NCBI RefSeq assembly: GCF_019739195.1
Contig: NZ_JAHHDS010000003.1
Span: forward strand, 248,001-312,000
From: Microcella sp.
GTDB lineage: Bacteria; Actinomycetota; Actinomycetes; Actinomycetales; Microbacteriaceae
Length of the DNA stretch: 64,000 bases
Direction: 5' to 3'
Below the pieces are notes generated by a model. The model had not been told where the DNA came from, did not search any database, and was given only the letters and a program-made list of their open reading frames with translations. This document shows positions 1-64,000 of the stretch, in pieces. Position 1 is the stretch's first letter, and each line of letters begins with the position of its first letter. Made by a program: the position numbers and the translations under genes.

Positions 1-966
1 CGTCGCGATGATGTTGACGTACGAGCGGAAAGTCGTGTCGTAGCCCGTGCCCCAGCGCAGCGCGATGTCGACGACGCACTCGCGCTCGAGCTCGGTCGGT
101 GTCATGTGCCCGAGCGAGTCGAGCACGGGCACCGTCTCGGTGAAGGTGCCGCTGCCGGTGATGCGCCAGGTGTCGGTGAGCGGAGCATCCGGCGCCAGGT
201 AGTCGGCGTACTGACTGATGCCGCCGTCGAACCGGAACGACTCGGTGAGTGTCGACTCGCCGCGGTCATCAGTGAGCTCGAGCGTGATGCCGGGCACGAG
301 GAAGGCCGTCTGACGCAGGCGGGCGAGCAGTTCTTCGGTGAGGAAGTTCGCACCCTTCGTGAAGATCTGCGGGTCGGCCCAATAGCGGATGCGGGTGCCC
401 GTGACGCCCTTGGCGACTTTGGCGACCTTGCGCAACTCGCTACCCGAGACGAACGGCGAGAACGGTGCATCGGGGCTGGGGCCCTCAGGGCCGTCGGCGA
501 ACACACCAGGCTCGCCACGGTGGAACGACATCGCCCACGTGGCACCGTCGCGGTCGACCTCGACATCGAGTCGTGCGCTGAGCGCGTTGACGACAGAGGC
601 GCCGACACCGTGAAGACCGCCGGATGCGGCATACGATCCCCCGCCGAACTTGCCCCCGGCGTGCAGCTTGGTGAAGACCACCTCGACGCCGCTCAAGCCC
701 GTCTTGGGCTCGATGTCGACGGGAATGCCGCGCGCGCGGTCGCGCACCTCGACGCTGCCGTCGGGGTGCAGCCGCAGGTCGATCTGCGTGCCGTGGCCGC
801 CGAGCGCCTCGTCGACCGAGTTGTCGATGATCTCCCACAGGCAGTGCATGAGCCCGCGCGAATCGGTCGAGCCGATGTACATGCCGGGCCGTTTGCGCAC
901 CGCCTCGAGACCTTCGAGAACAGACAGGTGGCGGGCGGAGTAGTCGGAGCTGGGCACGAGTGTCAT
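1..966 (-). CDS. parE: DNA topoisomerase IV/gyrase-type subunit B (ParE), N-terminal part, cut by window edge
   Basis: This is the ATP-binding subunit of a type IIA topoisomerase, which resolves supercoils or catenanes together with a ParC/GyrA partner in the cytoplasm. The reading frame is open from an ATG at 966 to the window edge (322 codons; the family is about 650-700 residues). It shows the GHKL ATPase order: LEAVRKRPGMYIGST near residue 17, EIIDNSVDEAL with the Mg-binding Asn at about residue 46, DRARGIPVDIEPKTG, then the lid motif GGGSYAASGGLHGVGASVVN and the start of the transducer domain. Microbacteriaceae often carry parE beside the sigA locus, so ParE is preferred to GyrB, but the two cannot be separated with certainty from this part. 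The divergent 247-bp region upstream holds a hairpin and a tandem repeat. Confidence 0.9.
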   Translation of the reverse strand, partial: MTLVPSSDYSARHLSVLEGLEAVRKRPGMYIGSTDSRGLMHCLWEIIDNSVDEALGGHGTQIDLRLHPDGSVEVRDRARGIPVDIEPKTGLSGVEVVFTKLHAGGKFGGGSYAASGGLHGVGASVVNALSARLDVEVDRDGATWAMSFHRGEPGVFADGPEGPSPDAPFSPFVSGSELRKVAKVAKGVTGTRIRYWADPQIFTKGANFLTEELLARLRQTAFLVPGITLELTDDRGESTLTESFRFDGGISQYADYLAPDAPLTDTWRITGSGTFTETVPVLDSLGHMTPTELERECVVDIALRWGTGYDTTFRSYVNIIAT

Positions 967-997
967 CGTAGGCGGGTCGACTGACCCGGGCGGGCTG

Positions 998-1030
998 CCA
1001 CTCCGGGCTGGCGGGGTGCGCCCGGAGTGG
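998..1030. repeat. Perfect 11-bp inverted repeat in the parE/DUF7455 divergent region
   Basis: CCACTCCGGGC at 998-1008 is the exact reverse complement of 1020-1030, with an 11-nt loop. It lies 31 bp upstream of the parE start, so it could be an operator or a hairpin in the parE leader. No regulator is recognised. Confidence 0.6.
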
Positions 1031-1116
1031 TGAGGGTCGCGCCTACGCGTGGAGGCTCGTGCCTACGCGTTGAGGCTCGTGCCTACGCGTTGAGGCTCGC
1101 GCCTACGCGTTCAGCG
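1031..1116. repeat. 20-bp tandem repeat, three full units plus flanking partial units
   Basis: Units GCCTACGCGTKGAGGCTCGY start at 1041, 1061 and 1081, a partial unit begins at 1101, and a degenerate half-unit precedes at 1031. Each holds the palindrome ACGCGT at an exact 20-bp period, close to two helical turns. It sits between two divergent promoters. There are no unique spacers, so it is not a CRISPR array. Confidence 0.85.
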
Positions 1117-1129
1117 AAATCGGGGCGTA

Positions 1130-1158
1130 TTGACACGGGAGCGTCGCACCCGTGTGGT
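1130..1158 (+). promoter_or_regulatory. Possible promoter of the DUF7455 gene with an overlapping 7-bp inverted repeat
   Basis: TTGACA at 1130-1135 is a perfect -35 box; a weak -10 (TGTGGT) follows 17 bp later at 1153-1158. The inverted repeat ACACGGG (1133-1139) / CCCGTGT (1149-1155) lies across the spacer, where a repressor could bind. Confidence 0.45.
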
Positions 1159-1213
1159 GCAATGGGGTCTATCGATCAGCTTGTGACGACGACCGACGAG
1201 TGAGGGGCACACC

Positions 1214-1438
1214 ATGACGCAGATCACGACCGAGAACCCGAGCGTCACGACCGCGCCGCTCACCGCGCTCGACCGCTGCGACAGCTGCGGTGCGCAGGCC
1301 TATGTGCGCGCGACCCTCGCGACGGGCGAGCTGCTCTTCTGCGCCCACCACGCTGCTCGCTTCAAAGAGAACCTCGCCGGCACGGCACTCGCCTGGCACG
1401 ATGAATCGAGCCGTCTGCTCGATGAGCGCGGCGCCTGA
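1214..1438 (+). CDS. DUF7455 small zinc-binding protein
   Basis: A 74-residue protein of a small actinobacterial family often found beside sigA/parE; its function is unknown. After a Thr-rich head it has CDSCG at residues 25-29 and FCAHH at about 47-51, spaced like a CxxC...CxxH zinc site, followed by a helical tail. GAGGGGC lies 6-12 nt before the ATG at 1214 as ribosome-binding site. The 3' end overlaps the start of the next gene (1422) by 17 bp, so the two are probably cotranscribed and translationally coupled. I see no catalytic motif; a structural zinc role is the most that can be said. Confidence 0.8.
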   Translation: MTQITTENPSVTTAPLTALDRCDSCGAQAYVRATLATGELLFCAHHAARFKENLAGTALAWHDESSRLLDERGA

Positions 1439-2069
1439 GCCCTCGGGCGTTCGTCGCGTCGCCCGCCTGTCGGCTCGCGCGCTCGACGAGGCGCTGAGCG
1501 CGCTCATCACTGAGAACGGCGACGCTGCCGAGGTTGACTTGCGCGCCGACGCCTACGGTCACGGGGCGAACGAGGTCGAGCGTCGCGCGCGTGCGCTCGG
1601 TGTCTCCCGATTCATCCGGGATGCTGATGCTTCGCCCGACGTCGACCGAACCTCGGCCATCTTCGGGTTCAGCCCCGGCCAGCCGCCGTTGCTCTCGCTG
1701 ACTGGTGAAGTCGTCGCTGTCAAGAGGGTGGCCGCTGGCACTGCCGTCTCGTACGGGTACACCTACCGCACCACGGGGGCATCGACGCTCGCCCTCGTGG
1801 GCCTCGGCTATGCCGACGGCGTGCCGCGCAGCGCGTCGAGCACAGCGACGGTGCGCGTGGGCGACCAGCGCGGGCTGATTGCGGGCCGTATCGCGATGGA
1901 CCAGCTGGTCGTCGATCTCGGCGACGCCGAGGCGACGGTCGGCGACGACGCGGTGCTGTGGGACGACGCCGAGTCGTTCGCGGGGTGGTGCGCGGCGACT
2001 GGGCGCGCCCCGGCCGAGCTGACCACGCGGCTGGGTCCGCGCATCCGTCGCGTCTGGAGCGATGCATGA
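1422..2069 (+). CDS. Alanine racemase-like protein: intact C-terminal domain, vestigial barrel
   Basis: A 215-residue protein. From about residue 88 onward it matches the C-terminal beta domain of PLP alanine racemases closely: AVSYGYTY (catalytic tyrosine of the two-base mechanism), GLGYADGVPR, GRIAMDQLVVDLGD and TRLGPRIRRVW. The N-terminal part is only about 85 residues instead of about 230 and keeps one remnant, LRADAYGHGANEV, where the PLP lysine of V-K-A-(N/D)-A-Y-G-H-G is arginine. By itself it cannot be a normal racemase. The next gene overlaps by ATGA and has the reverse pattern (intact barrel, missing catalytic tyrosine), so a heteromer with one composite active site is plausible. 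An ATG at 1401 is an alternative start. The frame is uninterrupted, which argues against a recent pseudogene. Confidence 0.8.
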   Translation: MSAAPEPSGVRRVARLSARALDEALSALITENGDAAEVDLRADAYGHGANEVERRARALGVSRFIRDADASPDVDRTSAIFGFSPGQPPLLSLTGEVVAVKRVAAGTAVSYGYTYRTTGASTLALVGLGYADGVPRSASSTATVRVGDQRGLIAGRIAMDQLVVDLGDAEATVGDDAVLWDDAESFAGWCAATGRAPAELTTRLGPRIRRVWSDA

Positions 2070-3133
2070 GCGCGCTCGCGATCATCGATCACGTTGCTTT
2101 CGCCCACAATGTGGGCGTGCTGAGCGCGCGGGTGGCACCCTCTGAGGTCATGCTGGCAGTGAAGGCCAATGCGTACGGGCACGGCATGCGTGAGATTGCG
2201 GCCACGGCACTCGTCTCGGGGGCGACGTCTCTCGCTGTGCTCGAGATTCCCGCCGCGGTCACCCTGCGCGAGGCGGGCGTCGAGTGTCGGCTCTTCGCGT
2301 GGCTGCACGGCATCGACAGCGACTTCGACGCGGCCGTCGACCACCGGGTTGACCTCGGCGTCTCTGCCCACTGGCAGCTCGAGCGCATCGCCCACGCGTC
2401 GACGCGCGAGAATCCGGGCCGGGTGCACCTCAAGATCGACACCGGCCTGCACCGCAACGGCGCCCTGCCCGAGAACTGGCCCGAGCTCGTGACAGCTGCA
2501 CGAACCTTCCGCGAGCAGGGCCTCGTGACCATCGAAGGCATCTGGTCGCACCTCGCCGATGCCTCACCCGACGACGATGCCCGGGCGGTCCACGCCTACG
2601 CGGAGGCTCTCCAGACCGCGGAGGTGCTGGGGGTGAAGCCGGTCATGCGGCACCTCGCCGCCAGTTCGGCGGGCTGGCGCGAACCCCGCGCCCGCTACGA
2701 CGCCGTGCGCTTCGGCATCGCGGCCTACGGCATCTCGCCGTTCGACGACGTGACGGGTCAGGGCATGGGGCTGCGCGCCGTCATGACACTGCAGTGCGCG
2801 GTCAGCCCCGACCCTGCACCTTCTGGCCGGCGGTGGATCACGGCGGGCTACGCACAGGGAGTGCCGCTCGGGGCGCGAGAGGCAGAGGTCTCGATCGGCC
2901 ACCAGCGGTGCGCGGTCGAGAACGTCGAGCTCGCACGCACGCTCGTCGTCGCCCCCGACAGACTCGACGACGACGCGATCGTCACCGTCTTCGGCGAGCC
3001 GGAGACCGGAGTGCCCAGCGCGGAGGACTGGGCACGCTGGAGCGGCACCATTGGTGACGAGATCGTCACGGGAGTGCCCTCGCGGGTGGAGCGCCGCCAC
3101 GACCACGGTCGCGCCGCGCGCAGCGCGGGCTGA
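2066..3133 (+). CDS. alr: Alanine racemase: intact PLP barrel, degenerate C-terminal domain
   Basis: A 355-residue fold-III PLP racemase. The barrel is canonical: AVKANAYGHG with the Schiff-base lysine at residue 33, HLKIDTGLHRNG, EGIWSHLADA, and RFGIAAYGISP before the domain junction. The C-terminal domain keeps GTIGDEIVT and part of GYADG (as AGYAQGVPL) but lacks the segment holding the catalytic tyrosine (VSYGxTY in the family). D-Ala made by Alr feeds peptidoglycan synthesis; the second catalytic base here may come from the preceding gene product, whose stop overlaps this start as ATGA. Another substrate, such as a basic amino acid used in interpeptide bridges, is possible. Stop lies 45 bp before the convergent gatD stop. 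Confidence 0.85.
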   Translation: MSALAIIDHVAFAHNVGVLSARVAPSEVMLAVKANAYGHGMREIAATALVSGATSLAVLEIPAAVTLREAGVECRLFAWLHGIDSDFDAAVDHRVDLGVSAHWQLERIAHASTRENPGRVHLKIDTGLHRNGALPENWPELVTAARTFREQGLVTIEGIWSHLADASPDDDARAVHAYAEALQTAEVLGVKPVMRHLAASSAGWREPRARYDAVRFGIAAYGISPFDDVTGQGMGLRAVMTLQCAVSPDPAPSGRRWITAGYAQGVPLGAREAEVSIGHQRCAVENVELARTLVVAPDRLDDDAIVTVFGEPETGVPSAEDWARWSGTIGDEIVTGVPSRVERRHDHGRAARSAG

Positions 3134-3141
3134 GCAACCGA

Positions 3142-3170
3142 CGGCGGCGGGCTATGCGGGGACGCCGCCG
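3142..3170. terminator. Possible bidirectional terminator between alr and gatD
   Basis: CGGCGGCG (3142-3149) pairs with CGCCGCCG (3163-3170) across a 13-nt loop, in the short gap between two convergent genes. There is no T-run, as is usual in GC-rich actinobacteria. Confidence 0.4.
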
Positions 3171-3178
3171 GCGGCGGA

Positions 3179-3922
3179 TCAGACTGCGACGCCGCCGCGT
3201 CCGAGCCGCGCGGCAATCGCAGCCCGTGCGCGCCGGGCGTGCTCGTCGACCTCGCGCACTCGTTCGTCGGCGGGCGGCAACTGCTGACCGTGTCGGGCCA
3301 GGGCAGCCGCGAGCAGCTCGTCGGCGAGCCACGGATTCATGGGCAGCACCGGCCCGTGCAGGTGCGTGCCGATGAGATGGGCCGCACGAACTCCCTCGGC
3401 CGTCGAGCGCGACGCCGCTGAAGGCGCGCGGTCGAGCTCGACGAGCGGCTCGGCCTCGTGCCGGTCGACGTCGACCGCGTAGTTGAGGTAGCCGGCGAGG
3501 CGGCGACCGTCAGCGGGCATCCCGAGGGCTTCGCCCACCGTTCTCGTCGTGATGTCGCGAATGGTGGCGGGTAGCACGCCGGCCCCCGCCAGCTCGGCGC
3601 CGTCGAGCCCCACGATCGAGCGGCTCAAGGCGTGGAAACCCGCACCGATCCCGATCATCGGAACTCCTGACGAGGCCCAGGCCTGCAACTGGTCTGCGCG
3701 CTCGCCGACATCAACCAGCAGGGCATCGCGAGCCGAGCGCGGCCCGCTGCCGATGTGCACGAGGTCCACGTCGTGCGGCAGACGCTCGCCCGCCTCGACC
3801 GCGACGACCTCGACCGGGATTCCGCGCCACTGTAGCCGCTGGCGCAGCGCGAGCACGTTGCCCGCGTCGCCGTTGATGCCGAGGGCACGCGGATACAGGT
3901 GCAGCACCCGCAGCGCGCTCAC
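3179..3922 (-). CDS. gatD: GatD-like class I glutamine amidotransferase subunit lacking the catalytic cysteine
   Basis: A 247-residue protein homologous to GatD, the glutaminase partner of MurT that supplies ammonia for amidating the alpha-carboxyl of D-Glu in lipid II. It starts with GTG at 3922, overlapping the murT stop as GTGA. The family order is visible: LYPRALGINGDAGN near the N terminus, VHIGSGPRSARD, then MIGIGAGFHALS, where the nucleophile elbow of active enzymes reads I-C-G-G-Y-Q. Position 93 is Gly instead of Cys and the protein has no cysteine at all. The conserved GTHLHGPVLPMNP with its histidine is kept. It therefore should not hydrolyse glutamine; it may be a structural partner of MurT or take another nitrogen donor. 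Confidence 0.85.
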   Translation of the reverse strand: MSALRVLHLYPRALGINGDAGNVLALRQRLQWRGIPVEVVAVEAGERLPHDVDLVHIGSGPRSARDALLVDVGERADQLQAWASSGVPMIGIGAGFHALSRSIVGLDGAELAGAGVLPATIRDITTRTVGEALGMPADGRRLAGYLNYAVDVDRHEAEPLVELDRAPSAASRSTAEGVRAAHLIGTHLHGPVLPMNPWLADELLAAALARHGQQLPPADERVREVDEHARRARAAIAARLGRGGVAV

Positions 3923-5187
3923 GAGCCGCCCTCCAGGTCGAGATAGCCCATCATGAGCCGCAGCTCCATCATGAGTTCGTAGTTCACGATCGCGACCTTC
4001 GGGCCGTCGGTGGGCGCCGGCATCGCGAGCAGGGCATCCACAGCCAGACGGAAATCGTCGATCACCTGCCCCACCGGGATTCCCGCGTAGGCGAGCCGCG
4101 TGGCCCACTGGTGGGCCTTTGTGCCCGTGACAATGTCGACATGGTCGAGGGTCGAGAGGTCGGTGTCGTAGATCCAGGACGGGTCGGGGGTGCCCTCATC
4201 GACTGCGACCATGACGCACTGCGGAACACGCCCGAGTGCATCGAGGTTGAGCTGCAGGCTCGGCGGGTTCTTCATCATGACGAGTTCGATCGCCTGCCCG
4301 CGAGCGTCGAGAATCTCGCCCCGGCCGTACACGGTCTCGAGAGCGCCCAGTGCTGACGACGCGACAGTCGTCGAGAAACGGTCGCCGAGCAGTGCGCGCG
4401 CCGTGGCGATGGCACCGGCCGCATCGACTGCATAGTGCAGACCGCGAGCCGGCAGGGCGACGGATGCCCGCTCGCCGTCGACCGTGAGCTCAGCGGTGTT
4501 CCCCTCCACAGACTCGACCACGACGAGAGGCGCCGGCAGAGCCGCGCTGCCCCGCGTCGCGATGTGCGGAGCGGGCGCAACGCCGTGCGGACTCGCCGCG
4601 AGGGCGACAGGCGAGACGTCGAAAGCGACGAGATCGAGATCGGCTCTCGCCGCGCGCCCGAGATCGGCGGTGTTGGGATCGGCCGCATTGACGATGAGAC
4701 GCCGACGAGCGACGGCGGCGATGCGCTCGAGCATCGCGTACACGCGGTCGGGCTCGTGAAACCGATTGAGCTGATCGATCTGCAGGTTGAGCAGCAGCAC
4801 GTCGGTCGGAGCGAGCCGATCGGCGAGCCCCACGCCGTAGGCCTCGTCGACCTCGAGCACGGCGAGGTCGTCGCGTACGCGGCCATCAAGACCGACGGTG
4901 GCGAGCAGCGACGAGGCGATGCCCTGCGGCAGATTGGCTCCACTGGGATTCGTGAACACGGTCAGACAGTGGGCACGCAGCACGGCAACGAGCATGTTGG
5001 TCGTCGTCGACTTGCCGTTCGACCCGGTCACGAAGACCACGCCGAGTGGCATCGACCCGAGCGCGTGCTCTAAGAAGCCCGGTGCGATGCGCAGCGCGAT
5101 GTTGCCCGGAATCGCCGAGCCGCCGCCGCGCAGTCGCGCCACGACGCGCACGAGTCGACCCACGAGCACCGCCAGGCGGATGCGCAC
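3919..5187 (-). CDS. murT: MurT-like Mur ligase (DUF1727 C-terminal domain), zinc ribbon lost
   Basis: A 422-residue homologue of MurT, the ATP-dependent Mur-ligase-type subunit that activates the D-Glu alpha-carboxyl in lipid II at the membrane. It has the P-loop TGSNGKSTTTNML (about residues 54-66), LEVDEAYG, LLLNLQIDQLNRF, and the C-terminal KNPPSLQLNLDAL and PDPSWIYDTD (carrying the family Asp). The four-cysteine zinc ribbon normally inserted in the middle domain is gone: residues about 190-230 are Ala/Pro-rich without cysteine. Start GTG at 5187 is 10 bp downstream of the sigA stop, so it is cotranscribed with sigA; no clear ribosome-binding site is seen. Together with the altered GatD this suggests changed chemistry. 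Confidence 0.85.
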   Translation of the reverse strand: MRIRLAVLVGRLVRVVARLRGGGSAIPGNIALRIAPGFLEHALGSMPLGVVFVTGSNGKSTTTNMLVAVLRAHCLTVFTNPSGANLPQGIASSLLATVGLDGRVRDDLAVLEVDEAYGVGLADRLAPTDVLLLNLQIDQLNRFHEPDRVYAMLERIAAVARRRLIVNAADPNTADLGRAARADLDLVAFDVSPVALAASPHGVAPAPHIATRGSAALPAPLVVVESVEGNTAELTVDGERASVALPARGLHYAVDAAGAIATARALLGDRFSTTVASSALGALETVYGRGEILDARGQAIELVMMKNPPSLQLNLDALGRVPQCVMVAVDEGTPDPSWIYDTDLSTLDHVDIVTGTKAHQWATRLAYAGIPVGQVIDDFRLAVDALLAMPAPTDGPKVAIVNYELMMELRLMMGYLDLEGGS

Positions 5188-5197
5188 GGTGTTCGAC

Positions 5198-6646
5198 CTA
5201 CTCGAGGTAGTCGCGCAGCGCCTGCGAACGCGAGGGGTGCCGCAGCTTGGCCATGGTCTTCGACTCGATCTGGCGGATTCGCTCGCGCGTCACCCCGAAC
5301 GTGTCGCCGATCTGGTCCAACGTCTTCGGCATGCCGTCACCGAGGCCGAAGCGCATGCGGATCACGCCTGCCTCGCGCTCGGAGAGCGAGTCGAGCAGGC
5401 TCTCGAGTTGCTTCTGCAGCATCGTGAAGCCGACGGCGTCGGCCGGAACGACTGCCTCGGTGTCTTCAATGAGGTCGCCGAACTCGCTGTCGCCGTCCTC
5501 ACCGAGGGGCGTGTGCAACGAGATCGGCTCGCGACCGTACTTCTGCACCTCGATGACCTTCTCGGGGGTCATGTCGAGTTCGCGGCTGAGCTCTTCGGGC
5601 GTGGGTTCGCGACCGAGGTCTTGCAGCATCTGCCGCTGCACTCGAGCAAGCTTGTTGATGACCTCGACCATATGCACGGGAATGCGGATGGTGCGGGCCT
5701 GATCTGCCATGGCGCGCGTGATCGCCTGGCGGATCCACCACGTGGCATAGGTCGAGAACTTGAAGCCTTTGGTGTAGTCGAACTTCTCGACCGCGCGGAT
5801 CAGACCCAGGTTGCCCTCTTGAATGAGGTCGAGGAACTGCATGCCGCGACCCGTGTAGCGCTTCGCGAGCGAGACGACGAGACGCAGGTTCGCGCCCAGC
5901 AGGTGATTCTTCGCGCGCTGACCGTCACGAGCGACCCACGACAGATCGCGGCCGAGGGCCGTACGCTTCTCCTTCTCGGTCATCGTCGAGAGCTTCTCTT
6001 CGGCGAAGAGACCCGCCTCGATGCGCATCGCGAGCTCGACCTCTTCGGCGGCGTTCAGCAGCGGAACCTTGCCGATCTGCTTCAGGTAGTCCTTGACCGG
6101 GTCGGCCGTCGCGCCGGTGATGGTCGTCGAGTAGACCGGAACCTCGTCGTCTTCGGTGTTCGACAGCACGATCGCACCAGTCGGCAACGGGCCAGCCGAG
6201 CCCGAGTCACCCTCGGAGTCGTCGTCATCGTCATCGTCGGAGTCGTCGGCGACCACGATGGTGATCTCCGTCGTCGACGTGTCGTCGTCGGCCGCGATCG
6301 CTTCGGCGGTCGGCTCGACAGACTCGTCCGTCTCGTCGCCCTCGACGCCATCCGTCGCGGGCGAGCTCGCCTTCGTGGCTGTCGATCGCTTCGTGGCGGG
6401 CTTCTTGGGCGCCGTCGACGAGGCTGCGGACTTGGCGCCCGCCGACTTCACGGGCGTCGTCTTCGCGGCTGTGGTCTTCGCCGGAGCAGCCTTCTTTGTC
6501 GAGGCCGCCGTGTCGGTCTTCGTCGATGCCGCCTTCGCGGGCGACGTCGCCTTCGTGGCCGCGGGCTTCTTCGCCGCAGGCTTCTTGGCCGCGGTGCTCG
6601 TGGTCGTGCTCTTAGCGGTCTCGGTGCTGGTCGCTCGGGTAGCCAT
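5198..6646 (-). CDS. sigA: Principal RNA polymerase sigma factor SigA (RpoD/HrdB)
   Basis: A 482-residue primary sigma factor. Residues about 1-95 are an unstructured Lys/Ala/Thr/Pro-rich tail resembling histone-H1 tails, followed by a strongly acidic block ending in [11 protein letters not shown]. The sigma-70 body follows: [16 protein letters not shown] (region 1.2), [17 protein letters not shown] and [20 protein letters not shown] (2.2-2.4), region 3, and [20 protein letters not shown] (4.2). The start at 6646 is chosen because GAGGGGCCC precedes the ATG and the upstream extension is not sigma-like. It leads an operon with murT and gatD. The basic plus acidic head is common in actinobacterial SigA/HrdB proteins. 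Confidence 0.95.
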
Positions 6647-6824
6647 GGGCCCCTCAATCTCGCGTTCTGCGGGCAGTGCAACGACCCATGTCAAGTTGCG
6701 AGGCACTCACACCGACTCGTCAACCCCGGCAAGCACTGCTCGCCAGAAGAGCGGGGACCACGCGACCGACTGGGTCGTGAGGGTCAATTATTGCACGAAC
6801 ACCGCGCGCGGCCGACCAGTGCGG

Positions 6825-7745
6825 TCAGGCCGGGTCGTCGTCGCTCGACTGACGGTGCGCGAGAAACTTCTCGAGCTCGGCCGCAATCGAGTCAGCGCTC
6901 GGCAACTCACCGTCTTCATCCGTCAGCGGTGACCGCAGCGGGTTGTCTTCCATGTAGCTGTCGTGACGCTCTTCGAGAGTGCCCACGAGGCGCGCGAGCT
7001 CGGAATTGCCCTCGACCTGCTCTTCGATCCGGCCAAGGAATTCGCGACCCTCTTCTCGCAGTCGATCTGTCGGAAAGAGCAGCCCCGTCGCCGAGGTGAT
7101 GCTTTCGAGCGCCGTGACGGCGGCAGAGGGGAACTCTGTGTCGGCGAGGTAGTGCGGTACCAGCAGCACGAAGCTCGCTGTCGGGTGATCCGCCTCGGTC
7201 AGTCGATGCTCAAGCAGGTGCAGCACGTTGCCGGGAACCTGTGTGCGAGGCCGCCAGACCGAGAGCGCTTCGATCAGCTCGGTGCGGTTGCCACTCACGG
7301 TCACTCCCAGATCGCGAGTGTGCGGCACGGGCATCGGAATCGCCTGCACCCAGGTGGTCGTCGCGACGCCGTAGCGCTCGATGATGTCGAGCAGGGCGGC
7401 GACGAAGCGTTCCCACTGAAAATCGGGCTCGTAGCCGGTGAGCAGCAAGAAGGGCGCCCCCAGTTCGTCCTGCGCCAGACGCAGGGCGAGAGCGGGTCGA
7501 CGGTACTCGGTGATGCGGGTCTCGTCGAACACCATGATCGGGCGTCGTGCCCGGTAGTCGAGCAGTTCGTCGTTGTCGAACACCACGACGTCGCGGTGCT
7601 CGAGCTCGTCGAGCAGGTACTGCGCGACCTGCGACACGGCTCCTCCGGAGTCGACGAATCCGGTCAAGCCGATCACGAGCGGCAGCCCGCGCGGCACCTC
7701 GGTTTCCGCCGCGACGACGGCGTAGAGGTCAGCTGGGTTGCGCAT
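6825..7745 (-). CDS. PAC2 family (proteasome assembly chaperone-like) protein
   Basis: A 306-residue protein of the PAC2/DUF75 family, which shares its fold with eukaryotic proteasome assembly chaperones; the bacterial role is unproven. Visible family features are LPLVIGLTGFVDSGGAV near the N terminus, DELLDYRARRP, PFLLLTGYEPDFQWERF, and the central HTRDLGVTVSGNR, with an acidic C-terminal tail. A -10 box six bases before the ATG suggests a leaderless message. It is upstream of sigA on the same strand, with a 178-bp gap holding the sigA leader. Confidence 0.85.
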   Translation of the reverse strand: MRNPADLYAVVAAETEVPRGLPLVIGLTGFVDSGGAVSQVAQYLLDELEHRDVVVFDNDELLDYRARRPIMVFDETRITEYRRPALALRLAQDELGAPFLLLTGYEPDFQWERFVAALLDIIERYGVATTTWVQAIPMPVPHTRDLGVTVSGNRTELIEALSVWRPRTQVPGNVLHLLEHRLTEADHPTASFVLLVPHYLADTEFPSAAVTALESITSATGLLFPTDRLREEGREFLGRIEEQVEGNSELARLVGTLEERHDSYMEDNPLRSPLTDEDGELPSADSIAAELEKFLAHRQSSDDDPA

Positions 7746-7751
7746 GGTTCC

Positions 7752-7757
7752 ATGGTA
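7752..7757 (-). promoter_or_regulatory. -10 box of the PAC2 gene
   Basis: TACCAT on the minus strand, 6 nt before the ATG at 7745; points to a leaderless transcript. Confidence 0.55.
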
Positions 7758-7860
7758 GGTCGATCACGAGCGGGCACTCGTGTCTCCACGCGCGCCGAGA
7801 GCGAACACCGGCGACTGCAGTCGTCGATCGGCCCTGACTGGCGTGCTCAATCTGCGCCGA

Positions 7861-7866
7861 TACCAT
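7861..7866 (+). promoter_or_regulatory. -10 box of pepA
   Basis: TACCAT, 7 nt before the ATG at 7874. It favours that start over the in-frame ATG at 7865, which lies inside the box. Confidence 0.5.
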
Positions 7867-7873
7867 GGCGGCC

Positions 7874-9373
7874 ATGCCTATTGCCAGCCTCACCGTCTCG
7901 ACTGCGCCCGCCTCGACCATGGAGGCGGGTGCTCTGGTTATCGGCATCGCCGCGAGCCCGGAAGGCCCCCGTCTACTGGGCGCGACAGACGGCGCACTCG
8001 CCACGATCGGCGATCAGCTCGGGATGCTCGGTCTCACCGGTGCCGTCGACGAGACGTCGCGCATTCCCGCGCCGGAGGGTGTGGCCGCGTCGAGTGTGCT
8101 CGTCGTCGGCGTGGGTCGCGGACCGCTGACTGCTGACGCCCTGCGCTACGCCGCGGGAACCGCTGCACGGGCACTCGCGAGCGTCGAGCACATCGTCTTC
8201 TCGCTGCCCACCTCGTCACCGGCCGAGGTGCAGGCCGTGCTCGAAGGTGCAGCACTCGGCGGCTACCGCTACGTGCCCGCGTCCGGGCCGACTCCGCAGG
8301 CGGCCTCGATCGCGACCGTGACCGTCGTGACCGAGGTTGAAGGCGCTGCGCACGCGGCTGAGGCCGCGACCGTCACGGCCCGCGCCGTCACCCTGGTGCG
8401 CGACCTCGTGACGACCCCGCCCAACGAGCTGCACCCCGAGTCGTTCGTCGAGCGAGCCCGCGAAGCGATCGGCGACCTGCCGATCGAGATGCAGGTCTGG
8501 GATGTCGAGCAGCTCGAGGCGGGCGGTTTCGGCGGCATTCTCGGCGTGGGCCAGGGATCCGCGCGGCCCCCGCGCCTGGTGGCCCTGCGGTATCGCGCGG
8601 ATGCCCCGAATCCGCACCTCGCCCTCGTCGGCAAGGGCATCACCTTCGATTCAGGCGGACTCTCACTCAAGCCCGCCGCGGGCATGGTCGGCATGAAGTA
8701 CGACATGACCGGTGCCGCGACCGTGCTCGCCACGGTGATCGCCGCGGCCGAGCTCGGAATCGAGACTCGCCTCACCGGCTGGCTCTGCCTGGCCGAGAAC
8801 ATGCCCTCGGGTGCCGCGCTGCGCCCCAACGACGTCATCATGATTCGTGGCGGCAAGACCGTCGAAGTGCTCAACACCGACGCCGAAGGACGACTCGTGA
8901 TGGCCGACGGCCTCGTCGCCGCGAGCGAAGAGAGCCCCGACGCGATCATCGACGTCGCGACCCTGACGGGCGCCGCGAGGGTCGCGCTCGGCGAGCGCTA
9001 CGCGGGCGTCATGGGCGACGACGAGGTCATCGCTCGCGTGCGCGCAGCCGCCGACGAGACCGGCGAGCTGGTGTGGCCGATGCCGCTGCCCGCCGAGCTG
9101 CGCCCCCTGCTCAAGAGCGACGTCGCCACGATCGCCAACGCGAAGCCGGGCAACACGGCTGCGGGCATGCTGCTGGCGGGTGTCTTCTTGCGAGAGTTCG
9201 TCGGTCGCCGCGGAACGGGCGACGACGCGCCGAGCATCCCGTGGGCGCACCTCGACATCGCGGGACCGGCCAATAACTCGACCGCACCGTTCGGCTACAC
9301 GCCGAAGGGGTCATCGGGAGTCATGGTGCGACTGCTTCTCCGTGTCGCGGAGGCCTTCTCGACGAAGGAGTAG
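7874..9373 (+). CDS. pepA: Leucyl aminopeptidase (M17 family)
   Basis: A 499-residue cytosolic di-metal exopeptidase that releases N-terminal amino acids. The N-terminal domain is divergent, as usual; the catalytic domain is complete: VGKGITFDSGGLSLKP (metal and catalytic Lys), MKYDMTGAA (Asp ligand) and the family signature NTDAEGRL at about residues 336-343. LDIAGPANNST near the end is also typical. The start at 7874 is preferred on the spacing of the -10 box; ATG 7865 would add three residues. It is divergent from the PAC2 gene and precedes lpdA with a 105-bp gap. Confidence 0.93.
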   Translation: MPIASLTVSTAPASTMEAGALVIGIAASPEGPRLLGATDGALATIGDQLGMLGLTGAVDETSRIPAPEGVAASSVLVVGVGRGPLTADALRYAAGTAARALASVEHIVFSLPTSSPAEVQAVLEGAALGGYRYVPASGPTPQAASIATVTVVTEVEGAAHAAEAATVTARAVTLVRDLVTTPPNELHPESFVERAREAIGDLPIEMQVWDVEQLEAGGFGGILGVGQGSARPPRLVALRYRADAPNPHLALVGKGITFDSGGLSLKPAAGMVGMKYDMTGAATVLATVIAAAELGIETRLTGWLCLAENMPSGAALRPNDVIMIRGGKTVEVLNTDAEGRLVMADGLVAASEESPDAIIDVATLTGAARVALGERYAGVMGDDEVIARVRAAADETGELVWPMPLPAELRPLLKSDVATIANAKPGNTAAGMLLAGVFLREFVGRRGTGDDAPSIPWAHLDIAGPANNSTAPFGYTPKGSSGVMVRLLLRVAEAFSTKE

Positions 9374-9463
9374 GCTCGACTGCGGGCACGAAACAGTCGT
9401 GCCGCACAGGGGGTCGGCCCGCCACCTCGAGCTCGGGCCCCGCATGACGATCCTTGACGGATG

Positions 9464-9469
9464 AAGGAG
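9464..9469 (+). promoter_or_regulatory. Ribosome-binding site that fixes the lpdA start
   Basis: AAGGAG, 9 nt before the GTG at 9479. An in-frame ATG at 9461 lies upstream of this site and is therefore unlikely to be the start. Confidence 0.7.
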
Positions 9470-9478
9470 CCTCTGCCG

Positions 9479-10852
9479 GTGTCAGACCAGAATTTTGACC
9501 TTGTCGTTCTTGGAGCAGGCAGCGGCGGTTACGCCGCGGCACTGCGCGCCAGCCAGCTCGGGATGAGCGTCGGGCTCATCGAGAAGTCGAAAGTCGGCGG
9601 TACCTGCCTGCATGTCGGCTGTATTCCCACCAAGGCTCTGCTGCACGCCGCTGAGGTCGCCGACTCCGCCCGCGACTCGGAGAAGTTCGGTGTGAAGGCG
9701 ACCCTCGAGGGCGTCGACGTGCCCGCCGTGAACCAGTACCGCGAGGGCATCGTCTCGAGCAAGTACAAGGGCCTGCAGGGTCTCATCAAGGCTCGCGGCA
9801 TCACCACGATCGAGGGTGAGGGGCGCTTGACCTCGCCCACGACCGTGCAGGTCGGCGACAGCACGATCACGGGCAAGAACGTCGTGCTCGCGACGGGCTC
9901 GTACTCGCGCACGCTTCCCGGCCTCGAGATCGGCGGCCGTGTCATCACCTCAGAGCAGGCCCTGCAGCTCGATTTCGTGCCGAAGAAGGTCGCGGTGCTC
10001 GGCGGCGGCGTCATCGGCGTCGAGTTCTCGAGCGTCTGGCGCTCATTCGGCGCCGAGGTGCACATCATCGAGGCTCTGCCCCACCTCGTGCCGATGGAGG
10101 AAGAGTCGATCTCGAAGCAGTTCGAGCGCGCCTACCGCAAGCGCGGCATCGAGTTCACGCTCGGCGTGCGCTTCCAGAGCGTCACGCAGAACGACCAGGG
10201 GGTCGTCGTCACGCTGGAGAACGGAACCACGATCGAGGCAGACCTGCTTCTCGTCGCCGTCGGTCGCGGCCCTGCGACGAACGGTCTCGGCTTCGAAGAA
10301 GTCGGCGTCACGATGGACCGCGGGTTCGTCATCACCAACGAGCGGCTCGAGACGAGCATTCCGGGCCTCTACGCCGTCGGCGACATCGTTCCGGGCCTGC
10401 AGCTCGCACACCGCGGGTTCCAGCACGGCATCTTCGTCGCGGAGGAGATCGCCGGGCTCAACCCTGTCGTGATCAACGACGTGAACATTCCGAAGGTCAC
10501 CTACAGCGAGCCGGAGGTGGCCTCGGTCGGCCTCAGCGAGGCCAAGGCGAAAGAGCAGTACGGCGACGCCGCCGTGGCGAGCTACGAGTACAACCTCGCG
10601 GGCAACGGCAAGAGCCACATTCTCGAGACGGCCGGATCGATCAAGGTCGTGCGCGTCGTCGACGGGCCCGTCGTGGGTGTGCACATGATCGGCGCCCGCG
10701 TCGGTGAACTGATCGGCGAAGCACAGCTGGCCGTCAACTGGGATGCCCACCCCGAAGACGTGGCGCCTCTGCTGCACGCACACCCGACCCAGAACGAGGC
10801 GCTCGGCGAGGCCTTCCTCGCCCTCGCCGGCAAACCGCTGCACGCGATGTGA
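9479..10852 (+). CDS. lpdA: Dihydrolipoyl dehydrogenase (E3)
   Basis: A 457-residue FAD disulfide oxidoreductase that reoxidises dihydrolipoamide on 2-oxoacid dehydrogenase complexes, passing electrons to NAD. The FAD motif GAGSGGYAAA is near the N terminus, the redox disulfide lies in GGTCLHVGCIPTKAL, the NAD-binding motif is VLGGGVIGVEF, the second FAD motif YAVGDIVPG, and the C-terminal HAHPTQNEAL holds the His-Glu pair of the dimer partner. GTG at 9479 is chosen because of its ribosome-binding site. The E2 gene follows 57 bp downstream, so the pair supplies E3 and E2. Confidence 0.95.
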   Translation: MSDQNFDLVVLGAGSGGYAAALRASQLGMSVGLIEKSKVGGTCLHVGCIPTKALLHAAEVADSARDSEKFGVKATLEGVDVPAVNQYREGIVSSKYKGLQGLIKARGITTIEGEGRLTSPTTVQVGDSTITGKNVVLATGSYSRTLPGLEIGGRVITSEQALQLDFVPKKVAVLGGGVIGVEFSSVWRSFGAEVHIIEALPHLVPMEEESISKQFERAYRKRGIEFTLGVRFQSVTQNDQGVVVTLENGTTIEADLLLVAVGRGPATNGLGFEEVGVTMDRGFVITNERLETSIPGLYAVGDIVPGLQLAHRGFQHGIFVAEEIAGLNPVVINDVNIPKVTYSEPEVASVGLSEAKAKEQYGDAAVASYEYNLAGNGKSHILETAGSIKVVRVVDGPVVGVHMIGARVGELIGEAQLAVNWDAHPEDVAPLLHAHPTQNEALGEAFLALAGKPLHAM

Positions 10853-10909
10853 CCCTGCTCGCGCAACTAGGCTAAAGACCCACCACAGGTTTCTAAAGGA
10901 GCACTACTG

Positions 10910-12409
10910 ATGAGCGAATCCGTCAACCTTCCGGCGCTCGGTGAGAGCGTCACCGAGGGCACGGTCACCCGATGGCTGAAGAATGTGGGCGACCGCGTCG
11001 AGGTCGACGAGCCGTTGCTCGAGGTCTCGACCGACAAGGTCGACACCGAGATCCCCTCGCCCGTGGCGGGCGTGGTCGAAGAGATCCTCGTCGCAGAAGA
11101 CGAGACTGTCGAGGTCGGTACGCCACTCGTGCGCATCGGCACCGGTGACGGTGCGGATGCTCCTGCCGCGGCTCCGGCGGCCGAAGAAGCTGCACCTGCC
11201 GCTCCCGCGCCGGCCGAGGCTGCACCCGCCGAATCCGCACCGGCGGAGTCTGCACCCGCTGCCTCGGCACCTGCAGCCGCTGCACCTGCAGCAGCCCCCG
11301 CGGCGTCGGCGCCCGCCGAAGCGGCGCCTTCTGCTCCCGCAGAAGCCGCTCCGGCACCCGCACCCGCTCCGGAACCCGCGCCGGCACCGGCATCGGCTCC
11401 TGCTCCCGCTGCCACTCCCGAGTCGCCCGCAGCCGCGACCCCGGCATCGGCACCTCCGCCCGCTGCGTCGGCCGCGAACCCTGCCACTCCTGCGGTTGCC
11501 GCCGAGGCCCCCTCGTCGGGATACATCACGCCGCTCGTGCGCAAGCTCGCCCACGAGAAGGGAGTCGACCTCGCGACCGTCTCGGGCACCGGTGTCGGCG
11601 GCCGCATCCGCAAGCAAGACGTGCTGGCCGCCTCGAGCGGCACTGGCTCGTCGGCTGCTGCCGCGGCGCCGCGGGAAGAGCTGGAGACCTCTCCGTTGCG
11701 CGGCACGACGGTGGCGATGTCGCGCCTTCGCAAGGTCATCGCCGAGCGCGCTGTCATCTCGATGCAGTCGACCGCGCAGCTGACGACCGTCGTCGAGGTC
11801 GACGTGACGCGCGTCGCCGCGCTGCGCACGGCCGTCAAGGCCGACTTCGAGAAGGCGACGGGAACGAAGCTCTCATTCCTGCCCTTCTTCGCGAAGGCGG
11901 CGACCGAGGCGCTGCGCGCCTTCCCGATCATCAACGCCACGGTCGAAGACGACTCGATCGTCTACCCCGAGACCGAGAACCTCTCGATCGCTGTCGACAC
12001 CGAGCGCGGGCTGCTGACTCCGGTCATCCGGAACGCCGGTGACCTGAGCATTGCCGATCTCGCGCGTGAGATCGCCGACCTGGCGACTCGCACCCGCGAG
12101 AACCAGCTCAAGCCCGACGAGCTGGCTGGCGGCACGTTCACGCTGACGAACACGGGCTCGCGCGGCGCGCTGTTCGACACCCCGGTCGTGTTCCTGCCGC
12201 AGGTCGCGATTCTCGGCACGGGCATCGTGACGAAGAAGCCCTCGGTCATCACGGTCGACGGCTCTGACGTCATCGCCGTTCGGTCGATGGTCTACTTCGC
12301 CCTGTCGTACGACCACCGCATCGTCGATGGCGCCGACGCCGCGCGATTCTTGAGCGCCGTCAAGGCTCGACTCGAAGAGGCCGACTTCGACGGAGACCTC
12401 GGCATCTGA
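10910..12409 (+). CDS. sucB: 2-oxoacid dehydrogenase E2 (dihydrolipoyllysine succinyl/acetyltransferase)
   Basis: A 499-residue E2 core enzyme. Domains in order: one lipoyl domain (residues 1-80, lipoyl Lys in STDKVDTE at 43), an Ala/Pro-rich linker of about 120 residues, a peripheral subunit-binding domain (ITPLVRKLAHEKGVDL and GTGVGGRIRKQDV), and the catalytic domain ending with SYDHRIVDGADA (His and Asp of the active site). Many actinobacterial E2 proteins carry two or three lipoyl domains; this has one. It may serve both pyruvate and 2-oxoglutarate dehydrogenase, since aceE lies elsewhere in the window without its own E2. AAAGGAG precedes the ATG; lipB and lipA lie a few genes downstream. 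Confidence 0.9.
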   Translation: MSESVNLPALGESVTEGTVTRWLKNVGDRVEVDEPLLEVSTDKVDTEIPSPVAGVVEEILVAEDETVEVGTPLVRIGTGDGADAPAAAPAAEEAAPAAPAPAEAAPAESAPAESAPAASAPAAAAPAAAPAASAPAEAAPSAPAEAAPAPAPAPEPAPAPASAPAPAATPESPAAATPASAPPPAASAANPATPAVAAEAPSSGYITPLVRKLAHEKGVDLATVSGTGVGGRIRKQDVLAASSGTGSSAAAAAPREELETSPLRGTTVAMSRLRKVIAERAVISMQSTAQLTTVVEVDVTRVAALRTAVKADFEKATGTKLSFLPFFAKAATEALRAFPIINATVEDDSIVYPETENLSIAVDTERGLLTPVIRNAGDLSIADLAREIADLATRTRENQLKPDELAGGTFTLTNTGSRGALFDTPVVFLPQVAILGTGIVTKKPSVITVDGSDVIAVRSMVYFALSYDHRIVDGADAARFLSAVKARLEEADFDGDLGI

Positions 12410-12422
12410 CGCGACAGGCTCG

Positions 12423-14018
12423 TCAGCCGATCACATCGCGAATGCGCCAACCGGCCTCGCTTCTCACCACGAGAAGCGAGGCCGTTGTCGTCGTGTCGGC
12501 GATGAGGTCGAGCAAGACGGCCGCGCCCATGCGTTCGACCACCACCACGTCGCCCTCGGCGCGCAGCCAGTCGCGCACGAGGTCGTGGCGCGGGTCGTCA
12601 GCGACAATGAGCGCGGCAGCGGCTGAACCCTCGTGCACGACCGCTGAAGCGCAGGCCGCCAGAGCGGTGCTCACGCTGCCGCTGTCGAGATCGCGAGGCT
12701 CGTCGGTGTCGCGCGGGCCAGGGGCGCACTCGCTCCAGCGCTGCAACAGCTCATCGACGAGCGACGACCACACCTCGGGTGCGGGGTGCAGCTCTGTCTC
12801 GGCGAGCCCGGGCTCGATCCTCGCGCCATCGCTGGCCGGTGAGGGCGCCTCCGCGATGTCCTGAGGCGCATCTAGATGCTCGGGTTCACTCGATGCGGAC
12901 TGAGTGCCGACGACGATCGCCGCCACGAGCGCGGCGGCACCGATGCCACCTGCGACGATGAATCGAGGTCGAACCGGGCGCGCGTCACGATTCGAGAGGC
13001 GCCGGATCCACTCGTCGAGCCGCGACAGTCGGCGGGCAACCGCGGCCACAGCGTCGTCCGCTGCTGAGACGAACCCGTCGGGCAGGCCGAGCGAGATCAG
13101 CGAGGCCGACAGAGCCTTGCGCACGCCCTGCAGCGGCAATGGCGTGCTCTCGCTCGCTCCCTCGGGCTCAGCGGGGGCCGCCGTCGCAGCAGGCACGAGG
13201 GTGCTCAACGCAGACGGCGCCTGCTCGAGTCGACTGGTCGACGGGTCAGGCTCGACGTTGTACCTCACGGGTTGCGGCGGCGCGAGATCGAACAGTGCGA
13301 GGTCGAGGGCCGCGCCACGACGTCGCAGCACGCTGAGGAGCGCAGACTGTTCGTCGCCGGCGAGCGCAGCGGCCACCGCCGCGCCGAATCGCTCGAAGGC
13401 ATCGCGATCGGCGGCGTACCCGGGTTCGCGATCACGGAATCGATCGGGCAGCGCGGGGCCGAGGTGCACAGTCGATCGCCGCGTGATGACGGGCGCGCCC
13501 GATGCCGTCAGCCGCACGGCTGCAGGTTCGGCCAACAAACCCGTGATGCCGAGCTGATGCCCCTGGTCGATCGCGCTCGCCAGCGGAGCGAGAATCGTGA
13601 TCGCCTCGCCGAGAGGCAGGCTGCCGTAGCGTGCTCGCAGTAACGTGTCGAGGCGAGGGCCCGGGAGGTAGGGCTCGAAGAGCACCACTCGACCGTCGTC
13701 CGTCGTGCAGAGCTCGTGAGCGGCCGCGACGTGCTCGCTGAGGGGGGCGTCGGCCGAGCGCACGATGTCGCACACCGACACCTCATGATCGATGACCGCA
13801 TCAGGGCAGTCGTGCGCGAAGACGTGTGCGACCCACGCGGTGCTGTCGGCATGCACCAGCAGGCGGGTGCCGCGGCGACTCGATGCGAGAGTGCGCACGA
13901 CCCGATATCCGCCGACCTCGCGCAAGGGCTCGCCGTCAGTGTCGAAGTCAGCACGCACGCGACGATCATGCGGCGCGTTGTGTGGCGCCGGGTCGCAGCG
14001 GTGTCGATCGTGCATCAT
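12423..14018 (-). CDS. Membrane-anchored pseudokinase-like protein
   Basis: A 531-residue protein of unknown function. Residues about 30-240 follow a protein-kinase order (YRVVRTLASSRRGTRLLVHAD, FEPYLPGPRLDTLLRAR, then GHQLGITGLLAEPAAVRLTASGAPVI), but the catalytic HRD and DFG motifs are replaced and the Lys of the N-lobe is absent, so it should not phosphorylate. A linker follows, then one transmembrane helix (FIVAGGIGAAALVAAIVVG, about residues 355-373) and an extracytoplasmic domain of about 155 residues containing two cysteines. The layout resembles PknB-like receptors without PASTA domains. The 3' end is convergent with sucB and contains the hairpin at 12454-12482. Confidence 0.7.
   Translation of the reverse strand: MMHDRHRCDPAPHNAPHDRRVRADFDTDGEPLREVGGYRVVRTLASSRRGTRLLVHADSTAWVAHVFAHDCPDAVIDHEVSVCDIVRSADAPLSEHVAAAHELCTTDDGRVVLFEPYLPGPRLDTLLRARYGSLPLGEAITILAPLASAIDQGHQLGITGLLAEPAAVRLTASGAPVITRRSTVHLGPALPDRFRDREPGYAADRDAFERFGAAVAAALAGDEQSALLSVLRRRGAALDLALFDLAPPQPVRYNVEPDPSTSRLEQAPSALSTLVPAATAAPAEPEGASESTPLPLQGVRKALSASLISLGLPDGFVSAADDAVAAVARRLSRLDEWIRRLSNRDARPVRPRFIVAGGIGAAALVAAIVVGTQSASSEPEHLDAPQDIAEAPSPASDGARIEPGLAETELHPAPEVWSSLVDELLQRWSECAPGPRDTDEPRDLDSGSVSTALAACASAVVHEGSAAAALIVADDPRHDLVRDWLRAEGDVVVVERMGAAVLLDLIADTTTTASLLVVRSEAGWRIRDVIG
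12454..12482 (+). terminator. Likely sucB terminator embedded in the 3' coding end of the convergent gene
   Basis: A perfect 12-bp stem, GCCTCGCTTCTC (12454-12465) with 12471-12482 and a 5-nt loop, begins 44 bp after the sucB stop. It lies inside the last codons of the pseudokinase gene on the other strand. Confidence 0.6.
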
Positions 14019-14058
14019 CCGGTCGACCGGAGCGGCGGGGAGGAGTCGCGCAGAGCCC

Positions 14059-14064
14059 TATCCT
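14059..14064 (+). promoter_or_regulatory. -10 box of the DUF4191 gene
   Basis: TATCCT, 7 nt before the ATG at 14072. Confidence 0.55.
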
Positions 14065-14071
14065 GGTAGGC

Positions 14072-14782
14072 ATGGCTCGCTCTTCCGCTCCGAAACCCGC
14101 CAAAGAACCCGGTCGCATGAAGCAGATGTGGCAGGTCTTCCAGATGACCCGCCGCATGGACCCCTTGGCGGTCTGGGTCATGCTGCTCGCGTTCCTCCTG
14201 CCGATTCTCGCGGGCATCCTGCTGGCCGTCTTCGCGACGCCCGGTGACGTGCTCGCCGGTATTCTCTGGGTCGTCACGGGGGTGCTGCTCGGCATTCTGC
14301 TGGTGCTCATCGTGCTCGGTCGTCGCGCCGAGCGGGTCGCCTACCGCCAGATCTCCGGTCAGCCCGGTGCCGTCGGCGCCGTGCTCAAGTCGTCGCTGCG
14401 CCGCGCCTGGCAGGCGAGCGAGATGCCCATCACCGTGAGCCCCAAGACGCAAGACGCGGTCTACCGAGCCATCGGCAAGCCCGGCGTGATTATCATCGGC
14501 GAAGGTCCCCAGTCGCGCACGCGTCGCATGATGGAAGACGAGCGGCGCAACGTCAGCCGCATCGTGCCGAACGTGCCCATCCACTTCGTGCACGTCGGCC
14601 CCGACGTCGAGAGCACGAAGCTCGAGAACCTCGCGAAGACGCTCAACAAGTTCAAGAAGGTGTTGAGCAAGGCCGAGGTCTACGCGGTCAGCAACCGTCT
14701 GACGTCACTAAGCAAGTCGAGCACTCTGCCGATTCCGAAGGGCATCGACCCTCTCAAGGCTCGCGCTCCGAAGCCGCGCTGA
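14072..14782 (+). CDS. DUF4191 membrane protein
   Basis: A 236-residue protein of an actinobacterial family of unknown function. After a basic head there are two transmembrane helices (about residues 33-53, VMLLAFLLPILAGILLAVF, and about 59-80, LAGILWVVTGVLLGILLVLIV), then a cytoplasmic domain with VAYRQISGQPGAVGAVL, KPGVIIIGEGPQ and VPIHFVHVGPD, ending in a basic tail. DUF4191 genes commonly sit beside lipA/lipB/glnA, as here. No enzymatic motif is evident. Confidence 0.85.
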   Translation: MARSSAPKPAKEPGRMKQMWQVFQMTRRMDPLAVWVMLLAFLLPILAGILLAVFATPGDVLAGILWVVTGVLLGILLVLIVLGRRAERVAYRQISGQPGAVGAVLKSSLRRAWQASEMPITVSPKTQDAVYRAIGKPGVIIIGEGPQSRTRRMMEDERRNVSRIVPNVPIHFVHVGPDVESTKLENLAKTLNKFKKVLSKAEVYAVSNRLTSLSKSSTLPIPKGIDPLKARAPKPR

Positions 14783-14793
14783 GTTCGGCGCGC

Positions 14794-15201
14794 TCAACGC
14801 CGCAGCAGAATGGTGCGCGACAAGCGGTCGTGCAGCCCGCGGTTGTTGTCGTCCCACACCATCGCCGGGATCACCAGGGCGATGAGCAGCGCCCGCACGA
14901 CGGGTCGCCAGACCCCCAAGAGACCGCCCTCCATCGGCACGACGCGCAGGCCGAGCAGTGCGTGGCCGATGCTCGCGTTCACGACGACCGTCATGAGCAC
15001 CTGCAGCCCGATGAAGATCGCCAGGGTCATGAGCGGCTCGTACGAGAAGAACGCCGCCGAGATCACGACAGCAATGGCCCAGTCGATCGCGATCGCCGCG
15101 ATGCGCCGACCGAAACGACCAACAGAGCGCGGTCCGGATTCGGGCAGGCCAAGCCGCTCGCCCGGCCACGCAGGAGGAGGCGAAGAGGGAGTGTCGGTCA
15201 C
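14794..15201 (-). CDS. RDD family membrane protein
   Basis: A 135-residue protein with the RDD pattern: VGRFGRRIAAIAIDWAIAVV (Arg...Asp in the first helix), a second hydrophobic segment LAIFIGLQVLMTVVV, and NNRGLHDRLSRTILL at the end, with the usual terminal Asp/Arg. RDD proteins are three-helix membrane proteins, proposed in some cases to move ions or small solutes; the role here is unknown. GTG start at 15201 with a -10 box 6 nt upstream. It is convergent with DUF4191 and divergent from lipB. Confidence 0.85.
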   Translation of the reverse strand: MTDTPSSPPPAWPGERLGLPESGPRSVGRFGRRIAAIAIDWAIAVVISAAFFSYEPLMTLAIFIGLQVLMTVVVNASIGHALLGLRVVPMEGGLLGVWRPVVRALLIALVIPAMVWDDNNRGLHDRLSRTILLRR

Positions 15202-15207
15202 CCCCTC

Positions 15208-15213
15208 AGCCTA
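15208..15213 (-). promoter_or_regulatory. -10 box of the RDD gene
   Basis: TAGGCT on the minus strand, 6 nt before the GTG at 15201. Confidence 0.55.
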
Positions 15214-15230
15214 CGAGTCGGCGTCGCGCG

Positions 15231-15236
15231 TAGACT
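15231..15236 (+). promoter_or_regulatory. -10 box of lipB
   Basis: TAGACT, 6 nt before the GTG at 15243; only 17 bp separate it from the divergent RDD -10 box. Confidence 0.55.
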
Positions 15237-15242
15237 GAACGC

Positions 15243-15920
15243 GTGATCGACTTTGTCGTCACGGGGCTAAGCGCCAACTCCGTGCCGTACTTGTCGGGTC
15301 TCGAGCAGCAGCGTGCTCTGCACGCTGCCGTCGTCGAGGGCCGGGCGCCCGATACCGTCATGCTGCTCGAGCACGAGAGCGTCTACACGGCGGGCAAGCG
15401 CACCGAGCCCCACGAGCGGCCCACCGACGGCACTCCCGTCGTCGAGGTCGATCGCGGCGGCAAGATCACCTGGCACGGCCCCGGGCAGCTCGTCGGCTAC
15501 CCGATCATGCACCTCGCCGAACCGGTCGACGTCGTGCGCTACGTGCGTTGCCTCGAGGGCATGCTCATCGCGGTGCTCGCCGATCTCGGCATCGCCGGCG
15601 CCGATCGCGTGGCCGGTCGCAGCGGGGTGTGGATGCGCGGCACTGACAAGATCGCAGCGATCGGCATTCGCGTCGCGCAAGGCGTGACGATGCACGGCTT
15701 CGCGCTCAACTGCTCGAACAGTTTCGACGCCTACCGCTCGATCGTGGCCTGCGGCCTCGCCGATGCGGGCGTCACCTCGATCAGCGCCGAGCTGGGGCGC
15801 ACGATCACGCCTGCGGAGGTCATCCCTCTCATCGAACGACGATTCGGCCCGCTCGTGCACGATCTGGTCGGCACTCACGCCGGCACCACGCCCGCCCTCT
15901 CTCAAGGAGTCTCCGCATGA
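15243..15920 (+). CDS. lipB: Octanoyl-[acyl carrier protein]:protein N-octanoyltransferase
   Basis: A 225-residue enzyme that moves octanoyl from acyl carrier protein to lipoyl domains, the first step of lipoate synthesis. Motifs: [31 protein letters not shown], the lysine region [12 protein letters not shown], and [10 protein letters not shown] with the thioester-forming cysteine. Length is normal. The stop overlaps the lipA start as ATGA, so LipB and LipA are translationally coupled. Substrates in this window would be the single lipoyl domain of the E2 and probably GcvH elsewhere. Confidence 0.96.
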
Positions 15921-16921
15921 CCGCCACGCCCGCCACCCACCCCGCTGAGGGCCGCAAGCTGCTGAGACTCGAGGTGCGCAACGCGCAGACGCCCATCGAG
16001 AAGAAGCCCGAATGGATCAAGACGCGCGCCTCGATGGGGCCCGAGTACACCGCGATGCGCGCGCTCGTCGGCGAGAAGCAGCTGCACACGGTGTGCCAGG
16101 AGGCCGGCTGCCCCAACATCTACGAGTGCTGGGAAGACCGCGAGGCGACCTTTCTCATCGGCGGCAGCCAGTGCACCCGCCGGTGCGACTTCTGCCAGAT
16201 CGACACGGGCAAGCCCGCCGACTACGACACCGACGAACCGCGTCGCGTCGCCGAGTCGGTCGTCGAGATGAACCTGCGCTACGCGACGGTGACTGGCGTC
16301 GCGCGCGACGACCTGCCCGACGAGGGCGCCTGGCTTCACGCCGAGACCGTGCGCAAGATCCACGAGCTCAACCCCGGCACGGGCGTCGAGCTGCTCGCGA
16401 CCGACTTCTCGGGCAACCCGGAACTGCTGCGCATCGTGTTCGACTCGCGACCCGAGGTGTTCGCGCACAACGTCGAGACGGTGCCGCGCATCTTCAAGCG
16501 CATTCGGCCTGCCTTCCGCTACGAGCGCTCGCTCGACGTCATCACACAGGCGCGCGACTACGGCCTGATCACGAAGTCGAACCTCATTCTCGGCATGGGC
16601 GAGACGCGCGACGAGGTCTCGCAGGCGCTGCGCGACCTGCACGATGCCGGCACCGACATTGTGACCATCACGCAGTACCTGCGGCCGACCTCGCGTCACC
16701 ACCCCATCGATCGCTGGCTCAAGCCCGAAGAGTTCGTCGAGATCAAGGCCGAGGCCGACGAAATCGGGTTCCTCGGTGTTCTCGCCGGCCCGCTCGTGCG
16801 CTCGAGCTACCGCGCCGGTCGTCTGTGGGCGCAGTCGATGGTCGCTAAGGGCCGTCCGATCCCGGAGTCGATGCGGGCCCTCGCTGAGACGACGTCAGGT
16901 TTCGCGCAAGCGGTCGGCTGA
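15917..16921 (+). CDS. lipA: Lipoyl synthase (radical SAM)
   Basis: A 334-residue radical SAM enzyme inserting two sulfurs into protein-bound octanoyl. The auxiliary cluster motif [12 protein letters not shown] (CxxxxCxxxxxC) and the SAM cluster motif CTRRCDFC (CxxxCxxC) are both present, as are [11 protein letters not shown], the C-terminal RSSY serine ligand motif, and [10 protein letters not shown]. It partly overlaps lipB. Acting after LipB, it completes lipoylation of the E2. Confidence 0.97.
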
Positions 16922-16967
16922 GCATCCGTCGAGCTGGGCTTCTCTCGTGTGGTGAACCAGCGTCGCC

Positions 16968-17005
16968 GTAACATCCCGGAAACAAAAGAGACACTGACGA
17001 GAAAT
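16968..17005 (+). promoter_or_regulatory. Double GlnR box upstream of glnA
   Basis: Four half-sites occur at exact 6-nt spacing: GTAAC (16968), GAAAC (16979), GACAC (16990) and GAAAT (17001). This matches the known GlnR consensus (gTnAC-n6-GaAAc repeated). It overlaps the expected -35 position, 11 bp before the -10 box at 17016, consistent with activation under nitrogen limitation. Confidence 0.85.
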
Positions 17006-17015
17006 GCCCTGCGCG

Positions 17016-17021
17016 TAGGGT
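17016..17021 (+). promoter_or_regulatory. -10 box of glnA
   Basis: TAGGGT downstream of the GlnR box; gives a leader of about 50 nt with AGGAG before the ATG at 17077. Confidence 0.5.
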
Positions 17022-17076
17022 CGTCGTCGAGGCTGCGCTTGCAGTCATCCGGTACCAAGCTCAGGAGATCTGTCAC

Positions 17077-18501
17077 ATGTTCAGTGATTCTTCCGAGGTG
17101 CTGAAGTTCATCAAGGACACGGACGTCGTCTTCCTCGACATCCGCTTCACCGACCTCCTCGGTGTCCAGCAGCACTTCAACATCCCCGCCTCCACCGTCG
17201 ACGAAGAGTTCTTCACCGTCGGGCAGCTGTTCGACGGCTCCTCGATTCGAGGCTTCCAGTCGATTCACGAATCCGACCTGCAGCTCATCCCGGATGTGTC
17301 GACCGCCTACGTCGACCCCTTCCGCACCGAGCGCACGCTCATCATGGTCTTCGACATCTACAACCCGCGCAACGGCGAGATCTACAGCCGCGACCCGCGC
17401 CAGGTGGCCAAGAAGGCCGAGAAGTACCTCGCCTCGACCGGCATCGCCGACACCGCGTTCTTCGCTCCCGAGGCCGAGTTCTACATCTTCGACGACGTGC
17501 GCTTCGAGGTGAAGCAGAACACCTCGTTCTACTCGGTCGACTCGAGCGAGGCGGCCTGGAACACGGCCCGCGTCGAAGAGGGCGGCAACCTCGCCAACAA
17601 GACTCCCTTCAAGGGCGGCTACTTCCCCGTGAGCCCGGTCGACCAGCACGCCGACCTGCGCGACGACATCGTCGTGAAGCTCATGGAGGTCGGGCTCGAC
17701 GTCGAGCGCAGCCACCACGAGGTCGGCACCGCCGGCCAGGGCGAGATCAACTACAAGTTCGACACGATGGTCTCGGCCGCCGACGACATCTTGAAGTTCA
17801 AGTACATCGTCAAGAACACTGCCCTCGAGTGGGGCAAGGTCGCGACCTTCATGCCGAAGCCGCTCTTCGGCGACAACGGCTCGGGCATGCACACCCACCA
17901 GTCGCTCTGGAACGACGGCACCCCGTTGTTCTACGACGAGGCGGGCTACGGCGGGCTCAGCGACATCGCGCGCTGGTACATCGGCGGCCTTCTCAAGCAC
18001 GCCCCCGCAGTGCTCGCGTTCACGAACCCCTCGCTGAACTCGTACCACCGCCTGGTCAAGGGCTTCGAGGCACCGGTCAACCTGGTCTACTCGGCCGGCA
18101 ACCGCTCGGCTGCCATCCGCATCCCGATCACGGGCACGAACCCCAAGGCCAAGCGCATCGAGTTCCGCGCGCCCGACGCCTCGGGCAACCCGTACCTTGC
18201 GTTCGCGGTGCAGCTCATGGCTGGCATCGACGGCATCCTCAACAAGATCGAGCCGCACGAGCCCGTTGACAAAGACCTCTACGAGCTGCCGCCCGAGGAG
18301 GCCAAGAACATCCCGCAGGTTCCCGGCTCGCTCGAAGAGGCGCTCGTCGCTCTCGAGAACGACCACGAGTTCCTGCTGCAGGGCGGGGTCTTCACCAAGG
18401 ACCTCATCGAGACCTGGATCGACTACAAGCGCGAGAAGGAGATCCTTCCCGCCGCTCAGCGCCCCCACCCGTTCGAGTACGAGCTGTACTTCTCGGTCTA
18501 G
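17077..18501 (+). CDS. glnA: Glutamine synthetase type I, GlnE-regulated
   Basis: A 474-residue GSI-beta enzyme making glutamine from glutamate, ammonia and ATP. Motifs: FDGSSIRGF (beta-grasp latch), [62 protein letters not shown] and NRSAAIRIP. The adenylylation loop is intact: DLYELPPEE with the target tyrosine near residue 403, matching GlnE encoded downstream. The GlnR box upstream and the hairpin after the stop make it a single-gene transcription unit under nitrogen control. Confidence 0.97.
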
Positions 18502-18530
18502 GTTTCTGCAACCGCCACCACAGCACGCGA

Positions 18531-18557
18531 GGGCCCCGTTCCGTCAGGAGCGGGGCC
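18531..18557 (+). terminator. glnA terminator
   Basis: GGCCCCGTTCC pairs with GGAGCGGGGCC (11 bp, one G-U) around a GTCA loop, 30 bp after the glnA stop, followed by TTCGT. Confidence 0.75.
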
Positions 18558-18607
18558 TTCGTGCGTGAGAAAGTACCCTCGACGAGAGTGAGGGTGGGTC
18601 TCTATCT

Positions 18608-19774
18608 TCAGGTGAGTGAGTCGATCACCGCTTGCACAGCCATCACAGCGGTGTCGCGAGCGATGTCCGTGGGGTTCTCGCCCGTCGACGTTTCTGCTGT
18701 CACGACCACTCCGTCAACTTCTGCGAAGGCGATGCAGCTGTATTCAGGACACCAGACAGTCACCTCGCCGACCGTCTCCGATGAAGCCGGCGCAAGGTAG
18801 TTCGGCTGGTCGAATACCCACGCGGCTTCCGGTGCAGCGACAACGGTGATCGCTTTCCGCGACGCACTGTCTGCGACAACGCACTCGACATAGCCGAGGC
18901 GATCAGCGCTGGCGAATCCCATCGAGCCGGTGGACGACTGGTTCGTGCGACCGAGGCTCTCAGCGGTGAACTCGATGGTGCCGCCTCGTACTGGCCGATC
19001 GTCGAGCAGAGTGCTGGCACTCGCCGAAGAGAACAGCTCCGCGCAGGTGGGAGATGGCTCGGCGGGGCGCGGAACCTCCGCACGCGATGCACCCACCACG
19101 GCGGCCAAAGCGCTCTCGACGATGTCGGCGACGAGTGAACCCTCGGTTGTGGGCACGAGTGGCTTGCGACTCGTGTCCGGATTGTCACGAGGGCTTGGGA
19201 CGGTGGCCTCGCCCGCGGGGAGGTAGCGCGCAGCGGCGAAGATCCACACATCATCGCGGATGGCATTCCAGACGCACTCGAGCCCCCACCACGAGTAGTT
19301 GTCACTGCAGGCCACAACCGCGCCGTCGGCAAGTTCGGCAGGGATGTACGTGTAGGGAGGTGACGTGAGTCCGTCGACCACCACGGCGAACGCTTCCTCC
19401 GCCTCGGGGAGGATCATCATCACCAACTCAGGCTCAATCTGCCCGTCAGTCGACCACGTGCACGAGAGCCCTCCGTTGTGGAGCACGGCTGCGTCGACGA
19501 GACCGGATGGAGTCGCCTGGATCGGGTAGCCGTCGCGCAGGCTGAGTGGTTCTCCCCACACGGCCGAGCTCAGATCAGGGTTGAGGAGATCATCGCACGA
19601 GAGGTCGAACGCCGACACAGGAGGAACCAGCACTTCCGGTGTCGGCTCAGCGGTGGGTGTGCTCTCCGGGGGGCTCACAGAGGGCTGGTCAGTCTCAGCG
19701 CCCGCGCACGAGGCCAGCAATGCAGCTATCACGAGCAGTGCCACGGAGTGAACGACAATGCGAGCACCTGTCAT
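18608..19774 (-). CDS. Predicted secreted lipoprotein of unknown function
   Basis: A 388-residue protein with a signal peptide (ARIVVHSVALLVIAALLASC) ending in the lipobox LASC, so it is probably lipidated and held on the outer face of the membrane. A Ser/Pro/Thr/Glu-rich spacer follows, then two similar halves: each has a Cys pair (FDLSCDDLLNP...LSCTW and SPTCAELFSSAS...YVECVV) with another Cys pair later, suggesting a duplicated disulfide-bonded domain. I do not recognise the family. It begins 20 bp after glnE on the same strand and may be cotranscribed. GTG at 19780 is an alternative start. Confidence 0.75.
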   Translation of the reverse strand: MTGARIVVHSVALLVIAALLASCAGAETDQPSVSPPESTPTAEPTPEVLVPPVSAFDLSCDDLLNPDLSSAVWGEPLSLRDGYPIQATPSGLVDAAVLHNGGLSCTWSTDGQIEPELVMMILPEAEEAFAVVVDGLTSPPYTYIPAELADGAVVACSDNYSWWGLECVWNAIRDDVWIFAAARYLPAGEATVPSPRDNPDTSRKPLVPTTEGSLVADIVESALAAVVGASRAEVPRPAEPSPTCAELFSSASASTLLDDRPVRGGTIEFTAESLGRTNQSSTGSMGFASADRLGYVECVVADSASRKAITVVAAPEAAWVFDQPNYLAPASSETVGEVTVWCPEYSCIAFAEVDGVVVTAETSTGENPTDIARDTAVMAVQAVIDSLT

Positions 19775-19794
19775 GTGCACAGTGTTTCACAGGC

Positions 19795-22707
19795 TCAACC
19801 CGTGCCGTAGAAGCCGCGCTCGAAGACCTGACGTGCCAGGCGCGTCGTGCGCAAGTAGTCCTCTTCGAGCCGCGCTGCTCCCCCGGCCGGGTAGCCCATG
19901 AGGCGGGCGACTCCCTCGAGCTGCGGACGATCGATCGGCAGCACATCGTTGGTCTTGTTGCTCCACAGCGTCAACGCTGAGCGCGCACGGGAGGCGATGA
20001 TCCAGGCGGCACGTAAGCGGTCGGCGTCGGCCGCTGACACGAGCTGAGCATCCACTGCCGCAGCGAGAGCCTCGAGCGTCGACGTCGTGGCCAACGCGGG
20101 CACGGCGGCGGCGTGCTGCAACTGCAGCAGCTGGACGAACCATTCGACGTCGCTCAGCGAGCCGCGCCCGAGCTTGAGGTGCCGCGCGGGGTCTGCAGCC
20201 TGCGGCAGCCGCTCCGATTCGACTCGCGCCTTGATGCGCCGCACCTCGCGAGCATCGGCCTCGGCGAGCTTCGTCGGGTAGCGTACGGTGTCGGCGAGGG
20301 TGGTGAAGTCGGCCATGAGTGCGGGGTCTCCGGCGACCGCGCGCGCCCGCAGCAGCGCCTGAGCCTCCCACGTGAGCGACCACCGCTCGTAGTAGGCCTG
20401 GTACGAGGTGAGCGACCGCACGATCGCCCCGTTGCGCCCCTCGGGCCGCAGGTCGATGTCGAGGTCGAGCGGCAGGCGCAGATCGTCGGTGAGGCGCTTC
20501 AGCTCGTGCACGATGCGCTCGGCGCGCGCTTGCGCCTCATCACCCGCGCCCGCATCGCGATAGACGTAGATGACGTCGGCGTCAGAGCCGAAGCCCAGCT
20601 CTCCCCCGCCGTAGCGGCCCATGCCGATGATCGCGAACTCGATGCCGTCGCCGTAGCGGTGCGCGAGCGAGAGCGCTCCCGTCAGCACAGTGGTCGTGAC
20701 GTCGCTGAGCGCGCGGCCGAGATCGTCGACGGCAATGACATCGAGGATTCCGGCGAGAGCAAGGCGCAGCAGTTCGCGTCGCCGCGCCGTGCGCAGGGCC
20801 TTCGCAGCGGACTCAATATCACCGTCGTGGCGGGCGACGGTCGCTCGAGCCTCGTCGAGCAGGGCCTCGAGCGGCCGGGGTCTCAACTCTTCTTCGTTCT
20901 CGAGCCAGGCCGCCCCTTCAGGAATGCGCTCGAAGAGCCCGCCCACGTAGCGCGACGACGCGAGCACACTCGTGAGGCGCTGGGCCGCGCCGCTCGAATC
21001 GCGCAACATGCGCAAGAACCAGTAGCTCTCGCCGAGGTCGTCACTCAAGCGCCGGAAGGCCAGCAGTCCGTAGTCGGGGTCTGCACCGTCAGCGAGCCAC
21101 TGCAGAATGACGGGCAGCAGGGTGCGGTGAATCTGCGCACGCCGCGAGACCCCGTTCGTGAGCGCAGCGATGTGGTGCAGAGCGCCCTTCGCGTCGACGA
21201 AGCCGATGGCGTTGAGGCGAGCCACGGCCTGCTCGCTCGTGAGCGCGAGCCCGTCTTCAGGCAGCGCGGCGACGGCCGAGAGCAGCGGGCGGTAGAAGAG
21301 CTTCTCGTGCAGCGACCGTACGGCGATCTTGGTCTGCTGCCAGCGGGCGGTGAGCTCGTCGGCGGTGGTGCCCAGACGTGTCGCGCGAGCGAGCACTCGC
21401 AACCGGTCGTCGTCGCGCGGCATGAGGTGGGTGCGCTGCAGCCGCTCGAGCTGCACGCGGTGCTCGATGACACGCAGCAGTCGGTAGTCGCGCCCGAACT
21501 CTGCCGCTTCGACCCGGCCGATGTAGCCCTGCTGCGCGAGCGCGTCGAGGGCGCCCAGGGTGTCGCCCTGCCGCACCTGGTCGTCACCGTGGCCGTGCAC
21601 GAGCTGCAGCAGCTGCACCGTGAACTCGACATCTCGTAGGCCCCCCGGCCCGAGCTTGAGCTGCACGTCGACCTCGTCGGCGGGAATGTTCTCAGTCACG
21701 CGCTCGCGCATGCGCTGCACCGATTCGACGAAGCCCTCGCGCTGAGAGCTGGTCCAGACCAGCGGATGCACGCTCTCGCAATAGCGTCGCCCCAGCTCGG
21801 TATCGCCCGCAAGGGGTCGCGACTTGAGCAGCGCCTGAAACTCCCAGCTCTTCGCCCAGCGGTCGTAGTAGGCGCGGTGCGACTCGAGCGTGCGCACAAG
21901 CGCGCCGTCTTTGCCCTCGGGCCGAAGGTTGGCGTCAACCTCCCAGATGGGCGGCTCGAAGCCTGGCTCTTGAATGCCCCGAGCCGTTGCCGCCGCGAGC
22001 CGTGTCGCGATCTCGATCGCGCGGCCCGAGTCGAGCTCGTCGACCCCCTCGGCGACGTAGATCACGTCGACGTCGCTGATGTAGTTCAGTTCGCGCGCAC
22101 CGGCCTTGCCCATGCCGATGATCGCGAGACGCGTGCGCTCGACATCGACGGCCGGGTAGGTGCTCGTGCGCCGGGCGACGACAAGGCTCGCATCCAGCGT
22201 CGCTCCCGCAAGGTCCGCGAGTGCCGCCGACACGAGCGGCTGGGCTTCGAGGGGGTCAGGGTGCTCGAGATCCCACGCGGCGATGCGCACGAGCCAGCGC
22301 TGATAGCGCACCCGCATGGCTGTGATCGCACGATCAGGGTCGTCGACCGCAGCAACGGTCGCGAGCAAGTCGCGGTGCAGGTCGGCGTGGGTCGGCAGCT
22401 CGTCCAGCGGCTCACGTAGAGCGGCGAGCTCGTCGGGCCGGCGCCGCAAGAACTCGCCCAATCCCTCGCTTGCGCCGAGCACGCGCACGACGCGCGCCGC
22501 CCAGTCGTTGTCGGCGAGTGGCGCCGAGAGGGCATCCGGATGCTGCTCTCGCAGCCGCCCGAGCTGCCGTAGCGCCCGATCAGGGTCGGCGGCGGTGCCG
22601 AACGCGTCGAGCAGCGGCTCGAAGCCGTCGAGGGCATCACGAGCGGCGCTCAGCTCAGAGAATCCGAGCCGAGCGAGCTCGGTCAGCGTCGACACGTGGC
22701 GCGTCAC
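19795..22707 (-). CDS. glnE: Bifunctional glutamine synthetase adenylyltransferase/deadenylyltransferase
   Basis: A 970-residue enzyme that adenylylates and deadenylylates GlnA according to nitrogen status. It has two nucleotidyltransferase domains: the N-terminal one with GMGKAGARELNYISDVDVIYV and the C-terminal one with GMGRYGGGELGFGSDADVIYVY, each giving the paired metal-binding aspartates (DVD, DAD), and each followed by LRPEG(K/R)(D/N)GA. The linking helical regions carry KLGPGGLRDVEF and KLGRGSLSDVEW. The GTG start at 22707 follows glnA2 by 18 bp, so glnA2-glnE is an operon. Confidence 0.95.
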   Translation of the reverse strand: MTRHVSTLTELARLGFSELSAARDALDGFEPLLDAFGTAADPDRALRQLGRLREQHPDALSAPLADNDWAARVVRVLGASEGLGEFLRRRPDELAALREPLDELPTHADLHRDLLATVAAVDDPDRAITAMRVRYQRWLVRIAAWDLEHPDPLEAQPLVSAALADLAGATLDASLVVARRTSTYPAVDVERTRLAIIGMGKAGARELNYISDVDVIYVAEGVDELDSGRAIEIATRLAAATARGIQEPGFEPPIWEVDANLRPEGKDGALVRTLESHRAYYDRWAKSWEFQALLKSRPLAGDTELGRRYCESVHPLVWTSSQREGFVESVQRMRERVTENIPADEVDVQLKLGPGGLRDVEFTVQLLQLVHGHGDDQVRQGDTLGALDALAQQGYIGRVEAAEFGRDYRLLRVIEHRVQLERLQRTHLMPRDDDRLRVLARATRLGTTADELTARWQQTKIAVRSLHEKLFYRPLLSAVAALPEDGLALTSEQAVARLNAIGFVDAKGALHHIAALTNGVSRRAQIHRTLLPVILQWLADGADPDYGLLAFRRLSDDLGESYWFLRMLRDSSGAAQRLTSVLASSRYVGGLFERIPEGAAWLENEEELRPRPLEALLDEARATVARHDGDIESAAKALRTARRRELLRLALAGILDVIAVDDLGRALSDVTTTVLTGALSLAHRYGDGIEFAIIGMGRYGGGELGFGSDADVIYVYRDAGAGDEAQARAERIVHELKRLTDDLRLPLDLDIDLRPEGRNGAIVRSLTSYQAYYERWSLTWEAQALLRARAVAGDPALMADFTTLADTVRYPTKLAEADAREVRRIKARVESERLPQAADPARHLKLGRGSLSDVEWFVQLLQLQHAAAVPALATTSTLEALAAAVDAQLVSAADADRLRAAWIIASRARSALTLWSNKTNDVLPIDRPQLEGVARLMGYPAGGAARLEEDYLRTTRLARQVFERGFYGTG

Positions 22708-22725
22708 GGTGCAGCCCGACCGGGC

Positions 22726-24063
22726 CTAGAGAATCTCGAGATTGCTCTCGAGCTCATAGGGCGTGACCTGGGCGCGGTACGCGTTCCACTCGCGGCGCTT
22801 GTTGAGCAGCACGTAGTTGAAGACCTGCTCGCCCAGAGTCTCGGCGACGAGCTCGCTCTCTTCCATGAGCGCGAGTGCACGATCGAGGCTCGACGGCAGG
22901 GCCTTGTAGCCGAGCGCGCGGCGCTCAGACTCGCTCAGCGCCCACACGGTGTCTTCGGCCTCGGGCGGCAGCTCGTAGCCGTTCTCGATGCCCTTCAGCC
23001 CTGCAGCGAGCAGCAGGGAGTACGAGAGATAGGGGTTGGCGGCCGAGTCGATGCCGCGGTACTCGACGCGAGCACTCTGGCCCTTGCCCGGCTTGTAGAG
23101 CGGTACGCGCACGAGGGCCGAGCGATTGTTGTGACCCCACGTGACGTAGCTCGGAGCCTCGTCGCCGCTCCAGATGCGCTTGTACGAGTTCACGAACTGG
23201 TTAGTGATCGCGGCGATCTCGGGAGCGTGCGTGAGCAGCCCGGCGACGAACTGCCGACCGATCTTCGACAGCTGATACTGCCCCGAAGAGTCGAAGAAGG
23301 CGTTCGTATCGCCCTCGAAGAGCGACATGTGGGTGTGCATGCCCGAGCCCGGGTGCGCGGCCAGCGGCTTCGGCATGAACGTGGCATAGACGCCCTGCTC
23401 GATCGCCACCTCTTTGACGACTGTGCGGAAGGTCATGATGTTGTCGGCCGTCGTGAGCGCGTCGGCGTAACGCAGGTCGATCTCGTTCTGACCAGGACCG
23501 GCCTCGTGGTGGCTGAACTCGACCGAGATGCCGAGGTCTTCGAGCATGCGCACGGCGCGGCGCCGGAAGTCGTGGGCACTGCCGCCCGGCACGTTGTCGA
23601 AGTAGCCCGCCGAGTCGACAGGCTGCGGGCCCTCGGGCCCGTACTTGCTGCTCTTGAGCAGGTAGAACTCGATCTCGGGGTGCGTGTAGAAGGTGAAACC
23701 GCGGTCGGCGGCCTTCGCGAGCGTGCGCTTGAGCACATTGCGCGGGTCGGCCGAGGCGGGCTGGCCGTCGGGCGTCGTGATGTCACAGAACATGCGAGCG
23801 GTCGGATCGACCTCGCCGCGCCAGGGAAGAATCTGGAACGTCGTCGGGTCTGGGTGCAGCAGCACGTCGGCCTCGAACGCGCGCGTGAAGCCCTCGATCG
23901 ACGAACCGTCGATGCCGAGGCCCTCAGAGAACGCGCCCTCGACCTCGGCCGGAGCGACCGCGACCATCTTGAGCGTGCCCACGACGTCGGTGAACCACAG
24001 GCGCACGAACTTGACCCCGCGCTCTTCGATCGTGCGAAGAACGAAGTCGCGCTGCTTGTCCAT
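22726..24063 (-). CDS. glnA2: Glutamine synthetase-like GlnA2
   Basis: A 445-residue glutamine synthetase family protein. It keeps LGIDGSSIEGF, HPEIEFYLL, VEFSHHEAGPGQNEID, KPLAAHPGSGMHTHMS, and NNRSALVRVP. It lacks the NLYDLPPEE-type adenylylation loop, having EAEDTVWALSESERRALG instead, so GlnE should not modify it. In actinobacteria GlnA2 is conserved beside glnE and its main activity is debated (glutamine or gamma-glutamyl-amine synthesis). ATG at 24063 is chosen because GGAAAGGG precedes it; GTG at 24081 is less likely. Divergent from nadE with a 68-bp gap. Confidence 0.92.
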   Translation of the reverse strand: MDKQRDFVLRTIEERGVKFVRLWFTDVVGTLKMVAVAPAEVEGAFSEGLGIDGSSIEGFTRAFEADVLLHPDPTTFQILPWRGEVDPTARMFCDITTPDGQPASADPRNVLKRTLAKAADRGFTFYTHPEIEFYLLKSSKYGPEGPQPVDSAGYFDNVPGGSAHDFRRRAVRMLEDLGISVEFSHHEAGPGQNEIDLRYADALTTADNIMTFRTVVKEVAIEQGVYATFMPKPLAAHPGSGMHTHMSLFEGDTNAFFDSSGQYQLSKIGRQFVAGLLTHAPEIAAITNQFVNSYKRIWSGDEAPSYVTWGHNNRSALVRVPLYKPGKGQSARVEYRGIDSAANPYLSYSLLLAAGLKGIENGYELPPEAEDTVWALSESERRALGYKALPSSLDRALALMEESELVAETLGEQVFNYVLLNKRREWNAYRAQVTPYELESNLEIL

Positions 24064-24118
24064 GCTGCCCTTTCCGGTCACCGTGACGCCTCTCGATCGG
24101 GGCTCAGAAGCCCGCCAT

Positions 24119-24124
24119 TAGGCT
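24119..24124 (+). promoter_or_regulatory. -10 box of nadE
   Basis: TAGGCT, 7 nt before the ATG at 24132. Confidence 0.55.
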
Positions 24125-24131
24125 ACTGCGT

Positions 24132-25865
24132 ATGCCCCGCCTGCGTGTCGCCCTGGCACAGTCGAACCCGATCGTCGGCGACCTCGTCGGCAACGCCCAG
24201 CTCATCGTCGACGCCGTGCGCGCCGCGAGCGAGCAGGGCGCCGACCTCGTCGCCACCGGCGAGATGGCCCTCACCGGCTACCCGATCGAAGACCTGGCCC
24301 AGCGGCCCTCGTTCTTGGCCACGGCCACGCGCGCCGTGCACGCCCTGGCCGAGCGGCTTGCCGCCGAGGGCCTCGGCGAGACGGTCGTCATCGTGGGCCA
24401 CCCTGACGGACCGCACGAACCGAGACTGCTCGGCACCTCGAACGCTCCCACGGCCATCGCCCAGAACTGCGCGAGCGTGCTGCACCGCGGCCGCGTCGTC
24501 GCCCGCTACGCCAAGCACCACCTGCCCAACTACTCCGTCTTTGACGAGTACCGCATCTTCATCCCCGGCGACGAACTGCTCGTGCTGCGCCTGCGCGGCG
24601 TCGACGTGGCCCTCATTGTCTGCGAAGACCTCTGGCGCGACGGTGGGCCGGTGGGCCGCGTGCTCGAGGCCGACGCCGGGCTGCTCGTCGTCGTCAACGC
24701 CTCGCCCTTCGAGCGCGACAAAGACGAGGTGCGCCTGCCGCTCGTGACGCGGCGCGCGACCGAGACCGACACGATCGTCGCCTACGTCAACATCGTCGGA
24801 GGGCAAGACGACCTCGTGTTCGACGGCGACAGCGTTGTGGTCGACGGGCACGGCACGATCCTCGCCCGTGCACCCCAGTTCGTCGAGCACCTGCTGGTCG
24901 TCGACGTGGATGCGGCCGAGCACACCGATGCAGAGTTGCCGCCGAACGTGCGGCGCGTCGAACTCGAGGTAGGCGGTGCTGTCGCTGAGCATCCGGTTGC
25001 CGCCGACGTCGCCGTGCTGGGCGATGACCGCGAGCAGCTCTGGAACGCCCTCGTCACCGGCACGCGCGACTACGTGCGCAAGAACGGGTTTCGCAGCGTG
25101 ACGCTGGGGCTCTCGGGCGGCATCGACTCGGCCGTCTGCGCCGCCATCGCGGCCGACGCCATCGGCGCTGAGAACGTCTACGGCGTCTCGATGCCGTCGC
25201 GATGGAGTTCTGACCACTCACGCAGCGACGCCGACGAGCTGGCCGAGAATCTCGGGCTGCAGTACTCGGTCGAGCCCATCGCCGAGCTCGTGCAGCCCGT
25301 CGAGACACAGCTCGCGCTCACCGGGGTCGCGGCCGAGAACCTGCAGGCGCGCATCCGGGCCATCATCCTCATGGGGCTGTCGAACATGCACGGGCACCTC
25401 GTGCTCACCACGGGCAACAAGACCGAGCTCGCGGTCGGCTACTCGACGATCTACGGTGACTCGGTCGGCGGGTTTGCTCCGATCAAAGACGTTCCCAAGC
25501 TGCTCGTCTGGGAGCTCGCGCGGTGGCGCAACGAGGCCGCGGTCGCACGCGGCGAGACTCCCCCGATTCCGCAGGGGTCGATCGAGAAGCCGCCGAGCGC
25601 CGAGCTGCGGCCCGACCAGACCGATCAAGACACGCTGCCGCCCTACGAGGTGCTCGACGCGATTCTCGACGCCTACGTCACGCGCGCGCTCGGGCACGAC
25701 GATGTCGTCGCTCTCGGCTTCGACCGCGAGACCGTCGACTTCGTGACGAAGCTCGTCGACCGCTCGGAGTGGAAGCGGCGTCAAGGCGCCATCGGCCCCA
25801 AGATCTCGGGCATGGCGTTCGGGCGCGACCGCCGGCTGCCGATCACCTACCGGCCGACCGAGTAA
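24132..25865 (+). CDS. nadE: Glutamine-type NAD synthetase
   Basis: A 577-residue enzyme amidating nicotinate adenine dinucleotide to NAD. The N-terminal nitrilase-type glutaminase domain (residues 1-270) has the Glu-Lys-Cys triad regions TGEMALTGYP, YAKHHLPNY and LIVCEDLW. The C-terminal synthetase has the PP-loop LGLSGGIDSAVCA, LTTGNKTELAVGYSTIYGD, and the C-terminal KISGMAFGRDRRLPI. It takes glutamine, which ties it to the neighbouring glutamine synthetase genes, though that may be coincidence. Confidence 0.96.
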   Translation: MPRLRVALAQSNPIVGDLVGNAQLIVDAVRAASEQGADLVATGEMALTGYPIEDLAQRPSFLATATRAVHALAERLAAEGLGETVVIVGHPDGPHEPRLLGTSNAPTAIAQNCASVLHRGRVVARYAKHHLPNYSVFDEYRIFIPGDELLVLRLRGVDVALIVCEDLWRDGGPVGRVLEADAGLLVVVNASPFERDKDEVRLPLVTRRATETDTIVAYVNIVGGQDDLVFDGDSVVVDGHGTILARAPQFVEHLLVVDVDAAEHTDAELPPNVRRVELEVGGAVAEHPVAADVAVLGDDREQLWNALVTGTRDYVRKNGFRSVTLGLSGGIDSAVCAAIAADAIGAENVYGVSMPSRWSSDHSRSDADELAENLGLQYSVEPIAELVQPVETQLALTGVAAENLQARIRAIILMGLSNMHGHLVLTTGNKTELAVGYSTIYGDSVGGFAPIKDVPKLLVWELARWRNEAAVARGETPPIPQGSIEKPPSAELRPDQTDQDTLPPYEVLDAILDAYVTRALGHDDVVALGFDRETVDFVTKLVDRSEWKRRQGAIGPKISGMAFGRDRRLPITYRPTE

Positions 25866-25875
25866 CCCACCGGGT

Positions 25876-25881
25876 TAGGGT
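25876..25881 (+). promoter_or_regulatory. -10 box of panB
   Basis: TAGGGT, 7 nt before the ATG at 25889. Confidence 0.55.
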
Positions 25882-25888
25882 GGTGAGC

Positions 25889-26737
25889 ATGGCCGAAGCA
25901 CCGAAGCGCGTCCGCACCCGTCACTTCGCGAGAGCGAAAGAGCAGGGCATCAAGATCACCGGGCTCACGTCGTATGACGTGCTCACCGCTCAGATCTTCG
26001 ACGAAGCCGGCATCGACTTCCTCCTCGTCGGCGACTCGGCCGGCAACACCGTGCTCGGCTACGACACGACGCTGCCCGTCACGATCGACGACCTCATTCC
26101 GCTCACGCGCGGCGTCGTGAGCGGCGTGAAGCGCGCGCTCGTCGTCGCCGACATGCCGTTTGGCTCGTATGAGACCGGGCCAGAAGAGGCCTTGCACACG
26201 GCGTTCCGTTTCATGAAAGAGACGGGAGCCCACGCCGTGAAGCTCGAGGGCGGGGTGCGGTCGGCCAAGCAGATTCGGCGCATCGTCTCAGCGGGCATCC
26301 CGGTCATGGCCCACATCGGGTTCACGCCGCAGAGTGAGCACGGGCTCGGCGGCCACGTCATCCAGGGCCGCGGTGAAGCGGCCGAGCAGCTACTCGCCGA
26401 CGCTCACGCGGTCGAAGAGGCCGGAGCGTTCGCGGTCGTGCTCGAGATGATCCCCGCCGAGGTCGCGCAGCGCATCACGGCCGAGCTGAGCATCCCGACC
26501 ATCAGCGTCGGTGGCGGCCCGCACTGCGACGGCCAGCTCGTCGTCTGGACCGACTGGGCCGGGCTCGCTTCGGGCCGCATTCCGAAGTTCGTGAAGCAGT
26601 ACGCGAACCTGCGCCAGGTGCTGACGGATGCTGCGATCGCCTACAAGGCCGACGTCGAGTCGGGCGCGTACCCCGACGAGGACCACAGCTACAGCGACGC
26701 GACGGCCGAGCAGGCGCTGCAGGAGCGCACGAACTAG
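25889..26737 (+). CDS. panB: 3-methyl-2-oxobutanoate hydroxymethyltransferase
   Basis: A 282-residue enzyme that makes ketopantoate from 2-oxoisovalerate and methylene-tetrahydrofolate, the first step of pantothenate/CoA synthesis. Motifs: [54 protein letters not shown] and [10 protein letters not shown]. Length is normal. panC and panD are not in the window. A palindromic structure follows the stop. Confidence 0.96.
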
Positions 26738-26758
26738 CCAACCCTTCCTCGGCACCTG

Positions 26759-26821
26759 CCAGATCTGGGCCAAAATGGCGCAACTCTGTCGCCGTTGCGC
26801 CGATGTGCCCCAGATCTGGGG
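26759..26821. terminator. Nested palindromes between panB and the 59-residue gene (bidirectional terminator or repeat)
   Basis: Outer arms CCAGATCTGG (26759-26768) and CCCCAGATCTGGGG (26808-26821) are each palindromic and can also pair with one another. Between them GGCGCAAC (26777-26784) pairs with GTTGCGCC (26794-26801). It lies between convergent genes, so it can stop transcription from both sides. Confidence 0.6.
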
Positions 26822-26829
26822 CTGTAGGG

Positions 26830-27009
26830 CTACTCCTCTTCGTCGGCCGCCCAGGCGCGAGCGTGCTCGCGGGCGATCTCGGGGGCGCGGCGCGCATCGG
26901 CCTCGGTAGCGTAGGGGCCGTCGCGGTCGGAGCCGAGCGACTGCGGCCCGTGCTCGACCTCGCCGGTCTTGTGGTTGTACCACCAGTGCTGCGTATCATG
27001 CTCGGCCAA
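26830..27009 (-). CDS. Small conserved actinobacterial protein, 59 residues
   Basis: A 59-residue soluble protein with TTG start at 27009, preceded by GGGAGAGG. The sequence pattern [20 protein letters not shown] then [20 protein letters not shown], ending WAADEEE, is that of small actinobacterial proteins sometimes labelled SPOR-like or methionine-aminopeptidase-adjacent; the N-terminal half resembles a WW-like aromatic strand pair and the rest an alpha helix with alternating charges. Function is unknown. It is divergent from map with only 33 bp between the starts, so the two promoters overlap. Confidence 0.75.
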
Positions 27010-27029
27010 GAGCCTCTCCCCTCGCTCGG

Positions 27030-27043
27030 TAGACTCGACCCTA
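27030..27043. promoter_or_regulatory. Back-to-back -10 boxes of map and the 59-residue gene
   Basis: TAGACT (27030-27035) is 7 nt before the map ATG on the plus strand. TAGGGT on the minus strand (27038-27043) would start the opposite message with a leader of about 20 nt. The two polymerases cannot bind together. Confidence 0.5.
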
Positions 27044-27909
27044 TGCCCCGTGACGCTTCAGGCCACCTCGTCGCCGGGAGACTCTCACCGCAGCGCAAGG
27101 TACCAGCGAGCATCCCGAAGCCGCCGTACGTCGGCAAGCCGGCCCCGCCCCCGCACGTCGGCGGCGACGTCTACGACACCGAGACGATCGAGCTCATCCG
27201 CGAGTCGGGGCGCATCGCCGCCCAAGCCGTCGAGGCAGTCGGGGCTGCGATCGCCCCAGGCGTCACGACAGACGAGCTCGACCGAATCGCCCACGAGTAT
27301 CTGCTCGACCACGGGGCGTACCCTTCGACGCTCGGCTACCGCGGATTTCCGAAGTCGTGCTGCACGAGCCTCAATGAGGTCATCTGCCACGGGATTCCCG
27401 ACGACACCGTCATCGCCGACGGCGACATCGTCAACATCGACATCACGGCCTTCAAGAACGGCGTGCACGGCGACCTGAACAAGACCTTCATCGCCGGCCA
27501 AGCCAACGCAGATGCGCGGCTGCTCGTCGAGCGCACCCAGGAGGCGCTCAATCGCGGCATCAAGGCCGTGGCGCCCGGTCGCGAGATCAACGTCATCGGC
27601 CGCGCTATCGAGGCCTACGCGAAGCGCTTCGGCTACGGAGTCGTGCGCGACTTCACGGGGCACGGTGTGGGCACGTCGTTCCACTCGGGGCTGATTGTTC
27701 CGCACTACGACGCCGCGCCCGACTACTCGACAGTCATGGAGGTCGGCATGGTCTTCACGATCGAGCCCATGCTCACCCTCGGAACCATCGACTGGGATCT
27801 CTGGTCTGACGACTGGACCGTCACGACGAAAGACAAGCAGCTCAGCGCCCAGTTCGAGCACACGCTCGTGGTGACCGAGCGCGGGGCCGACATTCTCACG
27901 CTGCCGTGA
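27043..27909 (+). CDS. map: Methionine aminopeptidase type I
   Basis: A 288-residue cobalt/iron/manganese enzyme removing the initiator methionine from nascent proteins. The N-terminal extension of about 40 residues ends in a proline-rich stretch ([18 protein letters not shown]), as in type 1c enzymes. The catalytic part has the five metal ligands: [18 protein letters not shown] (two Asp), GHGVGTSFH (His), FTIEPML (Glu) and QFEHTLVV (Glu). It works after peptide deformylase, which is also in this window (55397). Confidence 0.95.
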
Positions 27910-27937
27910 GAGCTCGCCGCAACGACAGGAGACCCAC

Positions 27938-28699
27938 ATGACGCGCGCCATCGGCATCGATATCGGCGGCACCGGCATCAAGGGGGCAATCGTCGACCTG
28001 GATGCTGGCGAGCTCGTCAGCGAGCGCATCAAGCACGCCACCCCCGAGGGCGGCGAGCCCGCCGACATCATCGAGACTGTGCGGCAGCTCGTCGACGAGC
28101 TCGTCACCGAGCACGGTGGCGCCGACGTCGCGCACATCGGCGTGTGCTTTCCGGCGATCGTGCGCAACGGGCGCACGATGTCGGCCGCGAACGTCAGCGA
28201 CGAATGGATCGGGCTGGATGCTGATGCCCGGTTCACGGAAGCACTCGGTCGCGACATCCACTTCGTCAACGACGCTGACGCCGCGGGGTTCGCAGAGGCG
28301 ATCTACGGTGCCGCGCGCGACCGCCGCGGTCTCGTGATCATGACGACCCTCGGCACGGGCATCGGCAGTGCGTTCATCTATGAGGGCGTGCTGATTCCGA
28401 ACACCGAGCTGGGGCACCTCGAACTCGGCGGCGACGACGCTGAGCACTGGGCCGCGAACTCAGCGCGTGAGCGCGAAGGCCTGTCGTTCGAGCAGTGGGC
28501 CGAGCGCCTCACTCGCTACTACCGGCACGTCGAGTTTCTCTTCTCGCCCGATCTGCTCGTCATCGGAGGCGGCGTCTCGAAGCAGCATGACGAGTTCCTG
28601 CACCTCATCGACGTCGCGACGCCGATCGTGCCCGCCGAGCTGCGCAACAACGCGGGCATCATGGGCGCCGCGGCTCTGGCGCAGCGCCACGCCCACTGA
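27938..28699 (+). CDS. ppgK: Polyphosphate glucokinase
   Basis: A 253-residue ROK/actin-fold kinase that phosphorylates glucose with inorganic polyphosphate (or ATP). It has [15 protein letters not shown] at the N terminus, [13 protein letters not shown] (catalytic Asp region), [11 protein letters not shown] and ELGHLELGG, with a C-terminal LLVIGGGVS. The E-L-G-H-L-E-L-G-G stretch is typical of PPGK. AGGAG precedes the ATG. It follows map by 28 bp and may be cotranscribed. Confidence 0.93.
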
Positions 28700-28808
28700 C
28701 GCGGGTACTGCACCCCTGCCGGCAGCGTTCTGGCCTGCTCTTCGCATCACAGCCCGACCTTTTGGGCGTTAGTGGGACGAACGGTGCAGAATGCAGGACG
28801 GCGAACGC

Positions 28809-29915
28809 CTAGCTGCGCCGGAACTGATTGACCAGCGGGCAGTCGAACGGGTCGCGGGCCGAGAGGCCGACGCGGTTCAAGTAGTCGATGACGATGCCGT
28901 ACGAGCGCAAAACACCCGTCTCGGTGTACGAGATGCCGGTGGCGTCCGAGTACTCACGCACGATCTCGCGAGCACGGCTGAGCGCCGGGCGCGGCATGTT
29001 CGGGAACAGGTGGTGCTCGACCTGGTGGTTGAGCCCGCCGAACAGCACGGTCGCCCACCAACCGCCCTTGAGGTTGCGCGAGGTGAGAATCTGGCGGTGC
29101 AAGAAGTCGAGGTTGGTGTCGTTCTCGAGAATCGGCATGCCCTTGTGGTTGGGAGCGAAGGATGCTCCCATGTAGACCCCGAAAACCGCGAGCTGCACGC
29201 CCAAGAAGGCGAAGGCCATGCCGAGCGGCAGAAACATGAAGAGCACGGCGACGTAGAGCGAGAGGCGCAGTGCGATGAGCGTCAGCTCGAGGTAGCGGTG
29301 CTCGACGCGGCCCTTGTCGAAGAGCGACAGGATCGACCGAAAGTGCAAGTTGATGCCCTCGAGCGTCAGCAGGGGGAAGAACAACCAGCCCTGGTTGCGC
29401 GTGATGAGCGCGAAGGCGCCCTTCGACTTCGCTGCGTCTTCGGGCAGGAAGGCGATGGTGTCTTGCTCGATGTCGGGGTCGGCGCCCTTCTGGTTCGGCT
29501 TCGCGTGGTGGCGCGAGTGCTTGTGCATCCACCAGTGGTAGCTGATGCCGACGACCGCCGTGGCGAGAATTCGACCGACCCAGTCGTTGACCTTGCCCGA
29601 GGCGAAGATCTGGCGGTGCGATGCCTCGTGGGTCACGAACGCGATCTGCGTCAGCACGATGCCGAGCGCGCCGGCCATCAGCAGCTGGAACCAGCTGTCG
29701 CCGAGCAGCACCATGCCCGTGATGATGCCGCCGAGAGCGAGAGCGAGCCCGGCGAAGACCGCGTAGTAGAAGCCCTCGCGACGGCGGAGAAGCCCGGCGT
29801 CACGCACCGTTCGCATGAGCGCCGAGTACGACGCCGTGAGCGGCACAGCATCGGGGTCGCGGGGGGTCGTGGTGCGCAGGCTACCGAGTGATCCGGACGA
29901 GGCGAGAGAGGTCAT
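28809..29915 (-). CDS. Membrane fatty acid desaturase
   Basis: A 368-residue acyl-lipid or acyl-CoA desaturase-type membrane protein. The three di-iron histidine boxes are THEASHRQ, HKHSRHH and NHQVEHH (HxxxHH), with about four transmembrane helices around them (e.g. FAGLALALGGIITGMVL, LLMAGALGIVLTQIAFV). It would introduce double bonds for membrane fluidity. ATG at 29915 with a weak GAAGG is chosen; in-frame starts at 29954 (ATG) and 29975 (GTG) would add an uncharged head. Divergent from the VIT1-type transporter, sharing a 167-bp regulatory region with a 20-bp inverted repeat. Confidence 0.9.
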   Translation of the reverse strand: MTSLASSGSLGSLRTTTPRDPDAVPLTASYSALMRTVRDAGLLRRREGFYYAVFAGLALALGGIITGMVLLGDSWFQLLMAGALGIVLTQIAFVTHEASHRQIFASGKVNDWVGRILATAVVGISYHWWMHKHSRHHAKPNQKGADPDIEQDTIAFLPEDAAKSKGAFALITRNQGWLFFPLLTLEGINLHFRSILSLFDKGRVEHRYLELTLIALRLSLYVAVLFMFLPLGMAFAFLGVQLAVFGVYMGASFAPNHKGMPILENDTNLDFLHRQILTSRNLKGGWWATVLFGGLNHQVEHHLFPNMPRPALSRAREIVREYSDATGISYTETGVLRSYGIVIDYLNRVGLSARDPFDCPLVNQFRRS

Positions 29916-30001
29916 GAGGCCTTCGGGGTCGGTGTGCGACTTCCCAGCCGGCATGGTGTGCGAGCGAGTGCTCACCAGATCATTCGACTCTACGCATGCT
30001 T

Positions 30002-30021
30002 GCATGCCGAATCGGGCATGC
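30002..30021. promoter_or_regulatory. Operator-like inverted repeat between desaturase and VIT1-type genes
   Basis: GCATGCC (30002-30008) and GGCATGC (30015-30021) are separated by 6 bp, with a third GCATGC at 29994. A -10-like TACCTT lies at 30045. The layout fits a dimeric repressor; no regulator gene is adjacent. Confidence 0.45.
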
Positions 30022-30082
30022 CGGGCCGATGCACAGCAGAGCCTTACCTTGCTTGTAGGCGGTCGAGACACAGAGTTGACTA

Positions 30083-30832
30083 ATGGGCATGAGCGACACG
30101 CCTGCGGCCCCGGAGACGACCGGAGGCCAGCACGATTCTGAACCTCACGATCGCGGAGCGTTCAACGACGGACTCAACAAACTGCGCGCGGGCGTGCTCG
30201 GCGCCAACGACGGCATCGTGTCGGTGGCCGCAGTCGTCGTGGGCGTTGCTGGCGCGACGACCGAGCTCGCACCCATCATCACCGCCGGAGTCGCCGCTGT
30301 CGTCGGAGGCGCGATCTCGATGGCCCTCGGGGAGTACGTCTCGGTCGCCAGCGCTCGAGACAGTCAGACCGCGCTCATCGCGAAAGAGAAGCGTGAGCTG
30401 GCCGAGATGCCCGAGCAGGAGCTCGCTGAGCTCGCCGGCATCTACCAGTCGAAGGGACTCTCGGCCGAGACCGCCCAGAAGGTCGCCGAAGAGCTCACCG
30501 CCCACGACGCCCTCGGCGCGCACCTCGAAGCCGAGCTGCACATCGACGAGAACGAAGTGCTCAAGCCCTGGCAAGCCGCCTGGGCGTCGTTCCTCGCCTT
30601 CTTGCTCGGCGCTGTGCTGCCGATGCTCGCGATCTCGCTGCCGCCCGCCGAGCTGCGCATTCCGATCGCCTTCGTCGCGACGCTTCTCGCGCTCGGCATC
30701 ACCGGAGGTCTCGGGGCCTACCTGGGCAAGAGCCCGTGGCTCAAGCCCACCGTACGCGTCGTGCTCGGTGGCGCCGTCGCGCTCGCCGTGACCTTCGCGA
30801 TCGGCGCACTCCTCGGCACCGCGATCGCCTAG
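30083..30832 (+). CDS. VIT1/CCC1-type Fe/Mn transporter
   Basis: A 249-residue membrane protein of the vacuolar iron transporter family, which exports Fe(II) or Mn(II) from the cytoplasm in bacteria. It has LRAGVLGANDGIVSVAAVVVG in helix 1, ISMALGEYVSVASARD (helix 2, with the conserved Glu), a cytoplasmic helical region rich in Glu (residues about 100-160) that forms the metal-binding domain, and three C-terminal helices. ATG at 30089 is an equally possible start. Confidence 0.9.
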   Translation: MGMSDTPAAPETTGGQHDSEPHDRGAFNDGLNKLRAGVLGANDGIVSVAAVVVGVAGATTELAPIITAGVAAVVGGAISMALGEYVSVASARDSQTALIAKEKRELAEMPEQELAELAGIYQSKGLSAETAQKVAEELTAHDALGAHLEAELHIDENEVLKPWQAAWASFLAFLLGAVLPMLAISLPPAELRIPIAFVATLLALGITGGLGAYLGKSPWLKPTVRVVLGGAVALAVTFAIGALLGTAIA

Positions 30833-30862
30833 CGCGCGAGCCGCGCGCTCCCGGCAGCCCGA

Positions 30863-30868
30863 TATCCT
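30863..30868 (+). promoter_or_regulatory. -10 box of the SDR gene
   Basis: TATCCT, 5 nt before the GTG at 30874, supporting that start. Confidence 0.5.
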
Positions 30869-30873
30869 GGCGT

Positions 30874-32361
30874 GTGCTTTCCGACCAGTCTCCCGATCAC
30901 CGCATCGACGCCGCTGACCCGGGCATCGATCCGGCCGACCTCGAGACCACCTTGCGGGTGCTGAGCACGCTGCACGAGCTCGACCACGAGCATCCCGACT
31001 TCATCGCGGTGCGCCACGCGACCGCTCACATGTTCCGCGCCGTCAAGGTGCACCGACGCCTGTCGAAGCGCGCCGAAGTGCTCGCCGCCGACAAGGCCGT
31101 GATCGAGGCGACCGCGACGGGCTCGCCCGACCGCATCGACGACGAGACCCGTGGCGTCGACATCAGCACCTCGACGACGACGCCGTTCGCCGGCGAGCTC
31201 ACGCGCTCGCAGGCGTGCTACATCTGCAAGCAGCAGTACACGCTCGTCGACGCCTTCTATCACCAGCTGTGCCCCGACTGCGCGCGCCTGAATCACGCGA
31301 AACGGGATGCCCGGACAGACCTCACCGGACGACGCGCGCTCCTCACCGGCGGCCGCGCGAAGATCGGCATGTACATCGCGCTACGCCTCTTGCGCGACGG
31401 CGCACACACGACGATCACGACGCGGTTTCCGCGCGACGCCGTGCGCCGATTCTCGGCTCTGCCCGACTCGGCCGAGTGGATCGACCGCCTGCGCATCGTC
31501 GGCATCGACTTGCGCGACCCTGCTCAGGTCATCGGGCTCGCCGAATCGTTGGCCGCGGCCGGGCCGCTCGACATCATCATCAACAATGCGGCGCAGACCG
31601 TGCGGCGCTCCCCCGGCGCCTATCAGCCGCTCATCGAGGCCGAGCTCGCACCCCTGCCCGACGGGCCGCTACCGGAACTCGTGACGTTCGGCCACACGAT
31701 GGATCCGCACCCGCTGGCACTTGCCGAGTCGGTCGCCGCCCACCCGATTCTCTCCGCAGCCGCGGCGAAGGCCGAGCAGCTCACGCAGGCGGCGATGACG
31801 GCCGGGAGCGCATCCATCGAGCGCCACCGCGACGGCACCGCGATCGATGCCGGCGGCCTCGTGCCCGACCTGCACGACGTCAACAGCTGGACGCAGGCAG
31901 TCGGTTCGGTCGAACCACTCGAAATGCTCGAAGTGCAGCTCGCGAACTCGGTGGCGCCCTACATCTTGGTCGATCGACTACGGCCGTCGCTGGCGGCCTC
32001 GCCCTTCGAGCGCACCTACGTCGTCAACGTGAGCGCGATGGAAGGCGTGTTCGGGCGCGGCTACAAGGGCCCCGGCCACCCGCACACCAACATGGCGAAG
32101 GCGGCGATGAACATGCTCACCCGCACGAGCGCGCGCGAGATGTTCGAGACCGACGGCATTCTCATGACGAGCGTCGACACCGGGTGGATCACCGATGAGC
32201 GACCGCACCCGACGAAGCTGCGGCTCGCCGATGAGGGCTTCCACGCCCCGCTCGATCTCGTCGACGGAGCCGCGCGGGTCTACGACCCGATCGTGCGCGG
32301 TGAAGCCGGCGAAGACCTGTTCGGCGTCTTTCTGAAGGACTACAAACCCTCTCAGTGGTGA
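30874..32361 (+). CDS. Short-chain dehydrogenase with N-terminal zinc ribbon
   Basis: A 495-residue protein. Residues about 1-105 are helical and charged. A C4 zinc-ribbon follows, CYICKQQYTLVDAFYHQLCPDC. The SDR domain starts at RRALLTGGRAKIGMYIALRLL (a TGxxxxxG nucleotide motif), DIIINNAAQTVRR (NNAA motif) and, much later, VVNVSAMEGVFGR with YKGPGHPHTNMAKAAM (Tyr...Lys of the catalytic triad). An insertion of about 120 residues lies between the two halves. It is far larger than ordinary SDRs (about 250). The substrate is unknown. rnpB is convergent downstream. Confidence 0.8.
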   Translation: MLSDQSPDHRIDAADPGIDPADLETTLRVLSTLHELDHEHPDFIAVRHATAHMFRAVKVHRRLSKRAEVLAADKAVIEATATGSPDRIDDETRGVDISTSTTTPFAGELTRSQACYICKQQYTLVDAFYHQLCPDCARLNHAKRDARTDLTGRRALLTGGRAKIGMYIALRLLRDGAHTTITTRFPRDAVRRFSALPDSAEWIDRLRIVGIDLRDPAQVIGLAESLAAAGPLDIIINNAAQTVRRSPGAYQPLIEAELAPLPDGPLPELVTFGHTMDPHPLALAESVAAHPILSAAAAKAEQLTQAAMTAGSASIERHRDGTAIDAGGLVPDLHDVNSWTQAVGSVEPLEMLEVQLANSVAPYILVDRLRPSLAASPFERTYVVNVSAMEGVFGRGYKGPGHPHTNMAKAAMNMLTRTSAREMFETDGILMTSVDTGWITDERPHPTKLRLADEGFHAPLDLVDGAARVYDPIVRGEAGEDLFGVFLKDYKPSQW

Positions 32362-32365
32362 GGCT

Positions 32366-32757
32366 GAGGCAAGTGGGTCGGCCGATACGCCGGGTTCTGT
32401 TCCAGGAATCGCTTCCCTTCGACGGCCATCTCTCTCGGCGAGCCGTTACCGACACGCTCTAGCGGTCTACCCGACACCTCGGCGAGCCGCGTCAACGGTG
32501 TCTGTCTGACCTTGCTCCGGGCGAGGTTTACCCAGCGAGCCCGATCACTCGGGCCCCTGGTGGTCTCTTACACCACCGTTTCACCCTTACCGCCGACTTT
32601 CGCCTGCGGCGGTCTGCTCTCTGTTGCACTTTCTCGCGCATTACTGCGGGTGGGTGTTACCCACCGCCCTGCTCTGCGGAGCCCGGACGTTCCTCGGCGA
32701 AAGTCGTTCCCCTTGCGGGGCGTGCCTCCGACGCGACCGTCTGGCCGGCCCACTTGC
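32366..32757 (-). ncRNA. rnpB: RNase P RNA (type A)
   Basis: The minus strand holds all conserved RNase P RNA blocks: GAGGAACGTCCGGGCTCC near the 5' end, CAGGGCGGTGGGTAAC, GAGAAAGTGCAACAGAGAGC, GGGTGAAACGGTGGTGTAAG, AACCTCGCCCGGAGCAAGG, GGGTAGACCGCTAGAG, and the 3' AACAGAACCCGGCGTATCGG. The two ends pair as helix P1 (AAGTGGGCCGGCC near 32743-32755 with the 3' GGCCGACCCACTT). The ends are estimated from P1 and from the -10 box upstream. Confidence 0.95.
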
Positions 32758-32763
32758 GTTCTC

Positions 32764-32769
32764 AGGGTA
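32764..32769 (-). promoter_or_regulatory. -10 box of rnpB
   Basis: TACCCT on the minus strand, about 6 nt before the predicted RNA 5' end. Confidence 0.5.
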
Positions 32770-32814
32770 CCGGGTGACGGATGCCCTCCGCCCGTTTCAC
32801 CCCGTGCAGGCCGC

Positions 32815-33237
32815 TCAGCGCGAGAACGAGGCGCGAGCATCCATCGCCTGATTGGCGCACGCGTCGGCGCGCGAGTTCTCGAGGCGGGGCACCCACTCGA
32901 AGCGCACGGGAGTGCCCGTGAGCACCTGCCGCGCCTCGGCGGCGAGCTCGGCCATGGCGGGGTGCTTGATCTTCCAGCGACCCATCATCTGCTCGACGAC
33001 GAGCTTCGAATCCATGCGCACGGTGAGCTCGGCATCGGGGTCAAGCTCAAGCGCGCGCCGCACCCCCGCGAGCATGCCGCTGTACTCGGCGACGTTGTTC
33101 GTCGCGGTGCCGACCCAGACTCCCACCTCGGCGATGACCTCGCCGGTCGCGGGGTCGATCACAACAGCTCCCCCGGCGGCGGGGCCGGGGTTTCCGCGCG
33201 AGCCGCCGTCGGCCTCGACGAGCAGTTCGCGCGTCAC
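32815..33237 (-). CDS. rnhA: RNase HI family protein
   Basis: A 140-residue ribonuclease H that cuts RNA in RNA:DNA hybrids. The DEDD residues are visible: EADGGSRGNPGPAAGG (Asp), NNVAEYSGMLAG (Glu), VRMDSKLVVEQM (Asp) and NSRADACAN (Asp). GTG start at 33237 overlaps the stop of the upstream gene as GTGA, so it is translated as part of an operon with the coiled-coil protein and possibly the NIF3-like gene. In many actinobacteria this set is fused or contiguous. Confidence 0.93.
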   Translation of the reverse strand: MTRELLVEADGGSRGNPGPAAGGAVVIDPATGEVIAEVGVWVGTATNNVAEYSGMLAGVRRALELDPDAELTVRMDSKLVVEQMMGRWKIKHPAMAELAAEARQVLTGTPVRFEWVPRLENSRADACANQAMDARASFSR

Positions 33238-33974
33238 AGGCCGCTCTCGTCGGTGCGCACGAGAATCGCGTTCGAGTCGGGGCACAGCAGCACGGCATCG
33301 GGCGCTGCCGAGCGCACGGTCGCGAGATCGCTGCCCGTCAGCTCAACGCCGCTCGCACTCGAGATGCGTGCTCGCAAGTGCGAGGCCCCCGTGCCGTAAC
33401 GCTCGCGCTGCTTCTCGTAGAGCGCGATGAGATCGGCGGGCACCTGAGCGACCACGGCATCGCGCTGCTGCTGCGCCGCCGAGCGCTCGTCGGCGATGAC
33501 CGCGAGTGCAGCGTCTCGTGCCGCGATCGCCTCGGCCACCTTCGCCTGCTGGTCGTCGAGGGCGGTCGTCGCAGAGGCGAGCTCGCTCTCGAGCGTCTCG
33601 ACCTTCTCCATGACCGAGAGCTCAATCTCTTCCAGATCGCCGAGACGTGCCTTGAGCGACGCGAGCTCATGCTCGAGCCCCTGAATGTCTTTGACCGACG
33701 AACTCTGCTGCAGACGGTTGTCGTCGCGGCTGATGCGGGCCTCGACGAGCGCGACATCGCTCTCGACCCGGCCGAGCTCGATGCGGGCGTCTTCGAGCTC
33801 GCCTCGACGCTGCACGACGAACTCGCGCATCACCTCGGCTTCAGCGGTCAGGTCATCGACGACGGCGCGCTCGGGCAGGGCGCGCTCGCGGTGCGAGAGC
33901 TGCTGCAGCGTCGTGTCGAGCGCTTGAACATCGAGCAGCAAACGCTGCGACTCGGGGCTGGCGGTCAAGGCCAT
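33234..33974 (-). CDS. C4-type zinc ribbon family (coiled-coil) protein with most cysteines lost
   Basis: A 246-residue protein: residues about 15-180 form a long coiled coil rich in Glu/Arg/Leu, followed by a small C-terminal domain. In the family that domain is a CxxC...CxxC zinc ribbon. Here it reads RISSASGVELTGSDLATVR, then VLLCPDSNAILVR: the first pair is gone and one cysteine of the second pair remains, so zinc binding is not expected. The gene is conserved between NIF3 and RNase HI in actinobacteria; the function is unknown. Confidence 0.85.
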   Translation of the reverse strand: MALTASPESQRLLLDVQALDTTLQQLSHRERALPERAVVDDLTAEAEVMREFVVQRRGELEDARIELGRVESDVALVEARISRDDNRLQQSSSVKDIQGLEHELASLKARLGDLEEIELSVMEKVETLESELASATTALDDQQAKVAEAIAARDAALAVIADERSAAQQQRDAVVAQVPADLIALYEKQRERYGTGASHLRARISSASGVELTGSDLATVRSAAPDAVLLCPDSNAILVRTDESGL

Positions 33975-34016
33975 GCGGGGGTCACCTCAGGGTTGTTCTC
34001 GTCGTTCGGTCAGGGC

Positions 34017-34829
34017 CTACTGTACGACCACGAAGTCCCAGGGGTCGGTGCGCAGCTCACTGACCACGACCTCGACGCCCGGCAATGCCGACCGTAGCTC
34101 GTCGGCCGCGGTCTCGAGCCACAGCCACTCGCTCGCCCAGTGCGAGACGTCGATGAGCGCCGGCCCTCCGGCGACGCGCGCCGTCTCGACGGCCTCGCTC
34201 GCGGGGTGGTGCCGCAGGTCGGCGGTCACGTAGACGTCACTCGAACGCACCGCACTCTCGCCGAGCAGCGAGTCGCCCGCACCGCCGCAGACGGCCACGC
34301 GCGCGATCGGTCGGTCGAACTCTCCCGCCACGCGAATACCCGTCGCCGTCGGGGGCAGGATGCTCGCGAGGCGCCGCGCGAGGGCTCCGAGCGTGGTCGG
34401 CTCGGGCAGCGCCCCCACCCGCCCGAGGCCGACGCCGGGCGCGGTCTCGACGATCGGCAGAGCATCCGTCAGCCCCAGCAAGCCGGCGAGCCGGGCGCTC
34501 GTGCCCGTCGCGACGACGTCGGCGTTGGTGTGTGCGCTGTACAGGGCGCAGCCGCCGCGGATCAGTCGGGCGAGCAACGCGCCCTTCGCGGTCGTCTCGG
34601 CGACGGTCGTGACGCCGCGCATGAGCAGCGGATGGTGCACGAGCAGCACCTGGGCCTCGAGCGCCACGGCCTCATCGACCGTCTCGGCGACGGCGTCGAC
34701 GGCGAGCACAATGCGCGAGACCTCTGCCGTGGGGTCGCCGCTCAGCAGACCGGGAGCATCCCATGCCTCAGCCCCGGTCAACGGCCAGAGGGCTTCCGCG
34801 GCGGCCGAGACGTCGGCGACCGTCGTCAC
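34017..34829 (-). CDS. NIF3-like dinuclear metal centre protein (DUF34)
   Basis: A 270-residue protein of the NIF3/YbgI family, with suggested GTP cyclohydrolase I-like or metal-chaperone roles not established. It shows VLAVDAVAETVDEAV, VLLVHHPLLMRG (two His ligands), YSAHTNADVV (His/Asp), VCGGAGDSLL and TADLRHHPASEA, then DVSHWASE near the end. The central insert of some family members is absent. GTG at 34829 overlaps the upstream stop as GTGA. Confidence 0.9.
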   Translation of the reverse strand: MTTVADVSAAAEALWPLTGAEAWDAPGLLSGDPTAEVSRIVLAVDAVAETVDEAVALEAQVLLVHHPLLMRGVTTVAETTAKGALLARLIRGGCALYSAHTNADVVATGTSARLAGLLGLTDALPIVETAPGVGLGRVGALPEPTTLGALARRLASILPPTATGIRVAGEFDRPIARVAVCGGAGDSLLGESAVRSSDVYVTADLRHHPASEAVETARVAGGPALIDVSHWASEWLWLETAADELRSALPGVEVVVSELRTDPWDFVVVQ

Positions 34830-37405
34830 GGCGTCGCCGGTGGAGCCGTCGACGCCTCGATGGGCGACTCGTCGGGAGGCGGGGCGGCGGGCTGCGTCTC
34901 GACGGCGATACTCGAGGTGGCTGTCTCGCTGCCCTCCAGCAGCGCCGCCTGGCGCTCGGCAGACTGCAGTGCTCGCAGGGCGGGAATTCCGGCGACGATC
35001 GGCGTGAGCAGGCCGAGCACCAGAGCGATCGCAACACCGAGGTCGGCGGCGGCAAGCGCATCGTCGAGAGGCACACCGAGCAGCGACCACAGGTATCCCT
35101 GCCACTGCAGGCCGGTTACCGTGGCGGTGGTCAGACCCCAGCCGATGCCCGTCACGACGAGCAGCATGATCGTGTTGACCCAACGCACCCGCGGGTAGAC
35201 CCCGCCGCTCGAGAGCAACGACGGAGAGTGCACCCGACGCGTACGAATCATGGTCTCGGCACCGAAGAGACCGGCCCACGCGGCAACCGGCACCGCGAGC
35301 GTCGTCACGACATCGCGGAACAGCGCCGTGACATCGGGCACGACGAACGCCAAGGTGACCGTGGCGCCGGCGGCGATGACGACCGCGATCACGACGGCCA
35401 CCGCGCGAGGCATGCGGATGCCCACCGCGAGCAGCGCGAAACCGCCCGAGTAGAGCGCGAGCACGGCCGCCGCGAGCAGTCCGAGTGCGACCGCAAGTAC
35501 GAGCGGCACGGGGTACCAGAGCGGAAGCATGCGCGCGATGATGTCGACCGGGTTGTCGACGAGGCCTTCGGCGACGAACGGGTTCGAGGCAGCCAACAGA
35601 GCACCCCAGCTGATGAGCGCAAAAGCAGGAATCGTCGCCCCGAACGCCGTGAAGAGCACGGCGGCCGAGCCTGCTGTGCCCTTGGCCTGATAGCGCGCCA
35701 GGTCGCCGCTGCTGTTGGCCCACGCGAGGCCGACGACACTGAACACGAGCACCGCGCCGCTCGCCATGAGCATCCAGGGACCGTCGGGCACTGAGAGTGC
35801 CGCGTTGAGGTCGACATAGGGCACGGTCAGGGCGATGAGGCCGCCCACGAGGATGACGCCGAGAACGGTGACGACAGCCCCGAGCACGGCGATCGCCCGG
35901 AAGCCGAGTGCGGCGATGACGGCGGCGATGACAAGAGCGATCCCCGCGATAGCGAGGGCAAGATCGAGGGTGGCGATGCCCTCGACGACGGAACCGCCGA
36001 CGAGCACTTCGGCGACACCGGTGCCGAGCATCCACAGCAAGGCCGCGGCCCAGACCAGTCGCGTGACGACAGCCAGCAGCGCTGGGATGACGTTGCCCGC
36101 CGTGCCGAACGTCGCGCGTGAGACCACCATCGTCGGTTGGCCGCTCCATTTGCTGGCGAGCGTGCCGAGGCCGAGGGGCAGGAACGACACCGCGACGCCG
36201 ATGAGCGCGGCAAGAATCGACTGGCGCAGGCTCATGCCCAGGCCCAGCAGCACCGCGCCGAGAGCGACGCTCACGACCGAAGCGTTGACCGCGAACCACA
36301 GCCAGAAGAGTCGGATAGACCTGCCCGTGCGATGCTCGGCGGGCGTCGGCTCGAGACCGATGCGCTCGATACGCGGGGCCGCGGCGGGCGCAGCGATCTC
36401 CGCGGCGTCGGTCGATGCTTCGTCGATGGGCGTCGGGTCTGGCTCAGGGGCGCCCACCTCGGGCTGCTCTTCCATGCGCCACGGCAACTCGGGGTCGGAG
36501 TCGGCGGCGATCTCCGGCGCGGCGGTCTCGCCGGTCGCGGCATCAGCGGCGGCGAGCAAGGCTTCGAAGGCCGTCGGCGCACTGACGATCGTCGCAGAGC
36601 CCTCCGGGGCCGCGGGCTCGACGAGCTCGGGCGGCGCGGGAACCGACCCCGGAGGCGGCGGAACCGCCGTGATCGCCGCTCCGAAGGGTGGCGGCGCGTC
36701 GGCAAGAGCCAGGTCGAGTTCAGGTCCGGTGGGCGGCACCACGGGTTCGACGGCGGGCGCCACGGGTTCGGGCGACGGTGCCGCGGGCACGGGCGCTGCG
36801 TCGTGAGGCGTTGCGGTCGACGGGCCCGGCGCGACCACGGGGATCACGCCGGTGAACTGCGATCGCACCTCGGAGACCAGCTGCTCGGCCTCGGGTCCCG
36901 CGGTCTGACGCACCTGCTGCTCCCATTCGGCGAGCGTGACCGCCTCTTGCTGCCGCAGTGCCAGCTCGCGCTCGACGAGGTCGAGCAACGAACTCGTGTC
37001 GTGGTCGGGGGCGTCGAGGTCGGCCGCAGCAAGCAGCTCTTCGTCCGAGAGCGACTGGCGCTGCGGGGGTGCCGGAATGCTCGGGGTCGGCTCGGGGCTC
37101 GGGGTCGGCTCGGGGCTCGACTCGGGGCCCGGGGTCGCGATGCTCTCGGGCGGCGCCCAGGGGCTGGGTTCCACCACGGGCGCCGGCTCTGGCGCAGGTT
37201 CCGGCCCGGGCTCCGACGCCGGCGCCGGCTCGACCACCGGCGAGGGTCGCGTGAACTGCTGGGCGAGCGCCGCCGCGAGGGCGTCGTCGTCGGTCGTCGC
37301 CGGGTCGTAGTTCACATCGGCGGGAGGGGGCGTGAACGTCGACCGCCGCGGGCCATTACTAGGCGCGGATTCGGCCTCGTTCGCGGGCTGCTCGTCGTCG
37401 ACCAT
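34826..37405 (-). CDS. NCS1/cytosine-permease-like transporter with a long disordered N-terminal extension
   Basis: An 859-residue membrane protein. The C-terminal 500 residues hold about twelve hydrophobic segments resembling nucleobase:cation symporter-1 proteins (SIRLFWLWFAVNASVVSVAL, QPTMVVSRATFGTAGNVIPA), so a purine/pyrimidine or related solute is plausible. The first about 345 residues are not membrane-spanning: they are rich in Pro, Glu and Ala with repeats of the type PEPTPSPEPTP and predicted to be disordered, and include a short helical stretch (LSDEELLAAADLDAPDHD). Typical NCS1 proteins lack such a head. A -10 box lies 6 nt before the ATG. Confidence 0.75.
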   Translation of the reverse strand: MVDDEQPANEAESAPSNGPRRSTFTPPPADVNYDPATTDDDALAAALAQQFTRPSPVVEPAPASEPGPEPAPEPAPVVEPSPWAPPESIATPGPESSPEPTPSPEPTPSIPAPPQRQSLSDEELLAAADLDAPDHDTSSLLDLVERELALRQQEAVTLAEWEQQVRQTAGPEAEQLVSEVRSQFTGVIPVVAPGPSTATPHDAAPVPAAPSPEPVAPAVEPVVPPTGPELDLALADAPPPFGAAITAVPPPPGSVPAPPELVEPAAPEGSATIVSAPTAFEALLAAADAATGETAAPEIAADSDPELPWRMEEQPEVGAPEPDPTPIDEASTDAAEIAAPAAAPRIERIGLEPTPAEHRTGRSIRLFWLWFAVNASVVSVALGAVLLGLGMSLRQSILAALIGVAVSFLPLGLGTLASKWSGQPTMVVSRATFGTAGNVIPALLAVVTRLVWAAALLWMLGTGVAEVLVGGSVVEGIATLDLALAIAGIALVIAAVIAALGFRAIAVLGAVVTVLGVILVGGLIALTVPYVDLNAALSVPDGPWMLMASGAVLVFSVVGLAWANSSGDLARYQAKGTAGSAAVLFTAFGATIPAFALISWGALLAASNPFVAEGLVDNPVDIIARMLPLWYPVPLVLAVALGLLAAAVLALYSGGFALLAVGIRMPRAVAVVIAVVIAAGATVTLAFVVPDVTALFRDVVTTLAVPVAAWAGLFGAETMIRTRRVHSPSLLSSGGVYPRVRWVNTIMLLVVTGIGWGLTTATVTGLQWQGYLWSLLGVPLDDALAAADLGVAIALVLGLLTPIVAGIPALRALQSAERQAALLEGSETATSSIAVETQPAAPPPDESPIEASTAPPATP

Positions 37406-37411
37406 GCCCCG

Positions 37412-37417
37412 ATGATA
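37412..37417 (-). promoter_or_regulatory. -10 box of the NCS1-like gene
   Basis: TATCAT on the minus strand, 6 nt before the ATG at 37405 and just past the upstream EamA gene's stop region. Confidence 0.5.
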
Positions 37418-37423
37418 GGGGCG

Positions 37424-38314
37424 CTATGGCGCGGGGCGCGGTTGCCGAGCCGAGGAGAGCACAGCTACGCCGAGCAAGATGAGCGCGAGTCCGACCCAGC
37501 CAAGAGGCTCGAGCCGCTCGCCGACGACGGCGATCGCGAGCAACGTCGCCACGAGCGGCTCGAGCAGGGTAATCACGGTCACGGTGCTCGACCGCAGAGC
37601 CCTGATGCCCCACCCGAAGAACACGTAGGCGAGAAACATCGGGCCGACCGCGAGGTAGGCGGCGAGGCCGACGTTCTGCAGGCTGCCGAGCAGCGGGGCT
37701 CCGACGACCAGCAGCACGACGGCGAGAGGGATCGCGGCCAGGCCGAACGCCGCCCCCATCGTCGCGCGCCCCGTGTGACCGCGGCGGATGATCGTGCCCG
37801 ACGCGAGCGTGAAGAGCGCATAGCCCGCTCCGGCCACGAGCCCGAGCGCCACCCCGGCCGGAATCGTCGCGGGGTCGACCGGCGACCCCGAGCCGTGGCC
37901 GCCGACCACGAGCAGGGCGACGCCCGCGATGGCGATGCTCGCGCTCAGCATCCATCGCCCGGTCAGTCGTTGCCGGTGCAGCCGCCATTCCAGCAACGCC
38001 GCGAAGATCGGCCCCGAGCCGAGCGAGACGACATTGCCGATCGCGACTCCCGCGAGATCCATGGCCGCGTAGAACGCGAGGGGGTACGCCACCATGCCCG
38101 CTGCCGCGGCCAGCAGCCACGCGCGCACCGTGCGGTCGCCGATGACGGCGAGCGACCGGCGATGGTTCGTCGCGAACAGCAGCGCCCCGCCGACGACCAT
38201 CGTGCTCGCGCCGATCGCCAGCGGGCTCACGTCGTCAGAGAAGAACGAGGCCGCTGTGCCAGTGGTTCCCCACAGCACGCACGCAGCGACGAGTGCCCAG
38301 ATGGCGGACGACAC
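37424..38314 (-). CDS. EamA/DMT family exporter
   Basis: A 296-residue ten-helix drug/metabolite transporter with two EamA halves: AACVLWGTTGTAASF at the start, GSGPIFAALLEW in the first half and LRSSTVTVITLLEPLVATLLAI in the second (the typical PVxA/EPLVA turn). The substrate is unknown; relatives export amino acids or metabolites. GTG at 38314 with GAGGAG 6 nt upstream is chosen over longer in-frame options. It ends 18 bp upstream of the NCS1-like gene. Confidence 0.85.
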   Translation of the reverse strand: MSSAIWALVAACVLWGTTGTAASFFSDDVSPLAIGASTMVVGGALLFATNHRRSLAVIGDRTVRAWLLAAAAGMVAYPLAFYAAMDLAGVAIGNVVSLGSGPIFAALLEWRLHRQRLTGRWMLSASIAIAGVALLVVGGHGSGSPVDPATIPAGVALGLVAGAGYALFTLASGTIIRRGHTGRATMGAAFGLAAIPLAVVLLVVGAPLLGSLQNVGLAAYLAVGPMFLAYVFFGWGIRALRSSTVTVITLLEPLVATLLAIAVVGERLEPLGWVGLALILLGVAVLSSARQPRPAP

Positions 38315-38347
38315 GGAAGGCTCCTCAGCAGATTCAGCGGTGCGACG

Positions 38348-38353
38348 TACAGT
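38348..38353 (+). promoter_or_regulatory. -10 box of the small membrane protein gene
   Basis: TACAGT, 7 nt before the ATG at 38361. Confidence 0.5.
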
Positions 38354-38360
38354 GGTCAGC

Positions 38361-38732
38361 ATGACCGAGAACGACCTGCTCGCCCACTGGACGACGGCAC
38401 GCTGGCACATCATTGTGTCGCAACTAGCCCCCACCTTCTTGCTGGCGGTGACGGTCTGGATGCTCATCGAGGGTCTCGCCGAGACTCCCCTGCCGGTGCG
38501 TCTCGCAGCGGCAGGCATCCTGGTCGCGTCGGGCGTACTCGGCGCCGCCGCTCAGTTCGCCGCAGCCCAAGAGGGCCTCGCGGTGATCGCCGAGTTGCGC
38601 GCCCTGCCGACGGTCTCGGCGATCGGGGCCCGCGTGATCGCGAGCGCGCGCGGAGTCGACGTCGTGCGCTTCGTCGGGCCGGCGATCTTCATCGCCGTCT
38701 TCGTCGCCTTGATCTGGGCGCTGTTCCTCTAG
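38361..38732 (+). CDS. Small three-helix membrane protein, unknown
   Basis: A 123-residue protein with hydrophobic segments at about residues 23-42 (LAPTFLLAVTVWMLIEG), 48-66 (AAAGILVASGVLGAAAQF) and 103-122 (VGPAIFIAVFVALIWALFL). No known motif. It is divergent from the EamA gene and its TAG stop overlaps the stop of the nuclease-like gene on the other strand inside the palindrome CTAG. Confidence 0.65.
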   Translation: MTENDLLAHWTTARWHIIVSQLAPTFLLAVTVWMLIEGLAETPLPVRLAAAGILVASGVLGAAAQFAAAQEGLAVIAELRALPTVSAIGARVIASARGVDVVRFVGPAIFIAVFVALIWALFL

Positions 38733-39661
38733 CCGGTGACGGTTTCACGCCGGTAGGCCTGCACGAGCAGCGCACCGCGCGTCTCACCCATACGCTCGAT
38801 GAGCGCTTCCACTGCCGTCACCGACACCCCAGCGACGACCAGGTCGTCAGGCCCGAGGGCTCGCAACGGTCGGCAGCGCAGACGGATGACGTGCCACCTA
38901 GCCTCGCGCAGCAGCTGGTCTTTGCGCCTGTCGGCGCGCTCGCGGCGCCCCACGTGCTCGTCGGCGTTGCGCCCCACCGTGTCGAGTTCAACGGCGACCG
39001 CCAGCTCGGGAATGATCACGTCGGGCCACACCTCAAGGTGCCCGAAGAACGGCGTGCGCACCCGCACGGCCGTGCAACTCAGGTCGACGTCGAGCCGCGC
39101 GGCGATGAGCGCGCGCAGTCGCCCTTCGGCCGCGGAGGTCGCCCTCGGGGCGCGCTCGCTGCGGAAGGCCTCGCCCGGTCGCACCTCCCCCGCCGATCTC
39201 CACAATTCAGGAGTCGCGACACGGTGCGGGGGCGCGACACGCCGTGCGGGCATCCGTCGGCGGTCTGCAGACGACACGTCTCCTGAATTGTGGAGACGAG
39301 CGGGAACGAGGGGCGGGATGCTCGCCGCGGCCCGCGGCCACTTCGGTGCACTCGGCAGCAGCGACGGCGTCGAACAGACCGGGCACCACGAGCGGCTCGA
39401 GCGTGATCGGCCGGGGCGGCCACGCTGCTCGGCCGGGGTCGCCACGAACTCGTGGCCGACCGAGCACACCCACACGAGGTAGACCTCGGCCGCGGGAGGT
39501 ATCTGCGAGAGCACAAGCTCGCCGTTACGCTCAGGCCTGAACTGCTCGACGAGAGCAGTGAACGGTGCCCAGGCATCGCGGTAGCGACCGATCGGGTAGG
39601 GCACCTCGAGGCCCGTGACGCGCTGACGGCGCGCCCACCACTGCTCACGACTCACCGGCAC
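38729..39661 (-). CDS. Zinc-ribbon plus PD-(D/E)xK nuclease-like protein carrying an in-frame palindromic repeat
   Basis: A 310-residue protein. The N-terminal part has a treble-clef-type zinc ribbon (VWVCSVGHEFVATPAEQRG ... WCPVC). The C-terminal half resembles Vsr/DUF559-type endonuclease folds: AEGRLRALIAARL, then WPDVIIPELAVAVELDTVG (Asp and Glu-x-Asp), GRRERADRRKDQLL and WHVIRLRCRPL. The linker between them (residues about 122-155, ARLHNSGDVSSADRRRMP and onward) is encoded by the palindromic repeat at 39197-39296. The GTG at 39661 is chosen since a TAGCCT box is 7 nt upstream. It could be a DNA mismatch or restriction-type nuclease; function is not shown. Confidence 0.75.
   Translation of the reverse strand: MPVSREQWWARRQRVTGLEVPYPIGRYRDAWAPFTALVEQFRPERNGELVLSQIPPAAEVYLVWVCSVGHEFVATPAEQRGRPGRSRSSRSWCPVCSTPSLLPSAPKWPRAAASIPPLVPARLHNSGDVSSADRRRMPARRVAPPHRVATPELWRSAGEVRPGEAFRSERAPRATSAAEGRLRALIAARLDVDLSCTAVRVRTPFFGHLEVWPDVIIPELAVAVELDTVGRNADEHVGRRERADRRKDQLLREARWHVIRLRCRPLRALGPDDLVVAGVSVTAVEALIERMGETRGALLVQAYRRETVTG
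39197..39296. repeat. Palindromic element, copy A (inside the nuclease-like gene)
   Basis: Perfect 17-bp terminal inverted repeats TCTCCACAATTCAGGAG (39197-39213) and its complement (39280-39296) flank 66 bp containing GCGACACGCCGT. The same termini and core occur at 51163-51261. The element is translated in frame here. Confidence 0.85.
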
Positions 39662-39668
39662 GGTGTTC

Positions 39669-39674
39669 AGGCTA
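39669..39674 (-). promoter_or_regulatory. -10 box of the nuclease-like gene
   Basis: TAGCCT on the minus strand, 7 nt before the GTG at 39661; it argues against the upstream in-frame GTG at 39691. Confidence 0.5.
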
Positions 39675-39710
39675 GGACGCAGTGCTGACACCGCGGCCAG
39701 CCGCCGACGG

Positions 39711-39783
39711 TGGGCCCTGAGGGACTCGAACCCCCGGCATCCTCGGTGTAAACGAGGCGCTCTACCAACTGAGCTAAGAGCCC
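39711..39783 (-). tRNA. tRNA-Val (TAC anticodon)
   Basis: 73-nt cloverleaf on the minus strand: acceptor GGGCTCT with AGGGCCC, D arm GCTCAGTTGGTAGAGC, anticodon stem CCTCG/CGAGG with loop TTTACAC (anticodon TAC), and T arm with GGTTCGAGTCC. CCA is not encoded. Confidence 0.95.
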
Positions 39784-39824
39784 GTACCCGTCAAGCGTAG
39801 CGTCGACACCTCAGGAGACTCGAG

Positions 39825-40295
39825 TCACAGCAGGGCGAGGGCGTCACGATACGCCGTGAGGTAACGGACCTCACCGGGATTGGTGGCGAACGTGGCACGT
39901 ACGAGTCCTGAACTGTCGACCAGCACGGTTGCGCGCGTCGCGAAGCCTTTGTCGGGCAGAAAGGCGCCGTACCGCTGGGCCACCTCACCGTGCGGCCAAA
40001 AGTCGGCCAGCAGCGAGAAGGTGTAGCCCTCGCGCTCGGCGAACTCGCGCAGGGTCGCGGTCGAGTCAACCGAGACACCCAGCAGCGTCACGCCCGCCGC
40101 GTCGAACATCGCAAGGTTGTCGCGCAGCTCGCACAGCTCGCCCGTGCAGGTGCCCGTGAATGCCAGCGGAAAGAAGACGATCGCCACAGCGGAACGGTCG
40201 CGGAAGCCGCTGAGGGAGACCGTCTGACCGTACTGATCGCGCAGGGAGAAGCCGGGGGCGACAGTGCCCACGGCGGGAAGGATGGTGACGCTCAT
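39825..40295 (-). CDS. AhpE-type peroxiredoxin
   Basis: A 156-residue thioredoxin-fold peroxidase reducing hydroperoxides. The active-site segment FFPLAFTGTCTGELCELRD carries the peroxidatic Cys in the P-x(3)-T-x-x-C context of AhpE/Bcp proteins, plus a second Cys four residues later. DQYGQTVSLSGFRDR near the start and FATRATVLVDSSGLVR near the end are typical. ATG at 40295 is chosen because the domain begins there. Divergent from aceE. Confidence 0.88.
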   Translation of the reverse strand: MSVTILPAVGTVAPGFSLRDQYGQTVSLSGFRDRSAVAIVFFPLAFTGTCTGELCELRDNLAMFDAAGVTLLGVSVDSTATLREFAEREGYTFSLLADFWPHGEVAQRYGAFLPDKGFATRATVLVDSSGLVRATFATNPGEVRYLTAYRDALALL

Positions 40296-40349
40296 GATGC
40301 CCCGATCGGCAGGCTCGGTCCCGCGCCAGAGGTGCCCGGCGAGGGTGAC

Positions 40350-40355
40350 TAGACT
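40350..40355 (+). promoter_or_regulatory. Possible -10 box of aceE
   Basis: TAGACT; gives a leader of about 80 nt before the aceE GTG. Confidence 0.4.
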
Positions 40356-40441
40356 CGACAACGCTCGTGCGATTCCCTCGCCGCAACCCGGCGGGCCAAT
40401 CGTGCCGACACACTCTGTCTACCACCAGGAAGAGGTCAAGG

Positions 40442-43174
<2,733 letters not shown>

Positions 43175-43182
43175 CACCGAGC

Positions 43183-43212
43183 AGCGGGCTGTCTGAGAGC
43201 AGGCAGCCCGCT
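43183..43212 (+). terminator. aceE terminator
   Basis: AGCGGGCTGTCTG (43183-43195) pairs with CAGGCAGCCCGCT (43200-43212), 13 bp with one G-U and an AGAG loop, just after the aceE stop and before the ribosome-binding site of the regulator. Confidence 0.75.
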
Positions 43213-43232
43213 CGCTTCACCGAAGGAGCACG

Positions 43233-44420
43233 GTGGCAGAACTGAGCAAGGCGCAGACGCTGCAATGGTTGCGCAACATTTCGGGTGAGCTCGCGACAGC
43301 GACGCTCAAGCGACTCGACGACACGCTGCCCTGGTACGGCACGATGCCGCCGAGTCGTCGATCAGCCGTCGGCATGGTGGCGCAGGCCGGTATCTCGTCG
43401 TTCATCAGCTGGTACGACGACCCCACGTCGCAGCCGTGGATCGCCGCTGACGTCTTCGGGGCCGCGCCGCGCGAACTGCTGAGATCGGTCAGCCTGCAAC
43501 AGACCCTGCAGCTCATCCGCGTGGTCGTCGAGGTCGTCGAAGACCGCGTGAAAGACCGCGATGAGAACCTGCGGCACGGAATCCTGCTCTACAGCCGCGA
43601 GATCGCCTTCGCCGCCGCCGACGTCTACGCCCGTGCCGCCGAGGCACGAGGACTCTGGGATGCCCGCCTCGAGGCGCTCGTCGTCGACTCGATCCTCAGC
43701 GGTGAGTACGACAACGAGTTGCCCAGCCGCATCGCTGCGCTCGGCTGGAACGGCCACGGCGAGGTGTGCGTGCTCGTCGGCACGGCACCTCGCATCGTCG
43801 ACGTCGACCAGATTCGCCGCACCGCGCGCCACGTCGAAGCCGACGTGCTCATCGGGGTGCAGGGCAGCAGGCTCGTCGTCGTGATCGGTCGGGCCACTCC
43901 GCGCGGCGAGAACGACGAGCCCGGCGAGCACACGCACACCTTCGCGCAGATCGCCGAGGCGCTCGAGCCGAGCTTCGGCACCGGGCACCTCGTGCTCGGC
44001 CCCGAGGTGCCCGACGTCGTCGAGGCCGGCAAGAGCGCGAAGGCCGCCCTGGCGGGCTTCGCCGTCGCGCGCTCATGGCGCAACGCGCCGCGACCGACGC
44101 TCGCCGACGATCTGCTGCCCGAGCGGTCGCTCGCGGGCGACCCGATCGCGCGCGGAACCCTCATCAACCGCATCTACCGTCCGCTCAAGGCGCACAACCC
44201 CGAGTTGCTCATCACGCTCTGGGCGTACCTCGACAACGGCCGCAGCCTCGAGGCCACTGCGCGCGAGCTGTTCGTGCACCCCAACACGGTGCGCTACCGC
44301 CTCAAACGCATCAGCGAAGTCATCGGCTGGGACGCCACGGGCGCACGCGAGGCGCTCATCCTGCAGTGCGCCCTCATCGTGGGGTCGATCGCTGAACCCG
44401 AGCCGCCCCTGCGCCGCTGA
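43233..44420 (+). CDS. fasR: PucR-family regulator of fatty acid synthesis (FasR-like)
   Basis: A 395-residue transcription factor. The C-terminal helix-turn-helix of the PucR type is clear: LWAYLDNGRSLEATARELF followed by VHPNTVRYRLKRISEVIGWD. The N-terminal half is a ligand-sensing region without recognisable catalytic motifs. Its position directly before fabD-fabH-acpP-fabF matches Streptomyces FasR (SCO2386-type), an activator of that operon. Start is GTG at 43233 with AAGGAG upstream. A palindrome in the fabD leader is a candidate binding site. Confidence 0.88.
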   Translation: MAELSKAQTLQWLRNISGELATATLKRLDDTLPWYGTMPPSRRSAVGMVAQAGISSFISWYDDPTSQPWIAADVFGAAPRELLRSVSLQQTLQLIRVVVEVVEDRVKDRDENLRHGILLYSREIAFAAADVYARAAEARGLWDARLEALVVDSILSGEYDNELPSRIAALGWNGHGEVCVLVGTAPRIVDVDQIRRTARHVEADVLIGVQGSRLVVVIGRATPRGENDEPGEHTHTFAQIAEALEPSFGTGHLVLGPEVPDVVEAGKSAKAALAGFAVARSWRNAPRPTLADDLLPERSLAGDPIARGTLINRIYRPLKAHNPELLITLWAYLDNGRSLEATARELFVHPNTVRYRLKRISEVIGWDATGAREALILQCALIVGSIAEPEPPLRR

Positions 44421-44433
44421 CTGTAGAACGCGC

Positions 44434-44456
44434 ACAACGTCGTTGTACGTTTGTGC
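44434..44456 (+). promoter_or_regulatory. Candidate FasR operator upstream of fabD
   Basis: ACAACG-T-CGTTGT (44434-44446) is a perfect odd palindrome, and the flanks extend it to GCACAACG ... CGTTTGTGC (44432-44456). It lies 14 bp after the regulator's stop and 50-70 bp before fabD. Confidence 0.5.
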
Positions 44457-44504
44457 ACGACATCCGCACGACCCCTCGACACCCTCTTTGGGAGGATGGA
44501 ATTC

Positions 44505-45419
44505 ATGATCGTCATCGTGGCGCCCGGGCAGGGCTCGCAGACTCCCGGTTTCTTGGAGCCGTGGATCGCCGACCCGGCCCATCGCGCTCGCCTCGAGCAG
44601 TACTCCGAGGCCGCCGGCATCGACCTCGTCGAGCACGGCACCGTGTCGGATGCCGATGTCATTCGTGACACCTCGATCGCCCAGCCGCTCATCGTCGCGG
44701 CCTCGTTGCTCAGCGCCGCGGCACTGCTTGACGGCCGGCGCGATCGCGTGGGTTCCGTCGCCGGCCATTCGGTGGGCGAGTTCGCCGCCGCGGCGATCGC
44801 CGGCGTGATGAGCGAGGCCGACGCCCTGCGCCTCGTGCGCACGCGCGGTCTCGCCATGGCCGAAGCCGCCGCTGTCGTACCGACCGGCATGAGCGCCGTG
44901 ATCGGCGGCGATGCGGATGCTCTCGCCGAGCGCCTCGCCGAGCTCGGGCTTGAGGCCGCCAACCTCAATGGCGCCGGTCAGACCGTCGTCGCCGGCGAGC
45001 TCAACAACCTCGCCGCCCTCGCCGCCGAGCCTGTCGCAGGCACCCGCGTCATCCCCCTGCAGGTCGCCGGCGCGTTCCACACGAGCTACATGAGCCCGGC
45101 CGTCGAGACTCTGCGCGCTGCGGCGTCGGGGGTAGCAGCACTCGACCCGAGCATCCGTCTCTACACGAACCGCGACGGGTCTGCCGTTGCATCTGGGTCT
45201 GCGTTCGTCGACCTCATGGTCGGACAGGTGTCGTCACCCGTGCGGTGGGATGCCTGCATGCAGTCGTTCGCCGATGACGGCGTGACGGGCATCATCGAAC
45301 TGCTGCCGGCCGGCGCGCTCGTCGGCCTGGCCAAGCGTGCGCTCAAGGGTGTTCCGACCGTCGCCGTCAAGACCCCTGACGACCTCGCCGCCGCGATCGA
45401 GATGCTGGAGAACGCATGA
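44505..45419 (+). CDS. fabD: Malonyl-CoA:ACP transacylase
   Basis: A 304-residue acyltransferase loading malonyl from CoA to acyl carrier protein. VAPGQGSQTPG at the N terminus, GHSVGEFAAAA with the catalytic Ser, GAFHTSYMSPA with the catalytic His, and a Gln-bearing motif are present. ATG at 44505 is preferred because GGAGG is 9 nt upstream; the ATG at 44496 touches that site. Overlaps fabH as ATGA. Confidence 0.95.
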   Translation: MIVIVAPGQGSQTPGFLEPWIADPAHRARLEQYSEAAGIDLVEHGTVSDADVIRDTSIAQPLIVAASLLSAAALLDGRRDRVGSVAGHSVGEFAAAAIAGVMSEADALRLVRTRGLAMAEAAAVVPTGMSAVIGGDADALAERLAELGLEAANLNGAGQTVVAGELNNLAALAAEPVAGTRVIPLQVAGAFHTSYMSPAVETLRAAASGVAALDPSIRLYTNRDGSAVASGSAFVDLMVGQVSSPVRWDACMQSFADDGVTGIIELLPAGALVGLAKRALKGVPTVAVKTPDDLAAAIEMLENA

Positions 45420-46423
45420 CCGAGCCCACCCTGCACCAGTCGGTCGGCGTGCCGTTCACGCGCATCTACGCGGTGGGAGCCGCGCGCGGCGACCTCACCG
45501 TGACGAACGACGACATCGCCGGGCCGATCGACTCGAGCGATGAGTGGATTCGCCAGCGCACCGGTGTCATCACCCGCATGCGGGCGTCGAAGGATGTCAA
45601 CGCCGTCGACCTGGCCGAAGCGGCCTCGCTCGAGGCGATCGCGAAAGCGGGAATCAGACCCGACCAGATCGGCGCCGTCATCGTATCGACGATCAGCAAC
45701 ACCGTGCAGACCCCGTCGCTCGCCTCGCTGCTTACCGACCGCATCGGCGCGACACCCGCACCCGCTTACGACGTCTCTGCCGCCTGCGCCGGCTACACCT
45801 ACGGCATCGCGCAGGCCGACGCGTTCGTGCGCGCCGGTCTGGCGGAATACGTGCTCGTCGTCGGCGCCGAGAAGCTCAGCGACGTCGCCAAGCCGACCGA
45901 CCGCACGATCTCGTTCCTGCTGGGCGACGGCGCGGGCGCCGCGATCGTCGGGCCGAGCGACACCCCCGGCATCTCTGCCACCGTCTGGGGCTCCGACGGG
46001 TCGAAGTGGGACGCGGTCGGGATGGATCGACCGATCAAAGAGGCCTTCGACGACCCCGAGGGCGAGTTCCCCACGCTTCGGCAAGAGGGCCAGACGGTGT
46101 TCCGCTGGGCAGTCTGGGAGATGGCCAAGGTCGCTCAGCAGGCGCTCGATGCCGCGGGCATCACGGCCGATCAGCTCGCGGCGTTCATCCCCCACCAGGC
46201 GAACATGCGCATCATCGACGAGTTCGCCAAGCAGCTGAAGCTGCCCGAGAGCGTCATCGTTGCGCGCGACATCGCGACGACCGGCAACACCTCGGCGGCC
46301 TCGATTCCGCTCGCCACACACCGACTGCTCGAGGAGCACCCCGAGTTGAGCGGCGGTCTCGCCCTGCAGATCGGGTTCGGAGCAGGCCTAGTCTTCGGCG
46401 CACAGGTGGTGCGTCTGCCCTAG
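45416..46423 (+). CDS. fabH: 3-oxoacyl-ACP synthase III
   Basis: A 335-residue condensing enzyme starting fatty acid chains from acyl-CoA. The Cys-His-Asn triad lies in SAACAGYTYG, IPHQANMRI and TGNTSAASIP. SDEWIRQRTGV is typical. The substrate-tunnel preference (branched or acetyl primers) cannot be read here, although Microbacteriaceae make branched acids. Start overlaps the fabD stop. Confidence 0.95.
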   Translation: MTEPTLHQSVGVPFTRIYAVGAARGDLTVTNDDIAGPIDSSDEWIRQRTGVITRMRASKDVNAVDLAEAASLEAIAKAGIRPDQIGAVIVSTISNTVQTPSLASLLTDRIGATPAPAYDVSAACAGYTYGIAQADAFVRAGLAEYVLVVGAEKLSDVAKPTDRTISFLLGDGAGAAIVGPSDTPGISATVWGSDGSKWDAVGMDRPIKEAFDDPEGEFPTLRQEGQTVFRWAVWEMAKVAQQALDAAGITADQLAAFIPHQANMRIIDEFAKQLKLPESVIVARDIATTGNTSAASIPLATHRLLEEHPELSGGLALQIGFGAGLVFGAQVVRLP

Positions 46424-46472
46424 CCCCCGCCCCTACCCGCGTCGCCTTCTGCGATCGGCCTCGGTGCCGCTC

Positions 46473-46478
46473 TAGGAT
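46473..46478 (+). promoter_or_regulatory. Possible internal -10 box for acpP-fabF
   Basis: TAGGAT in the fabH-acpP gap, followed by AAGGAG 8 nt before the acpP ATG. Would allow extra acyl carrier protein. Confidence 0.35.
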
Positions 46479-46515
46479 TGTGCACGGTCATACGACACCC
46501 CCAAGGAGAAAACAC

Positions 46516-46764
46516 ATGGCACTGTCCACCGAAGAAGTTCTCGCAGGTCTCGCAGAGCTCATCAACGACGAGACGGGCATCGCCACCGACTCGGTCGCGC
46601 TCGACAAGTCGTTCACTGACGACCTCGACATCGACTCGATTTCGATGATGACCATCGTCGTGAACGCTGAAGAGAAGTTCGACGTCAAGATTCCCGACGA
46701 AGAGGTCAAGAACCTCACGACCGTCGGCGACGCCGTGACCTTCATCGTAAACGCCGCGGCCTAG
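46516..46764 (+). CDS. acpP: Acyl carrier protein
   Basis: An 82-residue acidic helical protein that carries acyl chains on 4'-phosphopantetheine. The attachment serine is in DLDIDSISMMTIV (Ser 40, D-S-I instead of the common D-S-L). Helix 2 and PDEEVKNLTTVGDAV are typical. AAGGAG precedes the ATG. It lies between fabH and fabF with hairpins downstream. Confidence 0.95.
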   Translation: MALSTEEVLAGLAELINDETGIATDSVALDKSFTDDLDIDSISMMTIVVNAEEKFDVKIPDEEVKNLTTVGDAVTFIVNAAA

Positions 46765-46802
46765 TCCGACGTTGCGGCTTGTGCCGCATCACGACGTGCA
46801 GA

Positions 46803-46836
46803 GCGGCGGGGGTCGACCCCGCGTCGACCCCGCCGC
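46803..46836 (+). terminator. Hairpin between acpP and fabF, likely attenuator or processing site
   Basis: A stem of about 12 bp, GGCGGGG(G)TCGAC with GTCGACCCCGCC, one bulged G and a 5-nt loop, 40 bp after the acpP stop. It could reduce fabF expression relative to acpP. Confidence 0.5.
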
Positions 46837-46873
46837 CCTGCGCCGCTGAACCACACTGCAGAGAGTTGACGTT

Positions 46874-48112
46874 ATGACCACCATCGTCGTCACCGGAATC
46901 GGTGCAACCTCCCCCATCGGCGGAACCGCACGCGAGAGCTGGGATGCTCTGCTGCGGGGCGAGTCGGGCACACGCTCGCTCGCCTACGACTGGGTCGCCG
47001 AGCACGACCTGCCCGTGACCTTCGCCGCCGAAGCCAAGGTGCGGCCCGAGGAGGTGCTCGAACGCCAGGAGATCAAGCGACTCGACCCCTCGGCGCAGTT
47101 CGCCCTCATCGCCGCGCGCGAGGCCTGGGCTGACGCCGGCTCGCCTGACATCGCCCCCGAGCGGATTCTCGTCGACTATGCGACGGGCATCGGAGGCCTT
47201 TGGACCCTTCTCGACGCCTGGGATGTGCTCAAGGAGAAAGGCCCGCGTCGAGTGCTGCCCATGACCATCCCGATGCTCATGCCCAACGCAGCCGCGGCCG
47301 CCATCAGCATGGGTCTCGGCGCGCGCGCAGGAGCGCGCACCGTCGTCTCAGCCTGCGCCTCGGGCACCGAGGCGATCGCGAACGCCTACGAGCACCTGCA
47401 GCAGGGGCTCGCCGACATCGTCGTCGCCGGCGGCACCGAAGCCGTCGTGCATCCCCTGCCCATCGCCGCGTTCGCATCGATGCAGGCGCTCTCCAAACGC
47501 AACGACGACCCCGCCGCCGCGTCGCGGCCTTACGACGTCGACCGCGACGGCTTCGTTCTCGGCGAGGGCGCCGCCGCGATCGTGCTCGAGACCAAGGAGC
47601 ACGCGCTCGCGCGCGGCGCCCGCATCTACGCGGAGCTCGCGGGCGGCTCGGTCACGAGCGATTCGTACCACATCACCGCGCCTGATCCCGAGGGCTCAGG
47701 CGCCGCACGGGCGGTGCTCGCGGCACTCGCGCAAGCAGGGGCCACCCCCGACGACGTGTCGCACATCAACGCGCACGCCACGTCGACCCCGGTCGGCGAC
47801 ATCGCCGAGTACAACGCGCTACACCGCGTATTCGGGGATCGCGTGGCGAGCATCCCGGTGTCGGCCACCAAGGCCTCGACCGGCCACTTGCTCGGCGGCA
47901 CGGGCGCACTCGAGGCGGTCTTCACCATCCTCGCCCTGCACGAGCGCACGGCACCGCCGACGATCAACCTCGACAACCAAGACGACGCGATTCCGCTCGA
48001 TGTGGTGACCTCGCCCCGCCCGCTCGGCGAGGGGCCGTTGCTGGCGATCTCGAACTCATTCGGCTTCGGCGGCCACAACTCGGTCGTGGCGTTCCGCACC
48101 GTCGACGACTGA
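46874..48112 (+). CDS. fabF: 3-oxoacyl-ACP synthase II
   Basis: A 412-residue elongating condensing enzyme. The Cys-His-His triad is in VVSACASGTEAIA, INAHATSTPVGD and ATKASTGHLLGGTGALE. VVTGIGATSPIG at the N terminus and FGFGGHNSVV at the C terminus are family signatures. It completes the fabD-fabH-acpP-fabF cluster and is followed by a strong hairpin. Confidence 0.96.
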   Translation: MTTIVVTGIGATSPIGGTARESWDALLRGESGTRSLAYDWVAEHDLPVTFAAEAKVRPEEVLERQEIKRLDPSAQFALIAAREAWADAGSPDIAPERILVDYATGIGGLWTLLDAWDVLKEKGPRRVLPMTIPMLMPNAAAAAISMGLGARAGARTVVSACASGTEAIANAYEHLQQGLADIVVAGGTEAVVHPLPIAAFASMQALSKRNDDPAAASRPYDVDRDGFVLGEGAAAIVLETKEHALARGARIYAELAGGSVTSDSYHITAPDPEGSGAARAVLAALAQAGATPDDVSHINAHATSTPVGDIAEYNALHRVFGDRVASIPVSATKASTGHLLGGTGALEAVFTILALHERTAPPTINLDNQDDAIPLDVVTSPRPLGEGPLLAISNSFGFGGHNSVVAFRTVDD

Positions 48113-48121
48113 CCCACGCCC

Positions 48122-48170
48122 GCACGCACGAGACCCGGGGCCCCCCAACAGCCCCGGGTCTCGTGCGTGC
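48122..48170. terminator. Strong bidirectional terminator after fabF
   Basis: A perfect 20-bp stem (48122-48141 with 48151-48170) and a 9-nt loop sit between the convergent fabF and DUF3145 genes. Confidence 0.85.
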
Positions 48171-48208
48171 CTCCGCAGCGGTCGACGCCGAACGGAATTC
48201 GTGATGCG

Positions 48209-48742
48209 TCAGCCGGCGCGGTGCAGCCAGATCACGCGAGCGCCGTCGCCGGCATGGCGGAAGGGCTCGAGCTCGTCGTCCCAGGCCTGGCCGAGTGCGA
48301 GCCGCAGTTCTCGATGCAGCTCGGCCGTGTTCGACCCCGCGACCTCGATCGCGTAGCGGATGCGGTCTTCAGGAATGACGGTGTTGCCCGCCGTGTCGGT
48401 CTGAGCGAAGAAGATGCCCAGGTCGGGGGTGTGCATCCACCGTCCACCGTCGGTGCCGAGACCGGCGTCTTCCGTCACCTCGAACCGTAGATGCTCCCAC
48501 CCGCGCAGCGCGCTCGCGATCCGCGCCCCGGTTCCCCGCTCGCCTTCCCAGACGAACTCGGTGCGCTGGGCACCGCTGAGCACGGGCTGATCGATCCAGT
48601 CGAAGTTGACGGCGCGCCCGAGGGCGCGACCTGCTGCCCACTCGATGTGGGGGCAGAGCGCACGAGGAGCGGAGTGCACGAGCAGCACTCCGCGAGCCGT
48701 TGTGTGTGCCGCCGCGGGGGGCAACACAGTGTTCTCTGACAC
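48209..48742 (-). CDS. DUF3145 protein
   Basis: A 177-residue protein of an actinobacterial family of unknown function, commonly located after fabF. Family features: TARGVLLVHSAPRALCPHIEWA near the N terminus, FDWIDQPV, WEHLRFEVTEDA and ELRLALGQAWDDELEPFRHAGDG. GTG at 48742 is preferred because GGAG is 7 nt upstream; an ATG at 48778 is in frame without a ribosome-binding site. The conserved neighbourhood suggests a link to lipid metabolism, but that is inference. Confidence 0.88.
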   Translation of the reverse strand: MSENTVLPPAAAHTTARGVLLVHSAPRALCPHIEWAAGRALGRAVNFDWIDQPVLSGAQRTEFVWEGERGTGARIASALRGWEHLRFEVTEDAGLGTDGGRWMHTPDLGIFFAQTDTAGNTVIPEDRIRYAIEVAGSNTAELHRELRLALGQAWDDELEPFRHAGDGARVIWLHRAG

Positions 48743-48836
48743 AGTTTTCTCCGTTTCGATCAGGTGCGACTTCCCCATCGACCTGCGAAACGAACTGCGC
48801 GAACTCTTCAATTGTGCCCAAACTGCGGCTGGTCGA

Positions 48837-48866
48837 ATTATGCCCCACATGAGCGTTGAATAACAA
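48837..48866 (-). promoter_or_regulatory. Promoter of the DUF3145 gene
   Basis: Minus-strand TTGTTA (48861-48866) and CATAAT (48837-48842) with an 18-bp spacer, followed by a leader of about 90 nt. An unusually AT-rich, sigma-A-like pair for this genome. Confidence 0.5.
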
Positions 48867-48912
48867 GAGTGTGATTACGTGTGTGTCGTTCTCATGAACC
48901 ATGAAAAGTCGG

Positions 48913-48940
48913 TACGCCGAATGCATACGCCGCATAGTCT
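48913..48940 (+). promoter_or_regulatory. Promoter region of padR-like gene: direct repeat plus -10 box
   Basis: TACGCCG occurs at 48913 and 48926 (13-bp period), directly before TAGTCT (48935-48940), which is 6 nt before the ATG at 48947. PadR proteins often repress themselves, so the repeat may be an operator. Confidence 0.45.
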
Positions 48941-48946
48941 TGAGGC

Positions 48947-49501
48947 ATGACGCTGCGCCACTCCCTCTTGGCCGTGCTCACCCTCGGCCCCGCCTACGGC
49001 TACCAGCTGCATGCAGAGGTCGTCGAGCGCACGCGGCGCGACGCCGCGCTCAACGTGGGCCAGGTCTACTCGACGCTCGATCGACTGCGCCGCGACGGGC
49101 TCATCGAAGATGCTGGCAGCACTCCTGACAACCTGCCGCTGTACGGCCTCACCGACGCCGGGGCAATCGAAGCCCGCATGCACCTCACCGAGCCCGATCT
49201 AGCCGATTGGCACGAGATGGTCGAGCGCGTGCTGTTGGCCCAGTCGCTGCCGGGCGACCACAGTGACACGCTGGTACGCAACTACCGGTTGCTCTGGGCG
49301 CCGCGTCGCGGAGCCTCTGACGAGGTCGTCGACCCCACAGGAGGCGCCGCGCAAGCCGCTGCGCAGCACGCCGCGCGGCTGCTGCAGTCGGCGGCACTCG
49401 CGTGGCTCGACTCGCTACCCGAGATCGAGCCGTGGCCTCTGCGCACTGATCGACGTCGTCGGGGGCGCCGCGCGGCCGAAGCGGTGCATCCACCCGCCTG
49501 A
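48947..49501 (+). CDS. PadR family transcriptional regulator
   Basis: A 184-residue regulator. The PadR winged-helix domain is complete: LRHSLLAVLTLGPAYGYQLHAEV, LNVGQVYSTLDRLRRDGLIED and LYGLTDAGAIEARMHL. A C-terminal helical domain follows (residues about 90-150) as in Vinculin-type PadR proteins. Its target is unknown; there is no adjacent efflux pump. Its stop is 3 bp from the convergent polymerase stop. Confidence 0.9.
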   Translation: MTLRHSLLAVLTLGPAYGYQLHAEVVERTRRDAALNVGQVYSTLDRLRRDGLIEDAGSTPDNLPLYGLTDAGAIEARMHLTEPDLADWHEMVERVLLAQSLPGDHSDTLVRNYRLLWAPRRGASDEVVDPTGGAAQAAAQHAARLLQSAALAWLDSLPEIEPWPLRTDRRRRGRRAAEAVHPPA

Positions 49502-49504
49502 CCG

Positions 49505-51127
49505 CTACTTGGCGTCGCTGTAACGGTCGACGGTCGCGACGGTCACGGGAAACGTGACCGCCGTCTCGCCGAACACCAGCCGACCAGCATCACTGGCCGC
49601 CTCCTGCAACACCCGCGCCACCTCGTCGACGTGCTCGCGCGGGCTGTGCACGATCAGCTCGTCGTGCACGAAGAACACGAGGTGCGGCTGCTCGGTCAGA
49701 GCGCTGCCGTCAACCCTCCACAGCCGACGGCGAACCCCGGCCATCCATGCCAGCGCCCACTCGGCGGCTGTGCCCTGCACGACGAAATTGCGGGTGAAGC
49801 GGCCCCACGAGCGGGCGGCCGAGCGTGCGCTGCGCACCTCGGTCTCGGCGGCGCCCTCCGAACCGGCCTCCGCTTGCCGCTCGCGCCATGACGAGGGCGG
49901 CAACGGCGAGGTACGCCCGAGCCGAGTGCGCACGCGTTCGCCGCGCTCCCCCGCTCGTGCAGCGTTCTCGACGAAGCCGATGGCCTGCGGAAACGATCGC
50001 GCGAGACGAGGCAGCACCTGCGCGCTGACACCCGTCGTGCCGCCGTACATCGCGCCGAGCATGCCGACTTTCGCGTGCTCGCGTGACGGCACCGCCCCCG
50101 TGGCGACGATGCCCGCGTAGAGGTCTTCGCCCGCACCGGCGCGGGCCATCGCCGCATCGCCCGAGAGCGCCGCCAGAATGCGGGGCTCGAGCTGCGACGC
50201 GTCGGCGACGACGAGCGCCCAGCCCTCGTCGGCCTGCACCGCCGGTCGCACCTGTTTTGGCAGCTGCAGCGCGCCCCCTCCGTCAGAGGCCCATCGCCCG
50301 GTGACGACGCCGCCCGGAACGAAAGTCGGCCTGAACCTGCCGTCGTGCACCCATTCGTCGAGCCAGTTCCAGCCGTTCGCGGTGTGCAGGCGACTGAGCG
50401 TCTTGTAGCGCAGCAGCGGGTCGATAGCGGGGTGGTCGAGCCGCTTCAGCTCGGACGACCGCGTAGAAGCCACCTCGAGGCCCGCACGCCGCAGCGCGGC
50501 GACGAGCGCGGGGGGCGAGTCGATCGGCACCGGGCCCACGTCGAGCAGCCGTTCGACCTCGGCCGCCAGAGCATCGAGGGCTGCCGGGCGGCGGCCAGGT
50601 GTCGGGCGCGTTCCGAGCGCCTCCGTGAGCAGCGCGTCGTGCGCTGCGGCATTCCACGGCAGACCTGCGTGCTGCATCTCGGCTGCGGTGAGAGCACCCG
50701 CCGACTCGGCGGCCGCGAGCAGTGACAGTCGAGCGGGGTCAGGATGCACGGCGATCGAGGCTTGCTGCCGCGCCCACTCGGCGGAGGCGATCACCGTTGA
50801 GCGAGCATCCGTCTCATCCTCGACCTCGAAGAGCGTGTCGGAGCGCGCAGGCATCGGCGCGCGCCCCCACTCCCTGCGCGGCGCCGTGCCGGCGATGCTC
50901 GCCAGCAGGGCATCGACGAGCCGTAGGTCGTGACACCGCTCAAGGCGCACGCCGGCCACGAGCAGCGGCGGGTACCACTGCGCGGTGTCGGTCCAGACCC
51001 AGCGCGGATGCTCAGCCTCGCGTTCGGCGAGAACCGATGCCAGCCGAGTCTCGGGCACGAGGGTCTCTGAGCCGTCGTCGTCGATGAGTGCGACCACGTG
51101 GCCGCGCCGCTCGACGACGATGTGCAT
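49505..51127 (-). CDS. Family-A DNA polymerase (bifunctional 3'-5' exonuclease/polymerase type)
   Basis: A 540-residue polymerase of the Pol I family without the 5'-nuclease domain. Motif A is VVADASQLEPRILAALSGD, the finger helix REHAKVGMLGAMYG supplies Arg and Lys, and motif C is FFVHDELIVHSP. The N-terminal part corresponds to a remnant exonuclease domain whose acidic residues I cannot identify, so proofreading is doubtful. Such second PolA-like proteins are common in actinobacteria; a repair role is likely. The ATG at 51127 is 20-odd bases from a repeat element and preceded by CAGACT 6 nt upstream. Confidence 0.88.
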   Translation of the reverse strand: MHIVVERRGHVVALIDDDGSETLVPETRLASVLAEREAEHPRWVWTDTAQWYPPLLVAGVRLERCHDLRLVDALLASIAGTAPRREWGRAPMPARSDTLFEVEDETDARSTVIASAEWARQQASIAVHPDPARLSLLAAAESAGALTAAEMQHAGLPWNAAAHDALLTEALGTRPTPGRRPAALDALAAEVERLLDVGPVPIDSPPALVAALRRAGLEVASTRSSELKRLDHPAIDPLLRYKTLSRLHTANGWNWLDEWVHDGRFRPTFVPGGVVTGRWASDGGGALQLPKQVRPAVQADEGWALVVADASQLEPRILAALSGDAAMARAGAGEDLYAGIVATGAVPSREHAKVGMLGAMYGGTTGVSAQVLPRLARSFPQAIGFVENAARAGERGERVRTRLGRTSPLPPSSWRERQAEAGSEGAAETEVRSARSAARSWGRFTRNFVVQGTAAEWALAWMAGVRRRLWRVDGSALTEQPHLVFFVHDELIVHSPREHVDEVARVLQEAASDAGRLVFGETAVTFPVTVATVDRYSDAK

Positions 51128-51162
51128 GACCTCAGTCTGCCGCCCCGCTCCGACCCTTCGCG

Positions 51163-51261
51163 TCTCCACAACTCAGGAGAAACGTCGCCGCGACCAGCGC
51201 GACACGCCGAACCCGCCCCGCGACGGCGTGTCGAGCACGCGCGACTCCTGAATTGTGGAGA
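51163..51261. repeat. Palindromic element, copy B (intergenic)
   Basis: Terminal repeats TCTCCACAACTCAGGAG (51163-51179) and the complement of TCTCCACAATTCAGGAG (51245-51261), one mismatch. The 65-bp core contains GCGTGTCG, the complement of CGACACGC found in copy A, so the copies are in opposite orientation. It lies between the polymerase and DUF1684 genes. Confidence 0.85.
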
Positions 51262-51282
51262 CACGCGCGGCGCGTGCGGTGG

Positions 51283-52113
51283 CTAGTGCAAGAGGGAGCC
51301 GTCGGCGGCGAGCACATTCTTCTCGCCGGCCTCGACGCGGAACGGGAAGCGGTTCTGCTTCGGCGGCAGCGGGCAGTTGAAGGCGTAGCTGAAGGCGCAG
51401 GGTGGCAGAATCGCGGTGTTGAAGTCGAGCGTGATCGAGCCATCGGGGTTCGGCGCCAAGAAGAGGAACCTGCCGACGCTGTAGGTGTCGTCACCGTTCG
51501 TCGCGTCAGCAAAGACAAGCTGCAGCGCACGCCCCGACTTGAACGCCGCGATGTCGTACTCGACGCCGTCGTGCGTGAAGCGGATCTCGCCCGGCACCAC
51601 CTCGCCCCGCGTCTTGCCGTCGTCTTTCAGGTGCTCGAAGCCGACGACCGTGCCGCCCTCGATTTCGCGAAAAGTGCCCGTGATCACCCACGCGGGGTCG
51701 TAGTCGAAGGCGTCGATGCCGCCGAAGTTCTGGATGCCTTCGCTCTGGGCATCCCAGACCCTCAAGGCGTACTGGCCGTCGTCGCCTGCGATGACGAAAC
51801 CGGTGGTGTGATCGTTGAACACGATCGTGCTCGGGTTCGGGTCGTCTTTACCCCGCACGTGCACCGTTCCGTCGACGAGCTCGCCGTCCACGTGAATGCC
51901 CTCGGCGGCCGCGGCCGTCACGAGAAGGCCGCCCTCTCCCGCAGGTGCGGGTGCCCACCGACCGGGCACGCCCCAGATGGTCTGCTCGTCGCCGACCCAT
52001 TGGGTGTTGACGAGCGCGAGGGGGCCCTGCGGCTGCGCGGCGGCCAGTGCGCGACGCTCGCGGAAGACGGCGTACCGCTCTGCGGGGGTCGAGGGGGCGG
52101 CGGTCTCGGTCAT
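51283..52113 (-). CDS. DUF1684 protein
   Basis: A 276-residue cytosolic protein of the DUF1684 family, function unknown. The family signature is at the C terminus: ILPPCAFSYAFNCPLPPKQNRFPFRVEAGEK, read here as PPCAFSYAFNCPLPP followed by KQN-RF, and RFLFLAPNPDGSITLDFN before it. Two cysteines are conserved. ATG at 52113 is chosen because AGGATGG precedes it; the ATG at 52122 touches that site. It is 78 bp downstream of the heliorhodopsin-like gene on the same strand, so the two may be cotranscribed. Confidence 0.85.
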   Translation of the reverse strand: MTETAAPSTPAERYAVFRERRALAAAQPQGPLALVNTQWVGDEQTIWGVPGRWAPAPAGEGGLLVTAAAAEGIHVDGELVDGTVHVRGKDDPNPSTIVFNDHTTGFVIAGDDGQYALRVWDAQSEGIQNFGGIDAFDYDPAWVITGTFREIEGGTVVGFEHLKDDGKTRGEVVPGEIRFTHDGVEYDIAAFKSGRALQLVFADATNGDDTYSVGRFLFLAPNPDGSITLDFNTAILPPCAFSYAFNCPLPPKQNRFPFRVEAGEKNVLAADGSLLH

Positions 52114-52191
52114 GTCATCCATCCTGTCGGCTTCAGCGAATGCAACGAGCGTCGGCGCGCGGTGATTCCCGACACCCGTCGACGACGCCAG

Positions 52192-52929
52192 CTAGAGAAT
52201 CGCCGACGGGCGCGCAAGCCCGACGGCGAGCACCAGAAGCGCGATGCCGTTGGCGACCGACAGAGTCGAGTGCAGCAGTGCGACCCGCTGCGGAGACGAG
52301 AGTCCGAGCTGCCATCGACGCTCAACCCACCACGCGAGGGCCGTGATGAGCAGGACGCCTACGGTGAGCACGCGCACGATCGGCGCCGGGGGCGCGCCTG
52401 CGACCAGCGCGACGACCTGGTACAGCGCGATGATGCCCCACGGCACGACCGCGAGCCCGGCTGCGAAGCTGAATGGCCAACGGGCGCGTAGCCGGTCGTC
52501 GGACTCGCGGGCCTGCAACCAGAGCAACCCCGCCGCGCCGCCCCCGAAGGCGTAGACGAGAATCAGGGCACCCGCCTCGGCGACCCCGTTGAGCTGCGCG
52601 ACGAGAAACAGCGTGATACCCGAAGCCTGAGCGAACGCGACCAGCTGCAGCAGCCGCGACCGCGCTCCGCCGCCCGCGGCACTGAGCGCCAGTGTTGCGT
52701 GCGCCGCGGCGCCGATGAGCATCACGACGGCGGCAGCCGCCGCGAAGTCAACGCGGGCGAAATTTCCGACTGAGGCGCCGACGGGAACCGACAGGGCAAC
52801 GGGCAGCAGGATTGAGGCCTGCGCAACGGCCAACGCTCCGAGCGCGATCGCGACCACGAGGTGGGCGGCGGCCGACACCGCGTGCACTGTTCGAGTGCTG
52901 ACCTGAACGGCGGTGAGATTCGACGACAC
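52192..52929 (-). CDS. Heliorhodopsin-family seven-helix protein lacking the retinal lysine
   Basis: A 245-residue membrane protein with seven hydrophobic helices. It aligns over its whole length with heliorhodopsins: AHLVVAIALGALAV (helix 1, His 23 conserved), LIGAAAHATLAL (helix 2, His 77), LVAFAQASGITLFLVAQLNGVAEA (helix 3), PFSFAAGLAVVPWGIIALY (helix 5, VPW motif), and HSTLSVANGIALL (helix 7). The retinal Schiff-base lysine of helix 7 is Asn 227 or Gly 228, and the counterion glutamate of helix 3 is Ala 98. The protein has no lysine at all. GTG start at 52929 with AAGGAG. It cannot bind retinal covalently; it may bind another ligand or act as a structural partner. Confidence 0.8.
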   Translation of the reverse strand: MSSNLTAVQVSTRTVHAVSAAAHLVVAIALGALAVAQASILLPVALSVPVGASVGNFARVDFAAAAAVVMLIGAAAHATLALSAAGGGARSRLLQLVAFAQASGITLFLVAQLNGVAEAGALILVYAFGGGAAGLLWLQARESDDRLRARWPFSFAAGLAVVPWGIIALYQVVALVAGAPPAPIVRVLTVGVLLITALAWWVERRWQLGLSSPQRVALLHSTLSVANGIALLVLAVGLARPSAIL

Positions 52930-52962
52930 GGTGGCTCCTTCCGGCGGCCCTCAAGGTGTTCG

Positions 52963-53036
52963 TAGGGCGGACGGGACTTGAACCCGTGACCGATGGATTA
53001 TGAGTCCACTGCTCTAACCAGCTGAGCTACCGCCCC
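52963..53036 (-). tRNA. tRNA with CAT anticodon (tRNA-Ile2 or elongator tRNA-Met)
   Basis: 74-nt cloverleaf on the minus strand: acceptor GGGGCGG with CCGCCCT, D arm GCTCAGCTGGTTAGAGC, anticodon loop CTCATAA, T arm with GGTTCAAGTCC. GAGCAG, GACTCATAATC and GGTTCAAGTCC resemble Ile2 tRNAs (lysidine-modified CAT), but elongator Met is not excluded. Confidence 0.9.
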
Positions 53037-53089
53037 GCGCCCCGCGGCATGCGGCGCAGGGTCACTCTATCGAGTGCTATCGCGTGACT

Positions 53090-54325
53090 TCAGGGCGCCA
53101 CGGCGTCGGCGGCGTCGTCGACCGGGTCGATGACCTCTTCGCCCCGGTAGAGCGCCTCGAAGGTGTCGAGCGTGCGGTTGATGTCATGGCTCTGCACGAT
53201 GCGCAAGCTCTCGCGCTTGAGCTCGAGCAGCTCATCATGCGGCATGGTGAACACGCGCGTCAACAGCTCGGTGAACTGCTCGACATTGCCAGGCTCGTAG
53301 AGATAGCCGTTCTCGCCGTCGTGGATCAGGTGCGGCAGCGCCATCGCGTTGGCCCCGATGACGGGCAACCCCGAAGCCATGGCCTCCATCGTCGCAATCG
53401 ACTGCAATTCCGCTCGCGACGGCATCGCAAAGACGGATGCTCGCGTCAGTTGCTGTTTCAAATAGTCTTCGGGCGCGTGGCCGGCGAAGTGCACGCGGTG
53501 GGCGATGCCGAGGTGCGAGGCGAGCTTCTCGAGCGCAGGGCGCTGCTCGCCGTCACCGATGATCTCGACCTTCACATCGAGCGCGGGGTCGAGCGCGGCG
53601 GCAGCCCGCAGCAGCTCTTCGATGTGCTTCTCGGCTTCGACGCGGCCGAGGAAGAGCACAACGTTCTCAGTGCGGGGCGCCATGTTGGGCGTGTAGTGCT
53701 CGATGTGCAGGCCGCAGCTGATGGGGTGCACCTCGCGCAGCTCGGTGTAGCGCTCGAGGTAGTCGGCGGCTTTTCGCGTCGGCGTCGTGACCGCTTCGGC
53801 GAGACCGAAGGTGCGCGCGGCGGCCTTCCACGCCATGCGGATCGCGGGTTCGCGCAGCCCGCCGATGAACGGCGTGAATTGCAGCGCGTTCTCGGGCATG
53901 AAGTGGTTGGTGCCGATGACGCGAATACCGCGCTTCACGGCCTCGCGGGCGAGCCCTCGACCGACGACGATGTGCGACTGGAAGTGCACGACGTCGGGCT
54001 TGACCTCGTCGAGAATGCGCGCGGCATTCTGCTCGATGCGCCACGGCAGCGCGTAGCGCAACCACGGGTGCGGCCGCCAGCGCCACGAGCGCAACCGGTG
54101 CACCATCATGGGCTGACCTTCGTGCACCTCGATGCTCGAGCGGTTGGGGCCGTCGACGAATCCGGGGGCGACGATGTGCACGTCGTGGCCGCGTTCGACC
54201 AAACCTGCGGCGAGCCGCTCGGCAAACTTGGCGGCACCGTTGACGTCGGGGCCGAAGGTGTCGCCGCCGATCAAGACGCGCAGCGGCGGGTGGGAGTCTT
54301 CTGCAGGATGCGGGGCATCGGGCAC
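53090..54325 (-). CDS. Family 4 glycosyltransferase
   Basis: A 411-residue GT-B fold glycosyltransferase. The N-terminal domain begins RVLIGGDTFGPDVNGAAKF (glycine loop), with VVHFQSHIVVGRG and GTNHFMPENAL; the C-terminal domain has VLFLGRVEAEKHIEELL, VEIIGDGEQR and the nucleotide-sugar motif PSRAELQSIATMEAMASGLP with the E-x7-E pattern. It resembles enzymes that glycosylate diacylglycerol or phosphatidylinositol in actinobacteria (MgtA/PimB-like); the acceptor is not known. GTG start at 54325. Confidence 0.88.
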   Translation of the reverse strand: MPDAPHPAEDSHPPLRVLIGGDTFGPDVNGAAKFAERLAAGLVERGHDVHIVAPGFVDGPNRSSIEVHEGQPMMVHRLRSWRWRPHPWLRYALPWRIEQNAARILDEVKPDVVHFQSHIVVGRGLAREAVKRGIRVIGTNHFMPENALQFTPFIGGLREPAIRMAWKAAARTFGLAEAVTTPTRKAADYLERYTELREVHPISCGLHIEHYTPNMAPRTENVVLFLGRVEAEKHIEELLRAAAALDPALDVKVEIIGDGEQRPALEKLASHLGIAHRVHFAGHAPEDYLKQQLTRASVFAMPSRAELQSIATMEAMASGLPVIGANAMALPHLIHDGENGYLYEPGNVEQFTELLTRVFTMPHDELLELKRESLRIVQSHDINRTLDTFEALYRGEEVIDPVDDAADAVAP

Positions 54326-54438
54326 GATGGGGGTGGTCCTTGCTTCTCGATGGTGGGCGACGACGCGCCGGGGACACGAGGAATACCTTTCGCCTACGCT
54401 ACCGCAGGCGCGTGCCGACGGAAGCGTTCACCGCGCGG

Positions 54439-55356
54439 TCAGCGGTGCTTCTGCGGGTGATGCTTGGCGAGCTGGATGACGCCAAAGATCGCCACGACGC
54501 CCGCGATCACCGCGGTGATCATGAACGCGAGCGGAATGAAGGCGGCCTCGCCGAGCACGATGACGCCGATGAGCACGGCGACGAGCGGGTCGATGACCGT
54601 CAGCCCCGCGATGACCAGGTCGGGTGACCCGACCGAGTAGGCGGTCTGCACGAAGTAGCTGCCGAGGGCGGTCGACGCAATGAGCGCCACGATGGCCACG
54701 ACGGTCAGCCACTCGAAGTTGCCGTTGATGATGCGGTTGATGACGACCTTGGCGAGGGTGGCGACGAAGCCGAACAGCACACCGGCCCCGACGATGTAGA
54801 ACATGGCCCCGACCAATCGTCGGGCGAAGGCGAACGCTAGGCCGAATCCCGTCGTGATGACGGCGAGAATTCCGAGCACGATGAGCAATTGTGTCTCGGT
54901 GATCTCTTGCTCGACTGCGTAGACGGCGGCGATCGCGACGAAGATTCCAACGCCCGTCACGCACATGGCGATGGCGCGGATAGCGTGCCGATCGAGACGG
55001 ATGCTCGACACTCGAGCGTTGACAATGGCCGTGATGACGAGCGCCACGACCCCGAGCGGCTGCACCACGATGAGGGGCGCGAACACCAGACTGGTGAGCT
55101 GCAGCAGAATCGCGAGCCCGAGCATGACGGTGCCGATGACCCATGACGGCCGCGCGAGCAAATGCAGCAGTTGTCGTACGCTCAGCCCGGCCCGCGAGCC
55201 GTCGCCGTGGCTCGATTCGACCTTCGAGACGCCTCGGTGCTGAAACTGAGCGCCGAGAGCCAGGAAAACGGCCCCGACGAGCGCGATAGGAATGCCGATC
55301 GACTGGTACGGGGTAAGCGTGATCTGCTCGGTCACATCAGCAAGGTCGACCAGCAC
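54439..55356 (-). CDS. DMT family transporter
   Basis: A 305-residue protein with about nine hydrophobic segments (IPIALVGAVFLALGAQFQH, GTVMLGLAILLQLTSLVFAP, LLIVLGILAVITTGFGLAFA) of the drug/metabolite-transporter superfamily, related to NIPA-like magnesium transporters in length and in VVQPLGVVALVITAIVNA. The substrate is unknown. GTG start with a -10 box 6 nt upstream. Confidence 0.8.
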   Translation of the reverse strand: MLVDLADVTEQITLTPYQSIGIPIALVGAVFLALGAQFQHRGVSKVESSHGDGSRAGLSVRQLLHLLARPSWVIGTVMLGLAILLQLTSLVFAPLIVVQPLGVVALVITAIVNARVSSIRLDRHAIRAIAMCVTGVGIFVAIAAVYAVEQEITETQLLIVLGILAVITTGFGLAFAFARRLVGAMFYIVGAGVLFGFVATLAKVVINRIINGNFEWLTVVAIVALIASTALGSYFVQTAYSVGSPDLVIAGLTVIDPLVAVLIGVIVLGEAAFIPLAFMITAVIAGVVAIFGVIQLAKHHPQKHR

Positions 55357-55362
55357 CCGGTC

Positions 55363-55368
55363 AATCTA
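55363..55368 (-). promoter_or_regulatory. -10 box of the DMT gene
   Basis: TAGATT on the minus strand, 6 nt before the GTG at 55356. Confidence 0.5.
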
Positions 55369-55384
55369 CCCCCAGCAGGGTCGA

Positions 55385-55390
55385 TATTCT
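55385..55390 (+). promoter_or_regulatory. -10 box of def
   Basis: TATTCT, 6 nt before the ATG at 55397; 16 bp from the divergent DMT box. Confidence 0.5.
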
Positions 55391-55396
55391 GGTCGA

Positions 55397-55963
55397 ATGG
55401 CCGTGCTTCCGATTGTCATCACCGGCGAGCCCGTGCTGCACACGCGGGCGACCGAGGTGAGTGCGATCGACGACGCCCTGCGCCAATTGGTCGGCGACAT
55501 GCTCGACACGATGGCAGCAGCGCCCGGGGTCGGCCTCGCCGCCCCGCAGGTCGGGGTCGATGCGCGGGTGTTCGTGTACGACTACACCGATGACGATGAT
55601 GTGCGCTGGCACGGGGTCGCCATCAATCCCCAACTGCTGATCAGTCCGCCTCCGCTCGGCGAGCCCGATGATGTCGACGATTCGGAGGGCTGCCTCTCGG
55701 TGCCGGGCGAGCGGTTTCCGCTCAGGCGATCCGACCGAGCGGTGCTGCGCGCGACTGACCTCGAGGGCGTCGACTTTGAGATCGAAGCGACGGGATGGGT
55801 CGCCCGCATCTTCCAGCACGAGTTCGATCATCTCGACGGCGTGCTCTACGTCGACCGCCTGGTGCACCCGCACAGCAAGGCCGCCGTGAAGGCCGTGCGC
55901 AAGCGGTCGTGGGGTGTGCCCGGCCAGAGCTGGCTGCCCGGTCGAGACGACCTCGAGGGCTGA
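55397..55963 (+). CDS. def: Peptide deformylase
   Basis: A 188-residue metalloenzyme removing formyl from N-terminal formyl-Met. All three motifs are intact: GVGLAAPQVG, EGCLSVPG (Cys ligand) and QHEFDHLDG (two His ligands plus Glu). Acts before Map (27043). Confidence 0.96.
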   Translation: MAVLPIVITGEPVLHTRATEVSAIDDALRQLVGDMLDTMAAAPGVGLAAPQVGVDARVFVYDYTDDDDVRWHGVAINPQLLISPPPLGEPDDVDDSEGCLSVPGERFPLRRSDRAVLRATDLEGVDFEIEATGWVARIFQHEFDHLDGVLYVDRLVHPHSKAAVKAVRKRSWGVPGQSWLPGRDDLEG

Positions 55964-55989
55964 GTCGAGCCGACGTCGAGGGCTGGTCG

Positions 55990-56301
55990 CTACGACCAGC
56001 CGACCGCCCGCAGCACGGCCGCACAGGCCGCCGCGGCGATGATCACGAGCACGAACGGCACCTTCAGCGCGAACAGGCCTGCGGCGACCAAGACCGCGGG
56101 TAGCCGCGCATCCAGCGCGAGCCCCTGGCCGATACCGGCGGTCTGCACGACGATGAGCGCCGCCAGCAGCGCGACAGTCGTGAGCTCGGCCGTGCGCGCA
56201 GCGCGCGGGGATTCGAGAAGTCTCGGCGGCACGAGGTAGCCGAGTAGCTTGATCGCCAGCACCAAGATCGACGCCAGAAGAATGATCTGCCAGGTCGTCA
56301 T
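55990..56301 (-). CDS. azlD: AzlD-type branched-chain amino acid exporter subunit
   Basis: A 103-residue protein with three or four hydrophobic helices (LLASILVLAIKLLGYLVP, AELTTVALLAALIVVQ, LPAVLVAAGLFALKVPFVLVI) matching AzlD, the small partner of AzlC in amino acid (e.g. branched-chain) export. ATG at 56301 overlaps the azlC stop as ATGA. Last gene of a four-gene operon. Confidence 0.88.
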   Translation of the reverse strand: MTTWQIILLASILVLAIKLLGYLVPPRLLESPRAARTAELTTVALLAALIVVQTAGIGQGLALDARLPAVLVAAGLFALKVPFVLVIIAAAACAAVLRAVGWS

Positions 56302-57017
56302 GGCCGCTCCCCCGTCCCGTCGAGCACCTCGGCGGACCGAGCTCCAAACAGGTTGGTCAACCCGACCACGACTGCCACGGCAGCCGCGACGAGCACGGGC
56401 ACACCCTGCGGCAGCACCGGGATGAGCGCAGTCGCGACCACAGCTGCTCCCACTGCGACGGCGATCGGCTGCAGAGCTGTCAGCCGGGGCCACAGCAAGC
56501 CGAGGAAGGCCGCCGCGGCGGCCGCATCCAGCCCCCACTGCCGCACGTCACCCAGCTGGTCGCCCAGTAGCGCACCGAGCAGGGTCGTGAGGTTCCAGCC
56601 CACGTAGATCAGTGTTCCCGTGGCCCAGAAGCCGATGCGCTGGCTCTCGAGCGTCGGCTGCGCGGTGGCGACAGCGGTCGACTCGTCGATCGTGAGATGA
56701 CCGGCGAGCAGCCGCTTCGCCCACCCCGGCCCGATGATGGGCGAGACCCGGATCGCGTAGAGCCCGTTGCGAAGGCCGAGCAGAGCAGCGCCGGCGACCG
56801 CGGCGGGCCCGGCCGCGGTGCCGCCCGAAGCGATGACGCCGATGAGTGCGAACTGCGAGCCTCCCGAGAACATCACGAGGCTCAGCACGCAGGTCTGGAG
56901 AATATCGAGGCCGGCGGCGACAGACAGCGCGCCGAACGAGATGCCGTACGCCGAGACGGCGAGGGCGACCGCGAGGGATGCGCGCCAGGCCGCCCGGCGC
57001 TCAGCCTCGGCGGCCAT
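56298..57017 (-). CDS. azlC: AzlC-type branched-chain amino acid permease
   Basis: A 239-residue membrane protein of the AzlC family: AYGISFGALSVAAGLDILQT, LVMFSGGSQFALIGVIASGG (family signature), LLGLRNGLYAIRVSP, DESTAVA, and C-terminal helices. Together with AzlD it should export branched-chain or related amino acids. Start overlaps the receiver gene by 17 bp, so the kinase and receiver are tied to transport. Confidence 0.9.
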   Translation of the reverse strand: MAAEAERRAAWRASLAVALAVSAYGISFGALSVAAGLDILQTCVLSLVMFSGGSQFALIGVIASGGTAAGPAAVAGAALLGLRNGLYAIRVSPIIGPGWAKRLLAGHLTIDESTAVATAQPTLESQRIGFWATGTLIYVGWNLTTLLGALLGDQLGDVRQWGLDAAAAAAFLGLLWPRLTALQPIAVAVGAAVVATALIPVLPQGVPVLVAAAVAVVVGLTNLFGARSAEVLDGTGERP

Positions 57018-57405
57018 CGACCGCGGCGGCCGCGGCACGCACGATCTCGAGCAACGACTCGGGGTCGATGTCTTTGTGCACGACGGCGAACACTCCGGCG
57101 CGAGCGGCCTCGGCCACGTGATCGTCGAGGTCAAGGGCGGTCGCGAGTACAATGCGCGGCGCCGGCCCGAGTTCGCTGACGGTTTGATCAGTAGTGATGC
57201 GCTCGCTCGCGACGAGCCCGTTGACGCGCGGCATGTGCAGGTCGATGAGCACGACATCGGTCGGCGTGCGCCGCACGAGAGCGAGCGCACGGGCACCGTC
57301 GCCCGCTTCACCGACGATGGCGATGTCGGCCTGCGACTCGAGCACCATGCGCCAGCCTGCGCGCTGGTGGCGCGAGTCATCGGCGATCAGCACAGAGATC
57401 GTCAC
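57001..57405 (-). CDS. Stand-alone response-regulator receiver domain
   Basis: A 134-residue protein consisting only of a CheY-like receiver: acidic pair DD at 9-10, phospho-acceptor Asp 55 in LIDLHMPR, Thr in VLATALDL, and Lys in VVHKDID. The usual NarL/LuxR-type DNA-binding domain is absent; the frame ends in AVDGRRG and azlC begins in an overlapping frame. The GTG start overlaps the kinase stop as GTGA. It could act by protein-protein contact, for instance on the transporter, or as a phosphate sink. Confidence 0.88.
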   Translation of the reverse strand: MTISVLIADDSRHQRAGWRMVLESQADIAIVGEAGDGARALALVRRTPTDVVLIDLHMPRVNGLVASERITTDQTVSELGPAPRIVLATALDLDDHVAEAARAGVFAVVHKDIDPESLLEIVRAAAAAVDGRRG

Positions 57406-58310
57406 GAGCGCTCGCGCTTCGCCCCGGCTGGTCGACTGTCGAACCGCAGCGCCGGAAAGACCGCGGAGAGCGAGAAGCCAACCCCCGGCACGGTCGATGC
57501 TGTGAGGATGCCGCCGTAGAGCTCGGCGCGCGCGCGCATCTCGCTGATGCCGCGACCCGTCGGCTCGACCGTGAGGGCGGCGAGGTCGTCATCGATCGTG
57601 TACGCCACGACGCTCGCGTCGTTCGGGTCGAGGCCGTCGCGTCGCGCTGACGCCCTGATGCCGTCGTCGTCGACGCGCACGTGCAGGCCGTCGTCGCTCC
57701 AGGTGAAGCTGACGCGCACCTGCGTGCCGGGCCCGCCGTAGCTGAGCGTATTCGAGAGGGCTTCTTGCAGTATGCGGTAGATCGCGAGCTCGGCGCCGTG
57801 CTTGAGGTCGAACGGCTCACCCGACTCTTCGAACACCACGTCGAGGCCCGAGTCGCGCATGACGGCGAAAAGCTCGCGCGTCGAGCCAAGGCGCGGGTGC
57901 GGCGCGGCACTCGCCTCGCCTTCGCGCACGAGCGCCATGATGCGACGCAGATCGCCGAGCGTCGCGCGCGCCGACTCGGCAATCACCTCGGTGCTGCGTG
58001 CCGCCGCGCTCGGATCGAGAGTCGCCGCGTACCGCGCCCCGTCGGCCTGGCTGATCATGACCGAGAGCGCGTGCACCGAGACCTCGTGCAGCTCTCGGAT
58101 GATGCGCAGCCGACCGGTCTGCTCGGCGAGCGACAGCTCGAGGTCGATGCGCTGCCGCTCTGCGGCGGCCCGGTCGAAGCTCGAGCGTCGTGCACGCGAC
58201 CGTGCCCGCAGCCAGGCGACGAGCAGCACAAGCGCGATGACGACGAGGGCGCCGCCGATCGACAGCACGATCACTGCCTGCATCGGGTTCGCGAACTCCC
58301 AGACATTCAT
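57402..58310 (-). CDS. Sensor histidine kinase (HisKA_3/NarX type)
   Basis: A 302-residue kinase with one N-terminal transmembrane helix (AVIVLSIGGALVVIALVLLVAWL, residues about 12-34), a coiled linker, the phosphoacceptor helix RIIRELHEVSVHALSVM (His near residue 75), and the HATPase domain with EALSNTLSYG (N box), VRVDDDGIR and GRGISEMRARAELYGG. There is no extracellular sensor domain. It is the partner of the receiver that follows. Confidence 0.9.
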   Translation of the reverse strand: MNVWEFANPMQAVIVLSIGGALVVIALVLLVAWLRARSRARRSSFDRAAAERQRIDLELSLAEQTGRLRIIRELHEVSVHALSVMISQADGARYAATLDPSAAARSTEVIAESARATLGDLRRIMALVREGEASAAPHPRLGSTRELFAVMRDSGLDVVFEESGEPFDLKHGAELAIYRILQEALSNTLSYGGPGTQVRVSFTWSDDGLHVRVDDDGIRASARRDGLDPNDASVVAYTIDDDLAALTVEPTGRGISEMRARAELYGGILTASTVPGVGFSLSAVFPALRFDSRPAGAKRERS

Positions 58311-58404
58311 CGTGACCAGTCCTCCTCTGCCGAGCCTAGTGAGCGCGCCTCGACGAGCGCACGCGCCGCTGGCGCGGGTACGCGGCGAACGAGAGGAGCA
58401 GTGG

Positions 58405-58477
58405 CTCCCCGACTTGGACTCGAACCAAGAACCTGCCGGTTAACAGCCGGCTGCTCTGCCAATTGAGCTATCGAGGA
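58405..58477 (-). tRNA. tRNA-Asn (GTT anticodon)
   Basis: 73-nt cloverleaf on the minus strand: acceptor TCCTCGA with TCGGGGA, anticodon loop CTGTTAACC (GTT), T arm with GGTTCGAGTCC. CCA is encoded at 58402-58404. Confidence 0.95.
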
Positions 58478-58529
58478 TCGCTGAAACAGCACCCCTAACT
58501 TAGCAGAACCGCAGGGGCGCCTTGCGCGC

Positions 58530-59582
58530 TCAGTACCCCGCACCGGGGTCGACGATGCCTAAGAACCGGCCATCGGTCGCGAAGCCTCGCACGTTCTCGG
58601 TGATGCGCCGGGCCAGCAGCGGAGCCGTCATCTCGGGGGTGTCGGCCGAATGCGAGGTGATGAGGCACCGCGGCTCTGCCCAGAGCGGGTGATCGTCGCC
58701 GAGCGGTTCGGGGCTCGTCACATCGAGGCCCGCACCGAGCAACTGCTCAGAGCGCAGCGCTGCGACCAGGGCATCCTGATCGATGAGAGCGCCCCGCGCG
58801 ATGTTGACGAGCGCCGCGGTCGGCTTCATGAGAGCGAGCTCGGGTGCGCCGATGAGCGAACGGCTCTGCTCGGTCGACGCGGCCGCGAGAATCACGACGT
58901 CGGCGGTCGGCAGCACGTCGTGCAGAGCGTCGACCGTCACCGTGCGATCGGCGCCTGCCAACGGAGCATCGGTGCGCCGTACGGCTGTGATGGTCACGCG
59001 GTACGGCTCGAGCAGGCGCACGATCTCGGCGGCGATGCCGCCGGCTCCGACGATGACGACGTGGCGCCCGTAGAGCGAGAGGCCCGTGCGCACGGGCGAC
59101 CACCGCGCCGCGCGCGCCTTCGGAGCGAGCTCGCGCAAGACGGCCTGTGCGAGGGCGACCGCATGCTCGGCCACGGGCTCGCTGTAGGCGCCCTTGGCGC
59201 TCGTGAACAGCGGGCCTGAGCCGTCGGCATACCGCGCCAGCACCGAGGCGAAGCCGTCGACGCCCGCCCAGGGCAGCTGAACCCAGCCGATGCCGGGGTG
59301 AGCATCGAGAATGCTCGAGAGCTCGTCGGCGCGCTTCTCGCTCAGCCAGACCAGTCCGCGGGTCTCGGAGTCGAGCGCGCCCGGAGTGACGCCGCCCGCT
59401 CGCACTGCGTCGATGAAGAAGCGCGAAGCCTCGGGCAGCACGGCGATCGGCCCGGGTTCGGGCCGGCGAGCAGGCACCGTACCCTGGCCCGACACCGGGT
59501 CGCGGTGCTGATCGATGAGCTCGAAGTCGGCGTCAGAGGCGAAGGTCGCTGACTGCGACATGCGGTCGGGCTCGGTCGGCAT
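58530..59582 (-). CDS. D-isomer specific 2-hydroxyacid dehydrogenase family protein
   Basis: A 350-residue NAD-dependent dehydrogenase. The Rossmann motif is VVIVGAGGIAAEIVRLL; catalytic residues lie in NIARGALIDQ (Arg), DVTSPEPLG (Glu) and ITSHSAD (His). The N-terminal catalytic domain shows VQLPWAGVDGF and SAKGAYSEPVAEHAVAL. The substrate is unknown. ATG at 59582 is favoured by GAGGAG upstream. A separate head of about 50 residues precedes the domain. Confidence 0.88.
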   Translation of the reverse strand: MPTEPDRMSQSATFASDADFELIDQHRDPVSGQGTVPARRPEPGPIAVLPEASRFFIDAVRAGGVTPGALDSETRGLVWLSEKRADELSSILDAHPGIGWVQLPWAGVDGFASVLARYADGSGPLFTSAKGAYSEPVAEHAVALAQAVLRELAPKARAARWSPVRTGLSLYGRHVVIVGAGGIAAEIVRLLEPYRVTITAVRRTDAPLAGADRTVTVDALHDVLPTADVVILAAASTEQSRSLIGAPELALMKPTAALVNIARGALIDQDALVAALRSEQLLGAGLDVTSPEPLGDDHPLWAEPRCLITSHSADTPEMTAPLLARRITENVRGFATDGRFLGIVDPGAGY

Positions 59583-59625
59583 GGGATGCTCCTCGGCAGT
59601 GTTCAGCGCCGCCCGTCGGGCAGGC

Positions 59626-60423
59626 TCAGGTTCGGGCCAGCTCGGCGAGGCGGTGCACGTAGGGGTGAGCGGGGTCGCCCAGCACGTCGTCGATCGCGCC
59701 CATGCCGACGATCGTGCCTCGGTGCAGCACCGCGAGGCGATGCGACAGCCGCCGCACTTCGCCGATCTCGCTGCTGACGACGAAGGCGGCGAAACCGCGG
59801 CGGCGCTGCACTTCGGCCAAGTGGCCGAGAATGGTGCCTCGCACGGTCGCGTCGATGCCTGCCGTGGCCTCGTCGGCCACGAGCAACTCAGGGTCGAGTA
59901 CGAGAGCGCGCGCGATGGCGACCCGCTGCCGCTGACCGCGGCTGAGTTCGTAGGGGTACTTCGGAATCGTCGCCAAGGTGAGGTGCATCGCGTCGATCGC
60001 CTCGGCGACGATGCCGCCCGCGAGCTTCTTCGACAGCTTGGGGTCACGCTGGAAGAGCGGCACAGCCACGTTCTCACCGACCGTCAGGTGAGGATCGAGC
60101 ACGGCACCGGCGTCTTGCGGCACGTAGCCGACGCGCAGAGCGAGCTCGTCATCGTGGTGAGTGCGCAGGTGCCGCACGTCGATGCCGAGCACCTCAAGGG
60201 CCCCACCGGCGATCTCGACGCCGCGATCGACGCTGCGCGAGGTGAAGCCCGCGATGGCCTGGGCGAGAGTGCTCTTGCCGCTGCCCGAGTCGCCCACCAC
60301 CGCGAGGGTCTCGCCGGGAGCGATGTCGAGGCTCACACCGGTGATCGCCGGCACAGAACGGCGCCCGAGGCCTCCGCGATAGCGCAGCGTCAGGTCGCGA
60401 GCGCGCACAGCCGAGTCAGTCAT
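59626..60423 (-). CDS. ABC transporter ATP-binding protein (peptide type), orphan
   Basis: A 265-residue ATPase of the Opp/Dpp type: Walker A GDSGSGKST, Q-loop VGYVPQDAG, signature LSRGQRQRVAIARAL, Walker B LLVADEATAGID. At the switch (H-loop), where the family has I-S-H-D-L, it reads FVVSSEIGEV, so the histidine is missing. The N terminus has RYRGGLGRRSVPAI. No permease or binding-protein gene is adjacent. Confidence 0.85.
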   Translation of the reverse strand: MTDSAVRARDLTLRYRGGLGRRSVPAITGVSLDIAPGETLAVVGDSGSGKSTLAQAIAGFTSRSVDRGVEIAGGALEVLGIDVRHLRTHHDDELALRVGYVPQDAGAVLDPHLTVGENVAVPLFQRDPKLSKKLAGGIVAEAIDAMHLTLATIPKYPYELSRGQRQRVAIARALVLDPELLVADEATAGIDATVRGTILGHLAEVQRRRGFAAFVVSSEIGEVRRLSHRLAVLHRGTIVGMGAIDDVLGDPAHPYVHRLAELART

Positions 60424-60489
60424 CAGGTCGAGCCTACTCGGCGCCGACTGCGGCGAGCATCGGGCTCGAGCACCCCACAGCCTCGGTGC

Positions 60490-62421
60490 TCAATCGCCTC
60501 TGACCTTTCGTCTTTCAGCCTCGACCTCGACGAGCTGCTGCTGCAGGGCGCGATGCCGCTCGGGGTCGTCGGCGGCGTCGGTGCGCTGCAGCGCGCCGAG
60601 CAGCTCAGTCTTGCGCCGCAGCAGGTCGCGGTCGATGAGCGAGGTCGTCACGCCCGCGCAGTATTCGGCGGTGCGGCCGTCACGCACGGGCAGCGGAGCG
60701 ATCGCCAACTGCGTCACGAGCGGGCGGAACGCCGGCGGCGCCTCTTCGGCGACGCTTCTCGCCCACTCCGGCGTGGCGTAAGCCTCTAGAGCCGCGAGCA
60801 CGGCGTCACGCACGGTCGCGAGCGCGGGCTGAGTGAAGGTCGTGTGCAGAGCGCGCTTCGCCGTCTCGATCGGAATCTCGCCCGGGTGCTGCAGCAGTGC
60901 CATGAGCAGTTCGCGCTCGAGCCGCGTCACCGGGTCGGTCGGCAGCTGCGCGATGCCGATGGTCGGCACCGACTCGGCCGCCATGGCCGCGGCAGCGTCT
61001 CCTGCGGCGATCGGGGCGCCGCCGGGTGCGGTCTCTGCCCCGCCCTGCGGGCCGCGACCCGCGGATGCTGCGCTCGAGCCGCGCGCGGGTGCGCGTCGCG
61101 CGGCCCGCACGGCCTGGGCGACCTCCGTAGGTTCCATGCCGATCCACCCCGCGAGCGTGCGGGTGTAGCCGATCGACAGCGACTCGTCGCGAATGCCCGC
61201 GACGATGGGCGCCGTGGCCCGCAGAGCCGCAACCCGCCCTTCGACGGTCTCGAGGTCGAGCGCGTCAAGCTGCCGGCGCACCATGAACTCGTACATGGGC
61301 TTGCGGCTCTGGATGAGCATGCGCACCGCATCGTCACCGCGCTTCAGACGCAGGTCGCACGGGTCGAGCCCGTCGGGTGCGACGGCGACGTAGGTCTGCG
61401 CGGCGAAGCGCTGCTCGTCGGCGAAGGCGCGGCTGGCCGCCTTCTGGCCTGCCTCATCGGGGTCGAAGGTGAAGACCACCTCGCCGAGGCCGTGCGAGTC
61501 GCGATTGTCGACGTCGCCCATCACCCGGCGGATGATCGTGATGTGATCGGCGCCGAAAGCCGTGCCGCAGGTCGCGACTGCGGTCGTCACCCCGGCGAGA
61601 TGGCAGGCCATGACATCGGTGTAGCCCTCGACGACGACGACCTGCTTGCCTCGGGCAATGTCGCGCTTGGCAAGGTCGAGTCCGTAGAGCACCTTCGACT
61701 TGCTGTAGACCGGCGTCTCGGGGGTGTTGAGGTACTTGGGGCCGTTGTCGCTCTCGAGCAGCTTGCGCGCGCCGAAGCCGAGCGTCTGCCCGGTGACGTC
61801 TTTGATCGGCCAGACCAGGCGGCCACGGAAGCGGTCGTACGGCTTGCGGTCGCCCTGACCCTGCAGCCCCGAGGCGAGCAGCTCTTCAGGCGTGAACCCG
61901 AGCCCGCGCAGGTGCTCGCCCATCGCGTCGTACGAGTTCGGGGCGAAGCCGACCGAGAACCGCTCAGCGGCGTGCGAGTCGAAGCCGCGCTCGCCCAAGA
62001 ACTGCCGGGCAGGTTCCGCGGCCGCTGTGCCGAGTTGCTCGCGGAAGAACTGCTCGGCGGCCGCGTTGGCGGCGAGCAGGCGGCTGCGGTTGCCCTGGTC
62101 GGCGGCCTTCGCGCCGTCTTCGTAGTGCAGCTCGTAGCCCAGCCGACCCGCGAGGCGCTCGACCGCCTCAGAGAAGGTGACGTGATCCATCTTCTGCAGG
62201 AAGGTGAAGACGTCGCCGCCCTCCCCGCAGCCGAAGCAGTGGTAGAAACCCACCTGCGGCCGCACGTGAAAACTCGGGCTGCGCTCGTCGTGGAACGGGC
62301 AGAGGCCCTTCATCGACCCGACGCCAGCACTCTTGAGCGTCACGTAGTCGCCGACGACATCGGCGAGATTCGTGCGCGACCTGACTTCGTCGATGTCGCT
62401 GCGTCGGATCAGGCCTGCCAC
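60490..62421 (-). CDS. dnaG: DNA primase
   Basis: A 643-residue primase. N-terminal zinc-binding CPFHDERSPSF and YHCFGCGEGGD, the TOPRIM domain VVVVEGYTDVMACHLAG with TFDPDEAGQKAA (acidic metal site), GGxxE-type fold, and a C-terminal helicase-binding domain. An Ala/Gly/Pro-rich linker lies at about residues 450-490. GTG start with TAGAAT 7 nt upstream. dgt follows upstream of it, which is a conserved actinobacterial order. Confidence 0.95.
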   Translation of the reverse strand: MAGLIRRSDIDEVRSRTNLADVVGDYVTLKSAGVGSMKGLCPFHDERSPSFHVRPQVGFYHCFGCGEGGDVFTFLQKMDHVTFSEAVERLAGRLGYELHYEDGAKAADQGNRSRLLAANAAAEQFFREQLGTAAAEPARQFLGERGFDSHAAERFSVGFAPNSYDAMGEHLRGLGFTPEELLASGLQGQGDRKPYDRFRGRLVWPIKDVTGQTLGFGARKLLESDNGPKYLNTPETPVYSKSKVLYGLDLAKRDIARGKQVVVVEGYTDVMACHLAGVTTAVATCGTAFGADHITIIRRVMGDVDNRDSHGLGEVVFTFDPDEAGQKAASRAFADEQRFAAQTYVAVAPDGLDPCDLRLKRGDDAVRMLIQSRKPMYEFMVRRQLDALDLETVEGRVAALRATAPIVAGIRDESLSIGYTRTLAGWIGMEPTEVAQAVRAARRAPARGSSAASAGRGPQGGAETAPGGAPIAAGDAAAAMAAESVPTIGIAQLPTDPVTRLERELLMALLQHPGEIPIETAKRALHTTFTQPALATVRDAVLAALEAYATPEWARSVAEEAPPAFRPLVTQLAIAPLPVRDGRTAEYCAGVTTSLIDRDLLRRKTELLGALQRTDAADDPERHRALQQQLVEVEAERRKVRGD

Positions 62422-62428
62422 AGGGCCG

Positions 62429-62434
62429 ATTCTA
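62429..62434 (-). promoter_or_regulatory. -10 box of dnaG
   Basis: TAGAAT on the minus strand, 7 nt before the GTG at 62421. Confidence 0.55.
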
Positions 62435-62458
62435 GGCCCGGGGTGCTGGCCGCGATTC

Positions 62459-63691
62459 TCAGCCGATGAATCGCTCGTGCCAGATCATCGCGCCCTGGTC
62501 GGTGAGGGAGGCGACCTGGTCGACGATCACTCGGCGTCGTGCGGCGTCGTCGGGTGCGGCCGCAAAATCGTCGGCGAACGGGCGATCAAGGGTGCCGGGG
62601 CCTGCCTGCCAGAGTGCGTCGGCGAGCTCGACGAGCAGCTTGCGCTGGCGGGCGTAGAGCGGCTGGCGTGCGTTCGTCGACATCACGAGCGTGCCGACGA
62701 TGCCCTTGAGCACGGCGATCTCTGCCCGCGTCTCTCGAGGAACGATCACGGTGCCGCCGAAACGAGCGAGCGAAACTGAGGGATGCGCCGCGCGCGTCGC
62801 GTGCACCGCCTCGTGCGCGAATCGCCCGATCAGGCGGCTCGTGAGGTTCTTCAGGCCCGCGAGGTCTCGGCGCGAGCCGCTCCAGTTGCTCACCCAGGTG
62901 TCGATGGCCGCCAGCCGTTCGAACGCCTCCTCGAGCTCGTCGAGGGTGACGGCGTCGCCGCTCCAGTGCTGCACGCCGGCGAGCAGCGCGTCGTGCTCGC
63001 CGCGCGAAGCGATGAGCGCAGCATCCATGAGTCCGCCGACGATCGCGTCTTCGAAGTCGTGCACGCTGTAGGCGATGTCGTCGCTCAGATCCATGACCTG
63101 CGCCTCGATGCTCGGCACACCGACGGGCGCCCCCTCGCGCATCCACTCGAAGGCCCCACGGTCGTCGTCGTAGACGCCGAACTTGCTGCGGCCGCTCGGG
63201 TCGTCGACACCGTCTTCGCGCGGCCACGGGTACTTGCAGCTCGCGTCGAGGCTCGCCCGCGTCAGATTGAGGCCATAGGTGGCGCCGTCGGGGCCCATGA
63301 CCTTGGGCTCGATGCGCGTGAGCAAGCGCAGCGTCTGCGCGTTGCCTTCGAAGCCGCCGATGTCGCTCGCCCACTCGGCGAGAGCGCCCTCGCCGTTGTG
63401 TCCGAACGGGGGGTGGCCGAGGTCGTGCGCGAGGCAGGCCGTGTCGACGACGTCGGGGTCGAGACCGAGCGCCGTCGCGAGCTCGCGCCCCACCTGGGCG
63501 ACCTCGAGCGAGTGCGTGAGGCGGTTGCGCGCGAAGTCGACACCTGTCGTCGGGCTCAGCACCTGAGTCTTGGCGGCGAGCCGGCGCAGAGCGCTCGAGT
63601 GCAGCAGGCGCGCACGATCACGGGCGAAGTGCCCGCGATTGGTCGAGTGAACCTCGGGCAGTCGCCGCTCGGCGTCGCGCTCGGTGTACAG
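62459..63691 (-). CDS. dgt: Deoxyguanosinetriphosphate triphosphohydrolase (HD), probable CTG start
   Basis: A 410-residue HD hydrolase that cleaves dGTP to deoxyguanosine and triphosphate. Family order: RDRARLLHSSALRRLAAKTQ, VDFARNRLTHSLEVAQVGRE, CLAHDLGHPPFGHNGE (HD) and a late DLSDDIAYSVHDFEDA. The conserved N-terminal segment needs residues upstream of the first in-frame GTG (63562), but no ATG, GTG or TTG exists in frame before the TGA that closes the frame. A CTG at 63691 has GGAGG 5 nt upstream and restores the usual length, one base after the dusB stop. Confidence 0.8.
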   Translation of the reverse strand: MYTERDAERRLPEVHSTNRGHFARDRARLLHSSALRRLAAKTQVLSPTTGVDFARNRLTHSLEVAQVGRELATALGLDPDVVDTACLAHDLGHPPFGHNGEGALAEWASDIGGFEGNAQTLRLLTRIEPKVMGPDGATYGLNLTRASLDASCKYPWPREDGVDDPSGRSKFGVYDDDRGAFEWMREGAPVGVPSIEAQVMDLSDDIAYSVHDFEDAIVGGLMDAALIASRGEHDALLAGVQHWSGDAVTLDELEEAFERLAAIDTWVSNWSGSRRDLAGLKNLTSRLIGRFAHEAVHATRAAHPSVSLARFGGTVIVPRETRAEIAVLKGIVGTLVMSTNARQPLYARQRKLLVELADALWQAGPGTLDRPFADDFAAAPDDAARRRVIVDQVASLTDQGAMIWHERFIG

Positions 63692-63692
63692 G

Positions 63693-64000
63693 TCAGCCTC
63701 CGCTGTGATGAAGTTCGGCAGCCGTCACTTCGGCGCGGCTCGCGCCCGTGAGATCGCGGCTCTCGAGCCAGCGGTCGGGCAGCGACGGCTTCTTCGGGGT
63801 GCCGGCACGACCACGCTGACCCTCTGCTGCCTCGCCCGGGTACGGTGCGTTGCGGTCAAGCTCACCCAGCAGGTCGTCCATGTGCTGCAAGCTCTCGACA
63901 GCGGCGAGGCGGGCGCGCAGCTCGCCGCCGACGGCGTAGCCCTTGAAGTACCAGGCGACGTGCTTGCGAATATCGCGGCAGGCCTTCGCCTCGTCGTCGA
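63693..64000 (-). CDS. dusB: tRNA-dihydrouridine synthase (DusB-like), C-terminal end, cut by window edge
   Basis: The last about 102 codons of a tRNA-dihydrouridine synthase. Visible: EAKACRDIRKHVAWYFKGYAVGGELRARLAAVESL, shown here as KACRDIRKHVAWYFKGY and VGGELRARLA, the typical C-terminal helical domain of DusB, then a basic tail with a GxxG-rich end (HHSGG). The stop TGA overlaps the ribosome-binding region of dgt. Confidence 0.85.
   Translation of the reverse strand, partial: DDEAKACRDIRKHVAWYFKGYAVGGELRARLAAVESLQHMDDLLGELDRNAPYPGEAAEGQRGRAGTPKKPSLPDRWLESRDLTGASRAEVTAAELHHSGG

Follow-up and report, generated by a model that had tools for sequence, protein, structure and literature searches.

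A MurT/GatD pair without glutaminase cysteine between rpoD and gyrB in Microbacteriaceae: candidate amino-acid ligase for group B peptidoglycan bridges

Introduction

The Mur ligases MurD, MurE and MurF ligate an amino acid or a dipeptide to a peptide carboxyl at the expense of ATP. Group A interpeptide bridges are built by FemAB-family enzymes, and enzymes of the FemABX and D-Asp-ligase types, which are unrelated proteins, act on bridges of this group. Group B cross-linking has long been used as a taxonomic marker of the Microbacteriaceae, and amidation of the D-Glu2 α-carboxyl would block attachment of a group B bridge. Genera of this family have B1 or B2 walls with DAB, Lys, D-Lys, Orn or D-Orn, one of the 10 listed being of unknown structure (PMC7033078). 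The wall varies within Microbacterium (PMC10757982), and that of an Agromyces contains DAB, Ala, Gly and Glu (PMC11294650).

The closest described system is the lipid II amidase MurT/GatD, represented by the S. aureus (6GS2) and S. pneumoniae (6FQB) complexes. When Cys94 of S. aureus GatD is changed to Gly, glutamine-dependent amidation is lost, but MurT goes on using free ammonia at pH 8.5 (PMC3266927); the amine used by MurT thus need not be supplied by the glutaminase. R128 of S. aureus GatD is the Arg that holds glutamine (PMC5871853), R135 of S. pneumoniae MurT is, according to a model, the residue that shuts the gate towards the GatD site (PMC6085368), and a zinc ribbon occurs only in a subset of MurTs (PMC6113224, PMC6085368).

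Here we analyze a MurT/GatD-like pair of Microcella sp. It shares with the described complexes the gene pair, the folds, the ATP and acceptor residues, and the equivalents of the GatD Asp, His and R128. It differs from them by the absence of the nucleophile Cys, of the gate Arg and of the Zn tetrad, by its site between rpoD and gyrB, and by its predicted donor, an amino acid. The Mur fold is common to this MurT and the Mur ligases, but MurT is without most of the N-terminal domain and has GatD as a partner (PMC6113224). The presumed role, addition of bridge residues, is that of the FemABX and D-Asp-ligase enzymes. In a literature search of limited breadth, covering parts of the sources, we found neither a Cys-less MurT/GatD nor a ligase for group B bridges described.

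Results

The Microcella pair retains the ligase residues and has lost the glutaminase nucleophile

In the window, i.e. the whole stretch of 64,000 nucleotides that was analyzed, the GatD-like gene (3179..3922, minus strand, GTG start) codes for 247 residues with a glutaminase fold, and the MurT-like gene (3919..5187, minus strand, GTG start) for 422 residues; the two overlap where murT stops and gatD starts. The initial annotation had described a GatD devoid of cysteine, with Gly93 at the nucleophile position and the His of GTHLHGP conserved. Translation and a phmmer alignment with S. aureus GatD bear this out: MIGIGAGFH is aligned to LTICGGYQ with Gly93 facing Cys94, and His189 is matched by the His of GTHLHGP. 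Microcella carries naturally the substitution made in S. aureus GatD C94G. As the nucleophile is gone, this GatD should not work as a glutaminase. It nevertheless matches Pfam GATase_3 (1.2e-14) and retains the Asp of GDAGN and the Arg equivalent to R128. Its AlphaFold model (pLDDT 95.7) has S. aureus GatD as best PDB match (6gs2_A, TM 0.85).

The MurT-like subunit matches Mur_ligase_M (5.3e-9, 36.8 bits for a cut-off of 24) and MurT_C (6.1e-7, 29.9 bits for a cut-off of 25). It retains the P-loop Lys, Asn85, Asp112 and Glu113 (S. pneumoniae numbers), as well as the Asp equivalent to S. aureus D349, and has Ile at the position of gate Arg135. In its AlphaFold model (pLDDT 92.8), MurT chains are the best Foldseek matches by E-value (TMq 0.47-0.65), the first being S. 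aureus MurT (6gs2_D, 8.3e-22, TMq 0.49), and MurF is matched with a TMq of 0.68 (4qf5_A). Against the NCBIfam isoglutaminyl synthase equivalog this MurT scores 102 bits for a cut-off of 800, a gap to be read beside the mere 182 bits of a MurT accompanied by a Cys-bearing GatD (L058).

The Microcella genome (completeness 100) has one MurT_C match above cut-off and seven GATase_3 matches, among which the GatD of the pair is the only one to cover the domain; from their sequences, we take four of the others to be PdxT, PurQ, HisH and CarA. Neither a second MurT nor an intact GatD was found in this genome; the latter is what the initial annotation had named as counting against its reading, in which the pair ligates an amino acid in place of ammonia.

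Zinc-ribbon cysteines are not a mark of the change

The same annotation held that MurT kept its P-loop and Asp motifs and had lost a four-cysteine insert. The motifs are indeed there and the cysteine tetrad is missing (the two Cys of the protein lie outside the insert), but the insert itself is present, as a Cys-free region of 75 residues in the segment taken. In the family alignment described below, the tetrad is also absent from MurTs of class 1, whose GatD Cys is intact. Among the matches listed, the four-Cys pattern is likewise absent from the canonical Cys-bearing pairs of Arthrobacter, Kocuria, Bifidobacterium, Mycobacterium and Corynebacterium. As many canonical actinobacterial MurTs have no tetrad, its loss is neither linked to the change in GatD nor defining. 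We thus rejected it as a marker of new function, and this part of the earlier proposal falls.

Loss of the nucleophile and of the gate Arg is general to one clade

We extended the comparison to 120 Microbacteriaceae genomes, Microcella sp. included, for which loci were fetched and aligned and a MurT tree was built. Class 2, to which the Microcella pair belongs, has 66 MurT proteins from 65 genomes and forms one clade (support 98/97). Class 1 has 12 MurT proteins, and two genomes carry both classes. A third class is described below. Fourteen genomes fall outside the classes: G005 and G053 have odd MurT types, and 12 have MurT-like matches that are partial or were not fetched. A quick tree was also made with named bacteria, from the best 80 matches (among 79 loci, 16 have MurT without GatD and 3 have neither). 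There class 2 remains a single clade (SH-aLRT 100). Its named members, among the matches listed, are an Agromyces MAG, Amnibacterium setariae and Microcella putealis, by which the family is recognised as Microbacteriaceae. Class 1 is interspersed with Micrococcaceae and Bifidobacteriaceae.

At the nucleophile position, no class-2 GatD has Cys (Gly 46, Ala 13, Ser 3, Asn 2, Thr 1; n = 65, the unalignable L096 being excluded and L098 being a fragment). At the gate position, no class-2 MurT has Arg (Val 32, Ile 20, Thr 6, Leu 2, Asp 2, Ser 2, Gly 1, Glu 1; n = 66). Both residues are kept in 63 of 63 canonical rows, which stand for 62 distinct loci since L105 and L052 are one locus; L114, with its Cys present, was left out of this tally. 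The statement that GatD has no cysteine at all is valid for Microcella and not for the class, where it holds for 17 of 65 GatD segments. Across the order, 149 genomes were sampled and 52 gave matches; among the best 30 loci, which were read, Cys and gate Arg were both found in 24/24 outside the family and both absent in 6/6 inside. Four further family genomes of this sample gave no match.

K59, N85, D112 and E113 are all kept in 66/66 class-2 MurTs. That the pair survives as a decaying relic, or only regulates neighbouring wall genes, could be argued from the lost Cys and from the absence of the catalytic His from 20 of 65 GatDs, but these four invariant residues, the conserved site described below and dN/dS values of about 0.05-0.22 (7 comparisons, 4 genome pairs) make it very improbable. 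The loss of Cys is no local decay and is, from the alignment, general to class 2. A single Cys-less clade with intact ligase residues and low dN/dS indicates that the ancestor of the clade had already lost the glutaminase half and that the ligase half is under selection.

A second possibility is that the complex remains an amidase, fed by free ammonia, with MurT amidating D-Glu2 and GatD serving as scaffold only. Amidation would, however, occupy the carboxyl to which group B bridges are attached. The intact ligase residues are compatible with such an enzyme, as is the ammonia-dependent amidation that S. aureus MurT keeps at pH 8.5 next to GatD C94G (PMC3266927), but the gate Arg is lost in 66/66, and the CofE-like alternative and the racemase-like and EctB-like genes found at the site (see below) would go unexplained. 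We therefore consider an ammonia-fed amidase improbable. Some observations are nonetheless awkward for amino-acid ligation too. The D349 equivalent (66/66 class-2 MurTs) and the GatD His (45/65) are kept though unneeded without Cys, and class 3 retains the gate Arg (7/7). The GatD acid is Asp in 57 and Glu in 6 of 65, and the glutamine-holding Arg equivalent to R128 is kept in 62/65.

The rpoD-gyrB interval houses alternative ligases

In the window, the pair lies between a sigma-70 factor gene of the rpoD/sigA type (5198..6646, minus strand), one border of the cassette, and a gyrase/topoisomerase B subunit gene cut by the window edge (1..957, minus strand), the other border. Genes rpoD and/or gyrB adjoin 64 of 66 class-2 loci and none of the 12 class-1 loci. 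This location is a finding of the present analysis.

It is shared by class 3 (7/7 loci), a separate Cys-less MurT/GatD lineage found in 7 genomes, none with class 2. Class-3 MurT has a Cys-rich insert (3-4 Cys in the segment taken), and class-3 GatD is without both the nucleophile Cys and the His. In the quick tree, class 3 groups, among the matches listed, with Firmicutes rows that are likewise Cys-less. Outside Actinobacteria, a Cys-less GatD was seen with a zinc-tetrad MurT in Bacillota MAGs (L157-L160, L167); by eye, the ORF list revealed nothing informative among the neighbours of these Firmicutes loci. These could represent either an independent loss or a donor lineage for class 3.

No MurT was detected in 22 of the 120 genomes. 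A failure of the search is unlikely, as a 16-row profile gave partial matches only, which by coverage and clustering resemble MurC-F or FolC. A CofE-like gene is present in 17 of the 120 genomes: 16 of these 22, 0/65 class-2 and 0/7 class-3 genomes (CofE-like versus MurT-less, Fisher 3.9e-14, common descent being ignored). Its product matches Pfam F420_ligase, as does CofE, the F420-0:gamma-glutamyl ligase, but with 29 bits for a true-CofE cut-off of 181 it is no genuine CofE; its family differs from that of MurT. In 14 of the 16 MurT-less genomes it lies in the rpoD-gyrB interval (e.g. L196:2260-2964 and L213:3498-4199), in one it is elsewhere (G094), and in one (G044) it is on a contig apart from the truncated rpoD contig. 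Six of the 120 genomes have neither MurT nor a CofE-like gene, and in five of them the rpoD-gyrB interval was read and has no cassette ligase.

The type of ligase changes between close relatives. Among 35 genera with two genomes, both genomes could be classed in 23, and 8 of these 23 genera differ in type: class 2 and CofE in four (g1, that of Microcella sp., g7, g9 and g13, the CofE-like gene of g13 being off the rpoD-gyrB site), class 2 and class 3 in three (g38, g43, g49), and, in g17, a class-1-only genome with an empty rpoD-gyrB site (G016) beside a class-2 genome (G097). The last case may be a switch between groups A and B within one genus. In G053 (L265), a CofE-like gene, a MurT and a GatD are contiguous, and the MurT groups with the Cys-less Firmicutes rows.

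A split racemase-like pair and diamino-acid genes accompany some of the ligases

Between the gyrB border and gatD, the window carries two plus-strand genes. AlrA (1422..2069, start approximate) matches the C-domain of alanine racemase; it has the Tyr motif AVSYGYTY and an Arg at the Lys position, and most of the barrel is missing. AlrB (2066..3133) is an alanine-racemase-like barrel with the PLP Lys (AVKANAYGHG); its C-domain is degenerate and has no SYG Tyr motif. In 30 distinct AlrA/AlrB pairs, the PLP Lys is always on AlrB (25 by pattern, 5 by eye), which never has SYG; the Tyr is always on AlrA (29 by pattern, 1 by eye as SYC), which has no Lys where the motif is recognised. We thus rejected a plain duplicated Alr, each protein being without one catalytic residue; a stronger Alr C-domain match exists elsewhere in the Microcella genome. 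As the active sites of Alr are shared across the dimer interface, AlrA and AlrB could form one composite site, and they are possibly a racemase whose active site is divided between two proteins.

AlrB-like genes occur in the interval of about a third of class 2 (14/25 in subclade Qa, 7/16 in Qc and the single Tw row), and both racemase genes are present in 8 of 16 CofE-type genomes. AlrB-like genes were found in none of the 24 subclade-P loci and none of the 7 class-3 loci; some of the loci counted here, whatever their group, end before gyrB. The intervals of the Agromyces MAG and of Amnibacterium are without the pair.

Two CofE-type genomes have, in the interval, a DAB aminotransferase that scores above the EctB cut-off, and in one MAG (L104) a gene EctB-like by similarity adjoins the class-2 GatD. 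As a general marker EctB was rejected: of 21 genomes that have it, 2 carry it in the interval and 18 elsewhere, and one (G099) could not be placed.

Fem ligases are rare where the cassette is present

FemAB matches were found in 8/10 class-1-only genomes, 6/65 class-2, 0/7 class-3 and 2/17 CofE genomes, and in 3/6 genomes with neither MurT nor CofE; none was found in the Microcella genome. The difference between class-1-only (8/10, leaving 2/10 without FemAB) and cassette genomes (8/89) has a p of 2.9e-6, with common descent ignored. In addition, the interval is empty in all 8 class-1-only genomes read, i.e. it has no seeded cassette gene, and rpoD and gyrB are about 0.6 kb or less apart. The family thus fits a split between group A-like species, with a canonical amidase and usually Fem, and group B species, with the cassette; class was compared with wall type, as published by genus, for three named genera (Agromyces, Amnibacterium and Microcella). 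Exceptions to a role in the bridge are the 6 class-2 genomes with FemAB among 65 and the 24 subclade-P loci without the racemase pair.

This inverse association also bears on whether the pair is a ligase with another target: a side residue off the cross-link (e.g. glycine), another carboxyl or a non-wall substrate. Sequence does not fix the donor or the acceptor, and cassette content varies between genomes, which leaves room for such targets. Yet the MurT-family enzymes closest to it amidate D-Glu2, and the rarity of Fem ligases in cassette genomes argues for the bridge, so that another target is unlikely.

Discussion

We propose that the class-2 pair probably ligates an amino acid, instead of ammonia, to the D-Glu2 α-carboxyl and thereby starts the group B bridge, an activity predicted from sequence. 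It would be an amino-acid ligase that descends from the lipid II amidase. Like canonical MurT, its MurT would phosphorylate the D-Glu2 α-carboxyl of the peptidoglycan precursor; in place of ammonia, an amino acid would then attack the acyl phosphate through its amine and become the first residue of the interpeptide bridge. GatD would stay as a structural partner, perhaps also as a docking site for the donor, as the R128-equivalent Arg is kept. The step from ammonia to amino acid is one that we infer from the Mur-ligase fold, from the lost gate Arg and from the exchange of ligases in a cassette that also holds racemase-like and diamino-acid genes. The initial proposal of amino-acid ligation in a group B wall thus gains genomic support from the loss of Cys and gate Arg beside intact ligase residues, the alternative ligases, the racemase and DAB genes and the inverse Fem distribution, its zinc-cysteine part being set aside.

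The class-3 MurT/GatD and the CofE-like enzyme would then be alternative ligases for the same bridge step, and the composite AlrA/AlrB racemase would supply the D-amino acid (D-Orn, D-Lys or D-DAB). We lean, by a modest degree, towards seeing the rpoD-gyrB interval as a swappable bridge locus, in which three ligase types would attach the first bridge residue to the D-Glu2 α-carboxyl and the split racemase would make its D-amino acid. If true, the cassette would provide the biosynthetic route that group B cross-linking has lacked so far, and would act as a genetic switch of wall chemotype inside single genera.

The analysis offers concrete candidate genes for group B bridge ligation, and a plausible path from amidase to amino-acid ligase by loss of glutaminase and gate residues. 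It may make wall chemotypes predictable from genomes. An 'isoglutaminyl synthase' label, or D-Glu amidation inferred from the presence of murT/gatD, is probably wrong in Microbacteriaceae.

Other features of the interval deserve mention. An ATP-grasp protein is present in 12 of the 14 CofE-type genomes whose ligase gene is interval-borne. Such proteins, of the ATPgrasp_ST type (L196:2995-3960, L203:5701-6696, L254-L257, L260), adjoin CofE-like ligases, four of the seven class-3 pairs and one class-2 pair, and possibly add a second bridge residue. In genus g50 (L214, L216), genes that resemble amino-acid ABC transporters by sequence lie in the interval, at the place taken by the ligase cassette in other genomes. 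Finally, the class-2 pair and AlrA/AlrB are found together in a genome of 0.93 Mb (G015, L087/L259; contig of 927,303 bases).
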